Below are positions 1 to 64,000 of a stretch of DNA of 64,000 nt, piece by piece. The first letter of the stretch is position 1. Every line of letters starts with the position of its first letter. The position numbers were made by a program, and so were the translations under genes. Source of the stretch: Colwellia sp. PAMC 20917. GTDB taxonomy: Bacteria; Pseudomonadota; Gammaproteobacteria; Enterobacterales; Alteromonadaceae. The notes below the pieces were generated by a model. It did no database searches. It worked only from the letters and a program-made list of their open reading frames with translations, and was not told the DNA's origin. The DNA lies in assembly GCF_001767295.1 (NCBI RefSeq), contig NZ_CP014944.1, positions 2,108,001-2,172,000 of the forward strand, written 5' to 3'.

Positions 1-179
1 CGGCTAGCCTTACGGCTACCTGTTGTAACTTGAAGCGCCGAGTAACCGTCAGTTTCTAAAGTTTTCACTTGAGAAATACGGTTGGCTTCAACTTCTAGAA
101 CGGTTACAGGTGTTGAAACGCCATCTTCAGTGAAGATACGAGTCATGCCTACTTTACGTCCAACTAGACCAATAGTCAT
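1..179 (-). CDS. rplC: 50S ribosomal protein L3, N-terminal part (runs off the left edge)
   Basis: Reading the minus strand from the ATG at 179 gives a protein beginning [16 protein letters not shown], the conserved start of ribosomal protein L3, an early-binding protein of the large subunit that contacts the 3' end of 23S rRNA. Only about 59 residues are present; the rest lies left of the window. The start lies 12 bases after the rpsJ stop, as expected for the S10 operon order rpsJ-rplC-rplD. It is presumably transcribed from the promoter upstream of rpsJ. The identification rests on sequence similarity and on the neighbouring gene. Confidence 0.95.
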
Positions 180-191
180 TGTTAAAACCCC

Positions 192-670
<479 letters not shown>

Positions 671-674
671 GTGT

Positions 675-702
675 ATTATACATAACTGATAATATTTATC
701 AA
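675..702 (-). promoter_or_regulatory. Sigma-70-type promoter of the S10 operon
   Basis: On the minus strand TTGATA (697-702) and a perfect TATAAT (675-680) are separated by 16 bases. The predicted start point is near 668, giving a leader of about 165 bases before rpsJ. This is among the best sigma-70 matches seen in the window, as expected for a ribosomal protein operon. Confidence 0.8.
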
Positions 703-749
703 GCCTAAATATTTTTTATCACTAAAGCTCAGATGCGGTGGCGATCAGA

Positions 750-1223
750 CTAAATTGATCCCGACTCACATTGCTCAGTTCTCAATGATTTTTCAATAAG
801 CAAGGGTCTAAGGAGTTCAGTGGTAATAATTTCTGAAACAATATTTTTAGACTGTTCTTCTTCGATCCAAATGGAAATATTATCATGATCATCAAAAGAG
901 CGGTTCAATTTATAACTCAGGCCTGCTTTTAACGTTACGTCAAATTTAACGAAGGCATTCTTTTCACGAATGCTCATGCCATTTTGGTAAATTTGCGCTT
1001 TTACCCATAATTGGTGATTACCTGCTTGATATTGCTTAGGTAGATTCCATTCAATTGGCCTTTTATACAGACACATAAGATGGATATACTCAAATTGCTT
1101 ACCCCGTTCTTTTTCAAAGTTAACAAAGCGAAATTTACCTTCATCAACATCGGCTTTGATTTGATAAGCGCTACATCCAGCCAGTATTAATGATAACGCG
1201 GTTATAATTGTAAATTTATTCAT
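750..1223 (-). CDS. Putative lipoprotein of unknown function
   Basis: Encodes 157 residues with an N-terminal signal ending in the lipobox LAGC (cysteine 16), so it is probably a lipoprotein. The mature part is rich in charged residues and beta-prone segments; no known domain is recognised. It is the last of four same-strand genes (sigma factor, anti-sigma factor, PDZ protein, this gene), starting about 73 bases after the PDZ gene stop, so it may be transcribed with them. Residues 40-110 read like an immunoglobulin-like fold, similar in feel to parts of the large neighbouring protein, but this is only an impression. Confidence 0.75.
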   Translation of the reverse strand: MNKFTIITALSLILAGCSAYQIKADVDEGKFRFVNFEKERGKQFEYIHLMCLYKRPIEWNLPKQYQAGNHQLWVKAQIYQNGMSIREKNAFVKFDVTLKAGLSYKLNRSFDDHDNISIWIEEEQSKNIVSEIITTELLRPLLIEKSLRTEQCESGSI

Positions 1224-1296
1224 CAGTTGTCTCCGTTATTGATTGTTAATATAGGTTATCTGCTTTTTAGTACAAATGGCTATCCCTATTATCAGC

Positions 1297-3324
1297 TTAG
1301 TTTGAACTGTTTATCCGATCCAAAGCCTGTTGGGCTTGTGCTACAGAGCTCATATCTACTGACAAGAAGAAAGCAGGAAGATCTTTTTCTTGGTAAACCG
1401 CAACGAACTCACGTTGTTCATTTTCTCTTAAAATAAGTAATGTATAGACTTCATCCGCTTTTAACTTTGCTATACCGGCTAAAAATTCACTTGGCTTGTT
1501 ATCAATAAAAATGGTGTTGTTCAAAGCCAATATTTTATCTCCCGCCAACAAACCTGCCCGACTTGCCATGCTATTACTACTGACTTGTTTAACTAACAAG
1601 GCATAACCTGCTTGATAATCAGTCATCTTACCAATAAGGCCATACTTATTATCGAGCTTTTTCTCACGGTAAATATCAACAATACCGGTGTTAATACCAC
1701 TGACCTGATAATAAGAGGCTACTTCTAACAACAATTGATCTAACTCGTACTGAAGTGAAGGTGTTAACGACTGACTATTTATTAAGGACTGCGTAGTCAA
1801 TGGCGGCGATAAAATTGCCGATAAGACAGTTTCAGCACAATCTATTTCACTTAACGTAGCTGTTGACGTAATTTCATAAATCGACTGTTTAGACTCAGTA
1901 GATTCCTGTGCTAGCGTTAATTTATATTGCTTAGCCTGTTCAACATTTAAGGTAACATTCAGTAATGGCCGCCCCATCATTGGCTCAATGATATAATCGT
2001 CGACTATCGTACCATTGGTTCTGGCTGAATTACGATCAGTAGGATTACCAAACCAACCATTAATCGAACCTGCTCTTGTACGGATTAAGGTTTTAATACC
2101 CGCTTCACCCGCTCGGCTACCGCCCGATATTCTTGGGGCAATATCAAGGGTACTCCCCATTTGACTATTAATGGCACGAGTAGGTCGAGGAGAAAATACC
2201 GCTTGAAATCGATGAACGCCTGGCGACAGGCTTAACCTTGTTGGAGCTGAATTTCCATAAAGCTCACTCAGTGACTGACCATTGTGGCTAATTATCTTAT
2301 AGCCTTTTATCCCCGTGAAGTATCGACTTAACGATGCACATTGCTTATCGTCGAATGAATCTACAATGGCAGTACCATTTATTTTATAGTGGCTTTCAGG
2401 CAATATTTTTGGCTGGTAATTACCTTTTAATAGCCGTTCTTTATTATCTCGTCGAACGGTAATCTCTATATCCTCGCCAATAGCTAAACGGTTAACATAG
2501 TGTTGAAACTTCTGATTGGGTGAAGCTTTTACCGTTAAGTCACTTTTATTGTTTAGATTTACAATCACATCACCACTGGCTAATTTTAAGGTATGGGCGA
2601 CGGAGAAAGGATGAACGGTTAATACCTTCAGCGTGTCATTGTTGGTATCATTACCTTGGTCAAACGTCAGACCAAAACTTCCCATTAATCTAAGCGGCAC
2701 TATATTACTTGTTGCTACTGAACCCTTAATACTTGATGAGTTCTCAAGCGCTAACTTTCCCATTAAATTATATAAGCGTATCTCAAGTTCTCCAGGTAAG
2801 GACACCGAATTTATCATCTGGGATGTTAATGGCTGATGCTTAGCGACTAACACGCTGCGAGTGTCTGGATGACAATTTTGCAGATTTTCTTCTAAGACGA
2901 GTACAGTTCCATCCTCTTTGTTTATCGGTAACAGTTGATAGTTAGCGTCGGCAACCACGGTTATTAATAGCTGGTGGTCAACAGTTTTTTTAATCAAAGC
3001 CTGCTGTTTATTTACGTCAATACCATTGTGGTAACTGAGATAATCGGCTGTCCGCCAAGCCCTTACCTTTAAGCTATGTTGTCCTGGAGCGATAAACACG
3101 GCTTGGTAGCTATTATCTAAATAGGCGTTGTTATCAATCGCACTATTGTTATGTGACAACAACTGGTAGGTTATCGCCTGGTTTTGTTGATTATTAGCGG
3201 TCAGCGCTAGCGTTGCACATTCATGAGTTGGTGGCGTTGCGGCGAATAAGGGCTTTGATAAAAGCAGCACTAATAACACACCACTATACTTATTAGTGAA
3301 TAAGGCCTTAAATACTAAACTCAT
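1297..3324 (-). CDS. Large exported protein with C-terminal PDZ-like domain, unknown function
   Basis: Encodes 675 residues with a signal peptide (hydrophobic segment about 15-28, then AAT). The body contains repeated stretches on the theme 'PGQHSLKVRAW' and 'PGVHRFQAVF', suggesting beta-sandwich modules. Residues of about 575-650 resemble a PDZ domain (SRAGLLAGDKILALNN). The start overlaps the end of the anti-sigma gene by 17 bases, indicating co-transcription and coupled translation. PDZ domains often bind protein C-termini, so a role in sensing envelope proteins for the neighbouring sigma/anti-sigma pair is possible, but no protease triad was seen. It is not a DegS or RseP homologue. Confidence 0.8.
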   Translation of the reverse strand: MSLVFKALFTNKYSGVLLVLLLSKPLFAATPPTHECATLALTANNQQNQAITYQLLSHNNSAIDNNAYLDNSYQAVFIAPGQHSLKVRAWRTADYLSYHNGIDVNKQQALIKKTVDHQLLITVVADANYQLLPINKEDGTVLVLEENLQNCHPDTRSVLVAKHQPLTSQMINSVSLPGELEIRLYNLMGKLALENSSSIKGSVATSNIVPLRLMGSFGLTFDQGNDTNNDTLKVLTVHPFSVAHTLKLASGDVIVNLNNKSDLTVKASPNQKFQHYVNRLAIGEDIEITVRRDNKERLLKGNYQPKILPESHYKINGTAIVDSFDDKQCASLSRYFTGIKGYKIISHNGQSLSELYGNSAPTRLSLSPGVHRFQAVFSPRPTRAINSQMGSTLDIAPRISGGSRAGEAGIKTLIRTRAGSINGWFGNPTDRNSARTNGTIVDDYIIEPMMGRPLLNVTLNVEQAKQYKLTLAQESTESKQSIYEITSTATLSEIDCAETVLSAILSPPLTTQSLINSQSLTPSLQYELDQLLLEVASYYQVSGINTGIVDIYREKKLDNKYGLIGKMTDYQAGYALLVKQVSSNSMASRAGLLAGDKILALNNTIFIDNKPSEFLAGIAKLKADEVYTLLILRENEQREFVAVYQEKDLPAFFLSVDMSSVAQAQQALDRINSSN

Positions 3325-3853
3325 CGTTACCTCCTTGTTGATACTCGAGCACTTGTTGCATTAATGCGCTCCTGTGTTTTAATATCGCTACCTTAACTTT
3401 CAAAGATGGTTCGTTAAGCAGCTTGGCTTCCACTGCAGAGATTTCTTGCAATAGATAGTATTGATTTACTTGTAGCTGGCTATATTCAGCGAGTTGTAAT
3501 TCCATGCTTTGGTTTGTTTTTAGTGCCATAACTAACTGTTGTTGTAATTGATAGTTATACCAACTCAAGCCACCTATAAATATAAATGACAGCGACGCAG
3601 CCATAGCGAGTAACGGTTTTTTCTCTGTAAATATATTTGTAGATTTACCCTGCCCCCTTGTACGATGAGTTGAAGCGGCTAAACGATGATTAATTTTCTG
3701 CCAATTGAGTTCATCGGGTGTTTCTAGCGCTATTTCATCTGTCGACTGTTGCAGTGCAGTTATTTCTTTACGTACCGAATCAAGGGTTAAATATGAATCA
3801 AGCTGATGCGTTTGCTCAGTTAAGTCATCACCATTTTTTTTGCTAATTAACAT
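3308..3853 (-). CDS. Probable membrane-bound anti-sigma factor
   Basis: Encodes 181 residues: a hydrophilic N-terminal part of about 78 residues, one membrane segment at about 80-98, and a glutamine-rich helical C-terminal part expected in the periplasm. This matches the layout of single-pass anti-sigma factors that hold an ECF sigma factor at the membrane. No zinc (HxxxCxxC) anti-sigma motif is present and sequence similarity to RseA is not evident, so the call rests on topology and on its position directly after, and overlapping by 11 bases, the ECF sigma gene. The next gene overlaps its 3' end, implying a coupled operon. Confidence 0.65.
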   Translation of the reverse strand: MLISKKNGDDLTEQTHQLDSYLTLDSVRKEITALQQSTDEIALETPDELNWQKINHRLAASTHRTRGQGKSTNIFTEKKPLLAMAASLSFIFIGGLSWYNYQLQQQLVMALKTNQSMELQLAEYSQLQVNQYYLLQEISAVEAKLLNEPSLKVKVAILKHRSALMQQVLEYQQGGNDEFSI

Positions 3854-4382
3854 ACTTTTTTACCTCTGCATTCGCCCTCAATTTTTGTAAACACCGACAG
3901 ACAACTGATTTTGAATAACTTGGTGTTTTTCCAATAACTTCCGCGATTTCGCTATGCTTATATTGCTCTGCTATATATAGCCACATAATCAAACACTCCA
4001 TTTCGGACAATCGCTCGAACAAGTAAAGTAATAAATTGCGGTTCTCATAGTCGCTTTCCATACTATTTTCTAAAGACACCGCTTCGGATAAATGCTCAAT
4101 GCCAATTGTTAAGCGTTTAATTTTTTTTAAAAAATTAAAGGTATTATTAAAGGCTATTCTTTTTAGCCAAGCAATAAAAGGCACCTGTTGATGAAAAGAA
4201 GCTAAATTGTTAAAGGCATCTACAAAGGTATCTTGTAATAGGTCATTAGCATCATGGCGGTTTTTACAAATCTTAAGAATTGCAGTAAAGATAATAGGAG
4301 AGAGTAACCGGTAACATTGCTCGAATGCCACCTCATCACCCTGCTTCATACTTTCCAGTAGCTTGTCATTCCATTTCGTCAA
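3843..4382 (-). CDS. ECF-family RNA polymerase sigma factor
   Basis: Encodes 179 residues with the two ECF domains: sigma2 (DANDLLQDTFVDAFNNLASF and PFIAWLKRIAFNNTFNFLKK) and sigma4 (CLIMWLYIAEQYKHSEIAEV, a helix-turn-helix). It directs RNA polymerase to a small regulon, probably an envelope response. The start is a TTG at 4382, supported by GGGA eight bases upstream and by the usual 10-12 residues before the conserved GDEVAFEQCY; the next ATG (4349) would leave almost nothing before it. It heads a tight overlapping cluster with an anti-sigma factor and a PDZ protein. The specific subgroup is not determined. Confidence 0.9.
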   Translation of the reverse strand: MTKWNDKLLESMKQGDEVAFEQCYRLLSPIIFTAILKICKNRHDANDLLQDTFVDAFNNLASFHQQVPFIAWLKRIAFNNTFNFLKKIKRLTIGIEHLSEAVSLENSMESDYENRNLLLYLFERLSEMECLIMWLYIAEQYKHSEIAEVIGKTPSYSKSVVCRCLQKLRANAEVKKYVN

Positions 4383-4431
4383 AACTGATCCCTTTTTAGC
4401 TGTCTTAATAAGTATAACAATTGGGTCGTGT

Positions 4432-4441
4432 AAAAGGTCGC
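4432..4441 (-). promoter_or_regulatory. Candidate ECF-type -35 element upstream of the sigma gene
   Basis: On the minus strand GCGACCTTTT lies about 50 bases before the sigma gene start and resembles the ACC-containing -35 elements of ECF promoters, which would suggest autoregulation. No convincing CGTC-like -10 element was found at the right distance; a sigma-70-like TATACT lies about 17 bases downstream instead. Weak evidence. Confidence 0.25.
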
Positions 4442-4620
4442 AATTATGTTAGTTAAGGTATCATTAAAAAAAGCTATCGCACCTTACTAAACAAGCTATT
4501 AAAGTCTTGGCCGTCGACAACTCGCTATAATTCTATAATTAATGCCATAAACTCACGATAAAACACCGTCAGATCAGCCCAACTTTTTATCACTGTTATT
4601 AATTAATTTTCATTTTTTAT

Positions 4621-4648
4621 TTTTGTTTGAACTTACTAATGGTATACT
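4621..4648 (+). promoter_or_regulatory. Probable promoter of fusA
   Basis: A good -10 element TATACT at 4643-4648 is preceded by a T-rich, poorly conserved -35 (TTTTGT at 4621-4626, spacing 16). It lies 58 bases before the fusA start, in an AT-rich tract typical of strongly expressed genes. The divergent ECF sigma gene starts at 4382 on the other strand, so the 324-base gap 4383-4706 holds both promoters and nothing else recognisable. Confidence 0.55.
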
Positions 4649-4706
4649 CGCGCGCAAATTTTCAACAATTCCGCTTTTTTAGTAGCGACTTAAATAGAGT
4701 AAAGTA

Positions 4707-6812
4707 ATGGCAGATTTATCTAAATATAGAAATATTGGTATCTTCGCTCACGTTGATGCTGGTAAAACCACAACAACTGAACGTATCCTTAAATTAACCG
4801 GTCAGATCCATAAAACTGGTGAAGTACATGATGGTGAATCTACCACTGACTTCATGGAACAAGAAGCTGAGCGCGGTATTACCATACAGTCTGCTGCGGT
4901 AAGCTGTTTTTGGAACGATCACCGTTTCAATGTCATCGATACTCCTGGTCACGTTGACTTCACTGTTGAAGTTTACCGTTCACTTAAAGTACTTGATGGT
5001 GGTATCGGCGTATTCTGTGGTTCTGGTGGTGTTGAACCACAATCAGAAACTAACTGGCGTTACGCGAACGACTCAAAAGTTGCTCGTATTATCATGATCA
5101 ACAAACTTGACCGTTTAGGCGCTGATTTCTACCGTGTTTGTAAGCAAGTTAAAAACGTTCTAGGTGCTACGCCACTTATTATGACTTTGCCAATTGGCGA
5201 AGAAGATGACTTTGTTGGTGTTGTTGACCTTCTTAGCGAAAAAGCTTACATCTGGGATGACACAGGTCTTCCAGAAAACTATGAAATTACCGATATCCCA
5301 GCGGATATGGTAGAAAAAGCTGCTGAGTACCGTATACAGTTAATCGAAACAGCTTTAGAAGTTGATGAAGATATGTTGATGGAGTTCTTAGAAGGGGAAA
5401 TGGTTCCTACTACAGAACAAATCAAAGCGTGTATCCGTACTGGTACTCGTGATATGACTTTCTTCCCAACTTACGGTGCTTCTGCATTTAAAAACAAAGG
5501 TATTCAATTAATTCTTGATGCTGTTGTTGATTACTTGCCTTCACCTACAGATGTTAATCCTCAACCACTTACTGATGAAGAAGGCACGCCTAATGGCGAA
5601 TTCGCAATTGTTTCTGCAGAAGAAACATTCAAAGCGTTAGCATTCAAAATCACTGATGACCGTTTTGGTACATTAACTTTCGTACGTATCTATTCAGGTA
5701 CATTGAAGAAAGGCGATACCATTCTTAACGCTGCTACAGGTAAAACTGAGCGTGTTGGACGTATGTGTGAAATGCAAGCTGATGACCGTAACGAACTTAC
5801 TTCAGCACAAGCTGGTGATATCATCGCGATTGTTGGTATGAAGAGTAATGTTCAGACAGGTCACACATTATGTGATCCTAAGCACCCTATCGTTCTAGAA
5901 GCTATGGTATTTCCTAAGCCAGTAATTTCAATCTCTGTAACACCTAAAGATAAAGGTTCAACTGAGAAGATGGGTCTTGCTATCGGTAAAATGGTTGCAG
6001 AAGATCCTACTTTTAAAGTTGAAACTGATATCGATTCAGGTGAAACGATTTTATCTGGTATGGGTGAGCTTCACTTAGATATCAAAGTAGATATTCTAAA
6101 ACGTACTTACGGTGTTGAATTAGAAGTTGGTAAGCCACAAGTTGCGTACCGTGAAACAATCACTACGGCAATTGAAGATTCTTACACACATAAGAAACAA
6201 TCTGGTGGTTCTGGTCAGTTCGGTAAAATTGATTACCGTATTAAGCCCGGCGAACCTGGTACTGGTTTCGTATTCAGCTCTGTTGTTGTTGGTGGTAATG
6301 TTCCTAAGGAATTCTTCCCAGCAATCGAGAAAGGCTTCAAAGGCATGATGGATACTGGTGTTCTTGCTGGCTTCCCTGTACTTGACGTTGAAATTGAATT
6401 ATACGATGGTGGTTTCCACGCGGTCGATTCATCTGCTGTTGCCTTTGAACTTGCTGCTCGTGGTGCTTTCCGTCAGTCAATTCCAAAAGCTGGTGCACAG
6501 TTAATCGAACCTATCATGAAAGTTGATGTGTTTACGCCTGATGATCACGTTGGTGATGTTATTGGTGATTTAAACCGTCGTCGTGGCATGATCGCAGGTC
6601 AAGACGCAGGTGTTTCTGGTGTTCGTATTAAAGCTGACGTACCTCTTTCAGAAATGTTTGGTTACATCGGAACATTACGTACAATGACATCAGGTCGTGG
6701 TCAATTCTCAATGGAATTCTCTCACTACATGCCTTGTCCTAATAACGTAGCAGAAGTTGTTATCGCTGAAGTTAAAGCAGCTAAAGAAGCAAAAGATGCT
6801 GCTAGAAAATAG
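4707..6812 (+). CDS. fusA: Translation elongation factor G, type 2
   Basis: Encodes 701 residues, full length for EF-G, the GTPase that drives translocation on the ribosome and acts in ribosome recycling. Visible motifs are the P-loop AHVDAGKT (14-21), the switch-2 DTPGHVDF and the NKLDR guanine-binding motif, followed by domains II to V. Details such as the [19 protein letters not shown] start and [16 protein letters not shown] resemble the second EF-G of Vibrio, Shewanella and Colwellia rather than the str-operon EF-G. It stands alone, without rpsL, rpsG or tuf beside it, which also suggests a second copy. It has its own promoter and terminator. Confidence 0.93.
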
Positions 6813-6833
6813 TAAGCATTAAAGTAAGAAAAC

Positions 6834-6864
6834 AAAAAAAGGACGCTTAGGCGTCCTTTTTTAT
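6834..6864. terminator. Bidirectional terminator between fusA and rluF
   Basis: The stem GGACGC (6841-6846) pairs with GCGTCC (6851-6856) around a TTAG loop. It has a run of A on the left and a run of T on the right, so it can end transcription of fusA from the left and of rluF from the right. Confidence 0.9.
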
Positions 6865-6908
6865 TGTCTTAAAAACCAAACGTAATTAACGTTTAGTATG
6901 ACTAAGCT

Positions 6909-7724
6909 TTATTTTTTAACATCATTTTCTATGTCTGTTACTGCAATAACGGTTGCCCATGGATCACCCGATTCATCGATTTCTTTTGGTAAAGCTGTTT
7001 TCGTCGATGTGGCTACCGCTGCATTAATTTCAACCATTTCCGCTGTGGTTAAGTCTCGCCATTGTCCTGGTCGTAAATCACCCAACTCGACACTCATAAT
7101 ACGCGAACGTTTCAGCTGTAAAACCTCGTAATCTAAATATTCACACATCCGACGAATTTGACGATTTAAGCCTTGCGTTAAGATAATACGAAAAACAAAT
7201 TTACTTTCTACTTTAACAAGACAGGGTTTAGTGATGGTTCCCAGTATAGGTACACCTTTTGACATCCGTTGGATAAAGCGCTCACTGATGGGTTTATCAA
7301 CCGTGACAATATATTCTTTGTCATGGGCATTTTCAGCGCGCAAAATTTTATTAACGATATCACCATCACTGGTCAAGAAAATTAGTCCTTCTGAAGGCTT
7401 ATCTAAACGCCCTATCGGAAAGATCCTTTCTTTGTGACCAATAGCGTCAATAATATTACCTCTAACATGTAACTCGGTCGTACAGGTAATACCCACTGGC
7501 TTGTTATAAGCAATGTAAACCCGGTCAGATTTATTAGCCGGCATAGCACCAATTTGCTTACCATCAACAAAAACCACATCACCCGCTTGTACCTTAGTAC
7601 CTAACTCAGGGGTTTTACCATTGATCGTAACTCGACTTTCTTCAATCAACTTATCAGCAGCTCGGCGCGAGCAGTAACCTGATTCACTGATAAATTTATT
7701 CAGTCTTTTTTCTTGATCGCTCAC
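6909..7724 (-). CDS. rluF: 23S rRNA pseudouridine synthase, RluF type
   Basis: Encodes about 271 residues: an N-terminal S4 RNA-binding domain (RLNKFISESGYCSRRAADKL) and an RsuA/RluB-type pseudouridine synthase domain with the catalytic aspartate in GRLDKPSEGL and the NRQIRRMCEYLDYEV motif. RluF of E. coli modifies U2604 (and U2605) of 23S rRNA; RluF is the closest match by eye. A GTG at 7724 with GGA eight bases upstream is preferred over a TTG at 7736 that lacks a ribosome-binding site; both are in frame. The C-terminal tail after about residue 235 is acidic and variable. It is convergent with fusA. Confidence 0.85.
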   Translation of the reverse strand: MSDQEKRLNKFISESGYCSRRAADKLIEESRVTINGKTPELGTKVQAGDVVFVDGKQIGAMPANKSDRVYIAYNKPVGITCTTELHVRGNIIDAIGHKERIFPIGRLDKPSEGLIFLTSDGDIVNKILRAENAHDKEYIVTVDKPISERFIQRMSKGVPILGTITKPCLVKVESKFVFRIILTQGLNRQIRRMCEYLDYEVLQLKRSRIMSVELGDLRPGQWRDLTTAEMVEINAAVATSTKTALPKEIDESGDPWATVIAVTDIENDVKK

Positions 7725-7799
7725 GAGATATTCCAAAGTTATGCAAAGTAATAAACGTCATTTTACCTGAACTTTAACAGACAGTGAAAAAGCATTATG

Positions 7800-8073
7800 G
7801 TTATTTAGCCTTATTTGACAGTTTTTGATTAATATTTACTGTAAATATCCCTCTTTGATAACAACAACAGGGTAAGTCTACTTACTTAACTTGCTAAGTG
7901 TTTTCACTATGGCGTTATAAAAGCAAAGACTTTAACGTTATTTAGCTTTGCTCCACAGCTTTTGATTAATATTTACTGTAAATATCCCTCTTTGATAACA
8001 ACAACAGGGTAAGTCTACTTACTTAACTTGCTAAGTGTTTTCATTATGGAGTTATAAAAGCAAAGACTTTAAC
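7800..8073 (-). repeat. Two 137-bp tandem copies of the 3' end of the adjacent gene
   Basis: Two direct units (7800-7936 and 7937-8073) follow the stop of the 483-residue gene, and the start of a third lies inside that gene (8074 to about 8115). On the minus strand each unit ends with the last codons of that gene and its stop (compare KLWNKAK in the gene, KLWSKAK in the near copy and KLSNKAK in the far copy). The remainder of each unit is the downstream flank. The far copy is the more diverged. This fills the 338-base gap 7737-8074 apart from about 60 bases upstream of rluF. Not a CRISPR, since the units abut without spacers. Confidence 0.95.
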
Positions 8074-8074
8074 G

Positions 8075-9526
8075 TTATTTAGCTTTATTCCACAGCTTTT
8101 GATTAATATTGACTGAAAAAAATTCTCCTGGCTGCCAACAGCGAGGAAGTAGATCTAGTTGTTTACGCTCATGGGAATTTGACACTAACAACTCTAATAT
8201 TTCATGGAGGCGCTCTTTACTGATACTAGAGAAACTTTTAGCTGTTTCAGTAAAATATAAATTAGCAGATTTTTTAATGACTATCTCTTGTCCATGACTT
8301 ATGAAGGCTAAGTTGCGTGTTGCCGTTCGGCAAATAGGATAATCAGCATTTGCAGGATAAAGCTGGCTAACGATGGCATATTCATAGCGGTCGTTAATAT
8401 CTTGCTCATACGGGACATAGGTAACACCATAACCTTGTGGAAAATGGCCAGTAATTTTTGTCAGTGCATTAACCACGGCTTGACAACAAGCTCCCCGCTC
8501 CGCGTTTTGATTAAGAACATAATAAACTTTCGGTAATAATTTGTAGTTATAGCTATCTTTTGTCGACAAGATAATAGAACTGTATATTTGTGGTACTTTA
8601 AGAAGGTTGCCAATACCCTTCTTTGGGTTGACGGCACTTTTGAGTAAATGCTTAATGAACAATAATTTTTTATGCTCGACTACATTGTGCTCGTCGCGAT
8701 CTTTTTTTGAATTACCAATATATATACCCGCGCCAATACCATCAATAAGATACTTAACCGTTTCTCGATAATTTATTTGTAAAAGTGCTTTACGCTCTTC
8801 AATAGGTAGAGTTCGATGGGGATTTTTTTGATAATCAGCACCACGCAAAATGGTTAGCGACTCGGGGTGGTTATTTCCGATATCTTGTAATAGCGCCGCC
8901 ATGACCAGTGGAATTTTTACTTTCTCTACAAAGGCTTGATAGGCCTCGGGGTTATCTTCAGCCAACGTTTGATATTGCTCTGCGTTGATATCCCCCAAAG
9001 CAATCTTGATATAGGGCTCAACAATATGTTGATCCATGCATAGTCGGTCAAGTAAACGCAAACATAACACGCTTTTATAAAGCGGTTTATGTTGCTCGTT
9101 GGTTAAAGCAATTTTTCGCCCCTGAGTGGGACTCACTAATTGTATGGTACCTAAAAGCTGGCTAGATTTACGATTACTGTCTTCAAAGCAATCACCCTCA
9201 GACAACTTGATGATCTCTTTAGAGAGTTTATAGAGATGTTGATGACGCTCATTGCGTTCAAAGCGCAATTCCTCGTAATAATTGCGTTGTTCACGTTCGA
9301 GTCTTACCCGTAAAGTTTTAGCTTTATCCGTGGCTGTTTGCCTACTAACTTTTTCAATATTTTGCTTGAGCTCATCTAACTTATGCTCAATAAAAGGTTG
9401 TTTTTCGTAGTACTCAATCGCACGCTCAAGAACGGAATCATTTAATTGGCTGTGGCCATAAATTCTGCTTAAAAGACTTTTTACTTGGCTGGTAAAATAG
9501 CTGTCGCTATAGGTTTTATTTTCCAT
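8075..9526 (-). CDS. Conserved protein of unknown function with possible HD-like segment
   Basis: Encodes 483 residues, soluble, without signal or membrane segments. The N-terminal 120 residues are strongly charged and helical, probably coiled coil. A central segment (LVMAALLQDIGNNHPESL, near residue 210) recalls an HD phosphohydrolase motif, but the full set of metal ligands was not identified. I recognise similar proteins only as uncharacterised families of marine gammaproteobacteria. It stands alone between rluF and metL. Its last 14 codons are repeated twice downstream. No ribosome-binding site of good quality precedes the ATG at 9526. Function unknown. Confidence 0.75.
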   Translation of the reverse strand: MENKTYSDSYFTSQVKSLLSRIYGHSQLNDSVLERAIEYYEKQPFIEHKLDELKQNIEKVSRQTATDKAKTLRVRLEREQRNYYEELRFERNERHQHLYKLSKEIIKLSEGDCFEDSNRKSSQLLGTIQLVSPTQGRKIALTNEQHKPLYKSVLCLRLLDRLCMDQHIVEPYIKIALGDINAEQYQTLAEDNPEAYQAFVEKVKIPLVMAALLQDIGNNHPESLTILRGADYQKNPHRTLPIEERKALLQINYRETVKYLIDGIGAGIYIGNSKKDRDEHNVVEHKKLLFIKHLLKSAVNPKKGIGNLLKVPQIYSSIILSTKDSYNYKLLPKVYYVLNQNAERGACCQAVVNALTKITGHFPQGYGVTYVPYEQDINDRYEYAIVSQLYPANADYPICRTATRNLAFISHGQEIVIKKSANLYFTETAKSFSSISKERLHEILELLVSNSHERKQLDLLPRCWQPGEFFSVNINQKLWNKAK

Positions 9527-9626
9527 GTAAATACAACTTGGTGCCTGTGCTAAGTAGCTACTTTTTTTAATTATCTAAATGCTAGTTAATAATGCGATAA
9601 CAGACAAGTATTTATTAGTATCGATT

Positions 9627-9661
9627 GAGAAAAAGCACAACCTACCAGTTATGCTTTTCTC
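9627..9661 (-). terminator. Candidate terminator after metL
   Basis: GAGAAAAAGCA (9627-9637) and TGCTTTTCTC (9652-9661) form an A/T-rich stem about 60 bases beyond the metL stop on the minus strand. The T-run is part of the stem. Plausible but not strong. Confidence 0.4.
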
Positions 9662-9718
9662 ATTTAGCGGATTAATGTCTTACTGTTGTGATAATGATGA
9701 CAGCTAGATTATGCTAAT

Positions 9719-12169
9719 TTAACTTAGACCTTTGATTTTAACTTGGTGTTTTTTACCGGCCAGTTGCTGGCAAATACTCACTAAGTCTGAATGTAGGCCA
9801 CCCGCGGTAACATCACGACCCGCGCCTGGTCCACGAATAATAAGCGGGTTATCTTGATACCAATGGCTCTTAATTAAAAAGATATTATCACCCGGAGTTA
9901 AAGAGGCAAAAGGATCATTCTTAGCAAGCGTCGCAAGATAAACCTTAGCGCTCAATTGGCCTTGTTCGTTGACACAGAATTTTGCAATATAACGAATACA
10001 GGCTTGCTGTTTAGATGCGCTAGTGAGTTGTTCAGCAAAGTAACTGTCCAAGTCTGCTGACTTTGCTAAAAATTCTGTCGTTGATAACCCTTGTAAGGAT
10101 TCTGGCACTAAATTTTCGCATTCAATATCATCAAGTGATAATTCAAATCCTGCCATACGCGCTAAGATCAGTAATTTTCGTTGCACGTCTCGCCCAGACA
10201 GATCTTCTCGTGGATCGGGTTCAGTGATCCCTTGTGATAAGGCATCCATTAATAAGGTTGAAAACGGTACACTGGCATCGTAGGTTTCAAATAGCCAAGA
10301 AAGCGTGCCTGAAAAAATTCCTGATATTTCCGTTATCTTATCGCCACTTTTCAATAAATCGTTAATGGCAAAGTTAACCGGTAAACCGGCGCCAACAGTA
10401 GTACTTCCTAACCATAAGCTTTTATTTTCAGCCGCGGTTAATACTAAGTCATTATAGCGAGCGGTACTGGCAGAAGCCGCCCATTTATTGGCACCAATAA
10501 CATGAATACCTTCTTTAAAGAACTCACGGTATAAATCACTAAAATGTTCGCTAGGGGTGATATCGACAACAATTAATTCGTCGTAAGGGTGGTTCGTTAA
10601 CCACGACATCAATAAGGCATTATCACAAGGCGTAGCATCTCTTTCATAGAGCGACATTGCTTGATTAACATCAATACCATCGGTATTAAGCAGTGCTTTT
10701 TTAGAAGTGACTAAACCGACTAAATGAACGTTCTCTAACACAGAGACTCGATTGAGTTGCGCGGGTAACAAGTCTAAGAATCGTTGACCTATATTACCAA
10801 GCCCTGAAACAACAACACCTATGTGTCGAGCGTCTTTAGTCATATCATAATGAACATTATTAAGTAACTCACCGGTACAACTCTGCTGAAGAATGGCGAT
10901 AATACTATGCTCACTTAACGAGTTCACCACCTGCAGTACATGAGTATGTTTGAGGGCGCGTTTAAAACGCGCTTGGATATTACCTTGATTTACCACACTA
11001 TGACCAACAATCGCTATAATAGACACCGGTGTAAATGACACTTCGGTATCATGACTTGCCAGCCACTGACTGACTAATTTTTGTTGCGTTTGGTGGATAA
11101 CCATAAAACCTTGCTGAACATCACTACATATCGCAGAAAACTCATTACTGGCTTGTTCACCAAACGAACCGGCTAAACTGGTCGATTTTACCAGTAACAG
11201 ATCGTTAAGCGAGGTGACCGACAATTCCTGTTTAGCAATTTGACCAAATTTTCCTATCTCTGTACCAGAAATTTCAGGATCAAAGCTACTTGCTACATGA
11301 AGGTGTGTGCTGTGGTTAGTAAGCGGCTGTAAGGTTTTTGCATGCAAAACCGGGTTACCTAAGCGCCCCAATTCTTTCGCGACACCATTAGGTAAGCGAT
11401 GTAATTTACGGGCAAGTGGTACAATACGAGGATCGGCACTATAAATGCCATCAACGTCAGTCCATAGGGTAACATTCAGCGCGCCCGACAGTGATGCAAT
11501 AATTGTTGCTGAATAGTCACTACCATTACGACCTAAAGTACAGGTTTCACCTTGAGAATTTTTAGTGATATAGCCAGTAATAACCGCCAACTTTCCTTTT
11601 TGTAAATTCTGCTGAAAATCTTGACTACTTTTCTGATTGTCGACTGCACAGTCTTTATCATTATTGATAACCAGAAAGTCACGCGCATCAATAGCATAAC
11701 TTGGACAAACTTTTTCACTTAACACCGCTGATAATAAACGCGCCGACCACAGCTCACCAAATGCCAACATATCTGCATGGTGTTGGCTTGGCTGATCAGA
11801 TAACCAAGCCGTTAATTGTGTTATATCATCAGACAAAACCTTGATAAGGTCTGCTGCACTGCTAGGGTTCAATAACTCACCAATTAATGTGCTTTGTGAT
11901 TTCTCTAGTCTTTCAATAGCCAAAAACAGCTCGTCACTTTTTTCAAGTGCGAGTTTATAAATATTGAATAAGTCATCCGTCGTGTTTCCATTTGCCGAAA
12001 CAACAACTAAATCATTTAGTTGACAGTTTTGACGAATAATATCAACCACACGTTCAATACATTGGGTAGTTGCTAAGCTACTGCCACCAAATTTATGTAC
12101 ATGAATAGCATGCTTCGCCAGTTGATTATTCCCTGATGATAATTGTTCTACTGTATTTGACTGTGTCAT
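9719..12169 (-). CDS. metL: Bifunctional aspartate kinase II / homoserine dehydrogenase II
   Basis: Encodes about 816 residues. The N-terminal half is an aspartokinase (HKFGGSSLATT, NGSDYSATIIA, WTDVDGIYSADPR), the middle is an ACT-like linker, and the C-terminal third is homoserine dehydrogenase (GLGNIGQRFLDLL, GANKWA, TTVGAGLPV, REDLSGRDVQRKL). It catalyses the first and third steps from aspartate to homoserine. It lies 40 bases after metB and is regulated through the metB promoter region, which marks it as metL rather than thrA. ATG at 12169 is preferred, with GAG five bases upstream; a GTG at 12175 is also possible. Confidence 0.93.
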   Translation of the reverse strand: MTQSNTVEQLSSGNNQLAKHAIHVHKFGGSSLATTQCIERVVDIIRQNCQLNDLVVVSANGNTTDDLFNIYKLALEKSDELFLAIERLEKSQSTLIGELLNPSSAADLIKVLSDDITQLTAWLSDQPSQHHADMLAFGELWSARLLSAVLSEKVCPSYAIDARDFLVINNDKDCAVDNQKSSQDFQQNLQKGKLAVITGYITKNSQGETCTLGRNGSDYSATIIASLSGALNVTLWTDVDGIYSADPRIVPLARKLHRLPNGVAKELGRLGNPVLHAKTLQPLTNHSTHLHVASSFDPEISGTEIGKFGQIAKQELSVTSLNDLLLVKSTSLAGSFGEQASNEFSAICSDVQQGFMVIHQTQQKLVSQWLASHDTEVSFTPVSIIAIVGHSVVNQGNIQARFKRALKHTHVLQVVNSLSEHSIIAILQQSCTGELLNNVHYDMTKDARHIGVVVSGLGNIGQRFLDLLPAQLNRVSVLENVHLVGLVTSKKALLNTDGIDVNQAMSLYERDATPCDNALLMSWLTNHPYDELIVVDITPSEHFSDLYREFFKEGIHVIGANKWAASASTARYNDLVLTAAENKSLWLGSTTVGAGLPVNFAINDLLKSGDKITEISGIFSGTLSWLFETYDASVPFSTLLMDALSQGITEPDPREDLSGRDVQRKLLILARMAGFELSLDDIECENLVPESLQGLSTTEFLAKSADLDSYFAEQLTSASKQQACIRYIAKFCVNEQGQLSAKVYLATLAKNDPFASLTPGDNIFLIKSHWYQDNPLIIRGPGAGRDVTAGGLHSDLVSICQQLAGKKHQVKIKGLS

Positions 12170-12209
12170 TTTCACTCATTAATTCTTCTACTAAAAATAG
12201 TCTACAACT

Positions 12210-13367
12210 TTAAATTTGGCTTGCCGATAAAGCTTGTTCTAAGTCATTAATAATATCACTAACATCTTCAATACCGACAGAAATTCGGATTAAAGATTGA
12301 GTAATACCCGCTGCAATTTGTGCTTCAATTTCCATACCTGCATGGGTCATCGTTGATGGATGACTGATTAAACTTTCAACGCCACCTAATGACTGTGCCA
12401 AGGTAAAGAGTGATAAGTTGTCAAACAGTACTTTAACCGCTTCAACACCGCCTTTTATTTCGAAACTCATCATAGCGCCAAAATCTTTTTGCTGATGCTT
12501 AGCAATTTCGTGTCCTGGGTGATTTTTTAAACCAGGAAAGTATACCGCGTTAATTGCTTGATGATTATCTAAGTATTTTGCAACAGCATTAGCATTTTCT
12601 TGATGCTGTTTCATGCGCAGTGGTAAGGTTTTTAAGCCACGTAATGCCAGATAACTGTCGAAGGGTGAACCCGTAATACCAATACAATTTGCCCACCACG
12701 CTAGCTCTTCACCCAGTTCTTTTTCTTTTGTTACTAACACCCCACCCACAACATCACTGTGACCATTAATATATTTAGTTGTCGAGTGAAAAACAATATC
12801 AGCACCTAATAATAGTGGTTGCTGTAACAAGGGAGAAAGAAACGTATTATCTACTGCCACTAAAGCACCAACAGCATGACTGGCTTGAGTAACCTTTTTT
12901 ATATCAACCAACCGTAATAATGGATTACTGGGTGACTCAATCAAAACTAATCTTGGCTTTTGTTCAAGCGCTTGCGCTAACGCTTGATCATCGTTTTGAT
13001 CAACAACAAGCACATTAAATAAGCCACGTTTTGCTAGGTGGGTAAACAAGCGATAACTTCCACCATAGCAATCATGTGGAATAACAACCGTATCTTTTGT
13101 TGTCAGTAACTGACAGATTAAGTGCACCGCTGACATTCCTGTGCTGGTAACAATGCCAACAGCACCCTGCTCTAAATCAGCGATAGCTTGTGCAAACGTG
13201 CTTCGAGTTGGGTTGCCTGTTCTGGAATAATCGAATTGGCGCTTATTGTTGAAGCCTTTTAAAGCATAAGTACTCGATAAATGAATGGCAGGAACAACCG
13301 CACCGTGATGTTCATCACTATTAATGCCGGCTCTAACAGCTAATGTTGCTGGTTTTTTGCTTGTCAT
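12210..13367 (-). CDS. metB: Cystathionine gamma-synthase
   Basis: Encodes 385 residues of the Cys/Met PLP-dependent family. The PLP lysine is in STTKYINGHSDV. The protein joins cysteine with an activated homoserine to make cystathionine in methionine synthesis. An in-frame TTG at 13379 exists, but the sequence GGAG lies seven bases before the ATG at 13367 and identifies that as the start. It is the first gene of metBL and diverges from metJ across Met boxes. Similar enzymes include cystathionine gamma-lyase and O-succinylhomoserine sulfhydrylase; the metBL/metJ context supports metB. Confidence 0.93.
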   Translation of the reverse strand: MTSKKPATLAVRAGINSDEHHGAVVPAIHLSSTYALKGFNNKRQFDYSRTGNPTRSTFAQAIADLEQGAVGIVTSTGMSAVHLICQLLTTKDTVVIPHDCYGGSYRLFTHLAKRGLFNVLVVDQNDDQALAQALEQKPRLVLIESPSNPLLRLVDIKKVTQASHAVGALVAVDNTFLSPLLQQPLLLGADIVFHSTTKYINGHSDVVGGVLVTKEKELGEELAWWANCIGITGSPFDSYLALRGLKTLPLRMKQHQENANAVAKYLDNHQAINAVYFPGLKNHPGHEIAKHQQKDFGAMMSFEIKGGVEAVKVLFDNLSLFTLAQSLGGVESLISHPSTMTHAGMEIEAQIAAGITQSLIRISVGIEDVSDIINDLEQALSASQI

Positions 13368-13398
13368 TTTTTGCTCCAATCGGGCAGTAAAATCAAAT

Positions 13399-13430
13399 AG
13401 ATGTTTGGACGTCTATAACTCTAAACGCTT
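13399..13430. promoter_or_regulatory. MetJ operator, cluster 1 (metB side)
   Basis: Consecutive 8-base units AGATGTTT (13399), GGACGTCT (13407), ATAACTCT (13415) and AAACGCTT (13423) match the Met box AGACGTCT at 6, 7, 5 and 5 of 8 positions. Tandem 8-bp boxes of this kind bind MetJ dimers cooperatively with S-adenosylmethionine. The cluster lies just upstream of metB. Confidence 0.8.
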
Positions 13431-13445
13431 TACTTTTGTCGGTCA

Positions 13446-13477
13446 AGAACTTTAGACTTCTAAACTTCTACACATTC
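13446..13477. promoter_or_regulatory. MetJ operator, cluster 2 (metJ side)
   Basis: Units AGAACTTT (13446), AGACTTCT (13454) and AAACTTCT (13462) match AGACGTCT at 5, 7 and 6 of 8 positions, in 8-base register. With cluster 1 it gives two separate tandem Met-box arrays in the 183-base metB-metJ spacer, consistent with control of both directions. Confidence 0.75.
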
Positions 13478-13550
13478 GTTATTGACTCAACGCCAACAAC
13501 CAGTAAAATCTAACTTATAAAAAGTAATTTAGCTAAAGAAAGGTAATTAA

Positions 13551-13880
13551 ATGGCAAAGTGGAATGGCGATTATATAAAACCATACGCCGAACATGGTAA
13601 AAAAAGTGAGCAAGTTAAAAAAATCACGGTCTCAATCCCGTTGCGGGTACTGAAAGTGTTAACGGATGAACGTACTCGTCGGCAAGTTAACAACTTACGC
13701 CATGCAACTAACAGCGAATTGTTATGTGAAGCTTTTCTGCATGCTTTTACCGGACAGCCTCTTCCTGATGATGGCGATTTAACAAAAGACAATACAGAGA
13801 TGTTACCTAAAAGTGTGCGCGAAGCGTTAATAGCAAAAGGTATTACCGACTTCAGTCAATTTGAAATTGAAGACGAGTAG
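13551..13880 (+). CDS. metJ: Methionine repressor MetJ
   Basis: Encodes 109 residues, slightly longer than the 105 of E. coli MetJ, with the ribbon-helix-helix fold ([44 protein letters not shown]). It binds Met boxes with S-adenosylmethionine as corepressor and represses methionine biosynthesis. AGGT precedes the ATG by about seven bases. It diverges from metBL as in E. coli. The C-terminal extension after GQPLPDD is acidic. Confidence 0.97.
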
Positions 13881-13902
13881 CTAAGGGTTTTAATGCACTT
13901 AC

Positions 13903-14256
13903 TCAAAAAGACGTTCCGGCGTCTTTTTTTATGCCCATACTATAAGCATCTACAATCGCCAGTACCCAGCAAGTTAATAGCATATAAGTTAATGTACTCA
14001 CTAGGATAGGGTCAACAATAATGGGATTTCTTGCCATCTCAGCGATCAGTGCTTGGCTATTGAGCGCAACGTCACCTGATTTAACTTTATTGATAAGTGG
14101 CTGATATTGCCGTATCACTTCTTCAATATACAAATATGCCGTCACAGAAAAACTTAAAATAAATAACGTAGCCCGTCGATAAGCGTGACAAATTAGTTGG
14201 CCAATACCCGGGTAAACAAGTGCTGAGAGTAAAGCGGCTTTCGTTGAAGTTTTCAT
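13903..14256 (-). CDS. Small membrane protein of unknown function
   Basis: Encodes 117 residues with hydrophobic segments at about 6-35 (probably a hairpin) and 82-108. The first has YPGIGQL, a pattern common in small integral membrane proteins of the TM2-like type. No function is recognised. It is convergent with metJ; its last codons form one arm of the shared terminator. About 150 uninformative bases separate it from the maeB terminator. Confidence 0.7.
   Translation of the reverse strand: MKTSTKAALLSALVYPGIGQLICHAYRRATLFILSFSVTAYLYIEEVIRQYQPLINKVKSGDVALNSQALIAEMARNPIIVDPILVSTLTYMLLTCWVLAIVDAYSMGIKKDAGTSF
13905..13930. terminator. Terminator of metJ overlapping the end of the convergent gene
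   Basis: AAAAAGACG (13905-13913) pairs with CGTCTTTTT (13920-13928) around TTCCGG, followed by more T on the plus strand. The whole hairpin lies inside the last nine codons of the convergent membrane protein gene (stop at 13903-13905), so it also encodes that protein's C-terminus. Confidence 0.85.
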
Positions 14257-14530
14257 TGTTATTCGTTCTACTCAATATTGTCACGCTTTGAAATCGGTGA
14301 CATTGTCTACAGAGGTGTAAGGTATTAATGATTTGTCAGGAACATAAAGACGTACAAGAGGTAATAATACAGCTATTACATCGATGCCTTGGAGTCACCA
14401 TGACCAATCACCCTTAATAACCTACTCTTTACCATCTCGGTAACTGCTGCTGCGTTACCCTACTTTCTACTCCCTACTTCCTGCGTAGATACAGTCACTG
14501 GACCATAACATACTATTTGTCATGAATATA
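14257..14530. other. Intergenic stretch without recognised gene
   Basis: About 270 bases between the small membrane protein gene and the maeB terminator. It contains a short purine/pyrimidine-biased simple repeat (variants of CTACTTTC / CTACTCCC, 14455-14485) and no open frame with a ribosome-binding site. It presumably also holds the promoter of the membrane protein gene. Nothing else seen. Confidence 0.5.
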
Positions 14531-14556
14531 AAAAGGAGAGTCGAGCTCTCCTTTTA
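14531..14556 (-). terminator. Terminator of maeB
   Basis: AAAAGGAGAG (14531-14540) pairs with CTCTCCTTTT (14546-14555), a ten-base-pair stem with a five-base loop. On the minus strand it is followed by T-rich sequence. It lies 26 bases after the maeB stop. Confidence 0.85.
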
Positions 14557-14581
14557 CAGCGTTGTTAATAAATACTACTGA

Positions 14582-15823
14582 TTATGCCATATAGTTTTCA
14601 GGTAATTCTAGGGCAGCCACTCCAGACTCAACCGCCGCTTTAGCAACGGCAAGCGCTACTCGACCACACAAACGAGGATCCATCGGCTTAGGAATAATAT
14701 ACTCTTTACCAAAGATCAAACTTTTCTCACCACTAGCATCTAACACTTCTTGCGAAACAGGTTCCTTTGCTAATTCACGAATAGCATGAACAGCAGCAAT
14801 TTTCATCTCATCGTTAATCGTTCTAGCGCGAACATCTAAAGCGCCACGAAAAATAAAAGGAAAACATAACACATTATTGACTTGGTTAGGGTAATCAGAG
14901 CGACCCGTAGCAATAATAAGATCATCACGAACAGCAAGTGCTAATGAAGGTTTTATTTCAGGGTCTGGGTTTGAACAAGCAAAGATAATTGGATTTGGCG
15001 CCATTAATTTTACATGCTCAACAGAAAGCAAATTGGGTCCAGAAACACCGACAAATACATCTGCGCCATCGATAACATCTTCAAGGGTACGTTTATCAGT
15101 ATTATTAGCAAACATCCGCTTATATTCGTTAAGATCATCACGTCGGGTATGAATCACACCTTTAGTATCAAGCATGTAGATTTTTTCGCGCTGAGCGCCA
15201 CATTTGATTAATAGTTCCATACAAGCAATTGCAGCTGCGCCTGCGCCAAGACAAATAATGTTGGCATCTTTAATACTTTTACCTTGGATTTCCAAGGCAT
15301 TGATCATTGCAGCAGCGGTAACAATAGCCGTACCATGTTGGTCATCGTGAAATACCGGTATTTTACAACGTTCAATAAGTGCCTTTTCAATAGCAAAACA
15401 CTCTGGTGCTTTAATATCTTCTAAGTTAATACCACCAAAACTGTCAGCGATATTGGCGACCGTATTTATAAAGTCTTCAACTGTCTTATGTTTAACTTCG
15501 ATATCAAATGAATTAATACCGGCAAATCGCTTAAATAATAATGCTTTGCCTTCCATTACCGGCTTAGCAGCCATACCACCTAGATTACCTAACCCTAAAA
15601 TAGCGGTACCATTGGTAATAACAGCGACGGTATTGCCTTTGCCCGTATATTTGTAAACATCATCGGGATTTGCCGCAATTGCGCGAACCGGTTCAGCAAC
15701 ACCTGGGCTATAGGCGAGTGCTAAATCACGGCTAGTTTCAGCGGCAGTGGTTAATTCAACACTTATTTTTCCAGGTGTTGGGAATTGATGGTAATCAAGT
15801 GCTTGTTGGCGAAAGTCAGTCAT
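14582..15823 (-). CDS. maeB: NAD(P)-dependent malic enzyme, short form
   Basis: Encodes 413 residues of the oxidative-decarboxylating malate dehydrogenase family, which converts malate to pyruvate and CO2 with reduction of NAD(P). Motifs include SPGVAEP, GNLGGMAAKPVMEGKALLFK, PVFHDDQHGTAIV and GAGAAAIAC (nucleotide binding). It corresponds to the N-terminal catalytic part of E. coli MaeB and lacks the C-terminal phosphotransacetylase-like domain (about 330 residues), as in other short-form enzymes. Cofactor preference cannot be read from the sequence. It stands alone with its own terminator. Confidence 0.9.
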   Translation of the reverse strand: MTDFRQQALDYHQFPTPGKISVELTTAAETSRDLALAYSPGVAEPVRAIAANPDDVYKYTGKGNTVAVITNGTAILGLGNLGGMAAKPVMEGKALLFKRFAGINSFDIEVKHKTVEDFINTVANIADSFGGINLEDIKAPECFAIEKALIERCKIPVFHDDQHGTAIVTAAAMINALEIQGKSIKDANIICLGAGAAAIACMELLIKCGAQREKIYMLDTKGVIHTRRDDLNEYKRMFANNTDKRTLEDVIDGADVFVGVSGPNLLSVEHVKLMAPNPIIFACSNPDPEIKPSLALAVRDDLIIATGRSDYPNQVNNVLCFPFIFRGALDVRARTINDEMKIAAVHAIRELAKEPVSQEVLDASGEKSLIFGKEYIIPKPMDPRLCGRVALAVAKAAVESGVAALELPENYMA

Positions 15824-16321
15824 GATTTATCCTATGCGTTAGGTGAATTTATTGTCTTATATATGCCATTTTGCACGTTTTTTTTTGTTTATATACAGCA
15901 TAGTTATATAGACTCGTTGTCAATCAAGATACACCTTTGTCTGTGATCTTTAAATAGTAACGGGTATATACTATGGTAATCTTACATTTTGTTCCAACGT
16001 TATTCTTATATAAAAAAGTGCTAGAAGCTATAACAAACATACCCTTAGCCCTTTTGTATTGCACATCATAAAACTAAATATTCGCTATACAGCTTAATCT
16101 ATTCACCGTATTTTATGACCATTTTTATAAACTTCTTTGACTTAAAAAATTTAGCTGTCGATTTTTCTTTTTTTCAACACACAACAACGAATTTATCGGT
16201 GAAGTTATCCAATTAATAATTAATCTTCGTCAACGTTATCACTATCACTTATGACGTTGATTAATTGCTTTTGCATTTATATTCAATAATGGCCATTGAA
16301 ATAATTTATTTTAAGTAAAAA
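15824..16321. other. Long AT-rich intergenic region upstream of maeB
   Basis: About 500 bases of very AT-rich DNA with no plausible gene on either strand. It must hold the maeB promoter near its left end. An imperfect inverted repeat (TCAACGTTAT near 16230 and ATGACGTTGA near 16252) is present; its role is unknown. Nothing further seen. Confidence 0.5.
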
Positions 16322-16346
16322 AAAACCACCTCAGCGGTGGTTTTAT
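16322..16346 (-). terminator. Terminator of purA
   Basis: AAAACCACC (16322-16330) pairs with GGTGGTTTT (16336-16344) around a five-base loop, with a T-run on the minus strand. It lies about 35 bases beyond the purA stop. Confidence 0.9.
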
Positions 16347-16379
16347 TCGTCTTATTTTAGAAAAAATTATTCGCTGTAA

Positions 16380-17699
<1,320 letters not shown>

Positions 17700-17822
17700 T
17701 TAGGCGGGGATTTTATCAAAAATCAAATAGTAGTCCAAGTAATAAATGATGATTTTTAATGCAATTTAAAAATATTCAATTAACTAAAGGGGTTATGAAA
17801 AACTTTTATGTCATTCTTTAGT

Positions 17823-18011
17823 CTAATAACTGAGTAACCATAAAATAAATGTGCCTACGACGAGTAAACTAATGCCAATATTACGAATAGATAAGCTTGA
17901 TTGTTGCGCTAACTTTTCCATAGTGCCGCGCCACTTATTTGGAAAAAGTGCAGGAATAAGCCCCTCAATAATCAATACCAAAGCAAATGCCGTTAATAAT
18001 GTCTCTACCAT
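17823..18011 (-). CDS. yjeT: DUF2065 small membrane protein YjeT
   Basis: Encodes 62 residues with two hydrophobic segments (about 5-22 and 42-60) around the conserved PALFPNKWR. The family is found next to hflC and purA in many gammaproteobacteria; function unknown. A TTG at 18026 is in frame, but GAGGAG lies seven bases before the ATG at 18011, so that is the start. Its ribosome-binding site and first 28 codons are duplicated directly upstream (see the truncated copy). It has no terminator before purA, so both are probably co-transcribed. Confidence 0.9.
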   Translation of the reverse strand: MVETLLTAFALVLIIEGLIPALFPNKWRGTMEKLAQQSSLSIRNIGISLLVVGTFILWLLSY

Positions 18012-18200
18012 GTTATTACTCCTCAATTGCTTCTATAGGTAACTAGTCGATACAAAAAAATTGTCGCGCCACTTATTTGGAAAAAGTGCAGGAATGAATC
18101 CCTCAATAATCAGTACCAAAGCAAATGCCGTTAATAGTGTTTCTACCATGTGATTACTCCTCAAACACTTCTATACACTTCTATATCTAACTAGCAGATA
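17927..18200 (-). repeat. Tandem duplication of the 5' end of yjeT
   Basis: The segment from the 28th codon of yjeT through its start codon, ribosome-binding site and leader (17927 to about 18062) is repeated with an offset of 138 bases (18065 to about 18200). The copies differ by scattered substitutions and one insertion of about ten bases in the leader. The duplication lies between the hflC terminator and yjeT. Confidence 0.95.
18033..18149 (-). pseudogene. Truncated copy of yjeT (38 codons, own RBS and ATG)
   Basis: The upstream copy keeps GAGGAG seven bases before its ATG (18149) and reads the first 28 residues of YjeT almost unchanged (through PALFPNKWR). It then leaves the homology and ends ten residues later at a TAG (18033-18035). 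It would give a 38-residue peptide holding the first membrane segment only. Because substitutions in the copied part are mostly conservative or silent, it could be translated; it may equally be a fresh relic. Confidence 0.7.
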
Positions 18201-18202
18201 CG

Positions 18203-18232
18203 AAAAAGCCATGACAAGTCATGGCTTTTTTA
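18203..18232 (-). terminator. Terminator of the hflXKC cluster
   Basis: AAAAAGCCATGAC (18203-18215) and GTCATGGCTTTTT (18218-18230) form a perfect thirteen-pair stem with a two-base loop, beyond the hflC stop at 18246. This separates hflC from yjeT-purA, which must have their own promoter in or near the duplicated region. Confidence 0.9.
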
Positions 18233-18245
18233 TCAAAAAAGTAGG

Positions 18246-19133
18246 CTACTTTTTAATTTTAGCGCCTTCTTTTAAGTAGTTAAAGAAATCACTATCGGGT
18301 TTAACCACCAAGATATCACTTTTACTACTAAAACTTTTTTCATATGCTTCAAGGCTACGGTAAAAGCTGAAAAACTCAGGATCTTGTCCATATGAATCAG
18401 CATAAACTTTAGCCGCTAACGCATCACCTTCACCACGCATTTCTTGTGCTTCTTTTTGTGCTGTCGCTAACATAACAGTTACTTTAGCATCTATCGTAGC
18501 ACGGATAATTTCCGCTTGCTCCTGACCTTTAGAACGATGCTCTTTTGCTACAGCTGTTCGCTCTGCTCGCATACGGTCATAGATAGAAGCACTGACTTCA
18601 GCAGGTAAGTTAATTGCTTTAATACGTACATCAATAACCTCAATACCTAAGTCTTCACGACTACTTGAGGCACTTGCTAACGCTTTAGCCATAATGCCGT
18701 CACGGTCACCTGAAACAATTTCTTTAATGGTGCGCGTACCAAACTCAGTACGTAAACCATTATTTACTTTTTGTTTCAATAACGCACGAGCATTTTCTAC
18801 TGAGCCAGAAGTACGTAAGTAGAACGTTGAAAAATCAACAATACGCCACTTAACAAATGAGTCGACCATTAAATCTTTTTTCTCAGATGTTACAAAGCGA
18901 TCAGGCGCTTCATCAAGCGTTTGAATACGAGCATCAAGTCTGCGAACGTTGTTAATAAAGGGTATTTTAAAGTGTAAACCCGGTTCATAAACAATCATTT
19001 CACCTGAATTAGCATCACGTTTAATTTTTGTAAACTGAAAAACGATACCTCGTTGTCCTTCAAAAACAATGAAAACAGAAGAGACGGTTAATACTGAGAA
19101 TAATACAATTAGGGCAATAATAAAGTTTTTCAT
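18246..19133 (-). CDS. hflC: Modulator of FtsH protease HflC
   Basis: Encodes 295 residues of the SPFH (stomatin/prohibitin) family, with an N-terminal membrane anchor (about 5-24) and a long helical region rich in Ala, Glu and Arg. HflC and HflK assemble into a large periplasmic-side cage around the membrane protease FtsH. The ATG is three bases after the hflK stop, so both are translated together. The last part (QDPEFFSFYRSLEAYEKSF) is highly conserved. Confidence 0.96.
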   Translation of the reverse strand: MKNFIIALIVLFSVLTVSSVFIVFEGQRGIVFQFTKIKRDANSGEMIVYEPGLHFKIPFINNVRRLDARIQTLDEAPDRFVTSEKKDLMVDSFVKWRIVDFSTFYLRTSGSVENARALLKQKVNNGLRTEFGTRTIKEIVSGDRDGIMAKALASASSSREDLGIEVIDVRIKAINLPAEVSASIYDRMRAERTAVAKEHRSKGQEQAEIIRATIDAKVTVMLATAQKEAQEMRGEGDALAAKVYADSYGQDPEFFSFYRSLEAYEKSFSSKSDILVVKPDSDFFNYLKEGAKIKK

Positions 19134-19136
19134 TGC

Positions 19137-20282
19137 TTAATTTCTCCCTTCGTTAAATCTGTCTGAACGACCTGATAAATCAGGCGCAGTACTTTGGGTA
19201 TTAATCGATTGGTTCGCTCGAGTTTGACTATCAGGTAAAGTACGTTGACCAGAAGACTGATTTTGCATCATTTTATCTAATGGTAAATACATCATGTTAT
19301 TGCCACCTTCAACATCAACCATTACCTTACTGGTATTGGCATAAACACTTTCCATGGTTGATAAATACATACGCTGGCGAGTAACTTCTGGAGCAGCAAG
19401 GTATTCTGGAAGTAATTTATTGAATTTAGCAACTTCACCTTCGGCATCTAATACCGTTTGTTGTTTATAGGCGATAGCTTCTTGTTCCATACGTTTCACT
19501 CGTCCACGTGCTCTTGGTTCAATACCACGGGCATAGGCTTCGGCTTCACGTAAAAAACGAACTTCATCTTCTTGTGCTGAAATAGCATCATCAAAAGCAT
19601 CTTTGACTTCTTCAGGAGGACGAGCATCTTTAAAGTTAACATCGACAACAATTAAACCAAGATTATACGGGGCAATAATGTCATCTAATTCTTTCCAGAC
19701 ATCTTGACGTACTTTCTCACGGCCACTTGTTAAAATATCATCCATTTTAGAGTCACCAATAACGAAGCGTAAAGCACTGTCTAGTGACTGGCTTAAACTG
19801 TCGTCGGCATCAGTAACGCTGAAAATATAATTACGCGCATCAACAACACGATATTGTATCTGCATTTCAACACGTACTACATTTTCATCTTTTGTTAACA
19901 TGAAGCCAGATGCAGGTAAATCGCGTGTTGTTTGCATATCTACAGGAATAATACGTTCCGCAAATGTCCACTTCCAACGCAAACCTGGTTCTACTGTGCC
20001 AGAATATTGTCCAAAACGTAAAACAAGGCCTTTTTCAGCTTCTTTAATGGTATAAAAACCACTAAATGCATAGACAAGAATACCCACGATTACCGCAATA
20101 GCGATACCAACATTCGAGGCGCCTTTCTTGCTGCCATCTTTTGATGATTTTCCACCAAAAATACCGCCAAACTTATTACCAATATCTTTTAGTAAGTCGT
20201 CTAAATCTGGTGGCCCTTGATTCTTATCATCTTTCTTTTTCCAGGGGTCTTTATCATTATTCCCCGGTTCATTCCACGCCAT
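19137..20282 (-). CDS. hflK: Modulator of FtsH protease HflK
   Basis: Encodes 381 residues: a Gly/Asp/Lys-rich cytoplasmic N-terminus starting MAWNEPGNND, one membrane segment (about 61-80), an SPFH domain and a coiled coil, partner of HflC around FtsH. A GTG at 20294 is in frame, but GGAG six bases before the ATG at 20282 and the conserved MAWN start fix the start there. It follows hflX by about 54 bases. Confidence 0.96.
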   Translation of the reverse strand: MAWNEPGNNDKDPWKKKDDKNQGPPDLDDLLKDIGNKFGGIFGGKSSKDGSKKGASNVGIAIAVIVGILVYAFSGFYTIKEAEKGLVLRFGQYSGTVEPGLRWKWTFAERIIPVDMQTTRDLPASGFMLTKDENVVRVEMQIQYRVVDARNYIFSVTDADDSLSQSLDSALRFVIGDSKMDDILTSGREKVRQDVWKELDDIIAPYNLGLIVVDVNFKDARPPEEVKDAFDDAISAQEDEVRFLREAEAYARGIEPRARGRVKRMEQEAIAYKQQTVLDAEGEVAKFNKLLPEYLAAPEVTRQRMYLSTMESVYANTSKVMVDVEGGNNMMYLPLDKMMQNQSSGQRTLPDSQTRANQSINTQSTAPDLSGRSDRFNEGRN

Positions 20283-20336
20283 GGTCTTCTCCACTAACTA
20301 TAAATTTAAATAAGTGCTAAAACTACTATTTACCCA

Positions 20337-21644
20337 TTATGGTAATATATCAGTCTGTTTACGTTCAATAAAGCCTTCTATATCAGCTTCACTCAGTTTA
20401 ATTAATCTATCCCACTCTCTTGCAGGTAATTTAATTTTCAATAAACAATTTCCATCCTCGTCATACCGTTCATCAACAATAGAATTTAATTGATAAAACA
20501 CACCACGTAGTTTACCTTCGTTAGGAGGTAAGCATAAGTTATGCTTGACTATTTTCTTGCCGAGTCGTTCAGCTAGCGCTTGAAAAAGTAATTCAATCCC
20601 TATGCCTTTTTGTGCAGATAACCATACTCGTATAGGTAGACCTGTATCGTCCCTGTCGATGCGTGGTTCAATATCTTCCAAAGCATCTATTTTGTTACAA
20701 ATTAATAATTGCGGAACATCGCCCGCTTCGATCTCTTTTAAAACCGTTTCAACTTGTTCAATATTTTCAGTTCGCCTATCATCTGAAATATCAATAACAT
20801 GCAATAATAGTTCAGCTTCACGGGTTTCAGTCAATGTTGCTTTAAAAGCGGCGACTAAATCATGAGGTAAATGACGAATAAAGCCAACGGTGTCAGCTAA
20901 AATTGCTCGACCGACATCCTCAATTTCAATTTTTCGTAATGTGGGATCTAAGGTTGCAAATAATTGATCTGCTGCGTAAACGTCTGCCTGAGTGATAATA
21001 TTAAACAGCGTCGATTTACCTGCGTTGGTATAACCCACTAAAGAAATTGTCGGTATTTCAGCGCGTGTTCTTGCTCTTCTACCTTGCTGGCGTTGCTTTT
21101 CAACACGTTCTAAGCGTTTACGAATATTTACCATACGGTCGCGAAGTAAACGACGATCAGTTTCTAGCTGAGTTTCACCAGGCCCGCGGAGGCCAATCCC
21201 CCCTTTTTGCCTTTCAAGGTGTGTCCAACCACGGATCAAACGCGTACTCATATGACGTAATTGCGCAAGTTCTACTTGCATCTTACCTTCATGTGTTCGA
21301 GCACGCTGGGCAAAAATATCTAAGATGAGTGTTGTTCGGTCAACTACGCGGCACTCACATAATGCTTCAATATTTTTTTCTTGTGAAGGAGAAAGTGCAT
21401 GATTAAAAAGTACCACATTGGCTTGATGTAACTTTACCGCCTCGGCAACTTCTTCAGCTTTACCACTACCAACAAAGAATTTAGTATGAGGTGTAGTACG
21501 TTTACCTGTAATAATTGCAAGCGCGTTAACGCCCGCAGAGCTAACAAGCATTTCAAATTCTTGTAAGTCTTCGCGCGCATTTTCATCAGGGAAATCGAGG
21601 TGAACAAGAATAGCTTGTTCACCTGCTTGATAACGATCAAACAA
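20337..21644 (-). CDS. hflX: Ribosome-associated GTPase HflX
   Basis: Encodes 435 residues: an N-terminal HflX domain (nucleotide-binding, with VGSGKAEEV), a linker helix (LERVEKQRQQGRRAR) and a G domain (GYTNAGKSTLFN, DTVGFIRHLP, NKID). HflX splits stalled or stressed 70S ribosomes, notably after heat. It sits between hfq and hflK as in E. coli. Two short hairpins (21676-21692 and 21703-21719) lie between it and hfq; they lack T-runs and may only attenuate. Confidence 0.95.
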   Translation of the reverse strand: MFDRYQAGEQAILVHLDFPDENAREDLQEFEMLVSSAGVNALAIITGKRTTPHTKFFVGSGKAEEVAEAVKLHQANVVLFNHALSPSQEKNIEALCECRVVDRTTLILDIFAQRARTHEGKMQVELAQLRHMSTRLIRGWTHLERQKGGIGLRGPGETQLETDRRLLRDRMVNIRKRLERVEKQRQQGRRARTRAEIPTISLVGYTNAGKSTLFNIITQADVYAADQLFATLDPTLRKIEIEDVGRAILADTVGFIRHLPHDLVAAFKATLTETREAELLLHVIDISDDRRTENIEQVETVLKEIEAGDVPQLLICNKIDALEDIEPRIDRDDTGLPIRVWLSAQKGIGIELLFQALAERLGKKIVKHNLCLPPNEGKLRGVFYQLNSIVDERYDEDGNCLLKIKLPAREWDRLIKLSEADIEGFIERKQTDILP

Positions 21645-21732
21645 TTGAGTATTACCTATAAACTAAATAGTTAAACCAAAAGAAACTTTTGGACACGTAA
21701 TATTTGGTGTACAACCAAACTCAACGAAATCA

Positions 21733-21990
21733 TTAATCTTGCTGTTCCTGACTATAATCACCAGTTTGTGGTGCTGGCATCGTAGAAACTGCCCTTGAAG
21801 GAACAACAGTAGAAATGGCGTGTTTATAGACCATTTGACTCACTGTATTTTTAAGTAAAATAACAAATTGATCAAAGGACTCTACTTGCCCTTGTAGTTT
21901 AATGCCATTAACTAAATATATTGCTACCGGAATGCGATCACGTCGTAAAGCATTCAAAAATGGGTCTTGTAAAGATTGCCCCTTTGCCAT
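21733..21990 (-). CDS. hfq: RNA chaperone Hfq
   Basis: Encodes 85 residues with the Sm1 motif ([26 protein letters not shown]) and Sm2 ([12 protein letters not shown]). Hfq forms a hexameric ring that pairs small RNAs with mRNAs. The C-terminal tail after residue 66 is short and acidic. It lies between miaA and hflX, the usual order, in a cluster that in E. coli has several promoters. Confidence 0.98.
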
Positions 21991-22092
21991 TATTTGGCCC
22001 CTTTTTTGTTATTTTTAATAAATGTATGTAAGAGTTTTTTCTCTAGAAAACTAGTTACTTACTATGCAACTGTTTTTATTATACATCAAGGT

Positions 22093-23073
22093 TTAAAGTT
22101 TGCTTACTGAAGACATAATTAGTTTCAAATTATTTTCGTCTTCCATATGCAACCATTGTAAGTTTGGCCAATTTCTCAACCAGGTTAACTGTCGTTTAGC
22201 CAATTGTCGCGTCGCACAAATGCCTTTAAAAACCATTTCATCATGGTCGACTTTACCATCTAAATATTCCCACATCTGTCGATAACCCACACAACGAATA
22301 GCCGGTAAATTTTCATGTAAATCGTCACGTTGTTTTAACTTAACAACTTCTGATTCAAAATCTTGTTCAATCATCTGTTCAAACCTAAGCGCAATACGAG
22401 CATGCAAATCTTTACGCTCTTTCGGTGAGATAGCAAATTGTAAAACATCACCACTGAGTCGCTCACCCTTAACTTTCGTTAAGTCGGTGATACTTTTGCC
22501 CGTTAGGCGGTAAACTTCTAATGCCCGCATTAATCGTTGCGGATCATTTTTGTGAATACGTTCGGCAGAAACAGGGTCTACGCTAGCAAGTTGTTGATGG
22601 ATGTTTTCCCAGCCAAATTGTTCAGCTTCGTCGGCTATGCCTTGGCGAATTTTTACATCGGCCGCCGGCAGAGGCGAAATACCCTCAATCAGGCTTTTAA
22701 AATACATCATAGTACCGCCAACCAATAAAGGTATACGGTTATTTGCCCTGATTTTCTCAATTTCTATTAAAGCGTCACGGCAAAAATCAGCGGCAGAGTA
22801 ACTTTCACTGGCATCAATTAAATTAATTAATCGATGCGGATACTTTGCTAATTCTTCTGCTGTTGGTTTTGCAGTACCAATATCCATATCACGATAAACA
22901 AGCGCAGAATCAACACTGATAATATCGCATGGCAAAGCATCATGTAATGCCATTGCTAACGCTGTTTTACCTGATGCAGTAGGCCCCATCAAACAAATGA
23001 CTGGCGGTAATTTACGGTTTTTACTGTCAATATTGTTTGTTGATAAAGCGTCAGACATCAATTTAAGTAGCAT
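22093..23073 (-). CDS. miaA: tRNA dimethylallyltransferase
   Basis: Encodes up to 326 residues. The P-loop is [11 protein letters not shown], followed by [16 protein letters not shown]. It transfers a dimethylallyl group to A37 of tRNAs that read UNN codons. The ATG at 23073 overlaps the mutL stop by 11 bases; a second ATG at 23058 (MSDALS) is as likely. Neither has a clear ribosome-binding site, consistent with translational coupling to mutL. Confidence 0.95.
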
Positions 23074-24970
23074 TCGTTAACGTTGTTATTGATGATGTGA
23101 GGTCTATCAATACCGAATTCAAGCGTAGCTGCTGTTCAAAGGTGGAATTTAATTGTTGCTGACTTAAACGGAGTAGGTTTTTAGCTTGTTGGTTATCGTA
23201 AGAATCAGCGGATAATAAACTTGCAAAGGCTTGTTGCCAATCACTATTTGTTAATTCTTGTCCATCTTCTAAACACAAAAGTGTTAAGAGGTTATTAACA
23301 CTTAAATTTACATCTTTATTTCTTAACAAGGCCGGAAACTCTCGTACTTGTATACTGTTCTTGGATAAAACATTCGCGACAATACCTATTTTTTTCAGTG
23401 CATCAGTCTGCGCTTCAACAAAAGTAACTTGTGCTTGCGTCAACGATATCTTAATCGGCAATAGTAACGGCTGGCTAACAAAATTATGCTGCCATCTGTT
23501 TTTTACTTCGAAGAATTTAACCGCTTGCTCTATTTTTTTTAATGCCAATAAACGTAGTTCATTGTCTAACGTTATCACCGCATATTTTTCATCAATAATC
23601 TTGGTTAACACTAAGTGCTCATTTTCATTCACCTCGTGTATTGGCAGAGCGGCACTTTCTTCATCCGACTTTCCACTAGACAAAGGCGTCATCAATGTTT
23701 GATAAGCTTGCGCAGCATTTCTGCTCACTTGGTTATTACTGTGTGTATAAGATGAATAATTTTTTTGACTACCTGGCTTGCTACTTTGATAGGGTTCGCT
23801 TTGAACATCGGTAACTTTCGTCAATGGCTTAATATAGTCACGCGTTAATTGCTGCCCGGTTTCATCTGATTCAAGCTGATTGTCTTGTCTATAATTTACC
23901 GCACTGCTTTCAGGCTGAGGTGGTAAAGTAGCCGATGGTTGATTTTCTGATCCAGGCAATAAGCCAATATTAGCATTTTCGCTTAACGCGTTATGACAAA
24001 CCGAATAAATAAAATCATGAATATAACGCCCTTGATGAAACCGTACTTCATGTTTTGCTGGATGAACATTTACATCGACTTCTCGGACATCAAGCACCAG
24101 AAACAGCACAAAAGCCGGATAAGTATCCGCAGGTAACAGATGACTGTAAGCTTGACGAATGGCGTGATTAATTAACTTGTCTCGCATCATACGGCCATTC
24201 ACGTAACTAAAGCATAAATCATTTTGGTTACGGGCAAAGCTTGGTAGCCCTACCCAACCTGATAATTGTAAATCGCCATGTTGGCAGTCAATTTCCAGTG
24301 AATGCTCAATAAACTTTTGACCACAAATTTGTGCTACCCGTTTTGCGTATAAACTTTTATTATTGACTGATTTAAAATGCTTAATCACTTTCTGATTATG
24401 TGACAAAATAAAACTAACATCAAAGCGCGCCAAAGCGATACGCTTAATGACCTCTTCAATATGAGTGAACTCTGTTTTTTCAGTACGAAGGAATTTTCGT
24501 CTCGCGGGGGTATTAAAAAACAAGTCGACAACATCAATGGTCGTGCCATTGGGATGTGCAGCGGGTTGCAAGGCTACCGCCATATCTCGCCCTTCGGCAA
24601 TGGCTTGCCAAGCTGATTCTTGCTCGGCAGGTTTTGACGTCAACGTTAAACGAGAGACTGAGCTAATACTTGCCAGTGCTTCGCCACGAAACCCTAAACT
24701 ACAAATACCTTCTAAATCATTTAAATCTTTAATCTTACTGGTCGCATGACGACTTAGCGCTAACGTTAGTTCATCTTTAACAATACCCGAGCCATTATCA
24801 CTAATACGAATACGTTTAGCGCCACCTTTTTCAATGTCTATTTTAATGGTCGTTGCGCCAGCATCTAAGCTGTTTTCAACTAACTCTTTCACCACTGATG
24901 AAGGACGTTCTACGACTTCACCGGCAGCAATTTGGTTAGCTAGGCGTGCTGGAAGGATTTCTATGGTCAT
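23063..24970 (-). CDS. mutL: DNA mismatch repair protein MutL
   Basis: Encodes 635 residues: an N-terminal GHKL ATPase ([28 protein letters not shown]), a proline/serine/glutamine-rich linker (about 345-450) and a C-terminal dimerisation domain. It links mismatch recognition by MutS to strand cleavage. The endonuclease motif DQHAxxE is absent (the aligned segment reads [12 protein letters not shown]), so like E. coli MutL it should need MutH. It sits between amiB and miaA. Confidence 0.96.
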
Positions 24971-25001
24971 AAATTTTGATCTGTTAACTATTTATAATAA
25001 A

Positions 25002-26306
25002 TTAATCGGCGCGAGGTATGGTTAAGGTTTGACCTATGCGAACGGTATTTGAGGTTAAACTATTTGCCATTTTTAATTCTCGTACTGAAACACTATAGCG
25101 TTGTGCAACCACAGATAAAGACTCACCGCGAGTAATTTTATGTTGTCGTGTTTCAATAGAGGCATAATAACTGCCCATCGGCGGTTGAATCATAAAATGG
25201 TCTTTAATACCTTTAAAAATACCTTTAGCGAGCTTGCGCTGATGAGCACTAGAGTTTAAATTTTGCTCTTCTCTATGGTTAGAAATAAAACCTGTTTCAA
25301 CTAAAATCGAGGGGATATCTGAAGATTTCAACACACCAAAATTACCATGTTGGGGAACTTTCTTGTGCATCTTAGTAATTTTTTTCAGTTGTTTTAGTAC
25401 GCTATTCGCCATACTAATACTGACACCCTGCGAATGCTCTTTATTCATATCTGCTAAGGTTTTTGCCAAGTTGTCATCGCGGGTATTTTTAATAACACCG
25501 CCACCGCCACCTAAGAGCTCGGAGTTGTTCGAGCGGTTACGTAGCCATTTGGCCATTTCTGACTCAACCCTTTTGTGCGACACAATCCAGACTGAGGCTC
25601 CGTTAGGTTGTGGCGTTCTAAAGGCATCGGCATGGATTGACACTAAAAAATCTACTTGGTTTTTTCTAGCTATTTCACTACGTCGACCGACCGAAACATA
25701 ATAGTCACCATCGCGCACCATTACCGCTTTCATGCCTTTTTCATTATTAATATAGGTAGCAAGTTTTTTAGCAATCGCTAACGTAACACGTTTTTCATAG
25801 CTGCCTTTACCCCCTATAGAACCCGGATCCTCACCACCGTGGCCAGCATCAATGGCAATAAGAATATCTCGATGATCATTTTTGGGGGTATGGTCGCCTT
25901 GACTGATTTTCTCTTCGTCGAATAAATCAATCACTAAACGGTTACCGTATTGTCCTGCTGGTGCAAGCGGAAAAACAGCCAAAGAGTAATTATCCGCTAA
26001 TTCTAATACTAAACGTGTTGTACCTTTAATACGCGATTTACTGGTGCGGATCAGTTTTATGCGTTTATCCTTTTTAAGGACATTCTTAAACGAAACATGA
26101 TTCTTACTGTTGTTAAAGTCTATGACTAAACGCTGAGGATTCTTTAAACTGAAATATTTATAATCAGGCTGTTCACTGAGATCAAAAACAATACGGGTAT
26201 TTTCTGGGGCTGGCCAGACACGAACGCCATCGATGCTATTACCGTGCGCTTCAAAGAAAACACTAACGGTTAATAACATAGCTAATAATAACGATCGAAT
26301 ATTCAT
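25002..26306 (-). CDS. amiB: N-acetylmuramoyl-L-alanine amidase with AMIN and LysM domains
   Basis: Encodes 434 residues: signal peptide (about 1-22), AMIN domain (about 25-130), Amidase_3 zinc domain (IAIDAGHGGEDPGS, KRVTLAIAKK, SIHADAF, VETGFISN) and one C-terminal LysM domain (ITRGESLSVVAQRYSV...IGQTLTIP). It cleaves the peptide from MurNAc during septum splitting. The domain set and position next to mutL match AmiB. An EnvC-type activator is encoded in this window at about 51-52 kb. Confidence 0.92.
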   Translation of the reverse strand: MNIRSLLLAMLLTVSVFFEAHGNSIDGVRVWPAPENTRIVFDLSEQPDYKYFSLKNPQRLVIDFNNSKNHVSFKNVLKKDKRIKLIRTSKSRIKGTTRLVLELADNYSLAVFPLAPAGQYGNRLVIDLFDEEKISQGDHTPKNDHRDILIAIDAGHGGEDPGSIGGKGSYEKRVTLAIAKKLATYINNEKGMKAVMVRDGDYYVSVGRRSEIARKNQVDFLVSIHADAFRTPQPNGASVWIVSHKRVESEMAKWLRNRSNNSELLGGGGGVIKNTRDDNLAKTLADMNKEHSQGVSISMANSVLKQLKKITKMHKKVPQHGNFGVLKSSDIPSILVETGFISNHREEQNLNSSAHQRKLAKGIFKGIKDHFMIQPPMGSYYASIETRQHKITRGESLSVVAQRYSVSVRELKMANSLTSNTVRIGQTLTIPRAD

Positions 26307-26344
26307 TTACTGCTGCCCTTTCCTTTTGTGTCTATTAGCGCACA

Positions 26345-26827
26345 TTAACTAAGCGCATTTACTACGAGCTCACCCAAAGGGGTCTTTGCTTGTATGTTGA
26401 TGGTTCTTTGCTCATCACTATACGCTAAGTCGATACGCAAATCAGGTGCCTTGATCATACCTAGCCCCTTTTCTGGCCACTCAATAAAGCAACAGCAGTT
26501 ATCTGCAAAATAATCTCGAATGCCCATATATTCTAGTTCTTCAGGATCTGACAAGCGATATAAATCAAAATGATAAACTAACCAGTCATCTAATTCATAA
26601 GGTTCAACTAGAGTATAGGTTGGGCTTTTTACGTGGCCAATATGCCCCATACCTTGTACAAAACCTCGAGTTAAGGTGGTTTTTCCCGCACCTAAGTCAC
26701 CATAAAGATATACTACAATACCTTGTTTTAGTTCTTTTTTTACAATATCAGCTAATTTATTACCCATAGCTATAGTTGCTGATTCATCAGCTAAAAAGTA
26801 GTTTTTGTTTGTAAGCATTTCTTTCAT
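26345..26827 (-). CDS. tsaE: tRNA threonylcarbamoyladenosine biosynthesis protein TsaE
   Basis: Encodes about 160 residues with the Walker A motif GDLGAGKTTLTRG and the SPTYTLVEPYE and HFDLYRL segments of the family. TsaE is the ATPase that works with TsaB and TsaD to make t6A37 on tRNA. The ATG at 26827 is used here; a TTG directly before it is also in frame and no good ribosome-binding site is visible. It starts about ten bases after nnr, so it is probably coupled to it, and precedes amiB as in E. coli. Confidence 0.94.
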   Translation of the reverse strand: MKEMLTNKNYFLADESATIAMGNKLADIVKKELKQGIVVYLYGDLGAGKTTLTRGFVQGMGHIGHVKSPTYTLVEPYELDDWLVYHFDLYRLSDPEELEYMGIRDYFADNCCCFIEWPEKGLGMIKAPDLRIDLAYSDEQRTINIQAKTPLGELVVNALS

Positions 26828-26837
26828 CAATTATTTT

Positions 26838-28460
26838 CTAAAATTTATTATTTATAAGTTGCCGTATAACTGGCAATAGGTCACTTGCTAGCATACCAAT
26901 TTTTCCATGCTTTTGCGCAATAATGTCAGCAGCCTTACCATGAATATAAACGGCCAAGGCTGTAAGCTTTGCAAAATCAGTTCGCTCCTGCAGTTCCTCC
27001 CCTTTTTCTACCGAACTTTTTTGCATTAGCAATGCCGCAATAATACCTGATAACACATCGCCCATGCCCCCGCTTGCCATACCTGAATTTCCCGTTGTGT
27101 TCACCCAAACCTGTTGGCCATTACTTATCAAACTCCCTGCACCTTTCAATACGCTCACGCATTGATATTGTTGGGCTATTTTTTTTACAGCGCTAAAACG
27201 ATCTCGCTCTATTTCTGTCACAGTGCAATTTAACAGCGCTGCAGCCTCACCAGGATGTGGCGTTAAAACCCAACGGTTACTTTTAATTTTATCCGTCAAT
27301 AAATTTTGTTGGTAAGCTTGCGCCAACAAACTCAAACCATCGGCGTCAATCACACATAATTTTTGTTGAGCCAGTATGAGATCAAATAATGCCTGACTCC
27401 ACTCATTTTGACCCAAACCAGGGCCAAGCACATAAGCCTTAGCTTTACTTAATGTCATTGATCCCAAAAGTTGTTCTGCGCAACTAGGCGCTAACATTAA
27501 TTCTGGGCGGCCATTAAAGACTAATGCACGATTATTTTTATGACAGCAAATACTCACTAATGCAGCACCACTGCGCAACGACGCCTCTGCCGACAAACGT
27601 ATCGCACCAGCAAAACCTTCTCCGCCCCCAACCGCCAGTAATAATCCAATATTTCCTTTATGGCTGCTTGCTTTGCGTTTAGGTAAAGCCGTAAAAACTT
27701 CGTTACCAAAAACCGTGATATTGGTCTTCACTTGCTCTGTAAATGCTTGATCTAATGCTAAATCAGCAAAATATATTTCCCCAACATGGTTAATGGCTTG
27801 TCCCGTCACTAAACCACACTTTAGAGCAATAAAAGTTACAGTACTGTTAGCAATGATTGCCGTATTTTCAACAACACCTGTAGTTGCACATAAACCTGAA
27901 GGCACATCAACACTGATCACTTTTGCCAAATGCTGATTAATAGTAGCAACTAGTGTCACCAGAGTTTCTGGTAGACGTCCTTTAAAACCAATACCAAATA
28001 ATGCATCAATAATTAACTTACCTTGAAAATTCGCTACTATCTCAACATTAGCCGTTTTTTGATCAAATATAATCAAGCCATTTTCAACTTTATTAGCATT
28101 GATGTAAGCTTGATAAGCGCGTAAGGCATCGCCGGATAATTCTTCTGGTTTTGCCGTTAGTAGCACCGAAACCTGAAAACCAGCTTGCACAGCTAAACGC
28201 GCAATCACAAACCCATCACCACCGTTATTACCTTTTCCACAAATAACTAACAGCTTTTGGCTAGCTATTTTTTGACCTATATCATTTTCATTTTGAAGAT
28301 ATTTTTGCTTTATATGCTGAAAAACAGCCTGACCTGCATTTTTCATCAATGAATACATTTCAATATTTTCTATAGCAGCAACTTTTGCTTCATTAGCTAA
28401 CACTTGCTTCGCGGAAAAAGCAGCTTGTGGTAAGCTTGCACTCAACAGTTTTATTTCCAT
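26838..28460 (-). CDS. nnr: Bifunctional NAD(P)H-hydrate epimerase / ADP-dependent dehydratase
   Basis: Encodes 540 residues. The N-terminal YjeF_N domain has GKGNNGGDGFVIARL and epimerises damaged NAD(P)HX; the C-terminal ribokinase-like domain has the GNSGMASGGMGDVLSG motif with the catalytic Asp and dehydrates NAD(P)HX. It is slightly longer than E. coli Nnr (515). It heads the tsaE-amiB-mutL-miaA-hfq-hflXKC cluster and diverges from queG across about 44 bases. Confidence 0.94.
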   Translation of the reverse strand: MEIKLLSASLPQAAFSAKQVLANEAKVAAIENIEMYSLMKNAGQAVFQHIKQKYLQNENDIGQKIASQKLLVICGKGNNGGDGFVIARLAVQAGFQVSVLLTAKPEELSGDALRAYQAYINANKVENGLIIFDQKTANVEIVANFQGKLIIDALFGIGFKGRLPETLVTLVATINQHLAKVISVDVPSGLCATTGVVENTAIIANSTVTFIALKCGLVTGQAINHVGEIYFADLALDQAFTEQVKTNITVFGNEVFTALPKRKASSHKGNIGLLLAVGGGEGFAGAIRLSAEASLRSGAALVSICCHKNNRALVFNGRPELMLAPSCAEQLLGSMTLSKAKAYVLGPGLGQNEWSQALFDLILAQQKLCVIDADGLSLLAQAYQQNLLTDKIKSNRWVLTPHPGEAAALLNCTVTEIERDRFSAVKKIAQQYQCVSVLKGAGSLISNGQQVWVNTTGNSGMASGGMGDVLSGIIAALLMQKSSVEKGEELQERTDFAKLTALAVYIHGKAADIIAQKHGKIGMLASDLLPVIRQLINNKF

Positions 28461-28504
28461 TTTTCTCTCCCTTTACCAAATTGTACTGCGATGACATGTT
28501 AACT

Positions 28505-29665
28505 ATGACAACACCTAATATTAACTATCAAGAATTAGCTGAAAAAATCAAGCTTTGGGGTCAAGAATTAGGCTTTTCGCAAATAGGTTTCAGTGATATT
28601 GACTTATCAAGTCATGAACAAGCCCTAACAACGTGGCTAGAAAATAATTATCACGGTGAAATGGATTACATGCAAAAGCATGGTTTAATGCGCGCTAGGG
28701 CACAAGAGCTTGTTGAAGGAACAACGCGAGTGATCAGTGCACGCATGGATTATTTACCCCCCGAAGCAAAATTTGCCCGTACGCTCAAAAAGAAAGACCA
28801 TGCTTATATCAGCCGCTATGCCTTGGGGCGTGACTATCATAAATTAATGCGCAAACGTCTCAAACAACTCGGTGATAAAATTAGTGAGTACTGTGAAACC
28901 TTCAACTTTCGCCCATTTGTTGACTCTGCACCTATCTTAGAGCGACCTTTAGCAGAAAAAGCGGGGTTAGGCTGGGTCGGTAAACATTCACTACTAATTA
29001 ACAAAAGTGCCGGCTCATGGTTTTTCTTGGGTGAACTCTTGGTTGATATTCCGTTACCGACTAATGAAAAAGCAGCCAATGAATGCGGTAGTTGTGTTTC
29101 TTGTATTAAAATTTGTCCAACCCAAGCGATAGTGGCTCCTTATGTCGTAGATGCTCGCCGTTGTATATCCTATTTAACCATCGAACTGCGTGACGCAATT
29201 CCAGAAGAGTTTAGGCCGTTAATTGGCAATAGAATTTATGGCTGTGATGATTGCCAGCTCATTTGCCCATGGAATAAATTTGCTAACATCAGTCACGAAG
29301 GCGACTTTTCCCCTCGCCAAAACCTTGATAATGTTGAATTATTAACGGTATTTAGCTGGGATGAAGCGACCTTTCTCAATAAAACAGAGGGGTCTCCTAT
29401 TCGCCGTATTGGTTTTAATAGCTGGCAACGAAATATTTCCGTTGCTATAGGTAATGCGCCATATAGTGCAGAAAATGTTAACGCGTTAAATAATAAGTTA
29501 GCAACCGCAGAGCCTATGGTTGCTGAACATATTAATTGGGCATTGCATCAACAAGACAATAAGCGAATCGCTGCAGAACAGCGAAATGACTTTCCAATAA
29601 AAAATCAACGATTAACCGAGCGCTTGATCCGCAGTGTTGAAAAAGGTTTACCTAGAGATGCTTAG
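28505..29665 (+). CDS. queG: Epoxyqueuosine reductase
   Basis: Encodes 386 residues from the ATG at 28505 (MTTPNINYQELAEKI), which matches the start of E. coli QueG; earlier in-frame starts would extend into the divergent nnr gene. Two [4Fe-4S] clusters are visible (CGSCVSCIKICP and CDDCQLICPW). The cobalamin-dependent enzyme reduces epoxyqueuosine to queuosine in tRNA. Its 3' end overlaps by 14 bases the 3' end of the convergent receiver-TPR gene. Confidence 0.95.
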   Translation: MTTPNINYQELAEKIKLWGQELGFSQIGFSDIDLSSHEQALTTWLENNYHGEMDYMQKHGLMRARAQELVEGTTRVISARMDYLPPEAKFARTLKKKDHAYISRYALGRDYHKLMRKRLKQLGDKISEYCETFNFRPFVDSAPILERPLAEKAGLGWVGKHSLLINKSAGSWFFLGELLVDIPLPTNEKAANECGSCVSCIKICPTQAIVAPYVVDARRCISYLTIELRDAIPEEFRPLIGNRIYGCDDCQLICPWNKFANISHEGDFSPRQNLDNVELLTVFSWDEATFLNKTEGSPIRRIGFNSWQRNISVAIGNAPYSAENVNALNNKLATAEPMVAEHINWALHQQDNKRIAAEQRNDFPIKNQRLTERLIRSVEKGLPRDA

Positions 29666-31316
29666 CAGACTCGGCTGATTCAGCTTGCTGCCACTTTATT
29701 TTTAACTGCTCTATAGACTCGACACCACTGCCTTTAATGTTCGCAGACAAGAGTAGAGCAAACGCTTCATCGCCCAGTTTTTGATGACTTTCATCAAATT
29801 CATTACTTTGTTTAATCACCACCAATATTTTTAACATACGCATCGTTAATTTAATATTATGAGGTGTTAATCTTAGAGCTTGCTGAATGGCCTTAAGCGC
29901 GGGCTGCAAACGATTCTTTTCGAAATGTTCAATGGCCATATCGTTCAGTTGTTTGGGTGAAAAATTAATTTCAGCACGCTCAAGACTTTCTTGCTCAATA
30001 TATTTATTGATCACTTGGCTCGTTAATGAATCACCTGAGACTTGTTTACTGATAATCTCTAACATTTTTAGCGCTTCTTCGCGCATACCCAATTCGTGAA
30101 AGACTTTCACTTTATCTAGGTTGTCTTCAATTTGCGGTGACGCAATAAAATTAACATGGTTTTCAACAAGTTTAGTGGCCTTCTCTTTTTGTTCACGAAC
30201 AATATATAGCCGTGCTTGGATCACTAATAACTGCTGTTTAAACTCATTTGCGTCACTATATTCATTTTGAAGTTGCTTAATATGCTTGTCTGTTTGCTGT
30301 AAAACTTTAAAGGATCGTTCGTCAGTAATAGCCGCCGCTAAATCAATGCCTGAACGGATAACATTTAAGAGTAATTCGGGTGAATCATGAATAGAGTTTT
30401 TCGCTTGCTGGGCGATATTTCGTGTCGCTATATATTGTCCTTCATGGTCATGATTGAGTCGTGCTAAATCCCATGATTTTTTATTACGTTCAATATTTCG
30501 TGGCGACAACGCAGTTGCTTTTTTTATCTCATCGTAGGCTCTTTCATATTGCTGATGCTCAATATAATATTGCGCCAGCATATCATGAGCCCCAAATCGA
30601 GTAGCGGGCTTATTGATTAACTTTTCAATCAGTTCATTAATTTCGTTTATACGCCCTTGCTTTAACAACGACTTTACATAGCCTAAATAAACCCAAGCGT
30701 AGCTATAGGTTTTCAATAGGCTTTTAAAAAAAGATTCTGCCGTTTCAAATTCTAAAAGACTTAAGTAAGCCTCACCTTTCATCCGCAATATATTGGGGTG
30801 ATATTGGTGTAAACTTTGATTAACGAGATGACGGTCAGCAAAATATATAACTTTAGAAAAACTCTTAGTATCAGTCGCTCGATACATGTTGAATAATTGC
30901 TTTTTGGTTTGTAAGGTATGGATTAAACGTTGTTGCACTGTTTTAGGGGCGAGTGGTTTTACCCAAAAGTCATCGGGCTGTAATTCTACAATTGAATTAA
31001 CAAGAGACTCATTCGTTTCAGTACTGAGAAAAATAAGAACCGTGGTTTTATTAACATGACCTCTGAATTTTAATTCTTCGAGTAAATGAAAACCGTCTTT
31101 ATCACTATTTACATTGAATGAGCAAATAACAATATGAAAACGTGTTGTTTCACATAACCTTATACCGTAATAAGCACTTTCTGCACATTTTACGTGATTA
31201 ATGCCGATATCATACAATCCTCTTTTTAAGGTGTCATGAACTAACCGGTTATCGTCTATTATCAGCACGGTAAGTTGTGAAAAATCGTCTAATTCACTTT
31301 GTTCAGTAATTTCCAT
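29652..31316 (-). CDS. Receiver-like domain fused to TPR repeats, phospho-acceptor site lost
   Basis: Encodes 554 residues. Residues 15-135 have a response-regulator receiver fold: acidic pair D21-D22, the beta-4 Ser/Thr region (FLST) and the conserved lysine K120 in WVKP. At the position of the phosphorylated Asp it has Ser66 (IVICSFN, where related proteins read ICDYN). The rest (about 150-545) is helical with TPR-like repeats. It probably acts as a protein-interaction scaffold rather than a phospho-switch. It is downstream of the kinase-like gene at 31653 and the DUF1289 gene, all on the same strand. Confidence 0.85.
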   Translation of the reverse strand: MEITEQSELDDFSQLTVLIIDDNRLVHDTLKRGLYDIGINHVKCAESAYYGIRLCETTRFHIVICSFNVNSDKDGFHLLEELKFRGHVNKTTVLIFLSTETNESLVNSIVELQPDDFWVKPLAPKTVQQRLIHTLQTKKQLFNMYRATDTKSFSKVIYFADRHLVNQSLHQYHPNILRMKGEAYLSLLEFETAESFFKSLLKTYSYAWVYLGYVKSLLKQGRINEINELIEKLINKPATRFGAHDMLAQYYIEHQQYERAYDEIKKATALSPRNIERNKKSWDLARLNHDHEGQYIATRNIAQQAKNSIHDSPELLLNVIRSGIDLAAAITDERSFKVLQQTDKHIKQLQNEYSDANEFKQQLLVIQARLYIVREQKEKATKLVENHVNFIASPQIEDNLDKVKVFHELGMREEALKMLEIISKQVSGDSLTSQVINKYIEQESLERAEINFSPKQLNDMAIEHFEKNRLQPALKAIQQALRLTPHNIKLTMRMLKILVVIKQSNEFDESHQKLGDEAFALLLSANIKGSGVESIEQLKIKWQQAESAESAKHL

Positions 31317-31328
31317 TTAACTTTTACC

Positions 31329-31532
31329 TTAATCGTGCTTCTCTTGAATCACTATTCGTCTTTGTTGACAGTTGTTGATTACCGTTATTTTTTCTTTACT
31401 TTTATAGCTTGTCCACGCCAAAATTTCATCAATATGGCGGAAACAACCAAGGCAGACATCATCGGTATTTAAACAGCAGTTTCTTACACAAGGACTAGCA
31501 ACATCTAACTCTTTTTCAGCTTTAAAACTCAT
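31329..31532 (-). CDS. DUF1289 small cysteine-rich protein
   Basis: Encodes 67 residues with the family pattern SPCVRNCCLNTDDVCLGCFRHIDEI, where four or more cysteines probably bind a metal or iron-sulfur cluster. Function unknown; the family is widespread in proteobacteria. It lies 12 bases before the receiver-TPR gene. Its 5' end, including the start codon, is duplicated upstream (31583-31643). Confidence 0.88.
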   Translation of the reverse strand: MSFKAEKELDVASPCVRNCCLNTDDVCLGCFRHIDEILAWTSYKSKEKITVINNCQQRRIVIQEKHD

Positions 31533-31643
31533 TTAACTAGTATCCCTGTAAAGACATTAACCAAGCATTTAAAAAAAGTCCAACACAAGGACTAGCAACA
31601 TCCATTTCTTTTTCAACTTTAAAACTCATTTAACTAGTATCCC
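31486..31643 (-). repeat. Direct repeat of the 5' end of the DUF1289 gene
   Basis: A 61-base segment (31486-31546) that covers the first 16 codons, start codon and leader of the DUF1289 gene recurs at 31583-31643, 97 bases upstream, with about six differences. Thirty-six bases separate the copies. Confidence 0.95.
31537..31629 (-). pseudogene. Truncated copy of the DUF1289 gene (30 codons)
   Basis: The upstream copy starts with ATG at 31629 and reads 16 residues like the DUF1289 gene (MSFKVEKEMDVASPCV), then runs into the spacer and stops at TAG (31537-31539), just before the true gene. It loses all but one of the metal-binding cysteines. It is probably a relic. It keeps the same sequence upstream of its ATG as the true gene. 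Confidence 0.65.
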
Positions 31644-31652
31644 AAAGTCATA

Positions 31653-34600
31653 TCATATTGCCTCAGCAAACTCATTTAACAGGCGTTGCTGTTCGCTTAA
31701 TTGACTAAATAACGCCATAACTTGTTGATGTTCTATGGCCGTATTTGACGTAAGACTAAATAATAGCTGTTGGCTAATATCAATAAAGTCGTTAGCGGTT
31801 AATATTTTACTGGTTGTAAACATGCTACTCGTTAAACTCATCGCTAATGGGTAATTATGAACCGCTAGTGCCGTCGATAATTTTTTCATCGCGTCATCAA
31901 TATCAGCAAGGTAGTCATCTAGCATTAACATTGCCAATTCTGCAGAGCCCTGATTTTTTGCATAGTGTTCAAGGTTAAAAGGCTCAGGTTTATTTGTTTT
32001 CGCGGCAGGTGTTAAATCTAATTTTGATAATACGTTATCAAGCTTTTCAGTTGTTTTTAACAGTTCAGCGTCAATACTATTATGCTCTTTAGTCTTATTA
32101 CTTTGTGCTTTTACTGTATTAAAAGCAACCACTTTAGTTGGCTTTGCCTTTAACCAAGGCTTTAAAAGTAGCACCAAAGCATCAACATCATGTAAAGCAG
32201 GTAAAATAGAAACACCCCATTTATCTGCCAATTTTGGTGACTCTTCAACGGAGAAATTGCGTTGATTAAAAGTAAAAATATCACGGCGTACACTTTTTCC
32301 AGCAGACATTTTAATAAATGGTGATTGTTCGAATTCGGTAAATAACAATAAGTATCTTCCAGAGCTCCAAAATTTAGTCATCGTTTTAGGCTGACAGACA
32401 ATTTTCACCTGTAATCCTAACCATTGTAAAATACGCAGCAAAGTTAACTGTTTACTTGGATTTTCTACCGCAAAGAGCACTTCAACTTGGGTCGATAAAT
32501 ACTGATGTTTACTAAACACACTGGCAGGAAGTTGATGGTTAGTCGTTTGTTCTGTCGTTAAAAAATCAGCTAAGCTTTGCTGAAGTGTAAGTATTTGCAA
32601 TGGCGTTTCTGTCTGTTCAAACAAGCCGTATCGCTCTAAAGGCGCATTAAGATAGGGTTGCATAACAAAAAGCTTTGGCTGAATATCTATCGATAAACTT
32701 GATATCTGTTGCTGTATTTTTTCGAATAACGTTACATAAAGATCACTGGCTAACATAACAACATCAATGCTTTTATCAATTAACTGCGTCGTACTCAGTT
32801 GTTCAATAATTTGTTCAGGATCGGCTAAGGTAGTCATTATGCCATTAGCTGAAGTAATCGCTTTTTCTGTAATACTGCAAATGTCGTCATCACTTGATAA
32901 CAACAAAATGTTGGCTTGCTTTAAATTAACACGCTCTAGCGATATCTCTTGTGCAACATCAGCAAAACCTATCGGCAGAGTAAAGCAGAACTGATAACCC
33001 TTTTCTTGTAACTGCACATTTTTATCTGTGACGTTAAGTGAATCAAACAGTAAGCGTAAGTAATCAAGGGTATCGTTTGTATGGGTTTTTGCTGACTCAA
33101 GGCGTTCGTCTAATAATAAGCTCTCAAGGGATTTAGGTAGTTTTGCGATTGTTTTTTTGCTGGTCACAGAAAAATCAAAACGAACAATTTGCTGGCCTTC
33201 ATTTTTATCAATAACAAGGGTACTAATATGTAAATTGGCTTTAAATAAATCAACAAGCAGTAATCGGCATAGGCTACTTAACAGCCGGTGAAATAAGCGT
33301 ACATCGACTTTCGCAGCAGTTAACAATTGTGGATCTTGTTGGTAATAAATTTTATTACGCTGTAAATGAGCATCGGCAATAATATTAAGTAATGCCGCGT
33401 CAATTTCGTTGTGTAAAGCAACATCGCTTAGTGTCATAGGTTTAACCGCAGACAAAAATTCACTGCGAATTTTATCTTGTTGACAGCAATCAAAAATACG
33501 CGCGAGTTGTCGGTAAACTTGTACCGAAGTAACGCCAGCACCAATAGAGACACTTTGGCTTTGCAACATACTACGCACCACCATATTGGTTAACTTGACG
33601 GTGTTTTCATTGCCTTGTGATTGTCGCTCTAAAATTTGCGTATTATGGGTTAATGCGAGTTGCTGTAGGGACACTTTTAATTTTTTAATTTCTTCATTTT
33701 GTTGATTTATATTGTCATTAGCGGCTTGCTGCTCACTAAGCTGTTGCTGATACTCTTGCTCACTGTGCTCAGGGTTAATCATTGTTTCGAGCGCGGTTTC
33801 AAGCTGTTTGGCAATTTCTTTATTTTCCATTGAATTAAAACAGTCGGGGGTCAGTTTTTTATCACTATCTTTGGTTCTTTTTTCAATGAACTGCCTAAAT
33901 AATTGCACACTCTCTTGGCCATATTTTTCTATTTTGCTTTTGCTTTTAAATAACATCGCCAATAACAACAGAAATAGTAGTGCTATAAAACCCAACACAA
34001 TTGCTTGTAGATCTTGATTGTTAACATTAACGTTTTGCTTTTCTAAAAAATCATTTATCTCAGTAGGCAGCCAATCGATTAATCGTAACTTTTTATCTGC
34101 AGATAAACGCCCTGGTGGTATAGATTCAAGCACTAATAGCTGTAATTTTTGTTGTTGTTGCTCAATAAATTCGACATATAAACGAGATAACCGTAAATGA
34201 CTGCGCCACTTAGCTACCGAGTTCTGTTGTGAAAATAACAATTGCTCTAAGGTATTAAGTTGTAGCGTTAATAACTCACCCTGTTGGCTACCCCTGCTTT
34301 CTTCTGGGAGAAAGCTCGTTAATACTAACTTTAGCTCGGTACTAACATCATCAAAATCTAAAATAGAAGACTGTAAATTCAATTGTTGAAAGGCTAATAA
34401 TGCACGGATAATGGTTTGTTGTAATGGTTGTAAGTCACTTAATTCTGTAATTTGCCTTACATAGGCCTTAGCGCGAGTTGCGGTGACTTTATCTGTGTAT
34501 TGATCTGAATTGAGTTGCTGTAACAGCAGACTTTTTTGTCGCTGTTTTTCCTTAATCTCAACCGTTAATTGATCATTGATTAACTGCAGTTGAATAATGG

Positions 34601-35006
34601 TATTTTGCTTAAGTTGAGTGTTTCTCTGATGATTTTCACTGAGTTTATCAATAACAGCTGAAAATTCTTTATGACCAACATACATCAAATCAAGTTGAGC
34701 TTTATTATTTTTCACCAGTAAAGATATTTTATTAATTTGCTGTTGGGCGATCTCATAGTCAGCGGATAAATTTTTGGCATCAATACGTTTAGCTAAATTT
34801 TCTAATGCTAGGTAAGTGATTAAAATTTGTTGTTGTTGTTTATTTTTATTCGCTAACGATGGCAGCTCGTTCTCTACTAACGAGGTCACTTGATTATCAC
34901 GAAGAACTAACAGGGCAGTTAAGGCGCTAAAGAGAATAAATGAAAGAAAAGCAATCCGAGAGAATCGTCCTGATAATTGCTGAAAAAAGTAACGAGTAGC
35001 GTCCAT
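31653..35006 (-). CDS. Giant membrane sensor protein resembling a hybrid histidine kinase but lacking catalytic residues
   Basis: Encodes about 1117 residues. It has a membrane segment at about 16-35, a long helical glutamine-rich periplasmic domain, a second membrane segment near 345-363, a coiled coil, a degenerate kinase-like region, two receiver-like regions and a C-terminal helical bundle like an HPt domain. The layout resembles TorS. However, no H-box (HELRT type), no N-box and no G-boxes are seen. The receiver-like strands read VVMLAS and LLLFTE where the phospho-Asp belongs. The HPt-like helix has LTSSMFT instead of a His-containing motif. ATG at 35006 is preferred over a TTG at 35024. 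Function unknown; probably a signalling scaffold. Confidence 0.75.
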   Translation of the reverse strand: MDATRYFFQQLSGRFSRIAFLSFILFSALTALLVLRDNQVTSLVENELPSLANKNKQQQQILITYLALENLAKRIDAKNLSADYEIAQQQINKISLLVKNNKAQLDLMYVGHKEFSAVIDKLSENHQRNTQLKQNTIIQLQLINDQLTVEIKEKQRQKSLLLQQLNSDQYTDKVTATRAKAYVRQITELSDLQPLQQTIIRALLAFQQLNLQSSILDFDDVSTELKLVLTSFLPEESRGSQQGELLTLQLNTLEQLLFSQQNSVAKWRSHLRLSRLYVEFIEQQQQKLQLLVLESIPPGRLSADKKLRLIDWLPTEINDFLEKQNVNVNNQDLQAIVLGFIALLFLLLLAMLFKSKSKIEKYGQESVQLFRQFIEKRTKDSDKKLTPDCFNSMENKEIAKQLETALETMINPEHSEQEYQQQLSEQQAANDNINQQNEEIKKLKVSLQQLALTHNTQILERQSQGNENTVKLTNMVVRSMLQSQSVSIGAGVTSVQVYRQLARIFDCCQQDKIRSEFLSAVKPMTLSDVALHNEIDAALLNIIADAHLQRNKIYYQQDPQLLTAAKVDVRLFHRLLSSLCRLLLVDLFKANLHISTLVIDKNEGQQIVRFDFSVTSKKTIAKLPKSLESLLLDERLESAKTHTNDTLDYLRLLFDSLNVTDKNVQLQEKGYQFCFTLPIGFADVAQEISLERVNLKQANILLLSSDDDICSITEKAITSANGIMTTLADPEQIIEQLSTTQLIDKSIDVVMLASDLYVTLFEKIQQQISSLSIDIQPKLFVMQPYLNAPLERYGLFEQTETPLQILTLQQSLADFLTTEQTTNHQLPASVFSKHQYLSTQVEVLFAVENPSKQLTLLRILQWLGLQVKIVCQPKTMTKFWSSGRYLLLFTEFEQSPFIKMSAGKSVRRDIFTFNQRNFSVEESPKLADKWGVSILPALHDVDALVLLLKPWLKAKPTKVVAFNTVKAQSNKTKEHNSIDAELLKTTEKLDNVLSKLDLTPAAKTNKPEPFNLEHYAKNQGSAELAMLMLDDYLADIDDAMKKLSTALAVHNYPLAMSLTSSMFTTSKILTANDFIDISQQLLFSLTSNTAIEHQQVMALFSQLSEQQRLLNEFAEAI

Positions 35007-35182
35007 ATTGATCAATACCTTCAACGGTAAATTTAGTTAAAAATACAGTGTAAGGAATTGTCACTAAGAATCAACGGTTTTTAATAACGATATGAGTAGG
35101 CTGTTTTAAAAATAACGCGCCTCACCGCCAACTAAGGTCAAATCAATCAGCGCGTTTACAGGCTCTTTTTATCTTCTCAAAC

Positions 35183-35668
35183 TTAACGTCTTTTGGTTAC
35201 CCAAGCCCACTCCATTTCACAAACAATAGGCTGTTGATCAGATTCATCGGTAATCTCGACACTAACCATCAAACTGCCTTTATCCGCATTTTCTATTTGT
35301 TCAATGTCAGCGAGACTTAATACCGCTACCGCAGACAAATTTCCCTGCATTCGCCTTTGAAAATGAAATGTCATACTTTTCAATAGCGGTACACAAGTGT
35401 CGGGAACATTCATCCCAAAAACGATACCCGTCGCCGACTCTGCCAATAATGCCGCGGCAATGGCATGAACACCACCAATATGGTTTTGTACTTTCTTTTT
35501 GTTTTCTAACGATAATACCGCTTTGGTATGAGAAACAGAGATCAACTTAATTGATGAAGTACCAGCATATTTTACTGTCGAACAGAAAATTTTAGTCAGT
35601 AAAAAAGAGCGCATAAAGCGCGGCATTCTATTAACTTTACTGATTATTTTTCCGAATTTGTTCGCCAT
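35183..35668 (-). CDS. DUF4442 / hotdog-fold thioesterase-like protein
   Basis: Encodes 161 residues with the hotdog pattern of the DUF4442/PaaI-like family (NHIGGVHAIAAALLAESATGI, then MTFHFQRRMQGNLSAVAVL). Members are thought to act on acyl-CoA or related thioesters, but the substrate here is unknown. The histidine and glutamate (H..G..HA..A..AE) of the family are present. The spacers on both sides hold no other gene. Confidence 0.8.
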   Translation of the reverse strand: MANKFGKIISKVNRMPRFMRSFLLTKIFCSTVKYAGTSSIKLISVSHTKAVLSLENKKKVQNHIGGVHAIAAALLAESATGIVFGMNVPDTCVPLLKSMTFHFQRRMQGNLSAVAVLSLADIEQIENADKGSLMVSVEITDESDQQPIVCEMEWAWVTKRR

Positions 35669-35796
35669 AATTTATTTGCCTACTGTTAATTTTAATTAAG
35701 TGTCGCGCAAACTGGTCTGACCTTCAAGTTTTTTTACCCCGTGGCAAACTTATAGTGAGTGTCCAGTTAAAAGTGCCCAGATAAAAGCGTCCATAA

Positions 35797-35820
35797 AAAA
35801 AGCGCCCTAAGCGCTTTGAT
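35797..35820 (-). terminator. Terminator of orn
   Basis: AAAGCGC (35799-35805) pairs with GCGCTTT (35811-35817) around CCTAA. On the minus strand it is followed by a run of T. It is about 24 bases after the orn stop. Confidence 0.88.
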
Positions 35821-35840
35821 TTATAGATCATTATTGAGCG

Positions 35841-36386
35841 TTATAGTTTAAAAAAGTGTTCTTGATAAACTTTCATTTCAGCAATTGACTCTAAAATATC
35901 ATCAAGCGCTAAATGAGCGCCCGTTTTTACCACTTTATCTAACACTTCAGGTTTCCAGCGACGCGCTAATTCTTTAACGGTACTAACGTCTATATTCCGG
36001 TAATGAAAGTAATCTTCAAAATCAGGCATATATTTATTAATAAAACGCCTGTCCTGCCCAATGCTATTACCACACATCGGTGACTTACCTTTTGGCACAT
36101 ATTGTTCAACAAACTTAATCGTCGCCTCAGTAGCATCGGCTAGCGAGCTAACACTTTCACGACAACGTGTAGTTAAGCCTGATTGACCATGGTGTTCGAT
36201 ACACCACTGACTCATATTGTCTAACACCTCATCACTTTGGTGAATAGCAAAAACAGGTCCTTGAGCTAAAATATTTAACTGACTGTCAGTCACTATGCTG
36301 GCAATCTCTAAAATCACATCTGTATTGGGTTCTAGGCCTGTCATTTCTAAATCTAACCAAATTAAATTTGTCTCATTACCTGTCAT
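35841..36386 (-). CDS. orn: Oligoribonuclease
   Basis: Encodes 181 residues of the DEDDh exonuclease family: [11 protein letters not shown] (first Asp and Glu), the central Asp region ([15 protein letters not shown]) and the C-terminal H..LDDI. It degrades RNA dinucleotides, including pGpG from c-di-GMP turnover. It diverges from rsgA as in E. coli. Confidence 0.97.
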
Positions 36387-36711
36387 GCCGCTTCCTTAAA
36401 AATGCCAACTGTTTTACTGATACCCATATCATTAAATTATCACTCACTTGTGCCGCCTAAAGTGCGTCAAGGCTAAGTTGCTTTCAATCGCAATAGTTCA
36501 CTATTATTCAATCAAGCGCCTTATCTGCATTTGTTTTCTTCGCCACAGCAAGGTAACAAACTTAGTGAGACTGATATTACTATTACAAGTATATTAGATG
36601 AATGGTGATTTAGTCAGTATAATACGTGACAATGAACTGTGATTAAAACTTTTTGTCGCATTACCCTTTTAAAAGACGAGTGAAACTCCATAATTATCAT
36701 GATAAAACTCC
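36387..36711. other. Divergent orn-rsgA spacer
   Basis: About 325 bases without a gene. It holds a good plus-strand promoter for rsgA (listed separately); an orn promoter must be in the left part but was not resolved. No repeats or relics seen. Confidence 0.5.
36594..36623 (+). promoter_or_regulatory. Promoter of rsgA
   Basis: TTAGAT (36594-36599) and a perfect TATAAT (36618-36623) are 18 bases apart, about 90 bases before the rsgA start. Confidence 0.65.
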
Positions 36712-37749
36712 ATGTCTAAGCTAAAAAAACTGACTAAAGGTCAGACAAGGCGCATTAAAGATAATCAAGCTAAAAAACTGCGTAATAAACCAGAGCAAGT
36801 GCAATGGCAAGATACTGAGTTGGGAGAGCCTGAAAACGGTACTATTCTCAGTCGCTTTGGCCAGCATGCCGATGTAGAAGCAGAAAATAGTGATTGCATA
36901 CGTTGTAATATACGCCGCGGTGTTAAATCTTTGGTCTGTGGTGATAAAGTTTTATGGCGCAGAGGTAAAGAAACACAACACAGTATTTCAGGAGTCATTG
37001 AAGCGGTTCATGAGCGAACGTCGGTATTAAGTCGTCCAGATGTTTATGACGGTGTAAAACCGATAGCGGCAAATATCACCCAAATATTAATTGTCTCTTC
37101 GGTGTTACCTGCCTTTAACCCTGATATTATCGACCGGTATTTAGTGGCTGCAGAGCAAACAGGTATCACACCGGTTATCTTACTCAATAAAACTGATTTA
37201 CTTGATAAAGCCAGTAAAGCCGAAATTGAGCAACATCTTGATATTTATCGTGAGATTGGTTATCAGGTGATTTATGTCAGTAATGAATCTCAACACGGTA
37301 TTGAAGAGCTTAAGAAACAACTTAGCGAACATACCAGTATCTTTGTAGGCCAATCTGGTGTGGGTAAGTCAACACTTACCAACACCTTAATGCCTGAACT
37401 GGGTTTAATGACAAAAATAGTCTCTGAAAACTCTGGTTTAGGTCAACACACAACAACGGTTGCTCGCTTATACCATTTTAAACAAGGTGGTGATTTAATT
37501 GATTCACCCGGTATTCGAGAGTTTGGCTTATGGCATTTAACGCCAGCAGAAGTTTATGGTGGCTTTATTGAATTTGAAGATTACTTGGGTGGTTGCCGAT
37601 TTAGAGATTGTAAACACCAAAATGATCCTGGTTGTGCATTAATAGCCGCCGGTGAAGAAATGAAAATACATCCAAAACGTTTAGCGAGCTTTCAACGCAT
37701 TTTAGCCAGCCTAGGCGATAATAAATTAACCTCTCGTTTTAACGACTAA
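36712..37749 (+). CDS. rsgA: Small-subunit biogenesis GTPase RsgA
   Basis: Encodes 345 residues: OB fold, circularly permuted GTPase (NKTDLLD before GQSGVGKSTLTN, then DSPGIREFGL) and a C-terminal zinc finger (CRFRDCKHQNDPGCAL). It checks late maturation of the 30S subunit near the decoding centre. psd follows 29 bases downstream, as in E. coli, so both are probably co-transcribed. Confidence 0.97.
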   Translation: MSKLKKLTKGQTRRIKDNQAKKLRNKPEQVQWQDTELGEPENGTILSRFGQHADVEAENSDCIRCNIRRGVKSLVCGDKVLWRRGKETQHSISGVIEAVHERTSVLSRPDVYDGVKPIAANITQILIVSSVLPAFNPDIIDRYLVAAEQTGITPVILLNKTDLLDKASKAEIEQHLDIYREIGYQVIYVSNESQHGIEELKKQLSEHTSIFVGQSGVGKSTLTNTLMPELGLMTKIVSENSGLGQHTTTVARLYHFKQGGDLIDSPGIREFGLWHLTPAEVYGGFIEFEDYLGGCRFRDCKHQNDPGCALIAAGEEMKIHPKRLASFQRILASLGDNKLTSRFND

Positions 37750-37778
37750 ATTAATATTAATAATATAAAGGAAATTCA

Positions 37779-38651
37779 GTGCTTTTAAATAAATTAAAAA
37801 TCACCCTTCAATACCTTATGCCTAAACATTTGATTTCGCGTTTAGCTGGAAAATTTGCCGCTGCGGAATGTGGCCGAGTAACCACAAAAGCCATTGAGGC
37901 ATTTATCAAGCATTACGGCATTAATATGTCAGAAGCAAAGCTTAAAAATGCCGAAGACTTTACCACCTTCAACGATTTTTTTACCCGCGAACTTGAAGAT
38001 GGCGCGCGCCCTATTGATAACAATGAAACAACCCTCTGCTATCCCGTTGACGGTGCTATTAGTCAGCAAGGCGATATTGAAGACGGACGATTAATACAAG
38101 CAAAAGGTTTCGATTATTCATTAGAAACCTTGCTGGGTGGTTCATACAACACGGCAAAGCCTTTTCAAGGCGGAAAGTTTTCTTGTATTTATTTAGCACC
38201 AAAAGATTATCATCGTATTCATATGCCGATGGCAGCAACATTACGCGAAATGATCTTTGTACCCGGTGATTTATTTTCTGTTAACCCATTAACCGCTAAT
38301 AACGTGCCTAACTTATTTTCTCGTAACGAACGTGTTGTCGCTATCTTTGATACAAATTCAGGACCTTTAGCTATGGTCCTTGTTGGCGCAACCATAGTTG
38401 CCAGTATAGAAACGACTTGGGCAGGTACGATTACTTCACCTAGAGCCAAAGGAATTTTTAGAGAAAGTTACCCCGCTGACGGCGCTGATGCGATCACTTT
38501 TGAAAAAGGTGATGAAATGGGACGTTTTAAACTTGGCTCTACGGTAGTATCAACGTTTGGTCCTGGCATGATCGAGTTTGATGTTGATGCTCATCCAGGC
38601 ACAGTGACCCGCTTAGGTGAACTCTACGCCAATATTGTTAACGCTGATTAA
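37779..38651 (+). CDS. psd: Phosphatidylserine decarboxylase proenzyme
   Basis: Encodes 290 residues beginning with GTG, preceded by AAGGA at good spacing. The LGST self-cleavage motif is at about 252-255; cleavage before Ser254 makes the beta chain and the pyruvoyl-bearing alpha chain. It makes phosphatidylethanolamine at the inner membrane. Length and motifs are typical. Confidence 0.97.
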
Positions 38652-39095
38652 CCAAAAAGTCATTGCTCATTAAAGAGCCAGTAGTGAATCTCCTGAAATA
38701 CGCTATTGGCTTTTGATTGACTGTTATAGGGCTGACGTTCAATACGACCAGCAATCAGGGCAATAAATCTGGGTCGATGATGCCTTCGTAACCAATAACA
38801 TCGCTAACCACTCTGTTTTGATGTCTTTTCTAGAGTGGGATTTTCTCGATTATCGATAAGTACACAGCCCCCTTTAATCATGGCGCACAGCTAAAAACCA
38901 TCGAAAATTACGGGTCGATTTTTGATTGATACCACACTAAAAGTTACTGTCATTTTTACTAACTACCTAGCTCGTACTACATTAAACCTTGAGCAAATCA
39001 AAAATAAAATCATTTTAAAAACCTTTGTTATCATAGTGATATTTTAAAACAAAGCCACTAACAACAAAAGGTGTTGCTCATTTTATCAACACAAG
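38652..39095. other. Intergenic region with possible decayed coding remnant
   Basis: About 440 bases between psd and the blaI operator. On the minus strand 38660-38870 can be read, with one or two frame changes, as coding-like text (for example SDVIGYEGIIDPDLL, then AGRIERQPYNSQS), interrupted by stops. I cannot assign a family. The right part is AT-rich and holds the blaI promoter. No intact gene. Confidence 0.3.
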
Positions 39096-39113
39096 ATACG
39101 ATTGCATTCGTAT
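39096..39113. promoter_or_regulatory. Candidate BlaI-type operator
   Basis: The 18-base near-palindrome ATACGATTGCATTCGTAT (eight of nine positions symmetric) lies 37 bases before the BlaI-family gene. BlaI/MecI repressors bind palindromes of this size over their own promoters. The core differs from the classical TACA..TGTA, so the match is by position and symmetry only. Confidence 0.5.
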
Positions 39114-39149
39114 ATAACTTATAATTATTCATAGTATTAAGGATTTTAG

Positions 39150-39530
39150 ATGGCTCGAGATAATACAAATATCAAGCCTACAGAAGCAGAGTTAACTTTG
39201 CTTAATGTTCTCTGGAAAGTCGGTCCAGCAACAGTTCGTCAGGTACATGATGTTGTCAGTAAAACGCAAAAAACAGGTTACACCACTGTTTTGAAGATTT
39301 TACAAATTATGCATGAAAAAACCTTGGTCATTCGAGACGAAAGTAATCGTGCCCATGTCTATGCACCATCAAATAGTGAAACTTTTACACAATCTTCATT
39401 ATTAAAAGACCTAGCTTCAAAGGCTTTTGGTGGCTCAACGTCAAAATTAGTGATGCGAGCTTTAGATGAATCAACCAGTAAAGAAGAAATTGCCGACATT
39501 CGTCAATTACTTAATGAGCTAGAAAAATAA
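39150..39530 (+). CDS. BlaI/MecI/CopY-family transcriptional repressor
   Basis: Encodes 126 residues with the family winged helix (PTEAELTLLNVLWKVGPATVRQVHDVV, TGYTTVLKILQIMHEKTLV) and a C-terminal dimerisation helix. Such repressors are released when a paired M56 membrane protease cleaves them. The M56 gene follows 71 bases downstream. No beta-lactamase gene is nearby, so the response probably concerns the cell envelope or another signal. Confidence 0.9.
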   Translation: MARDNTNIKPTEAELTLLNVLWKVGPATVRQVHDVVSKTQKTGYTTVLKILQIMHEKTLVIRDESNRAHVYAPSNSETFTQSSLLKDLASKAFGGSTSKLVMRALDESTSKEEIADIRQLLNELEK

Positions 39531-39601
39531 AAACTGCTACACTTGTTATAGTACAATTTAAAAAGTGCTAAAACATGGAAGGATAATGTCAGATTAATTT
39601 A

Positions 39602-41587
39602 ATGAGTAGTCCATTTTTATACAATTTATCGTTAACCCTTATCCATTTTATTTGGCAAGGGATTTTCGTTGCGCTTGCGCTAAAGTTGGCATTAACGTTT
39701 ACTTCTTATAAAAAACCACAATGGCGTTATGCGATGGCGTCATTGGCTATGGTGGCTAATTTATTATTGCCTTTTTTTACCTTCTATATTATCTCTCAAG
39801 CTGACTTTCAACAATTTGGTCCTTTATTAAATAACAGCATCTTGCTAAGCGATATCATTAATAATGACGCCCAAAATACTGCTGTCTGGTATTCCAATGC
39901 GGTTGAATTCTTACCCTATTTATCATTAACATGGGTAACAATAAGCTTTGCCTTAGCGATAAAGCTGTTCATCGAATTATATAATGTTAACCAACTACCC
40001 AAAATAGGCACCTCGCCGGCAAATGCTGAACTTGAAGCCAGATTTCAGCAATTAGTTGAACAAGTAAAATTAACCTGCTCACCTCGACTATTAATCTCGC
40101 TTAAAAATGATGTACCTATGGCAATAGGTTGGTTGAAACCGATAGTACTTGTTCCCGTTACTATGTTGACAGGTTTAACACCCGCACAACTTGATATGTT
40201 GATATTGCACGAACTGGCACATATTCGTCGACATGACTATCTAGTTAACTTCATTCAGACCTTGGTAGTAATCTTTTTATTCTTCCATCCTGCTGTGCGT
40301 TGGGTGTCAAAGCAAATGCGTAATGAACGTGAATATTGTAGTGACGATATTGCTGTGCAGCATTGTGGTAACCCTGTTGCTTATGCGCACACGCTGGCAG
40401 ATACCGCTTCAATATGTGACAGCCACCGTCATCATTCTATTCCCGCTATGGCAATGGCGGCATCGGGTGGTGATTTAAAGCAACGCGTTCTGCGTTTAAT
40501 TGACCACGACCAGCACTGTTCAACAACGACTCACTCAGCAAAATGGTTAGCGTCTGTCGTCATTATTTTCTCAATTATTACTGTTGGCAGTAAAAAATAT
40601 ATCCAAATTCCTAGCTTAGATATAGGCACTGATACCATTCCTTTATACCGCAGCGCCGATGATGATGGCTTCAAAACATATACAGATAATGGCGATAAAA
40701 TAGCGTTACCTTCTTTGGCGCAGCAATTATTACACCGAGGCAATGAAAGTAATGCCTTAGAAAACAAACTACCCGCAAAGATGATAGCGCCATTTTTTCC
40801 TAAAAAGACCAATAAAAATCCAGTAAATGTTGAGCATAAAGTCGGGCAAGCTTACCTTATGAGCAAAGACACTACTGAAAACAGGGGTACTGTCATCAAT
40901 CCCCAAAAAAAGAACACAGTCGATACTTTAGCAGCAGTCATAAACAATAAATTAGTCGAGCTAAAAAAGGCTAAATCTGAACCTTTAAGTCATTTTACTG
41001 AATCTTTGGCTGTTCAAAAAAATCAAGCTGACCTGTCTAGTACTCAGGTAAAGATAAAAAAATCTTTAGCTCAATTGGCATTAAGTCAAACGGTTACTAT
41101 GGGTAAATCGCCAGCAGAGTTAGCCTTTGAGCGCACCGACTCAACCAAAAAAGCTTCGTTATTAAAAAACCCATATGCGGCACAAATAGCTAATTTGACT
41201 AAGCAGCCATTAGCCATAAATTCGCACTTAGCATTACCAACGGCTCGTCGCTCAGCGATGATAAAGCAAGTACTTTCCTCGACAAGCGAATCGACAACTA
41301 ACTACATGCCAGAGCGCGCACCCGCGCAATTACTGACATCGACATACCCGAAATATCCTGCCAATGCTAAGCGAAAAGGTATTGAAACGGATGTAGAAGT
41401 TACATTCACCATAGATAAAAATGGCTATGTACGAGATATTCAATACGATGGTGAAGGCAGAGTCAGTTATTTTCGTAATACTATTCGTTCATCATTAGAA
41501 AAATGGCGTTTCACCCCGGCGAGTTATAATGACCAACCGGTAGAAAGCACCATGTCTAAAATATTTTCTTTCAGTATTGCTAAATAA
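39602..41587 (+). CDS. BlaR1/M56-family membrane metallopeptidase with C-terminal TonB-like domain
   Basis: Encodes 661 residues. The N-terminal 330 residues form an M56 peptidase with several membrane segments, the zinc motif HELAH at 203-207 and NEREYCSDD beyond. A membrane segment near 318-335 leads to a long low-complexity periplasmic region and a C-terminal TonB-like domain (about 580-661: YPKYPANAKRKGIETDVEV..., KWRFTPA). BlaR1 itself has a penicillin-binding sensor there; this one does not. A three-codon minicistron (ATG TCA GAT TAA) behind AGGA lies just before the start and may couple translation. It likely cleaves the BlaI-like repressor. Confidence 0.88.
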   Translation: MSSPFLYNLSLTLIHFIWQGIFVALALKLALTFTSYKKPQWRYAMASLAMVANLLLPFFTFYIISQADFQQFGPLLNNSILLSDIINNDAQNTAVWYSNAVEFLPYLSLTWVTISFALAIKLFIELYNVNQLPKIGTSPANAELEARFQQLVEQVKLTCSPRLLISLKNDVPMAIGWLKPIVLVPVTMLTGLTPAQLDMLILHELAHIRRHDYLVNFIQTLVVIFLFFHPAVRWVSKQMRNEREYCSDDIAVQHCGNPVAYAHTLADTASICDSHRHHSIPAMAMAASGGDLKQRVLRLIDHDQHCSTTTHSAKWLASVVIIFSIITVGSKKYIQIPSLDIGTDTIPLYRSADDDGFKTYTDNGDKIALPSLAQQLLHRGNESNALENKLPAKMIAPFFPKKTNKNPVNVEHKVGQAYLMSKDTTENRGTVINPQKKNTVDTLAAVINNKLVELKKAKSEPLSHFTESLAVQKNQADLSSTQVKIKKSLAQLALSQTVTMGKSPAELAFERTDSTKKASLLKNPYAAQIANLTKQPLAINSHLALPTARRSAMIKQVLSSTSESTTNYMPERAPAQLLTSTYPKYPANAKRKGIETDVEVTFTIDKNGYVRDIQYDGEGRVSYFRNTIRSSLEKWRFTPASYNDQPVESTMSKIFSFSIAK

Positions 41588-41592
41588 CAAGA

Positions 41593-42090
41593 TTACTCAG
41601 CATGATGCTTTCTTCTGCCATCATGCTTTTGGTGTGACTGCATTTTTTCTTTTTGTACGTCCGTTAATATCATCATAAAACTGTGTTCTTTCTTTGCTTT
41701 AATTAAAGCTTTTTGTGCAATAATATCTTGGTATTGACTTTGTAAATCAATAAAAGCTTGTTCATTAAAGTGCTCTTCCATCAGTAACGCTTTACGTTGT
41801 TGATGAAATCCTTGCATGCTCTCTTTTAATACTGAATGACTTGTTTTTGCTGTTTTATTTATCGCCTTTGCCTGCTCACGTTGTTCTTCAGTAAGCGCTA
41901 AATACTTCGCCATTCGTTTAAAATCACCTTTCATACCACGCTTTGATTTGTACTGATGGTGACCGGTATGCTTGGCATCATGACGGTCATTGTTAACGCC
42001 ATTACCGTTATTAATGGCCAACGCTGCGGTACTTGCTAAGGATAAAGTTAATAATGCACTGGCTAATAAAACTGAACGTTTACTTTTCAT
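41593..42090 (-). CDS. Periplasmic Spy/CpxP-family protein
   Basis: Encodes 165 residues with a signal peptide (cleavage near ALAI) and the two LTxxQ motifs of the family (LTEEQREQ and LTDVQKEKM). It is helical, His-rich near residues 35-50 and at the C-terminus. CpxP binds the sensor CpxA and represses it; Spy is a chaperone. Because it diverges from cpxR-cpxA and shares a spacer with a CpxR-type box, a CpxP-like role is the better guess. It is convergent with the M56 gene, five bases away. Confidence 0.85.
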   Translation of the reverse strand: MKSKRSVLLASALLTLSLASTAALAINNGNGVNNDRHDAKHTGHHQYKSKRGMKGDFKRMAKYLALTEEQREQAKAINKTAKTSHSVLKESMQGFHQQRKALLMEEHFNEQAFIDLQSQYQDIIAQKALIKAKKEHSFMMILTDVQKEKMQSHQKHDGRRKHHAE

Positions 42091-42227
42091 AAGATTTACC
42101 TCTGGGTTAAATAGATAATAATATCGATTAAGTGAATTAATCGATTACTGAGCGAGCCCGGTGAATCGATTCATTCTTCTAAGTGAGGTAACTATAAACC
42201 TTGCAACGCAAAGAAACGCAAGGCAGT

Positions 42228-42244
42228 GTAAAGTTTTTGTAAAG
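42228..42244 (+). promoter_or_regulatory. CpxR-type binding site
   Basis: GTAAAG (42228-42233) is repeated 11 bases later (42239-42244), matching the direct-repeat CpxR box GTAAA-N4/8-GTAAA. It lies about 90 bases before cpxR and 140 bases before the divergent cpxP-like gene, so it may control both. Confidence 0.7.
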
Positions 42245-42331
42245 GCAACAACAAAGTCAGTTTTCTAATAACAGTTAAGTTAATATTAAGATACGCCAAA
42301 TACCGCCACTAACGAAAGATAACAAAACCTC

Positions 42332-43045
42332 ATGAGCAAACAGAAAATATTAATCATCGATGACGACAAAGAACTCACTGAGTTATTAACTGAGTATCTA
42401 TCGTATGAAGGATTTGAATTAGAAGCTTGCCATGATGGTGTTAGTGGTCTGGCACGTGCTTATGATGAACAATTTTCACTGATATTACTTGATGTTATGA
42501 TGCCCAAACTAAATGGCTTTGAAGTATTAAAAGCCTTAGGTGGCCAGCATAAAACGCCAATTTTAATGTTAACGGCTAAAGGTGATAACGACGACAGAAT
42601 ATTAGGCTTGGAGCTAGGCGCCGATGACTATTTAGCGAAACCTTTTCAGCATCGTGAATTACTGGCACGCATTAAAGCTATTTTACGGCGTATTAAAATA
42701 GTTAAGTCCAATGAAAGTACTGTTAGTCATCAGCAAATTAATGAGGTCAGGCTTGAACATAGCACTCGTCAAGCTTTTTGCCATCAACAGTTAGTTGAAT
42801 TAACTGGTACCGAGTTTCAAATATTAGCTTTGCTGATGAATAATGCCAGTCAAATCGTCAGTAAAAATGAAATATCAGAACAAATATTGAAACGAAAATT
42901 GAGTGCTTTTGATCGCAGTATCGACATGCACATCAGTAATATTCGCCGTAAGTTACTCGAGTTTTCTGCAAGTGATAAATTAAAAACCATTCGCGGCGCT
43001 GGTTATATCTTCCTCACAGGAGAAAGCACGGGGATAAATGGCTAA
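42332..43045 (+). CDS. cpxR: Response regulator, OmpR/CpxR type
   Basis: Encodes 237 residues: receiver domain with D10-D12 acidic cluster, phospho-acceptor D54 (LILLDVMMP) and K in LAKPF, then an OmpR-type winged helix (DMHISNIRRKL, TIRGAGYIF). The cpxA-like kinase starts at the same base as its stop ends (ATG overlapping TAA region), so the pair is coupled. CpxR identity is based on similarity and the cpxP-like divergent gene. Confidence 0.88.
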   Translation: MSKQKILIIDDDKELTELLTEYLSYEGFELEACHDGVSGLARAYDEQFSLILLDVMMPKLNGFEVLKALGGQHKTPILMLTAKGDNDDRILGLELGADDYLAKPFQHRELLARIKAILRRIKIVKSNESTVSHQQINEVRLEHSTRQAFCHQQLVELTGTEFQILALLMNNASQIVSKNEISEQILKRKLSAFDRSIDMHISNIRRKLLEFSASDKLKTIRGAGYIFLTGESTGING

Positions 43046-44448
43046 TGCTCAATAAAATTAGACAGTCATTTTCATCGATTGGCTTTAAGATATTTTTATG
43101 GTTTTGGCTGTTCGCCTTAAGCTCTATTATAGCAACACGATTTATCTCAGCCCAGTTAGCACAGAACAGTATTGTTTTACCTGCGCACCATGGCGACTTA
43201 AAAAAATTGCACCGTATCGCTAAACGTATTGAAAGAAATAATATGTCAGCCGATGGACTTTTGCGATATCGAGGGAAATCGCCTAATGAAGCTATCATTA
43301 TCAGAAATATTGATAGTGGTCAGCTCACCACCGATAGTAGCCGTTTTTTAAAAGACTTGGTTAGCTACCTAGAAAAAAATCGCTTTTCAGCCATCACCTC
43401 TATTCAATTTCCGAGATCTCGTATTACCGGCCCTAAAAATATCATCTTAGATAATCAACCCGTCGAACTATATTTAGCTATTAAAGGTCAGTCTCGACAT
43501 TTTGATTCCTTTATTATGCAACTGCCCAATTGGTTGAAACTTGCCATCCCCATTGCGGTCAGTGCTCTATTAGCCTGGTTATTAGCACGAACGTTAATTA
43601 AGCCAATATTGGCAATACGACGTGCGGCAACCGATATTGGTAACGGCCAGCTTGATGCCCGTATCGAACATGCCAATAAAAGAAAAGACGAACTGGGTTC
43701 ACTTGCCACCAGCTTTAATACGATGGCAGACAAGTTATCATTAAATCTAACCGCTAATCAGCGTTTATTAGCCGATGTTTCCCATGAGCTTCGTTCACCG
43801 ATGACTCGCTTACAACTTGCGGTTGGTCTAGCTCAGCAAGCGATTAACAAACCCGAGTTGCAAAAAAAACATCTCGCGCGCTGTGAACTAGAAGTCAGCC
43901 GTTTAAATGAAATGATAAGCGATGTGCTTTCTCTTTCTCGATTAGAAAACACCTTTCAAAAAATTAATTTGCAAACCGTTCATCTCGATGAATTATTAGC
44001 CGATATCTGTCAAGACTGCCAGTACCTTGCTGACGAAAAACATATCTTAATTACTATGAAGCACTTTTTCTCTTTGGATTTACCTGGAGATCAAAATTTA
44101 TTAAGCAGTGCTTTTAGTAATGTCATTATTAACGCCATTAAATATAGCCCAAAGCACAGTGAAGTGGTCATCTCTATGGCGAGTGTTATTCTCAATCAAC
44201 AAGACAGTATTAAGATTATCATTAGCGATAGCGGTGATGGCGTTCCTCAAAGTACCATCGAAAAACTTTTTCAGCCTTTTTATCGTGTCGATGAAGCCCG
44301 AGATAGAAACACGGGTGGCACCGGCTTAGGCTTAGCCATAGCACAGCAAGCAGTATTAGCACATAATGGTGCGATAAGTGCTAAAAACAACGACTCTGGT
44401 GGTTTATCTGTAACCATTATTTTGCCAATAAGCACAACACTGACATAA
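43045..44448 (+). CDS. cpxA: Sensor histidine kinase, CpxA type
   Basis: Encodes 467 residues: membrane segments at about 14-33 and 163-183 around a periplasmic domain, HAMP (about 185-237), H-box with H247 (VSHELRSPMTRLQ), N-box (NVIINAIKYSP) and G-boxes (DSGDGVP, GGTGLGLAIAQ). All catalytic motifs are intact. It phosphorylates the adjacent regulator. Its periplasmic domain is slightly longer than in E. coli CpxA. Confidence 0.87.
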   Translation: MLNKIRQSFSSIGFKIFLWFWLFALSSIIATRFISAQLAQNSIVLPAHHGDLKKLHRIAKRIERNNMSADGLLRYRGKSPNEAIIIRNIDSGQLTTDSSRFLKDLVSYLEKNRFSAITSIQFPRSRITGPKNIILDNQPVELYLAIKGQSRHFDSFIMQLPNWLKLAIPIAVSALLAWLLARTLIKPILAIRRAATDIGNGQLDARIEHANKRKDELGSLATSFNTMADKLSLNLTANQRLLADVSHELRSPMTRLQLAVGLAQQAINKPELQKKHLARCELEVSRLNEMISDVLSLSRLENTFQKINLQTVHLDELLADICQDCQYLADEKHILITMKHFFSLDLPGDQNLLSSAFSNVIINAIKYSPKHSEVVISMASVILNQQDSIKIIISDSGDGVPQSTIEKLFQPFYRVDEARDRNTGGTGLGLAIAQQAVLAHNGAISAKNNDSGGLSVTIILPISTTLT

Positions 44449-44508
44449 AACTGATGAACATAAGTGAATTATCACCGCTAATGTCATGCGACCTTAGGAT
44501 TAAACAAC

Positions 44509-45549
44509 ATGGCTTTAGCGAAAATCAATAGTAATGACTATGGCAAAGAAAGTGAGCTTAGTGCTCGCTTATCAACTGAAATAAAACAGTTTTGGCAACA
44601 AGGTTACTTCTCATCTTTTAGTGGTGTCAATAAAATAAGAATAAATTACGTAACCTTTACTCACTGCAAAAACCAAGAAAATCTTGTACTGGTTACCGGA
44701 AGGTCTGAAAGTTATCTAAAGTATCAAGAACTCGCCTTTGACTTGTATCAGCAAGGTTATAATATATTTATCGTCGACCACCGTGGTCAAGGTTTGTCAC
44801 AACGATTGTTGAATGATGGCCAAAAAGGCTATGTAAAAAAATTTGATGACTACGCCGAAGATCTTAAAAAATTTATTGATGATGTTGTTTTAGAAAGTGC
44901 CACAAATAATCCCAGTAAAACACGTCCTAAAAAACCCCATCTATTAGCACATTCGATGGGGGGAGCCATTGCTGTGCGCATGATGCAGTTATACCCACTG
45001 TCAGCTAAATCTGCGGTATTAACCTCGCCAATGATTGCAGTTAACTACGGCAATATCGCTAACTGGCTTGCTCAAGGGATTATTTATTTAGGGGATTTCT
45101 TTAACGCTTGCTTAGCTGCTGAAGCTAATTTTTTTATGGGACAAACGGCCTTTAACGACACACCTTTTGCTGAAAATGAGCTTAGTCAATCGACTGTTCG
45201 CTACCAAGTTTTTGTGGAACTTTATCAGAAAAATAAAGAGATACAATTGGGCGGTGTCACCACTCATTGGCTCAAAGAAGCCATTATCGCTAAGAAAAAT
45301 ATTTTTGCAGATTTAGCTAAATTGACTACACCTATCTTAGTCATGCAGTCAGGTAACGACACTATCGTTTGTAATAAAGCGCAAAACACTTTCTGCCAGC
45401 AATTACACCAATACCACAAAGAGTCTTGCCCTGAAGGCAAACCTTTCACTGTCGACAATGCGCGGCACGAGCTTATGTTTGAGCAAGACCAGTATCGCAG
45501 CCCCGCCTTAAGAAAAGCGCTGCAGTGGTTTGATACACATTCAACTTAG
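44509..45549 (+). CDS. pldB: Lysophospholipase L2-like alpha/beta hydrolase
   Basis: Encodes 346 residues of the serine aminopeptidase/monoglyceride lipase-type hydrolases: HRGQGLSQR, nucleophile elbow AHSMGGA and the final His in NARHELMFE. PldB of E. coli hydrolyses lysophospholipids at the inner membrane. It ends two bases before the convergent fieF. The substrate is inferred from similarity. Confidence 0.82.
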   Translation: MALAKINSNDYGKESELSARLSTEIKQFWQQGYFSSFSGVNKIRINYVTFTHCKNQENLVLVTGRSESYLKYQELAFDLYQQGYNIFIVDHRGQGLSQRLLNDGQKGYVKKFDDYAEDLKKFIDDVVLESATNNPSKTRPKKPHLLAHSMGGAIAVRMMQLYPLSAKSAVLTSPMIAVNYGNIANWLAQGIIYLGDFFNACLAAEANFFMGQTAFNDTPFAENELSQSTVRYQVFVELYQKNKEIQLGGVTTHWLKEAIIAKKNIFADLAKLTTPILVMQSGNDTIVCNKAQNTFCQQLHQYHKESCPEGKPFTVDNARHELMFEQDQYRSPALRKALQWFDTHST

Positions 45550-45551
45550 TT

Positions 45552-46490
45552 TTATTTCTGTTGCGGTTCTTGGTCTACATTAACCGTTTTAATGGCTACC
45601 ACTGAAGTAGGATCATGATGAATAAACACTTCGCAAGGCGAGAATTTCGCTTCAATTTCTTCTTCTATAGCTTCACCAATATCGTGGGCTTCCAGTAAAG
45701 ACAGTCGGTCATCAAGCTCTAAATGAAATTGAATAAAGCGCTGCGGGCCTGATTGTCGGGTTCTTAAATCATGAACACCTAAGGTCGAATCATGAGCAAC
45801 CACAATAGCGGTAATTTGAGTCTGCTCTTCTTCACTCAGTTCATGATCCATTAAGTTGTGCACACTTAAGTAAATAATTTTTAAAGCGCCACTCAATAGC
45901 AACACCCCAACAAGACAAGTAAATATGCCATCTGCATAGAGAGAGTAGCCGCTGCTTAAAATCAACGCCGCTAATACGCCCAGGTTTAATAATAAATCTG
46001 ACTGGTAATGCAAAGCATCAGCACTAATGGCAACGGAACGGGTTTTGGCAATCACAAAACGTTGCAACACCACTAATAACAGTGTCATCACGATAGCTAT
46101 AATCGTCACCACTATGCCTATTTCTGTTTTAACAACCAGTTTGGGGTGAATAATTCGGTCAAAGCCATGAAAGATCAATAACAAGGCAGAACCGGTCACA
46201 AAAGCGGCTTGTACTAAACCCGCTAAACTCTCGGCTTTACCGTGACCAAATTTGTGTTTTTCATCGGCGGGTGCCAAAGCATAATGAAGAATAACCACAT
46301 TCATCAACGAAGCAAATAAATCCAACATCGAATCGGTGGCCGAAGCCAGCATTGAGCTAGCATCTGTGACAACCCAAGCATACAATTTCAAAAGAAAAAG
46401 TAATAAGGCCGTTGCGGTAGCGGCGAAAGCAGCCACTCTGACCCAAAAACTGTAGTCATTTTGTTTTGATAAAGCTTCACTCATAGTCAT
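45552..46490 (-). CDS. fieF: Cation diffusion facilitator, FieF-type iron/zinc efflux
   Basis: Encodes 312 residues: six membrane helices with the metal sites DSMLD and HYQSD (the D..D and H..D ligands of YiiP/FieF), and a C-terminal cytoplasmic domain rich in His and Asp. It exports Fe(II) or Zn(II) by proton antiport. E. coli FieF has 300 residues. Two in-frame ATGs (46490 and 46484) are possible. Confidence 0.9.
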   Translation of the reverse strand: MTMSEALSKQNDYSFWVRVAAFAATATALLLFLLKLYAWVVTDASSMLASATDSMLDLFASLMNVVILHYALAPADEKHKFGHGKAESLAGLVQAAFVTGSALLLIFHGFDRIIHPKLVVKTEIGIVVTIIAIVMTLLLVVLQRFVIAKTRSVAISADALHYQSDLLLNLGVLAALILSSGYSLYADGIFTCLVGVLLLSGALKIIYLSVHNLMDHELSEEEQTQITAIVVAHDSTLGVHDLRTRQSGPQRFIQFHLELDDRLSLLEAHDIGEAIEEEIEAKFSPCEVFIHHDPTSVVAIKTVNVDQEPQQK

Positions 46491-46522
46491 TACTTTTCCA
46501 TGCTTGCTACTTAAGCGCTAAT

Positions 46523-46553
46523 TTGTACAATATAGTAATTCGTTTGGTATAAT
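46523..46553 (+). promoter_or_regulatory. Promoter of trmL
   Basis: A perfect TATAAT (46548-46553) with an extended TG one base upstream. TTGTAC at 46523-46528 is 19 bases away, so the extended -10 probably carries it. The leader to trmL would be about 26 bases and has only a weak ribosome-binding site. Confidence 0.65.
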
Positions 46554-46585
46554 ACCTTATCATCTTCGAATTTAAGTACATTTTT

Positions 46586-47050
46586 ATGTTAGACGTCGTT
46601 TTGTTTCAGCCACAAATTCCACCAAATACCGGTAATATTATCCGCCTCTGTGCGAATACAGGCTTTAGGTTACACCTCATTGAACCCTTTGGCTTTGACC
46701 TAGACGATAAAAAACTTCGCCGCGCGGGTTTAGATTACCATGAGTTTGCAGCCATTAAGCGCCATAAAGATTATCAAGCTTTTATCGAAAGTGAACAACC
46801 TGAGCGAGTTTTAGCGGTGACCACTAAAACAACCAATTACTATGGTGATATTGCCTTTAAACCTGGGGACTATTTACTTTTTGGCTCAGAGACCAGTGGT
46901 TTGCCAGAAGAAGTAAGACAGCAAATACCCGATGAGGATAAAATTCGTATCCCGATGCTAAAAGACAGCCGGAGTATGAATTTATCGAATGCCACCGCAG
47001 TGCTTATTTTTGAAGCTTGGCGACAAATGGGCTTTGAAGGCTCAGTTTAA
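46586..47050 (+). CDS. trmL: tRNA (cytidine/uridine-2'-O-)-methyltransferase
   Basis: Encodes 154 residues of the SPOUT knotted methyltransferases ([34 protein letters not shown]). It methylates the wobble ribose (position 34) of leucine tRNAs. It is full length and typical. Confidence 0.95.
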
Positions 47051-47093
47051 CTTCACAATAGTAAAGATAAACAGAGCCAAACAAAGTGTAAAA

Positions 47094-48101
47094 TTATTCG
47101 ACAGTACGGTCGCGAGAAAGTAAATCAGCAGCGGCTAGCTTTGCTGATTTGCCGCAATAAAGTACCTGATAGACTTGCTCGACTATCGGCATTTCTACGC
47201 CCATACGTTGTGCTAACATATAAACTTCTTTGGTATTACGATAACCTTCAACAACTTGGCCAATATCTGTCATCGCTTTTTCAACATCAACGCCGCTGCC
47301 AAGTGCTAAGCCAAATCGACGATTACGTGATTGATTATCAGTACAGGTTAGGACTAAATCACCTAATCCAGCCATCCCCATAAAAGTACTTGCCTCGGCA
47401 TTAAGTGCACAGCCCAAACGTGTCATTTCAACTAAACCACGGGTAATTAACGCAGTACGAGCATTGGCACCAAAGCCAATACCGTCGGCGATACCAGCAC
47501 CGATAGCGATAACATTTTTAACCGCACCACCGAGTTGTACACCAATAAAGTCTTTATTTGCGTAAACCCGAAAGGTTTTGCCACAATGTAATAGATCAGA
47601 AATTTCAGTGACAAAATCATCATCAGTTGACGATAATGAAATAGCCGTTGGTAAGCCAGCAGCCATCTCTTTTGCAAAGGTTGGCCCAGAAAGTACGGCC
47701 AATGAAATATCATCTCCCAGAACATCACGGGCAACATCTTGCAGTAATCGTCCTGTTTTATGATCTAAACCTTTGGTTGCCCAAGCTATTTTAGCCTTTG
47801 GTAATAAGTAGGGTTTAATTTGGCTGAGCATTTCGCCGAAGGCATGGCTGGGGACAACCACTAAAATGTTTTCACTCGCTTGAACAGCACTTTCAAGATC
47901 GTTAGTCGTTGTTAGTGAGGGTGGAAACTCACTACCCGGTAAATATTTCTCATTCGAGTGAGATGCTTGCATTTGCGCAATGTGTTGAGGATCTCGTCCC
48001 CATAATACGGTTTTGTGACCATTTCGAGCGAGACAAATAGCAAGGGCAGAGCCATAAGACCCTGCCCCCAAAACCGTGATTTTTGCCGTTAATTTCGACA
48101 T
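47094..48101 (-). CDS. gpsA: Glycerol-3-phosphate dehydrogenase [NAD(P)+]
   Basis: Encodes 335 residues: N-terminal nucleotide fold ([18 protein letters not shown]), [16 protein letters not shown] and catalytic [13 protein letters not shown]. It makes sn-glycerol-3-phosphate for phospholipid synthesis. It follows secB on the same strand as in E. coli, about 55 bases after it. Confidence 0.97.
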
Positions 48102-48156
48102 ATCATCACTTCCATTTTATTGTTACTACTAGCCGATTTTTAAGAAAAACCGTTAA

Positions 48157-48675
48157 TTAGTGAGTTTCACTGCTCTCAGGTATCTGTTCAGTTTTTGCTT
48201 GTGCGGCACGTTGTTGAACATATGAAGCAAATAGTGCTTCAAAGTTTACTGGTGCTAAATTAATTTGTGGAAATGAACCACGACTCACTAAATTCGCCAC
48301 TGACTCACGTGCATACGGAAATAATGTCGTTGGGCAGAATGCACCGATAGTATGAGCAAGTTGTGCTTCAGGTAAATTACCAATAGAAAAGATACCAGCT
48401 TGTTGGACTTCAGCTAAAAAGGCCGTTTGTCCATCAACAGTCGCGGTAACGGTTACTGACAGAACAACTTCATAAGTATCTTCAGCCAATTTATTTGATT
48501 TAGTATCTAAATCTAATTGAATTTCAGGTTTCCAATCTTTTTGGAAAATAGCAGGAGAATTTGGCGTTTCAAAAGAGATATCTTTTGTATAAATACGTTG
48601 AATAGCAAATTGTGGTGCGGCTTGTTCAGTAGCGGCTTCTGGCGCATCAGCGTTGTTGGTGTTCTCATCAGACAT
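48157..48675 (-). CDS. secB: Protein-export chaperone SecB
   Basis: Encodes 172 residues of the SecB family ([31 protein letters not shown]-type segment [22 protein letters not shown]). The tetramer keeps precursors unfolded for SecA. An acidic extension at each end explains the greater length than E. coli (155). Confidence 0.97.
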
Positions 48676-48718
48676 AGTTTTTTCCTATTGTATTTATTAT
48701 TTTATATAATGATGACTT

Positions 48719-48973
48719 TTAATCTTTTGCTAAAAGTTCATCTAATTTATTAGCGGCGTGAAGTGCGAATAGTTCATCGCAGCCCCCGACATAATGATCA
48801 CCAATAAAGATTTGTGGCACAGTTACACCGCCACTACGCTTGATCATGGCATTGCGCAATTCTGTATTATTGTCGATTTTAATTTCATTAAAGCTTACTT
48901 GTTTCTCTTCGAGTAAAGCTTTTGCTCGCATACAGTAAAAACAAGTTACTTTAGTATAAATATCAACTGTCAT
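48719..48973 (-). CDS. grxC: Glutaredoxin 3-like protein
   Basis: Encodes 84 residues of the glutaredoxin fold with TVPQIFIGDHYVGGCDEL (the cis-Pro and glutathione sites). The active site reads CFYC instead of the usual CPYC. Both cysteines are present, so dithiol activity is expected. It stands between yibN and secB as in E. coli. Confidence 0.94.
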   Translation of the reverse strand: MTVDIYTKVTCFYCMRAKALLEEKQVSFNEIKIDNNTELRNAMIKRSGGVTVPQIFIGDHYVGGCDELFALHAANKLDELLAKD

Positions 48974-48999
48974 ATCAAACCTTTATTAGTTATTAGCTA

Positions 49000-49428
49000 T
49001 TATTTTTTAACCAGTGGTAAACCGGCATTGACCCAAGAATTCATACCACCCTTTAACAAGCTTACTTTAGTAAAGCCTGCTTTAAGTAATTGATTAGCAA
49101 CCGGGGAAGCAGTAATTCCTGCGGTACATACAACTATGATGGGTTTATCTTTATAGTTTTCAAGGGTAGCAAAATCATTATTTGATACTTTCTCTTTCAC
49201 TAAGTTTTTTGAATCGATGATACGACTCGCTTTAAATTCTTTTTCGGTACGAATATCGACGACTACACCTTCTTCACGGTTTACTAAAAAAGTAAGTTCC
49301 TGTGTAGATATTTGCTTAATAGGCGACATTTGAATACGAATAGTCGTCACAATAATAAGAACGACAATAGCTGCCCAAGCAGCGCTTAGCACTGGATGAT
49401 TACCAGCAAAAATAATTAATTGATCCAT
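49000..49428 (-). CDS. yibN: Rhodanese-like membrane protein YibN
   Basis: Encodes about 142 residues from the ATG at 49428 (MDQLIIFAGNHPVLSAAW), which matches the start of YibN: one membrane segment at about 14-31 then a rhodanese domain. The active-site loop reads VVCTAGITAS with the catalytic Cys. An earlier in-frame ATG (49578) would add 50 residues without homology. No good ribosome-binding site precedes either start. Function not established. Confidence 0.88.
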   Translation of the reverse strand: MDQLIIFAGNHPVLSAAWAAIVVLIIVTTIRIQMSPIKQISTQELTFLVNREEGVVVDIRTEKEFKASRIIDSKNLVKEKVSNNDFATLENYKDKPIIVVCTAGITASPVANQLLKAGFTKVSLLKGGMNSWVNAGLPLVKK

Positions 49429-49679
49429 AAAAATAATAAATATTGGTTGAATAAAAAGTTGACGATAGTATACAGAATTACCAAGCAAACCCAAAAAGAA
49501 CTTTACGTGATAAGCGATTAAATCAATGAAAAGGTTTTTTTTGTTGATACAACCGACCGATAACGAGTAAAAGCACACAATTCATTTGAAATGTTTTGTC
49601 TAATACCACACAAGCAATTCTTGATTTGCCTTGGTATACTGGTGAATAATTAGCTAATTTCACCGTTATGGAAACTAAA

Positions 49680-51221
49680 ATGCCAAATAAAAAACCTACC
49701 GTATTACTGATTTTAGATGGTTGGGGATACCGAGAATCTACAGAATCTAATGCTATTTTTCATGCAAGAACGCCGGTACTCGACGATTTAAATGCTCGCT
49801 ATCCACATATGTTAATTGGCACCTCGGGTATGGCAGTAGGTTTACCTGACGGACAAATGGGCAACTCAGAAGTGGGTCACGTTAATTTAGGCGCTGGTCG
49901 TATTGTTTATCAAGACTTCACTCGTATTACCAAATCGATAAAAGATAAAGAATTTAACAGCAACAAAGCACTTAATGATGCGGTTGACCAAGCCATTAAA
50001 AATGATAAAGCCGTACATATTTTTGGCTTATTATCACCAGGTGGCGTTCATAGCCATGAAGATCATATTTTTTCAATGCTCGAACTCGCTAAAGAAAAAG
50101 GTGCCGGTAAAATTTACTTACACGCTTTTCTAGATGGTCGTGATACACCACCTCGAAGCGCAGAAGCGTCATTGATTAAAGCACAAGAAAAATTCCAACA
50201 GCTAGGCTGCGGCCAGATAGCTTCGGTAATTGGTCGTTATTATGCCATGGACCGTGACCAACGTTGGGATCGTGTCGAATTAGCCTACAACTTAATGGTT
50301 AGTGGTGAAGCACAGTATAAATATTCAAGCGCAACGGAGGCATTAGCCGCCGCTTATGCCCGTGATGAAAATGACGAGTTTGTTGCCGCTTCAGCAATTT
50401 TAGACGAGAACAACCAAGCTATAGAAATTGATGATGGTGACTCCTTAATTTTTATGAATTTTAGAGCCGACCGGGCCCGTCAATTTACTCGTTGCTTCAC
50501 TGAACAAGACTTTTCTGGCTTTAAGCGTAACAAGTGTCCTGCTATTGCTGACTTTGTCATGCTCACCGAATATGCCGGTGACATAAAAGCCAATATCGCT
50601 TTCCCTAAAGTAGCACTTGAGAACGTACTGGGTGAATGGTTAGAGAAAAATAACAAAACGCAATTACGTATTTCAGAAACAGAAAAATATGCGCACGTTA
50701 CCTTCTTCTTCAGCGGTGGTAAAGAAAGTGAATTTGTTGGCGAACAGCGTATTTTAGTACCTTCACCACAAGTTGCCACTTACGATTTACAACCAGAAAT
50801 GAATTCAGCATTACTCACTGATAAATTAGTCGCCGCCATTGAAAGCGGTGAACACGACTTTATCGTTTGTAATTATCCAAATGGTGATATGGTGGGTCAT
50901 ACTGGAAAGTTTGATGCTGCCGTAGCTGCTTGTGAAGCGGTTGATAGCAGTATTGGTCGTGTTGTTGCCGCCTTAGAAAAAGCAGGAGGCGAGTGTTTAA
51001 TTACCGCTGACCATGGCAATGCTGAACAAATGGTTGATAACAATTCAGGGCAAGCACACACCGCGCATACTTGTGAACCTGTGCCGCTAATTTATATTGG
51101 CCGACCCGCTCAACCAGCAGAAAATGGCGCATTGAGCGATATTGCGCCAACAATATTACAGCTGATGGATATAGAGCAACCCGGGCAAATGACCGGTCAT
51201 TCGTTAATGAAGTTTATTTAA
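49680..51221 (+). CDS. gpmI: 2,3-bisphosphoglycerate-independent phosphoglycerate mutase
   Basis: Encodes 513 residues from the ATG at 49680, preferred over 49668 because GGA lies seven bases before it. It belongs to the alkaline phosphatase superfamily with two Mn ions: [26 protein letters not shown] (catalytic Ser), and [10 protein letters not shown]. It interconverts 3- and 2-phosphoglycerate. envC follows 16 bases downstream. Confidence 0.97.
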
Positions 51222-51237
51222 GAAAATTATTATTAAA

Positions 51238-52401
51238 ATGAAATTTACCGTGAAAAAAATATCTTTATTTGCATCAATATTCAGCCTTAGCTGGGTATTG
51301 ATGTCGGTGAACGCCACTGAACAGACGTCGAGTAATGGTGATACGACCAATAAAACCAATCAAGCATTGTCGAAAGTTCAGCTGCAAATAGTTGAGCAAG
51401 AAAAATCGATTAAACAAACGAGCAATAAACGCTCATCTTTAGAAAATCAATTAAGAAATGACGATATTTCAATCGCTAAAATAGTAAAGGCGATGATTAA
51501 AACCCAAGATGATTTTCAAGATACTGAGCAAACATTAAAAGAACTCGCGCAAGAAAAAATAACCTTAACGCACAAAAAACAGCAACAAGAAAAAGTGTTA
51601 GCCCAACAATTAAGAGCCGCCTATACATCGGGACATCACGACTATATTAAATTATTACTTAACCAGCAAAGCCCTGCTAGCGTAGAGCGTACCGTTACCT
51701 ATTATAAATATTTGAACGATGCTCGCATCAAAGAAATTGACCAATTTCAGATTGTCTTAAGTGATTTACTCGCCGTAACCACACAACACCAAGAGCAAGC
51801 TAAAAAGTTAAACACTATAAAACAACAACAAGCCGAACAAAAAATCGTATTTCAAAACACTAAGCAAGAACGAAAGAATACCATTCGCGCATTAAATAAA
51901 GAGCTGCTTGGTAGCAAACAGCTGTTAGCTCAATTAGTGGCAGAAGAACAAAATTTAGTGGTGGCATTACAACGAATCGCAGCATTAGCACAACAAAGTA
52001 CAGAATTAGTTGGCCTAAAAAAACTTAAAAGAAAACTTTCTTGGCCGGTTAAAGGCAAAATTAGCCACAGTTTTGGCTCTCGTAAACAAGGTTACTTAAA
52101 ATGGAAAGGTATTTTGTTAGCCGCTCCTGTTGGTAAACAAGTTAAAGCCATTCATAACGGCACAGTATTATTTTCAGATTGGTTAAAAGGTTATGGTTTA
52201 GTCACAGTGTTAGATCATGGCGCCGGCTATATGAGCCTATATGGCTATAACCAAGCGTTATTAAAGTCAGTAGGTGACCGGGTAGAAACCGGTGAACCGA
52301 TAGCACTTGTTGGACAAAGTGGTGGGCAGAGTCAATCTGGATTATATTTCGAAATACGCAGCGATGGTCAGGCAGTAAACCCTAAAGCTTGGTTTAAATA
52401 A
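51238..52401 (+). CDS. envC: Murein hydrolase activator EnvC
   Basis: Encodes 387 residues: signal peptide (about 1-26), a long coiled coil (30-250) and a C-terminal LytM/M23 domain (272-387). The zinc ligands of active M23 peptidases are missing (the HxxxD position reads KWKGILL and the final HxH reads GLYFEI), as in E. coli EnvC, which is a non-catalytic activator of AmiA and AmiB during division. Its 3' end is repeated downstream. Confidence 0.93.
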   Translation: MKFTVKKISLFASIFSLSWVLMSVNATEQTSSNGDTTNKTNQALSKVQLQIVEQEKSIKQTSNKRSSLENQLRNDDISIAKIVKAMIKTQDDFQDTEQTLKELAQEKITLTHKKQQQEKVLAQQLRAAYTSGHHDYIKLLLNQQSPASVERTVTYYKYLNDARIKEIDQFQIVLSDLLAVTTQHQEQAKKLNTIKQQQAEQKIVFQNTKQERKNTIRALNKELLGSKQLLAQLVAEEQNLVVALQRIAALAQQSTELVGLKKLKRKLSWPVKGKISHSFGSRKQGYLKWKGILLAAPVGKQVKAIHNGTVLFSDWLKGYGLVTVLDHGAGYMSLYGYNQALLKSVGDRVETGEPIALVGQSGGQSQSGLYFEIRSDGQAVNPKAWFK

Positions 52402-52826
52402 AGTAAAAATATAGCGCCTATTGAGTCTTATTATTTCTGCTAATAAAAACAGTCAATCTGCTGTAATTATTTCGAAATACGCAGCGATGGTCAGGCAGTA
52501 AACCCTAAAGCTTGGTTTAAATAAAGTGAAAATATAGCGCCTATTGAGTCTTATTTTTTCTGCTAATAAAAACAGTCAATCTGCTGTAATTATTTCGAAA
52601 TACGCAGCGATGGTCAGGCAGTAAACCCTAAAGCTTGGTTTAAATAAAGTAAAAATATAACGCCTACTGAGCCTTACTTTTTCTACTAATAAAAACAGTC
52701 AATCCGCTGTAATTATTTCGAAATACACACTAATGCGTCAGGCAGTAACCCCTAAAATGTGGTTTAAATGAAGATAAAAAGTTAACTTCTCCTCGATTTT
52801 AACTTTTTCTACTGATAATCTCGGTT
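52330..52826 (+). repeat. 123-bp tandem repeats derived from the 3' end of envC
   Basis: Starting from the last codons of envC, the sequence recurs at 52347 (in the gene), 52470, 52593 and 52716, a constant period of 123 bases. The first copies are almost identical and the fourth is clearly diverged and runs to about 52826, just before yibQ. Each unit holds the last codons of envC, its stop and about 70 bases of downstream sequence. In the copies a two-base length change shifts the frame relative to envC. This fills the whole envC-yibQ gap (429 bases). Confidence 0.95.
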
Positions 52827-52830
52827 AATA

Positions 52831-53622
52831 ATGATGTTTTCCAAATTAAGAGTTCTTTTGCCATTATTCCCACAACTATTTATTTTATTGACGTTACTAA
52901 GTATAACGCCTTTAGCAACGGCTAAAAACGCACAAGTCGCCATTATTATTGACGATATTGGTTACCGAAAAAGTGATGCTGCCGTGCTAACCTTACCCGG
53001 CGCAATAACCTTAGCTATTCTCCCCCATACGCCTTATGGTAAAAGACTGGCTTTAGCAGGCTATCATAAAAATAACGAAATTATTTTGCACATACCAATG
53101 GAAGCAGAGAATGATAAAAAGCTAGGGCCTGGCGCACTAACCGTTAAAATGAATGAAGAGTCAATCCGCCATCAGTTAGCACTTGCTTTCGCTGAGATAC
53201 CTTTTGCTATTGGTATCAACAACCATATGGGGAGTAAACTAACTAAACTTTATAATCCAATGATGTGGACCATGCGCTTTTTAAAAGAGCGAGATTTAAT
53301 TTTTGTCGACAGCGTTACTACCAACAAAACCAAAGCAGAAGATATCGCCCTTCAGGTCGGCGTTCCAACAACCCACCGACAAATATTTTTAGATAACGAA
53401 TTAACCACTGACTATATTGATCAACAATTTATGCAGCTTATAGAGCACGCCCAGCAATATAAATCAGTGGTGGCTATTGCGCACCCTCACCCTGAAACGA
53501 TCGCAGCACTCAATCGTTTAATACCGTTACTCGCAGCCCTTGATATTGACTTAGTGCCCGTTTCATCCTTAATAGACTCACCCAAAATCCTGCAAGACCT
53601 GACTGTCATAACTGAAGACTAA
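52831..53622 (+). CDS. yibQ: Divergent polysaccharide deacetylase family protein YibQ
   Basis: Encodes 263 residues with a signal peptide (about 1-31) and the divergent polysaccharide deacetylase domain: IIIDDIGYR, HIPME, NNHMGSKLT and AHPHPETI. The family is periplasmic and its substrate is not established. It follows envC as in E. coli. Its upstream region is the last, diverged copy of the envC repeats. Confidence 0.92.
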   Translation: MMFSKLRVLLPLFPQLFILLTLLSITPLATAKNAQVAIIIDDIGYRKSDAAVLTLPGAITLAILPHTPYGKRLALAGYHKNNEIILHIPMEAENDKKLGPGALTVKMNEESIRHQLALAFAEIPFAIGINNHMGSKLTKLYNPMMWTMRFLKERDLIFVDSVTTNKTKAEDIALQVGVPTTHRQIFLDNELTTDYIDQQFMQLIEHAQQYKSVVAIAHPHPETIAALNRLIPLLAALDIDLVPVSSLIDSPKILQDLTVITED

Positions 53623-53628
53623 AAATTA

Positions 53629-54405
53629 CTAATTAGTACCGAGATAATCAATGTTATCTTTTTTTAGTAAGGCTAATAAATATTTAACCGGAATCGCGTA
53701 TGTTATGCCACTAGGATTAGTAATAACCGCTTCCTTTGACTCCTGCACAAAAACCTTATTAATAATACCAATCACTTCTCCTGAATCAACATCATATAAA
53801 GCACTGCCACTATTGCCAGGGTAAGCGGTAGCATCAAGTTGATAAACTAAATAAGGATTACGTAACATTTTCAACATTTTAATACTAATTTGCTGAGCAT
53901 TATCCACCGGGATTATCGTTGGTGTAATACTGGCAATAATACCGCGGTGGGTCACTGGGTATAGGCCTAAAACAGCGCCAATAGGAAAGCCCGTAAAAGC
54001 AACATAGCTGCCCTCTCGACTAAACGCTTTATTTGCAAGTTGCATCGCAGGCAGTGGCGCGCCATGGATTTTTAGTACGGCGATATCGTGCAACTGCGAA
54101 CTAGCGACAATATCAGCGGTTCGCACTTTCGCCGCTTTCCCAGAGCCAGTAAACACCGCCATTTGTTGAAGAATATTTGCATCAAGCTCTTTGGGTAAAA
54201 CGTGAAAGTTGGTGACCACATAGCGGCCATTACCGATAACAAAGCCACTTCCGTTCAAACTATTTTGCTGGCGCCCCGATGGCGTATGAACACCAATACC
54301 CACTACTGACGGTTTGATTTTTTCAACGGTATCTGCTAAATCGGCCAGTACTGAGCTGGTATAAAAAATTAAATAAACACTTAATATTATTTTCAAATAA
54401 CGCAT
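53629..54405 (-). CDS. Exported trypsin-like serine protease
   Basis: Encodes 258 residues with a signal peptide and a trypsin-like domain with the triad H (NFHVL), D (HDIAVL) and S (YPGNSGSAL). It has no PDZ domain, unlike DegP/DegS. The ATG at 54405 has GGAGG seven bases upstream; an ATG at 54423 is in frame but lacks one. It is convergent with yibQ, six bases away. Substrate unknown. Confidence 0.88.
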   Translation of the reverse strand: MRYLKIILSVYLIFYTSSVLADLADTVEKIKPSVVGIGVHTPSGRQQNSLNGSGFVIGNGRYVVTNFHVLPKELDANILQQMAVFTGSGKAAKVRTADIVASSQLHDIAVLKIHGAPLPAMQLANKAFSREGSYVAFTGFPIGAVLGLYPVTHRGIIASITPTIIPVDNAQQISIKMLKMLRNPYLVYQLDATAYPGNSGSALYDVDSGEVIGIINKVFVQESKEAVITNPSGITYAIPVKYLLALLKKDNIDYLGTN

Positions 54406-54557
54406 CTTAAACCCTCCATTCATTAGAAATCTTATTTATCGTCAATAAGTTTACTGCGTTTTACTCGCAAAAACAGCTATGATTACTCATAATTAAAATA
54501 ATCATAACAATATGTTATATCCCTGTAGGCAGCTATTTCTTAAGGTCGTTCAACAGT

Positions 54558-55382
54558 ATGACAAAAAAAACAGTAGTTCCTATCTTCGCTGGCGGCGGCA
54601 CACGACTGCCTGCACACGTTGGTATCTTACATGCGTTACAAGCTTATGACATCGACTTCAATCACTTAGTAGGGGTTTCGGGTGGCAGTATTGTTAGCAG
54701 CTTATTTGCAGCTGGCTTAAGCCCTGCTGAAATTAAAGATATCGCGTTAAATACTAATTATAACAAGTTCCGAGAATTTTCATTATTAAAATTAATTCGC
54801 AACGGTGGCTTAAGTTCAGGTGACCGTTTTGAACAATGGATGGATGGCCTACTCAGTGGAAAAACATTTGCCGAGCTTGATTATAACTTACATATTGTTG
54901 CCACAGATGTCGCTAAAGGTACCCCCGTTATTTTCAACAAAGAGCTCACCCCTGATGTAAAAGTATCGCTGGCGGTAAGATTCTCGATGTCCATTCCCTT
55001 AATATTTAGTTTCAAGACTTTTGGCGAACAGGTCATGGTTGATGGCAGTATTTTATCTGAAGACGCCCTCCATCGAGACTGGGCAAAAGACGGTACACCG
55101 GTACTATGTTTTCGCCTTAAGGGTGAGCATGAAAATAATGAAGTTAATATAAAAGGTTTTTTCCCAATTTATAAGTACGTGACCCTGCTTATTCGTACCT
55201 TTATGACCACGATCTCGCGCGAATATATTAATGAAGCCTTCTGGCACAATACCGTAGTAGTTAATATTGGCAATTACTCTGCCGTTGACTTTTCCATGAC
55301 GACAGAGCAAAAACAAAGCTTATTTGATATTGGCTTTAAAACAGCAGAGGAAGTATTACCGATAAAACTGGGAAAAAAATAA
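54558..55382 (+). CDS. Patatin-like phospholipase family protein
   Basis: Encodes 274 residues: oxyanion region AGGGTRLPAHVG, nucleophile S41 in GVSGGS and the catalytic Asp in VDGS (the usual DGG/DGA reads DGS). It belongs to the RssA-type patatins, which hydrolyse acyl esters of lipids; substrate unknown. It is the first gene of a run on the plus strand that includes the PEP-CTERM-associated acyltransferase about 100 bases on. Confidence 0.88.
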   Translation: MTKKTVVPIFAGGGTRLPAHVGILHALQAYDIDFNHLVGVSGGSIVSSLFAAGLSPAEIKDIALNTNYNKFREFSLLKLIRNGGLSSGDRFEQWMDGLLSGKTFAELDYNLHIVATDVAKGTPVIFNKELTPDVKVSLAVRFSMSIPLIFSFKTFGEQVMVDGSILSEDALHRDWAKDGTPVLCFRLKGEHENNEVNIKGFFPIYKYVTLLIRTFMTTISREYINEAFWHNTVVVNIGNYSAVDFSMTTEQKQSLFDIGFKTAEEVLPIKLGKK

Positions 55383-55482
55383 ATTTATTAACAGTTAATA
55401 GTAATCTTTCTCCGGTATTAGGTTATATTAATAGTATGTCTCGTGACGTAATGACTTCTATCACGAAATAACATGAAGACAA

Positions 55483-56301
55483 ATGGATGAGAAGATGAGT
55501 CTAAGCAAATTAATATTAAATTCCCCTATCATTGGCGATGTCGCAAAAAAAGTGGCGTCGTTTAAGGTCAATCATGATGCTGGAAATATTTCGGAGCATT
55601 TTACCAAGTTTCTCAAGCCACAATACGCCTCGACTGACAACCTACGTAACGAAGTATTTAAAATTCGTCACAATGTTTACTGTGAAGAATTAGCCTTCGA
55701 AAATCAAAAAGACGATGGCATGGAAATGGATGATTTTGATTCTCACTCTATTTTCGCTCTAATTCAGCACAAACCAACCAATAATTACACCAGTTGCGTA
55801 CGTATAGTTCGCTCAAGTAATGAAGATGAATTGTTACCGATTGAAAAGTTTTGTTATGACGCGATTCAAAACAAAGACTACGATCCTAAAAGATTCAAAC
55901 GTGAAGAAATTGGTGAGATTTCTCGCTTGGCTGTAAAAGCTGACTTCAGACGTCGTAAATCAGATCGTTTTAAGGGTTCTGCCATTGGTGCCATTAGTGA
56001 AAGTTCATATTCTGAATCAGAACTGCGCTGCTTCCCATTTATTGCGATTGGTTTATATATGGTTGCTGGCACTTTAGCTATCGATACCGGTATAAAACAT
56101 GCTTATGTAATGATGGAGCCACGTTTAGCCCGTAGTATGAAGTTTGTTGGCATTAAATTTGTACAAATTGGTGAGCCCATTGAATATCATGGTTTACGCG
56201 CTCCTTATTATATTAATGCTGAAATATTTTTAGAAAACCTAACAAGTGGCTTTAAGAGCTTGTATAAAGAAATACAAAAAGATATCCGTAGCCAGTTTTA
56301 A
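55483..56301 (+). CDS. PEP-CTERM/exosortase system-associated acyltransferase
   Basis: Encodes 272 residues related to autoinducer synthases and N-acyl amino acid synthases. The key LuxI-fold residues are present: R62 (RHNVYCEEL), E81-D83-D86, R107, and E145 with SR147-148. The family occurs with PEP-CTERM/exosortase systems and some members acylate amino acids from acyl-ACP. The product here is unknown. A second ATG at 55495 is possible. A ThiF-like gene follows and a PEP-CTERM gene beyond it. Confidence 0.85.
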   Translation: MDEKMSLSKLILNSPIIGDVAKKVASFKVNHDAGNISEHFTKFLKPQYASTDNLRNEVFKIRHNVYCEELAFENQKDDGMEMDDFDSHSIFALIQHKPTNNYTSCVRIVRSSNEDELLPIEKFCYDAIQNKDYDPKRFKREEIGEISRLAVKADFRRRKSDRFKGSAIGAISESSYSESELRCFPFIAIGLYMVAGTLAIDTGIKHAYVMMEPRLARSMKFVGIKFVQIGEPIEYHGLRAPYYINAEIFLENLTSGFKSLYKEIQKDIRSQF

Positions 56302-56687
56302 TTAACTATTTCGAATATTCACTGTTCATAATATCATCATAGAAAATACTTGTAAAAGTAGCGAAAATAAAATTTCTTTCCAGTAAAAAACTCTACCTTC
56401 TATTCCTGCTTTTAAATCATCATTAACATCAAATTTGTCTAATGATTTAAAAAACACTTACACATATGCGTATGATTAATTTTAAAAATTTCATTAAACT
56501 TCCTGTACTTTTTACTGGATTTATTGGCTAAATATCATAATGAAGCATTAATTTATTTTTTAAAATAAAATTTAAATAATCGCACCTACATAATTTGCTT
56601 ATCAAGGTGTATATTTAAAACATAGCCTACTGGGTATAGTTTTAATCTTTCGGTTTTTCGAATAACTACAAAATAAATGGAGTGTGA
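56302..56687. other. AT-rich spacer between acyltransferase and ThiF-like gene
   Basis: About 386 bases, very AT-rich, no coding frame of note. An inverted repeat TTTAAATCAT (56411-56420) with ATGATTTAAA (56442-56451) could fold into an AT-only stem. The ThiF gene promoter should be near its right end; no convincing element was resolved. Confidence 0.5.
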
Positions 56688-57542
56688 ATGTTTAACTACG
56701 AAAAAGCCTTTTCTAGAAACATTGGTTGGGTTACAGAAGATGAACAACAAATGCTTCGCGGTAAAAAAGTTGCAATAGCTGGCGCAGGTGGTGTTGGTGG
56801 AGTGCATTTACTTACCTTAGCAAGATTAGGTGTAGCAAACTTTAACATTTCAGATTTCGATGATTTTGAAGTACATAATTTCAATCGTCAATCTGGCGCG
56901 TTTATGTCAACCCTAGGTGAACAAAAAGTTGATGTTATGGAACGAATGACTCGCGATATTAATCCTGAAGCACAAATACAATCTTTTCCGGAAGGTATAT
57001 TTGAACATAACGTCGATAAATTCCTTGAGGGTATTGACTTGTATGTTGACGCTTTAGATTTTTTTGCTTTAGAAGCTAGAAAAACCGTGTTTAAAAAGTG
57101 TTATGAAAAAAAAATCCCTGTAATTACAGCGGCACCTCTTGGAATGGGAGCTGCCTTTTTATGCTTTATGCCAGGAAAAATGACCTATGAAGAATATTTT
57201 CGTTTTGAAGATAAAAAAACTGAAGAAGACCAACTCATTCAATTTTTAATAGGTTTGTCTCCAGCTATGTTACAGCGCTCATACCTAGTAGATGAAAGCC
57301 GTGTGAGTTTTAAAGAAAAACGTGGCCCTTCTACACCTATGGCAGTTAACCTTTGTGCCGGTATAGCAGAAACTTATGCGCTTAAAATATTATTGGGTCG
57401 TGGAAAAATAATAGCAGCCCCTTACGGTTTGCATTTCGATGCTTATCGCAATAAATATAAGAAAACATGGCGGCCTCTTGGCAACGCAGGGTTAATCCCA
57501 AGAATAATGTTTAAAATAGCTAAAAGAGTTGTTGCTCAATAA
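56688..57542 (+). CDS. ThiF/E1-like adenylyltransferase
   Basis: Encodes 284 residues with the E1-like ATP fold: GAGGVGG (32-38), D56/D58, the arginine motif NFNRQ (64-68), K80 and D121. These are the residues that adenylate a C-terminal carboxylate in MoeB, ThiF and E1 enzymes. The CxxC zinc pairs of ThiF/MoeB are absent and the three cysteines (138, 159 and one near 228) do not form an obvious catalytic set. GGAG lies six bases before the ATG. No ThiS-like partner is nearby. Its link with the upstream acyltransferase and downstream PEP-CTERM protein is contextual. Confidence 0.85.
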   Translation: MFNYEKAFSRNIGWVTEDEQQMLRGKKVAIAGAGGVGGVHLLTLARLGVANFNISDFDDFEVHNFNRQSGAFMSTLGEQKVDVMERMTRDINPEAQIQSFPEGIFEHNVDKFLEGIDLYVDALDFFALEARKTVFKKCYEKKIPVITAAPLGMGAAFLCFMPGKMTYEEYFRFEDKKTEEDQLIQFLIGLSPAMLQRSYLVDESRVSFKEKRGPSTPMAVNLCAGIAETYALKILLGRGKIIAAPYGLHFDAYRNKYKKTWRPLGNAGLIPRIMFKIAKRVVAQ

Positions 57543-57911
57543 CCATTAGTTATTAATTTATGCAATAGTAGTATATTTTTAATCAAAAGTAACAGTTACT
57601 GATATACAAAAGTTAAATGCCATTTTAATTATATAACAGTCGTTACGTAGAAAAACGACTGTCTCAATTGAATTTACAATGTTAATGGGCAGTGTTTTTG
57701 TGACTAAGTCTACTCGTGCTATTTTCTTTGCTTGTTGAAGATAAATAATAGCTACGATTAAATTATACTATTTAAACAAAGATAGATTAAACTTATAGTG
57801 GTATTAGCATAATAGAATCATCTAAATATATATGTCAGGTTATTTTACAACCTCATAATTTCAAATCCACCAAAACAAAATCAAACCATAATAAACAATA
57901 ACTTAAAAAAG
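57543..57911. other. Spacer between ThiF-like gene and PEP-CTERM gene
   Basis: About 370 bases without a gene. It holds a perfect nine-pair stem (ACAGTCGTT 57636-57644 with AACGACTGT 57654-57662) that could end ThiF transcription, though no T-run follows. The right end has the sigma-54-like site listed separately. Confidence 0.5.
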
Positions 57912-57927
57912 TGGCATAAAATAAGCA
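57912..57927 (+). promoter_or_regulatory. Sigma-54-type promoter of the PEP-CTERM gene
   Basis: TGGCATAAAATAAGCA has the invariant GG (57913-57914) and GC (57925-57926) ten bases apart, as in TGGCACG-N4-TTGCA. It is 33 bases before the upstream ATG (57960) and 45 before the preferred start (57972). PEP-CTERM genes of other bacteria are known to be expressed from RpoN promoters through PrsK/PrsR. No upstream activator site was identified. Confidence 0.65.
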
Positions 57928-57971
57928 TATATAAATGTATTCAAATTTACAACGACTAAATGGAAACTACT

Positions 57972-59033
57972 ATGACTAACAAGTTTAACAAAATCGTATC
58001 TGCTCTTGTTTTATGTGGTGCAACGACTTTCGCTTCGGCAAGCGATATGCAAATTGACCCTACAGCTACTCCTGGTGGCACGCTAACAAGTATATTTTCA
58101 AGTATAACTGCTGATGAAATCAAGCCAGTTTCAGCATACTTTGATTTAGACAATAACGGTATTACTACTGGCGACCTAGTTTTTGATAGCGCTTTTGGTG
58201 AACAATTTGGTTCATTAAATCCTACAAATTCTGATTTAGGTTTTAATGTTGCTCCTGCAGGCTGGACACTTTTTGCTGATTATGAGTTTTATGGTGCTGC
58301 TATAGTAATCGATGGTTTGCTAGATAGCGACGGCAATGGTTATTCTGATGCTGATTTAGACGAAAATGGTGTTATTGGTAACATTCTATATGGATCGACT
58401 ACAGATCTTGATTTATGGCAAAATCAGCCTGGTAATACTGGTAACGCTGACGGTGTATTAGATACTGGCGAAGAGCTTGCTGCACAGTTTACAGGTGGTT
58501 ACATAAACGTATTTTTAAATACTCCTTATACTGCTTCTGAATCAAGTGGTGCTTTTGACGGTTACAATGGTATTGGTGCTCGTACTTTAGACGCAAATAC
58601 TCAACTTGCTATGCGTTTTAATGTAACAGGTTCATCATTAGTTGATGTATCAATTCAGATCTACTCACAATTATCAATGATAATTGATGACTTTTTATAC
58701 TCTCCAGGAGTTGGTGATGTAAAAGATTACATTGATTTAGCAGGGAATAATGCTTTCGGTACTTTTAGTAGTGAACTAAATGGTTTAAGTAATAGCCCTA
58801 CAGTTAATACAGATTATGTTATTTCAGACCTACAAAATGGTGTTATAAATAATATATTAAATACAAGCGTTGCTTACAACGCTGGTACCAATGGTAATGT
58901 GTCTGTAAAAACTAGAACAACAACTATTGCATCTGCTAACTTGTTAGTTTCTGTGCCAGAACCAGGAACTATCGCTTTATTTGGCTTAGCACTTATTGGT
59001 TTTGCTGGTTCAAGAAAACGTAAATCTAGCTAA
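57972..59033 (+). CDS. PEP-CTERM sorting domain protein with calcium-binding-like loops
   Basis: Encodes 353 residues: signal peptide (about 1-23), acidic body and a C-terminal PEP-CTERM signal (VPEPGT at 328-333, hydrophobic helix, then SRKRKSS). It should be cleaved by an exosortase and released to the surface or exopolysaccharide. Three Asp/Asn/Gly-rich stretches look like EF-hand or dockerin loops: DLDNNGITTGD (58-68), DSDGNGYSDADLDENGVIG (117-135) and NADGVLDTGEE (157-167). The ATG at 57972 has GGA upstream and is preferred over 57960. Function unknown; presumably extracellular matrix. Confidence 0.9.
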   Translation: MTNKFNKIVSALVLCGATTFASASDMQIDPTATPGGTLTSIFSSITADEIKPVSAYFDLDNNGITTGDLVFDSAFGEQFGSLNPTNSDLGFNVAPAGWTLFADYEFYGAAIVIDGLLDSDGNGYSDADLDENGVIGNILYGSTTDLDLWQNQPGNTGNADGVLDTGEELAAQFTGGYINVFLNTPYTASESSGAFDGYNGIGARTLDANTQLAMRFNVTGSSLVDVSIQIYSQLSMIIDDFLYSPGVGDVKDYIDLAGNNAFGTFSSELNGLSNSPTVNTDYVISDLQNGVINNILNTSVAYNAGTNGNVSVKTRTTTIASANLLVSVPEPGTIALFGLALIGFAGSRKRKSS

Positions 59034-59056
59034 TAAAGAAAATATGTAAACATTAC

Positions 59057-59095
59057 AAAAGCCCTTTATATTTTATATATAGGGCTTTTTTTATA
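59057..59095 (+). terminator. Terminator of the PEP-CTERM gene
   Basis: AAAAGCCCT (59057-59065) pairs with AGGGCTTTT (59081-59089) around an AT-rich loop, followed by a T-run. It is 24 bases after the stop. Confidence 0.9.
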
Positions 59096-59137
59096 ATTGT
59101 TATGTTCTGAAATTATTCACATACTTGGAGTTTTGAA

Positions 59138-59194
59138 ATGAAAATATCAAGCACTCTCATAAATAAACACACACCGTATTATATTACACTTTAA
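59138..59194 (+). other. Short orphan reading frame with a good ribosome-binding site
   Basis: An 18-codon frame (MKISSTLINKHTPYYITL) starts eight bases after GGAG at the left of the long gap. It could be the surviving start of a gene destroyed by the insertion and decay seen just to its right. It has no other support. Confidence 0.25.
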
Positions 59195-59365
59195 TTTAAC
59201 CGTTACCGATAAACTGGTAAAGTCCAAAAGCACTGCCCACAAGTTACTGAACACTCCCTGCTCCCAGTATAGCTAACAATGTCAATACATTTACCCAAAA
59301 CCAACCATTAATCATGCTAGCATTCTTGTGATAAACATTGAAGATTAACCACGAGTGAAATCAGC
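59195..59365. other. Remainder of the PEP-CTERM to prsT gap
   Basis: Between the short frame and the IS66 remnant; no gene. A minus-strand membrane-like stretch (MINGWFWVNVLTLLAIL, about 59255-59320) is followed by a stop and may be a further relic or chance. Confidence 0.35.
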
Positions 59366-59834
59366 TTAAACAATGCCAACTAACCCCATTAATCGATTTC
59401 GAAAATCAACAAACCGAAACTGAGTATGTAAAAATATCTTTAGAGCTTCTGAGAATATGTTCATCAAATAAACTCACGTAATAATTGAGCTAAATAAAGA
59501 GCGGGAGCTTTACTCGGTAAAGTGAAAGATTCACAGCCACTGTCTGAAGATATTGACTCAAGGCGGAAAAAAATTTCAACTTCTTGTATTATTCTTGCTT
59601 GAATAAAAGCATTTTGACTCACACCTAACTTTTTACAACATGTATAAAGTTACCGTTGATATTTGGTGTTGATGACAATAACCAACGATGATTAAGCCAC
59701 TCATATTTGCTCTTTGAAAATGTTTTGCCATTGAGATTGACTGTGGATAATATCCATAAATTTCTCAAAATTGTTTTGAAGTAACTTACGTAAACTAAAG
59801 ATCATTTGTTAGATGCATTTATTCGGACGCTCAC
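59366..59834 (-). pseudogene. Decayed remnant of an IS66-family insertion sequence (tnpA and tnpB parts)
   Basis: On the minus strand, in three frames broken by stops and frameshifts, 59464-59805 reads like the small IS66 accessory protein TnpA: SQWQNIFKEQ, SGL..., CHQHQIS, KKLGVSQNAFIQARII and finally LPSKAPALYLAQLLREF. The next frame overlaps its stop and begins like TnpB (59366-59464: ALKIFLHTQ, then DFRNRLMGLVGIV) before a stop. GTGAGCGTCCGAAT at 59821-59834 may be the left terminal repeat. No tnpC-type transposase is left. It cannot move by itself. Confidence 0.7.
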
Positions 59835-59864
59835 TGTGATGCGACATATACGTAAGTAATAAAA

Positions 59865-59905
59865 AGTAAAAAAAAGACCAGATGCTTAATACGCTGGTCT
59901 TCATT
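59865..59905 (-). terminator. Terminator of the TPR gene
   Basis: AAGACCAG (59874-59881) and CTGGTCTT (59894-59901) form a stem, followed on the minus strand by a long T-run. It ends transcription of the prsT-like gene, whose stop is about 70 bases away. Confidence 0.9.
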
Positions 59906-59971
59906 GACTTTCTAAATATCTATTAGGAAATACTAATTAAAAATAAACTCATATATTACTTTATGAATTAG

Positions 59972-62632
59972 TTACATAGACAAAGCTTTATTATACTTAA
60001 CCTTTATTTTCTCATCATTATTTGACAATTCAAGAGCACGTTTTAAGTAATGTAACGCTTGTTTTTTATCACCCAAGTGTATTTTTATTTCACCAATAGT
60101 ATCTAAGACCTCAGGAATATTTGGCGCAAGCTCAATAGCTTGCATCCCATATTTATTAGCGAGTGCTAAATCTCCCTCTTTTAAATATATTCCTGCTAAA
60201 TTATTCAATGCTGGAATATTTTTCGTTGATGTCTTTACAATTATTTCATAATGGGACTTAGCTAATTTTGATTTTATAGCAAGATATTGATCTGCCAACA
60301 ACACCCTGCTACGAATATCATCAGGTTTGTCGCTTAAGTGACGCTCAAGAAACTCTAAACCCAGCGACTGCTTTTTTGATACATAATATGTAAGATAAAT
60401 TAATGTTGAGTATTTAGCATTGGGGCTTGCTTTATAGCCACTTATCAACAGAGGCAAAGCTTGCGTGTATTGCTTTTGTGAAAATAATATTTGCCCTCTT
60501 ATCCCTTGTGTAAAAGGTAAGTTTAACTCCTCAGTATTTAGTGTACTTAATATGTCACTTGAGGCTAAAGGCGAGTTACTTAACATTAACAAATGTGCTT
60601 TTATAATTTTTAGTTTGTTATTTTTGACTATTTCTCTTATTGCATTATTTACAGTCTCTATTGCTCCTTCGATATCATTTTCATTTTCTTGCAAATCAAT
60701 TTTTTGAAGCCACGCAGTTAACAGCTTAGGGTTGAATTCCAACCAACGTGTATATGTCAGTAATGCTTTATCAATCTGTTTTGTTCCTTTATAACTAGCA
60801 GCAAGCATGGACCAATAATCATCTGGTAAACTCTGCACTTCATTCTCATCTATCGCGATTAACAGCTGAATAATGTTTGAGTATTTACGTTCTGATAACC
60901 AAGCACCTGCTAAAATCAATCTATACTGCATAGATTTTTTTTCTGCAAAAGCTTCTTGCAGATAGACGATAGCCTGACTTGTATCGCCTTGTGCTTTTTT
61001 AATCCGATAATTTATAACCAAAGCACCTAAATTAGTAGGCTGTTTAAGTAATATTTTTGACACAGATTTATGTGCTTCAACAAAGTTCTCACTTTTTATG
61101 TGTTCTTTCACAAAAAACATAAGTGCAGTAACATTATCAGGCTCTAAGGATAATGCTTTTGTAAAACTATTTTTAGCTTTATTAAATTCTTTTGTTTTTA
61201 AATAAATAGCCCCCTCAAGGTTATATGATAAAACATCCTCAGGGAATTCTACTTGCATGTTTTTCACCATTTTTAATGCTTTGTCAAAATTATTTGTTTC
61301 CACATATGCAGCAACTAATGATAATTTCGCCTGTAAGTGATCAGGGGATACGTCAACCGCTTTCTCAAGATCTAAAAGACCTTCCATATCTTTAAGTGAT
61401 AATTTTAAAATACCAAGTTTCATGATGTTTGATATATCGTTTAACTCGGTGCCTTCTAATTTTTTAATTACCTTTTTAGCTTTTTCATCTTTTCCTTCAC
61501 GTATCAAAGCATAAGTCGCAGCTACATAAAGTGAAGTATCGTCCTCTGATATTTTTTCAAATTGTTCAAGGTTTTCAGTAGCATCATCGTAATACCCTAG
61601 GGCTAACTCTGTCATCGTCAAGATTCTAAAAGCAGGGTGAGCTTTATCCAACTGTTCTTTGAGAGGAGAAAGATATCGGTATGATTGTTCGTATTCTTCC
61701 AATTGATAGGCGATAACACCGGTTAGTAGTTTATTCCCTGGTGTATCTAAACCATTTTGCATTGCTTTAACTAAATGTAATTTCGCATTCAATAAATCAT
61801 TTTTGGCATATCTAACAACGCCCTTGAGCTGGTTGGTAAATGCATGATTAGGTGCAACTAAAAGTACTTCGTCTAGGTGAACTTCAGCTTCATCATAATT
61901 TTCATTTTTAACATAAGAATTCGCTAACATTAACTGAATGCTTATATCGTCTGGTTGAATTTCTTGGTATCTTTTGAATGCTACAATTGCTTGCTTATAA
62001 TTTTGATCAGCAAAGGATAATTGCCCTTTTAACATCAGCCCATCAATAAAGTCTGGTGTCTCCAAAAATAATTGTTCAAGGATATTTAATGCTTCACGAT
62101 TATTTTTTTCACTGGTTGCTAAATATGCAGCACCTAATCTTCCATATGAAGAATCAGCGGATATTTCAATTGCATTATTAATAGCTTGGTATGCTAGTTC
62201 ATCTTTGTTTAATCTAAATAGAGAGAGTGCCTTATATACACCGACTAAAGCCCAATCTTCCGGTTGACTAAAAGATAGTCCTTCGGAAAACTCAAGAATT
62301 TCAGAATATTTATTCTGTATCTTATAAGCACGCAATAAAAGAATGGCTGCATCTATATTGCCTAATTCATAAGCCTTTAATAGTTCTTTTTCTGCATTTA
62401 AGCCAGAACCTGACTCTAGATATATTTTACCAAGCAATACTCTTGCATTTGAGTTATTAACATCATTTTGTATTACATTCTTTAAATTAATTATGGCTGC
62501 ATTAACATCACCATTTTTTAATGCGACAGTTGCTGAAGCTATTTGCTCTTCTGCAGTTTTATTTTCACTACAAGCACCTAATAATAAAACAGTAATTAAA
62601 ATTGAAATCGCTAAATTAGAGTTCTTTCTCAT
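59972..62632 (-). CDS. prsT: PEP-CTERM system TPR-repeat lipoprotein, PrsT-like
   Basis: Encodes 886 residues: lipoprotein signal with LLLGAC (Cys21), then about twenty TPR-like repeats over the rest. Its start (AEEQIASATVALKNGDVNAAIINLKNVIQ) matches PrsT, a TPR lipoprotein found near exosortase and PEP-CTERM genes. The role is thought to be in export or assembly of exopolysaccharide. It starts 45 bases after the preceding TPR gene, which runs off the right edge. Confidence 0.82.
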   Translation of the reverse strand: MRKNSNLAISILITVLLLGACSENKTAEEQIASATVALKNGDVNAAIINLKNVIQNDVNNSNARVLLGKIYLESGSGLNAEKELLKAYELGNIDAAILLLRAYKIQNKYSEILEFSEGLSFSQPEDWALVGVYKALSLFRLNKDELAYQAINNAIEISADSSYGRLGAAYLATSEKNNREALNILEQLFLETPDFIDGLMLKGQLSFADQNYKQAIVAFKRYQEIQPDDISIQLMLANSYVKNENYDEAEVHLDEVLLVAPNHAFTNQLKGVVRYAKNDLLNAKLHLVKAMQNGLDTPGNKLLTGVIAYQLEEYEQSYRYLSPLKEQLDKAHPAFRILTMTELALGYYDDATENLEQFEKISEDDTSLYVAATYALIREGKDEKAKKVIKKLEGTELNDISNIMKLGILKLSLKDMEGLLDLEKAVDVSPDHLQAKLSLVAAYVETNNFDKALKMVKNMQVEFPEDVLSYNLEGAIYLKTKEFNKAKNSFTKALSLEPDNVTALMFFVKEHIKSENFVEAHKSVSKILLKQPTNLGALVINYRIKKAQGDTSQAIVYLQEAFAEKKSMQYRLILAGAWLSERKYSNIIQLLIAIDENEVQSLPDDYWSMLAASYKGTKQIDKALLTYTRWLEFNPKLLTAWLQKIDLQENENDIEGAIETVNNAIREIVKNNKLKIIKAHLLMLSNSPLASSDILSTLNTEELNLPFTQGIRGQILFSQKQYTQALPLLISGYKASPNAKYSTLIYLTYYVSKKQSLGLEFLERHLSDKPDDIRSRVLLADQYLAIKSKLAKSHYEIIVKTSTKNIPALNNLAGIYLKEGDLALANKYGMQAIELAPNIPEVLDTIGEIKIHLGDKKQALHYLKRALELSNNDEKIKVKYNKALSM

Positions 62633-62677
62633 GAGATTATATGTCCTTAATTTTATTATTTATGTTAGTCACATTTT

Positions 62678-64000
62678 CTATAGTTTTGGATTGACCCGAT
62701 TAGTTAATTGCTCTTTTCTATTCATTATCTCTATGTTTTTACTTTTTATTCGTGTCAGCACCGCCATTGCTTCTTGATTTTTATCATTTGCAATGAGCAC
62801 CTCTGCATAATTCAGAGATATACTTGGATCTTTTCCTTGTGTTATATCATAGGCTTTCATAATAGCTTGCCACGCATCAATTTTACGCCCTGATTTAAGT
62901 AAAACCATTGCTCTGGTATCGATAACATTAGGATGATTAGGTGCTAACTTAATTGCTTCAGCAGAATACTTTAATGCTAGCTCTACATTATCATTTTCAA
63001 GGTTTAACCAAGCCAAATTATTGAGAACAACAATATCATCAGGTCTTTCTAACAGCATTTTTTCATAAAGGGGTATAGCCTTTTCTTGTTGTGTCTCAAG
63101 ATAATAATTAGCCAGTATAGAACGAACATTATTATTCGAGCCTTTAACTTCAAGAAAATCTTCTAAGGTGGATATCGATTCATCTGTTGAACCAGCACCT
63201 TTTTGTGCTATAGCAAGCAAAATGACATTTTTACCTGATGGGAAGCTCTCATAGAAATTTTTTAAAAGTGGAATGGCTTTTAAATAATTTTTTTCTAAAA
63301 GTAAAATTCGACCGTCAACACCTCCAACAACCTTTTCATTAATGTCGCTGTCTAAAAACTCAGGATAAAAAGATTTAGCTGACTGCAACTTACCGTTATC
63401 AAGTAATATTTGCATCTTAGCGGCTTTCAGCATCGTATTATTTTTTTGATATCCACTTAACGCTTTATCGACAAGACTCAAAGCCGACTCAACGTCTTTA
63501 TTACGCATGTATTGATCTAATACTAATATAATAGGTTCGACTGCATATGGATTTGTTTTAATCCATTTGTCGATCACAGCAGAGACGCCATTGCCTTTGT
63601 TAATATTGCGATGAGCCACAACACTTAATTGCCAAAGCTTAGCCGGAGAGCTTATTGATGCTTCAAACGAATCAAGAATACTTAACGCATCTTTATAATT
63701 ATTTTGATCGATTAACACTTGAGCATATAACAGCCCAAAAGCTAAATCATCCGTACTAGACTCAAATATGTCTTTTATTTTTGATGTAGCTAAATCCCTT
63801 CTGTTTAGGTCTGTTCTAGCAACCACATAATATAGTTCTAGCATTTTTTCATTTTCAGGAAAAACACTTAGACCCAGTTCTGACAATCGGGTTGCTTCAG
63901 CGGGTTCATTTTGTTTCAAAGCTATATTAATTAAGTTTGAAATAGCAAAATAATTTTTTGGAGATAACTCTAAGCTTTTGTTTAAACTAACTTTAGCTAA
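62678..64000 (-). CDS. TPR-repeat protein, C-terminal part (runs off the right edge)
   Basis: The frame is open to the right edge of the window: the TTG at 63919 is only an internal codon, and 27 further TPR-like codons (SLELSPKNYFAISNLI) precede it. At least 441 residues of TPR repeats are visible, close in style to the next gene. It may be a second PrsT-type protein of the PEP-CTERM system, but the N-terminus with any lipoprotein signal is outside. Both TPR genes probably form one operon. Confidence 0.8.
   Translation of the reverse strand, partial: LAKVSLNKSLELSPKNYFAISNLINIALKQNEPAEATRLSELGLSVFPENEKMLELYYVVARTDLNRRDLATSKIKDIFESSTDDLAFGLLYAQVLIDQNNYKDALSILDSFEASISSPAKLWQLSVVAHRNINKGNGVSAVIDKWIKTNPYAVEPIILVLDQYMRNKDVESALSLVDKALSGYQKNNTMLKAAKMQILLDNGKLQSAKSFYPEFLDSDINEKVVGGVDGRILLLEKNYLKAIPLLKNFYESFPSGKNVILLAIAQKGAGSTDESISTLEDFLEVKGSNNNVRSILANYYLETQQEKAIPLYEKMLLERPDDIVVLNNLAWLNLENDNVELALKYSAEAIKLAPNHPNVIDTRAMVLLKSGRKIDAWQAIMKAYDITQGKDPSISLNYAEVLIANDKNQEAMAVLTRIKSKNIEIMNRKEQLTNRVNPKL

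Follow-up and report, generated by a model that had tools for sequence, protein, structure and literature searches.

A standalone ThiF-fold protein beside a PEP-CTERM-associated acyltransferase in Colwellia is a probable N-acyl amino acid cyclase

Which reaction would an E1-like adenylating enzyme catalyze when it is encoded next to a PEP-CTERM-associated acyltransferase? The question is raised by a gene in a 64,000-nucleotide stretch of Colwellia sp. PAMC 20917 (contig NZ_CP014944.1, positions 2,108,001 to 2,172,000), which was analyzed as a whole and is referred to as the window. A first-pass annotation had proposed that the enzyme takes part in surface modification by activating either a peptide C-terminus or the carboxylate of an N-acyl amino acid that the neighboring gene product makes.

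The reading frame is intact from ATG to TAA (284 codons), and its product is a ThiF-fold protein (PF00899) in Pfam. The protein scores 423.7 bits over residues 2–282 against PRK08223 (NF006077; cut-off 266), a curated NCBIfam family that carries the name 'hypothetical protein' and of which, to our knowledge, no member has been assayed. Long models come next (NF011424, 289 bits; NF011425, 235 bits), each scoring under its own cut-off, and the ThiF, MoeB and TcdA models give 64–91 bits. The AlphaFold model has a mean pLDDT of 92.7; its best Foldseek matches are AclA (PDB code: 9EGB), ThiF and MoeB, and the top PDB match by sequence is TcdA. Entries 9EGB–9EGD are the ThiF-fold AclA of Tenacibaculum discolor, of which 9EGB was solved with substrate; a search of the open-access literature for the chemistry of AclA returned nothing.

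All the ATP and adenylation residues named in the first-pass annotation (GAGGVGG, D56/D58, NFNRQ, K80 and D121) are present. In a 94-row alignment of the family, G32, G34, G35, G37, D58, N64, N66, R67, Q68, K80, D121 and D124 are invariant, and D56 is replaced once, by Glu, in a row without the flavin oxidase of the nitroreductase superfamily (FDO) discussed below. D56 excepted, the catalytic residues are invariant alike in the FDO-less (50) and FDO-bearing (44) rows. Judged by alignment offsets, D124 rather than D121 aligns with D130 of MoeB, which we take to be the catalytic Asp of that enzyme. The window protein has both the E1/ThiF fold and the adenylation residues expected of an oxazolone synthetase. 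Its only cysteines are residues 138, 159 and 223, which form no CxxC, as the earlier observation that the zinc pairs are missing had it. One CxxC occurs in 43 of the 94 rows and two occur in none, so PRK08223 is a family without the zinc pair.

The genes around the ThiF gene are listed in Table 1, and the profile scores uphold the earlier assignment of both flanking genes, the PEP-CTERM-associated acyltransferase upstream and the PEP-CTERM substrate downstream.

Table 1. Features of the window around the ThiF-fold gene.
Feature	Position	Strand	Evidence and remarks
DegP/trypsin-like protease gene	53629-54423		Near the module in 41 of the best 80 named loci
Patatin-like phospholipase	54558..55382	+	PF01734; recurs beside the module; pathway membership uncertain
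PEP-CTERM/exosortase-associated acyltransferase (LuxI/FeeM type)	55483..56301	+	TIGR03694, 268.4 bits (cut-off 111.95); proposed N-acyl amino acid synthase
ThiF/E1-fold protein, PRK08223 family, 284 aa	56688..57542	+	NF006077, AlphaFold, Foldseek; proposed N-acyl amino acid adenylating cyclase
PEP-CTERM protein, exosortase substrate	57960..59033	+	TIGR02595, 29.5 bits (cut-off 16) at the C-terminus; PF07589
PrsT, XrtA/PEP-CTERM system TPR protein	59972..62632	-	TIGR02917, 598 bits (cut-off 312)
Second PrsT-like TPR ORF, cut by the window end	62678..63919	-	224.8 bits over part of the profile, under the cut-off of 312; 925 aa in L044

The acyltransferase is the next gene upstream of the ThiF gene, the arrangement expected of an oxazolone synthetase. 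It also exceeds the cut-offs of the Pfam models Acetyltransf_5 and FeeM, and a comparison with PDB sequences gave no confident match (best E 0.2). The gap between the two genes (56302-56687) is AT-rich and 386 bp long, which exceeds the gap at every one of the 35 loci, among the best 80 named ones, where the acyltransferase lies immediately upstream on the same strand (-71 to 380 bp). A promoter and terminator scan of the region around the gap found promoter-like sites no more than expected by chance. An exosortase gene (TIGR02602, 191 bits; under the cut-off of the XrtA model) starts 1.65 kb beyond the window end, at 2173652-2175079 of the genome. The two PrsT-like TPR genes stand in tandem (59972-63919, continuing to 15455 of L044) and encode 886 and 925 aa; among the best 80 named loci, one PrsT of more than 500 aa is found in 38, two in 2 and none in 40, and two also occur in L211. 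The patatin-like gene upstream of the acyltransferase recurs in 17 of these 80 loci, 14 of them FDO-less. The lipase might release or transfer an acyl group, and phylogeny could explain its recurrence.

The first-pass annotation had tied this ThiF clade to the acyltransferase family and to PEP-CTERM genes, and had held that a close homologue in unrelated surroundings would speak against the tie. Among 148 genomes of the order, PRK08223 exceeds its cut-off in 22, TIGR03694 is present in 34 and 45 have an exosortase. Each of these sets lies within the next larger one, so that all 22 have both partners. The hypergeometric probabilities of this nesting are 6e-18 and 4e-14, or only 1.3e-4 inside the exosortase-positive genomes, values that overstate the surprise because related genomes are not independent. 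The ThiF gene is absent from 12 of the 34 acyltransferase genomes. In a phylum sample of 398 genomes, which overlaps the order sample and holds 31 TIGR03694 matches over the cut-off (32 at the E-value used), 14 of the 16 genomes with PRK08223 over the cut-off have TIGR03694 and 15 have an exosortase. Of the exceptions, G413 has PrsT, PEP-CTERM and exosortase genes and no TIGR03694, and G462 has PRK08223 beside a FeeM-type acyltransferase and an FDO, with no exosortase. The association with acyltransferase and exosortase is therefore borne out, and the counter-case arises in a minor way, in G462 and in two sub-cut-off members from an amino-acid context.

These two (L061 9343-10281 in G103; L062 9664-10458 in G087) bring the genomes of the order with any PRK08223 match to 24. 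They encode divergent PRK08223-like ThiF proteins, 36% identical to that of the window. The gene of G103 lies near argC_other and a radical-SAM aminomutase-like gene, and that of G087 lies with PLP aminotransferase-like and DapF-like genes, as judged by eye; neither stretch holds an acyltransferase and neither genome has an exosortase match. Both proteins possibly serve a different ThiF-dependent amino-acid pathway.

The gene neighbors of the family point to its chemistry. We examined the 80 best-scoring named loci, which are no random draw and include many MAGs, with at most 6 kb of DNA on each side. ThiF is fused to an FDO in 19 and has an FDO near it in 20 (39/80 in all), and the fetched DNA of the remaining 41 contains none; the 20 include one FDO 4.4 kb off, one upstream on the other strand, four downstream on the opposite strand and one split over two frames. 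The split FDO follows the ThiF gene in a Paraglaciecola arctica MAG (L101 3382-4436), where frames of 167 and 181 aa reflect decay or a sequencing error. An acyltransferase is present in 60 of the 80 loci; the profile finds none in the other 20, some of which are explained by short fetched DNA. Even among close relatives of the window the acyltransferase is not always adjacent: two of the three nearest Colwellia loci listed (L090 and L092) have none within 6 kb and none is seen by profile at a third Colwellia locus, L097. In 20 stretches of up to 20 kb, drawn from 20 genomes among the 24 of the order that have a ThiF match, the acyltransferase is inside the stretch in 16, and a nitroreductase-superfamily gene stands right after the ThiF gene in L051 and L057 and one gene further in L056. 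Two further ThiF-FDO fusions in the order adjoin an acyltransferase (L207 and L208), and acyltransferase, ThiF and FDO occur as separate genes in L081, L082, L083 and L211. The FDO parts of six scanned FDO proteins or fusions match the C-terminal FDO part of the Rv1355c (TrzS) and PRK14851 models, under the cut-offs; the window protein itself reaches only 63 of the 476 bits that the Rv1355c model sets as its cut-off.

Acyltransferase, ThiF and FDO together are described as a biochemically proven oxazolone pathway, in which ThiF cyclizes an N-acyl amino acid with ATP (PMC10404671; PMC12856293). TyzB, a standalone ThiF homologue, carries out the ATP-dependent cyclization of N-acyl-Tyr, and TyzC the O2-dependent desaturation, according to PMC10404671. 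For TrzS, PMC12856293 describes that cyclization comes first, that the saturated cyclized intermediate accumulates under limiting O2, and that the reaction stops when a conserved Asp of the ThiF domain is changed. Since the window's ThiF family is tied to both partners of this published trio, the earlier proposal that it activates the carboxylate of a neighboring N-acyl amino acid is well supported, and the protein is probably a cyclase of the oxazolone-synthetase type that adenylates N-acyl amino acids. It would be of the OxzB/TyzB/TrzS kind, a likeness drawn from fold, context and published descriptions. The acyltransferase, judging from its family, would acylate an amino acid with a fatty chain; the ThiF-fold enzyme, judging from its fold, invariant residues and characterized relatives, would adenylate the free carboxylate at the expense of ATP; and the amide oxygen would then close on the adenylate, forming a 5(4H)-oxazolone. 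Desaturation of the amino acid falls to a flavin-dependent oxidase in the characterized pathways.

The locus departs from the known systems at this last step. No FDO is found at the window locus, either adjacent or fused. The window's genome (G000) was searched with a single FDO sequence (without a positive control) and then with an FDO profile, and the profile found nothing at E ≤ 0.001. This profile recognizes FDOs outside its own rows, with 112–430 bits in the named loci (L116, 421; L128, 429; L135, 151) and 272–384 bits on the FDOs of L207, L208 and L211. Of 31 ThiF genomes searched, 8 contain a strong FDO, which are no independent control because the profile was built from those rows. Among the remaining 23, some of them incomplete (G127, 60%; G111, 88%; G113, 88%), 21 give no match, namely G000 and 20 of the other 22, and 2 give a weak match elsewhere. 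Three ThiF-free genomes gave none. Since the profile, at its sensitivity, detects no FDO in the window's genome, the product should remain saturated, a reactive azlactone that would then be hydrolyzed or acylate a nucleophile. Given the precedent of TyzB and TrzS, the simplest reading is that the window enzyme is the cyclase of a pathway without a desaturation step, and that its product is most likely the saturated oxazolone.

Alternatively, the same cyclase may work with an oxidase supplied in trans, either an unrelated flavoprotein or a highly divergent one, to yield unsaturated oxazolones or N-acyl dehydroamino acids of the thalassotalic-acid type. Same-family relatives with an acyltransferase, ThiF and FDO agree with this, both the separate genes and the L208 fusion mentioned above, as does a ThiF-FDO fusion in an uncultured Colwellia (L097). 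Clusters of NAS, ThiF and nitroreductase have been published from Thalassotalea sp. PP2-459, which makes N-acyl dehydrotyrosines, and from Massilia kyonggiensis and Stieleria (Sauer et al., PMC12479983). In that account the role of ThiF is called enigmatic. It also finds ThiF and nitroreductase co-present or co-absent and reports no oxazolones from those producers, which speaks against the reading of the window protein as an oxazolone-type cyclase. Nitroreductase-family proteins do exist in the window's genome, so an unrelated oxidase could stand in for the FDO. However, they are ordinary, short proteins of 183–226 aa, and the profile is blank in G000 and nearly all the other ThiF genomes that have no strong FDO, which makes an oxidase in trans unlikely.

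A conserved neighbor that replaces the FDO was sought by clustering the ORFs of the best 80 named loci into groups, of which the 28 commonest were compared. The groups enriched in FDO-less loci (protease, PrsT, UDP-sugar enzymes, PEP-CTERM, an exosortase-like ORF and patatin) are mostly exosortase-island genes plus patatin and may follow phylogeny, and this candidate was rejected. A PEP-CTERM gene, as labeled by a regular expression of our own making, stands beside ThiF in 25 of 38 FDO-less loci versus 14 of 32 others, a difference that is not significant (p = 0.09) and that was obtained after 10 of the 80 loci with short flanks were dropped; well supported branches supply no more than four independent pairs.

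The cyclase gene itself is retained. The three best named relatives listed are Colwellia records with 88–92% identity, and against the three nearest Colwellia sequences the window's gene has a dN of 0.04–0.07 and a dS of 1.2–1.9, the latter near saturation. The gene is under strong purifying selection; the few amino-acid changes relative to dS indicate that selection maintains it in loci that have no oxidase nearby. On the 94-row ThiF tree, a quick one with some very long branches and 22 of its 91 inner branches starred, the FDO-less, separate and fused states are interleaved, with 19 changes when the window is counted as FDO-less and 20 when it is its own group; of these 20, starred branches force at least 7. 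The L097 fusion, whose ThiF domain is 83–84% identical to that of the window and is joined to a 380-bit FDO, shares with the window a group of 13 rows (support 94). This fused gene is followed by a 528-aa ORF (L097 8126-9712), acyl-AMP ligase-like by eye, whose group occurs in 8 of the best 80 loci; an FDO is present at 7 of these 8.

The module is a putative accessory of an exosortase/PEP-CTERM and exopolysaccharide island, with which its co-occurrence is observed; from this neighborhood a role in surface modification may be proposed. The ThiF product of FDO-less exosortase islands, a saturated azlactone or the acyl adenylate, could serve as an activated lipid donor that acylates an amine or hydroxyl on exopolysaccharide or PEP-CTERM proteins, or that builds the acceptor of the exosortase reaction. 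We consider this quite improbable; the absence of PRK08223 over its cut-off from 23 of the 45 exosortase genomes of the order counts against a core role of such chemistry. If true, it would mean that bacteria lipidate their surface by a chemistry that is new.

Activation of a protein or peptide C-terminus, the second half of the first-pass proposal, would amount to surface protein modification of a ubiquitin-like or RiPP-like type. The fold is common to E1, MccB and PaaA and a PEP-CTERM gene adjoins, but no UBL, ThiS-like protein or precursor peptide was recognized in the neighborhoods among the ORFs inspected (at least 80–100 aa), and the common partners in the best named loci are the acyltransferase and the FDO. 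No evidence for this half was found, and we regard it as highly improbable. A housekeeping sulfur-carrier adenylyltransferase, ThiF or MoeB, is hardly credible, since the PF00899 match and moderate model scores in its favor are outweighed by scores below the cut-offs (TIGR02356, 85.7 versus 275 bits; TIGR02355, 63.9 versus 377 bits), the lack of the two CxxC pairs, a patchy spread tied to exosortase genomes (22/148 over the cut-off) and a separate MoeB/ThiF-like gene in the genome (255 bits; MoeB cut-off 266) with CxxC pairs by eye. TcdA was likewise rejected (PRK15116, 64 bits, cut-off 304; another gene of the genome scores 386), and the family cut-offs, the missing CxxC pairs and the other genes available for these roles tell against the ThiF, MoeB and TcdA housekeeping functions together.

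Reading the protein as an N-acyl amino acid cyclase assigns a function that can be tested to PRK08223, a widespread curated family named 'hypothetical protein', with at least 533 confirmed stretches in one genome collection, where two patterns were used and a locus may count twice. Oxazolone-type lipids would thereby be connected with exosortase/PEP-CTERM surface islands, about whose lipid partners little is known. The reading also points to natural strains in which cyclization is apparently uncoupled from desaturation and which would reveal the purpose of the ThiF step alone. The link between NAS and PEP-CTERM/exosortase is already published (Craig et al., 2011, as cited in PMC4897644 and PMC7293339), and PMC7293339 notes that the cluster of Stieleria maiorica includes a PEP-CTERM gene. 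No publication joining ThiF or oxazolones to exosortase was found among the open-access papers listed; PMC2907700, a match in that search, is unrelated by its passages. Oxazolone chemistry is already known, and what is added here is the oxidase-free ThiF inside exosortase islands and its wide spread.

The window can be compared with several characterized systems, from shared fold to shared gene order. MccB, PaaA, AclA and TcdA have the E1 fold of the window protein and differ in substrate and genomic context. TcdA, the ct6A synthase, cyclizes a small N-carbamoyl amino acid by adenylation. OxzAB, the oxazolone synthetase of Pseudoalteromonas rubra reportedly described by de Rond, Asay and Moore in 2021, pairs an acyltransferase with a ThiF-type cyclase, as the window does. 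In contrast to OxzAB, the ThiF of the window is a separate protein without an FDO, encoded in an exosortase/PEP-CTERM island. The domains of OxzB are named in PMC12856293 as ThiF followed by FDO, the order that is also seen in the fused members of PRK08223. In TrzAS, the tryptazolone pathway, ThiF is fused to the FDO (as described in PMC12856293), whereas it stands alone in the window. TyzACB, the tyrazolone pathway, likened here by its description in PMC10404671, resembles the window in clustering a standalone ThiF homologue with an acyltransferase, and differs in its organism and in including the FDO TyzC. The thalassotalic acid, kyonggic acid and stieleriacine clusters, as described in PMC12479983 and PMC7293339, keep the nitroreductase that is absent at the window. 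By the labels of the tree, Thalassotalea belongs to the Colwelliaceae, as do the nearest named relatives of the window.
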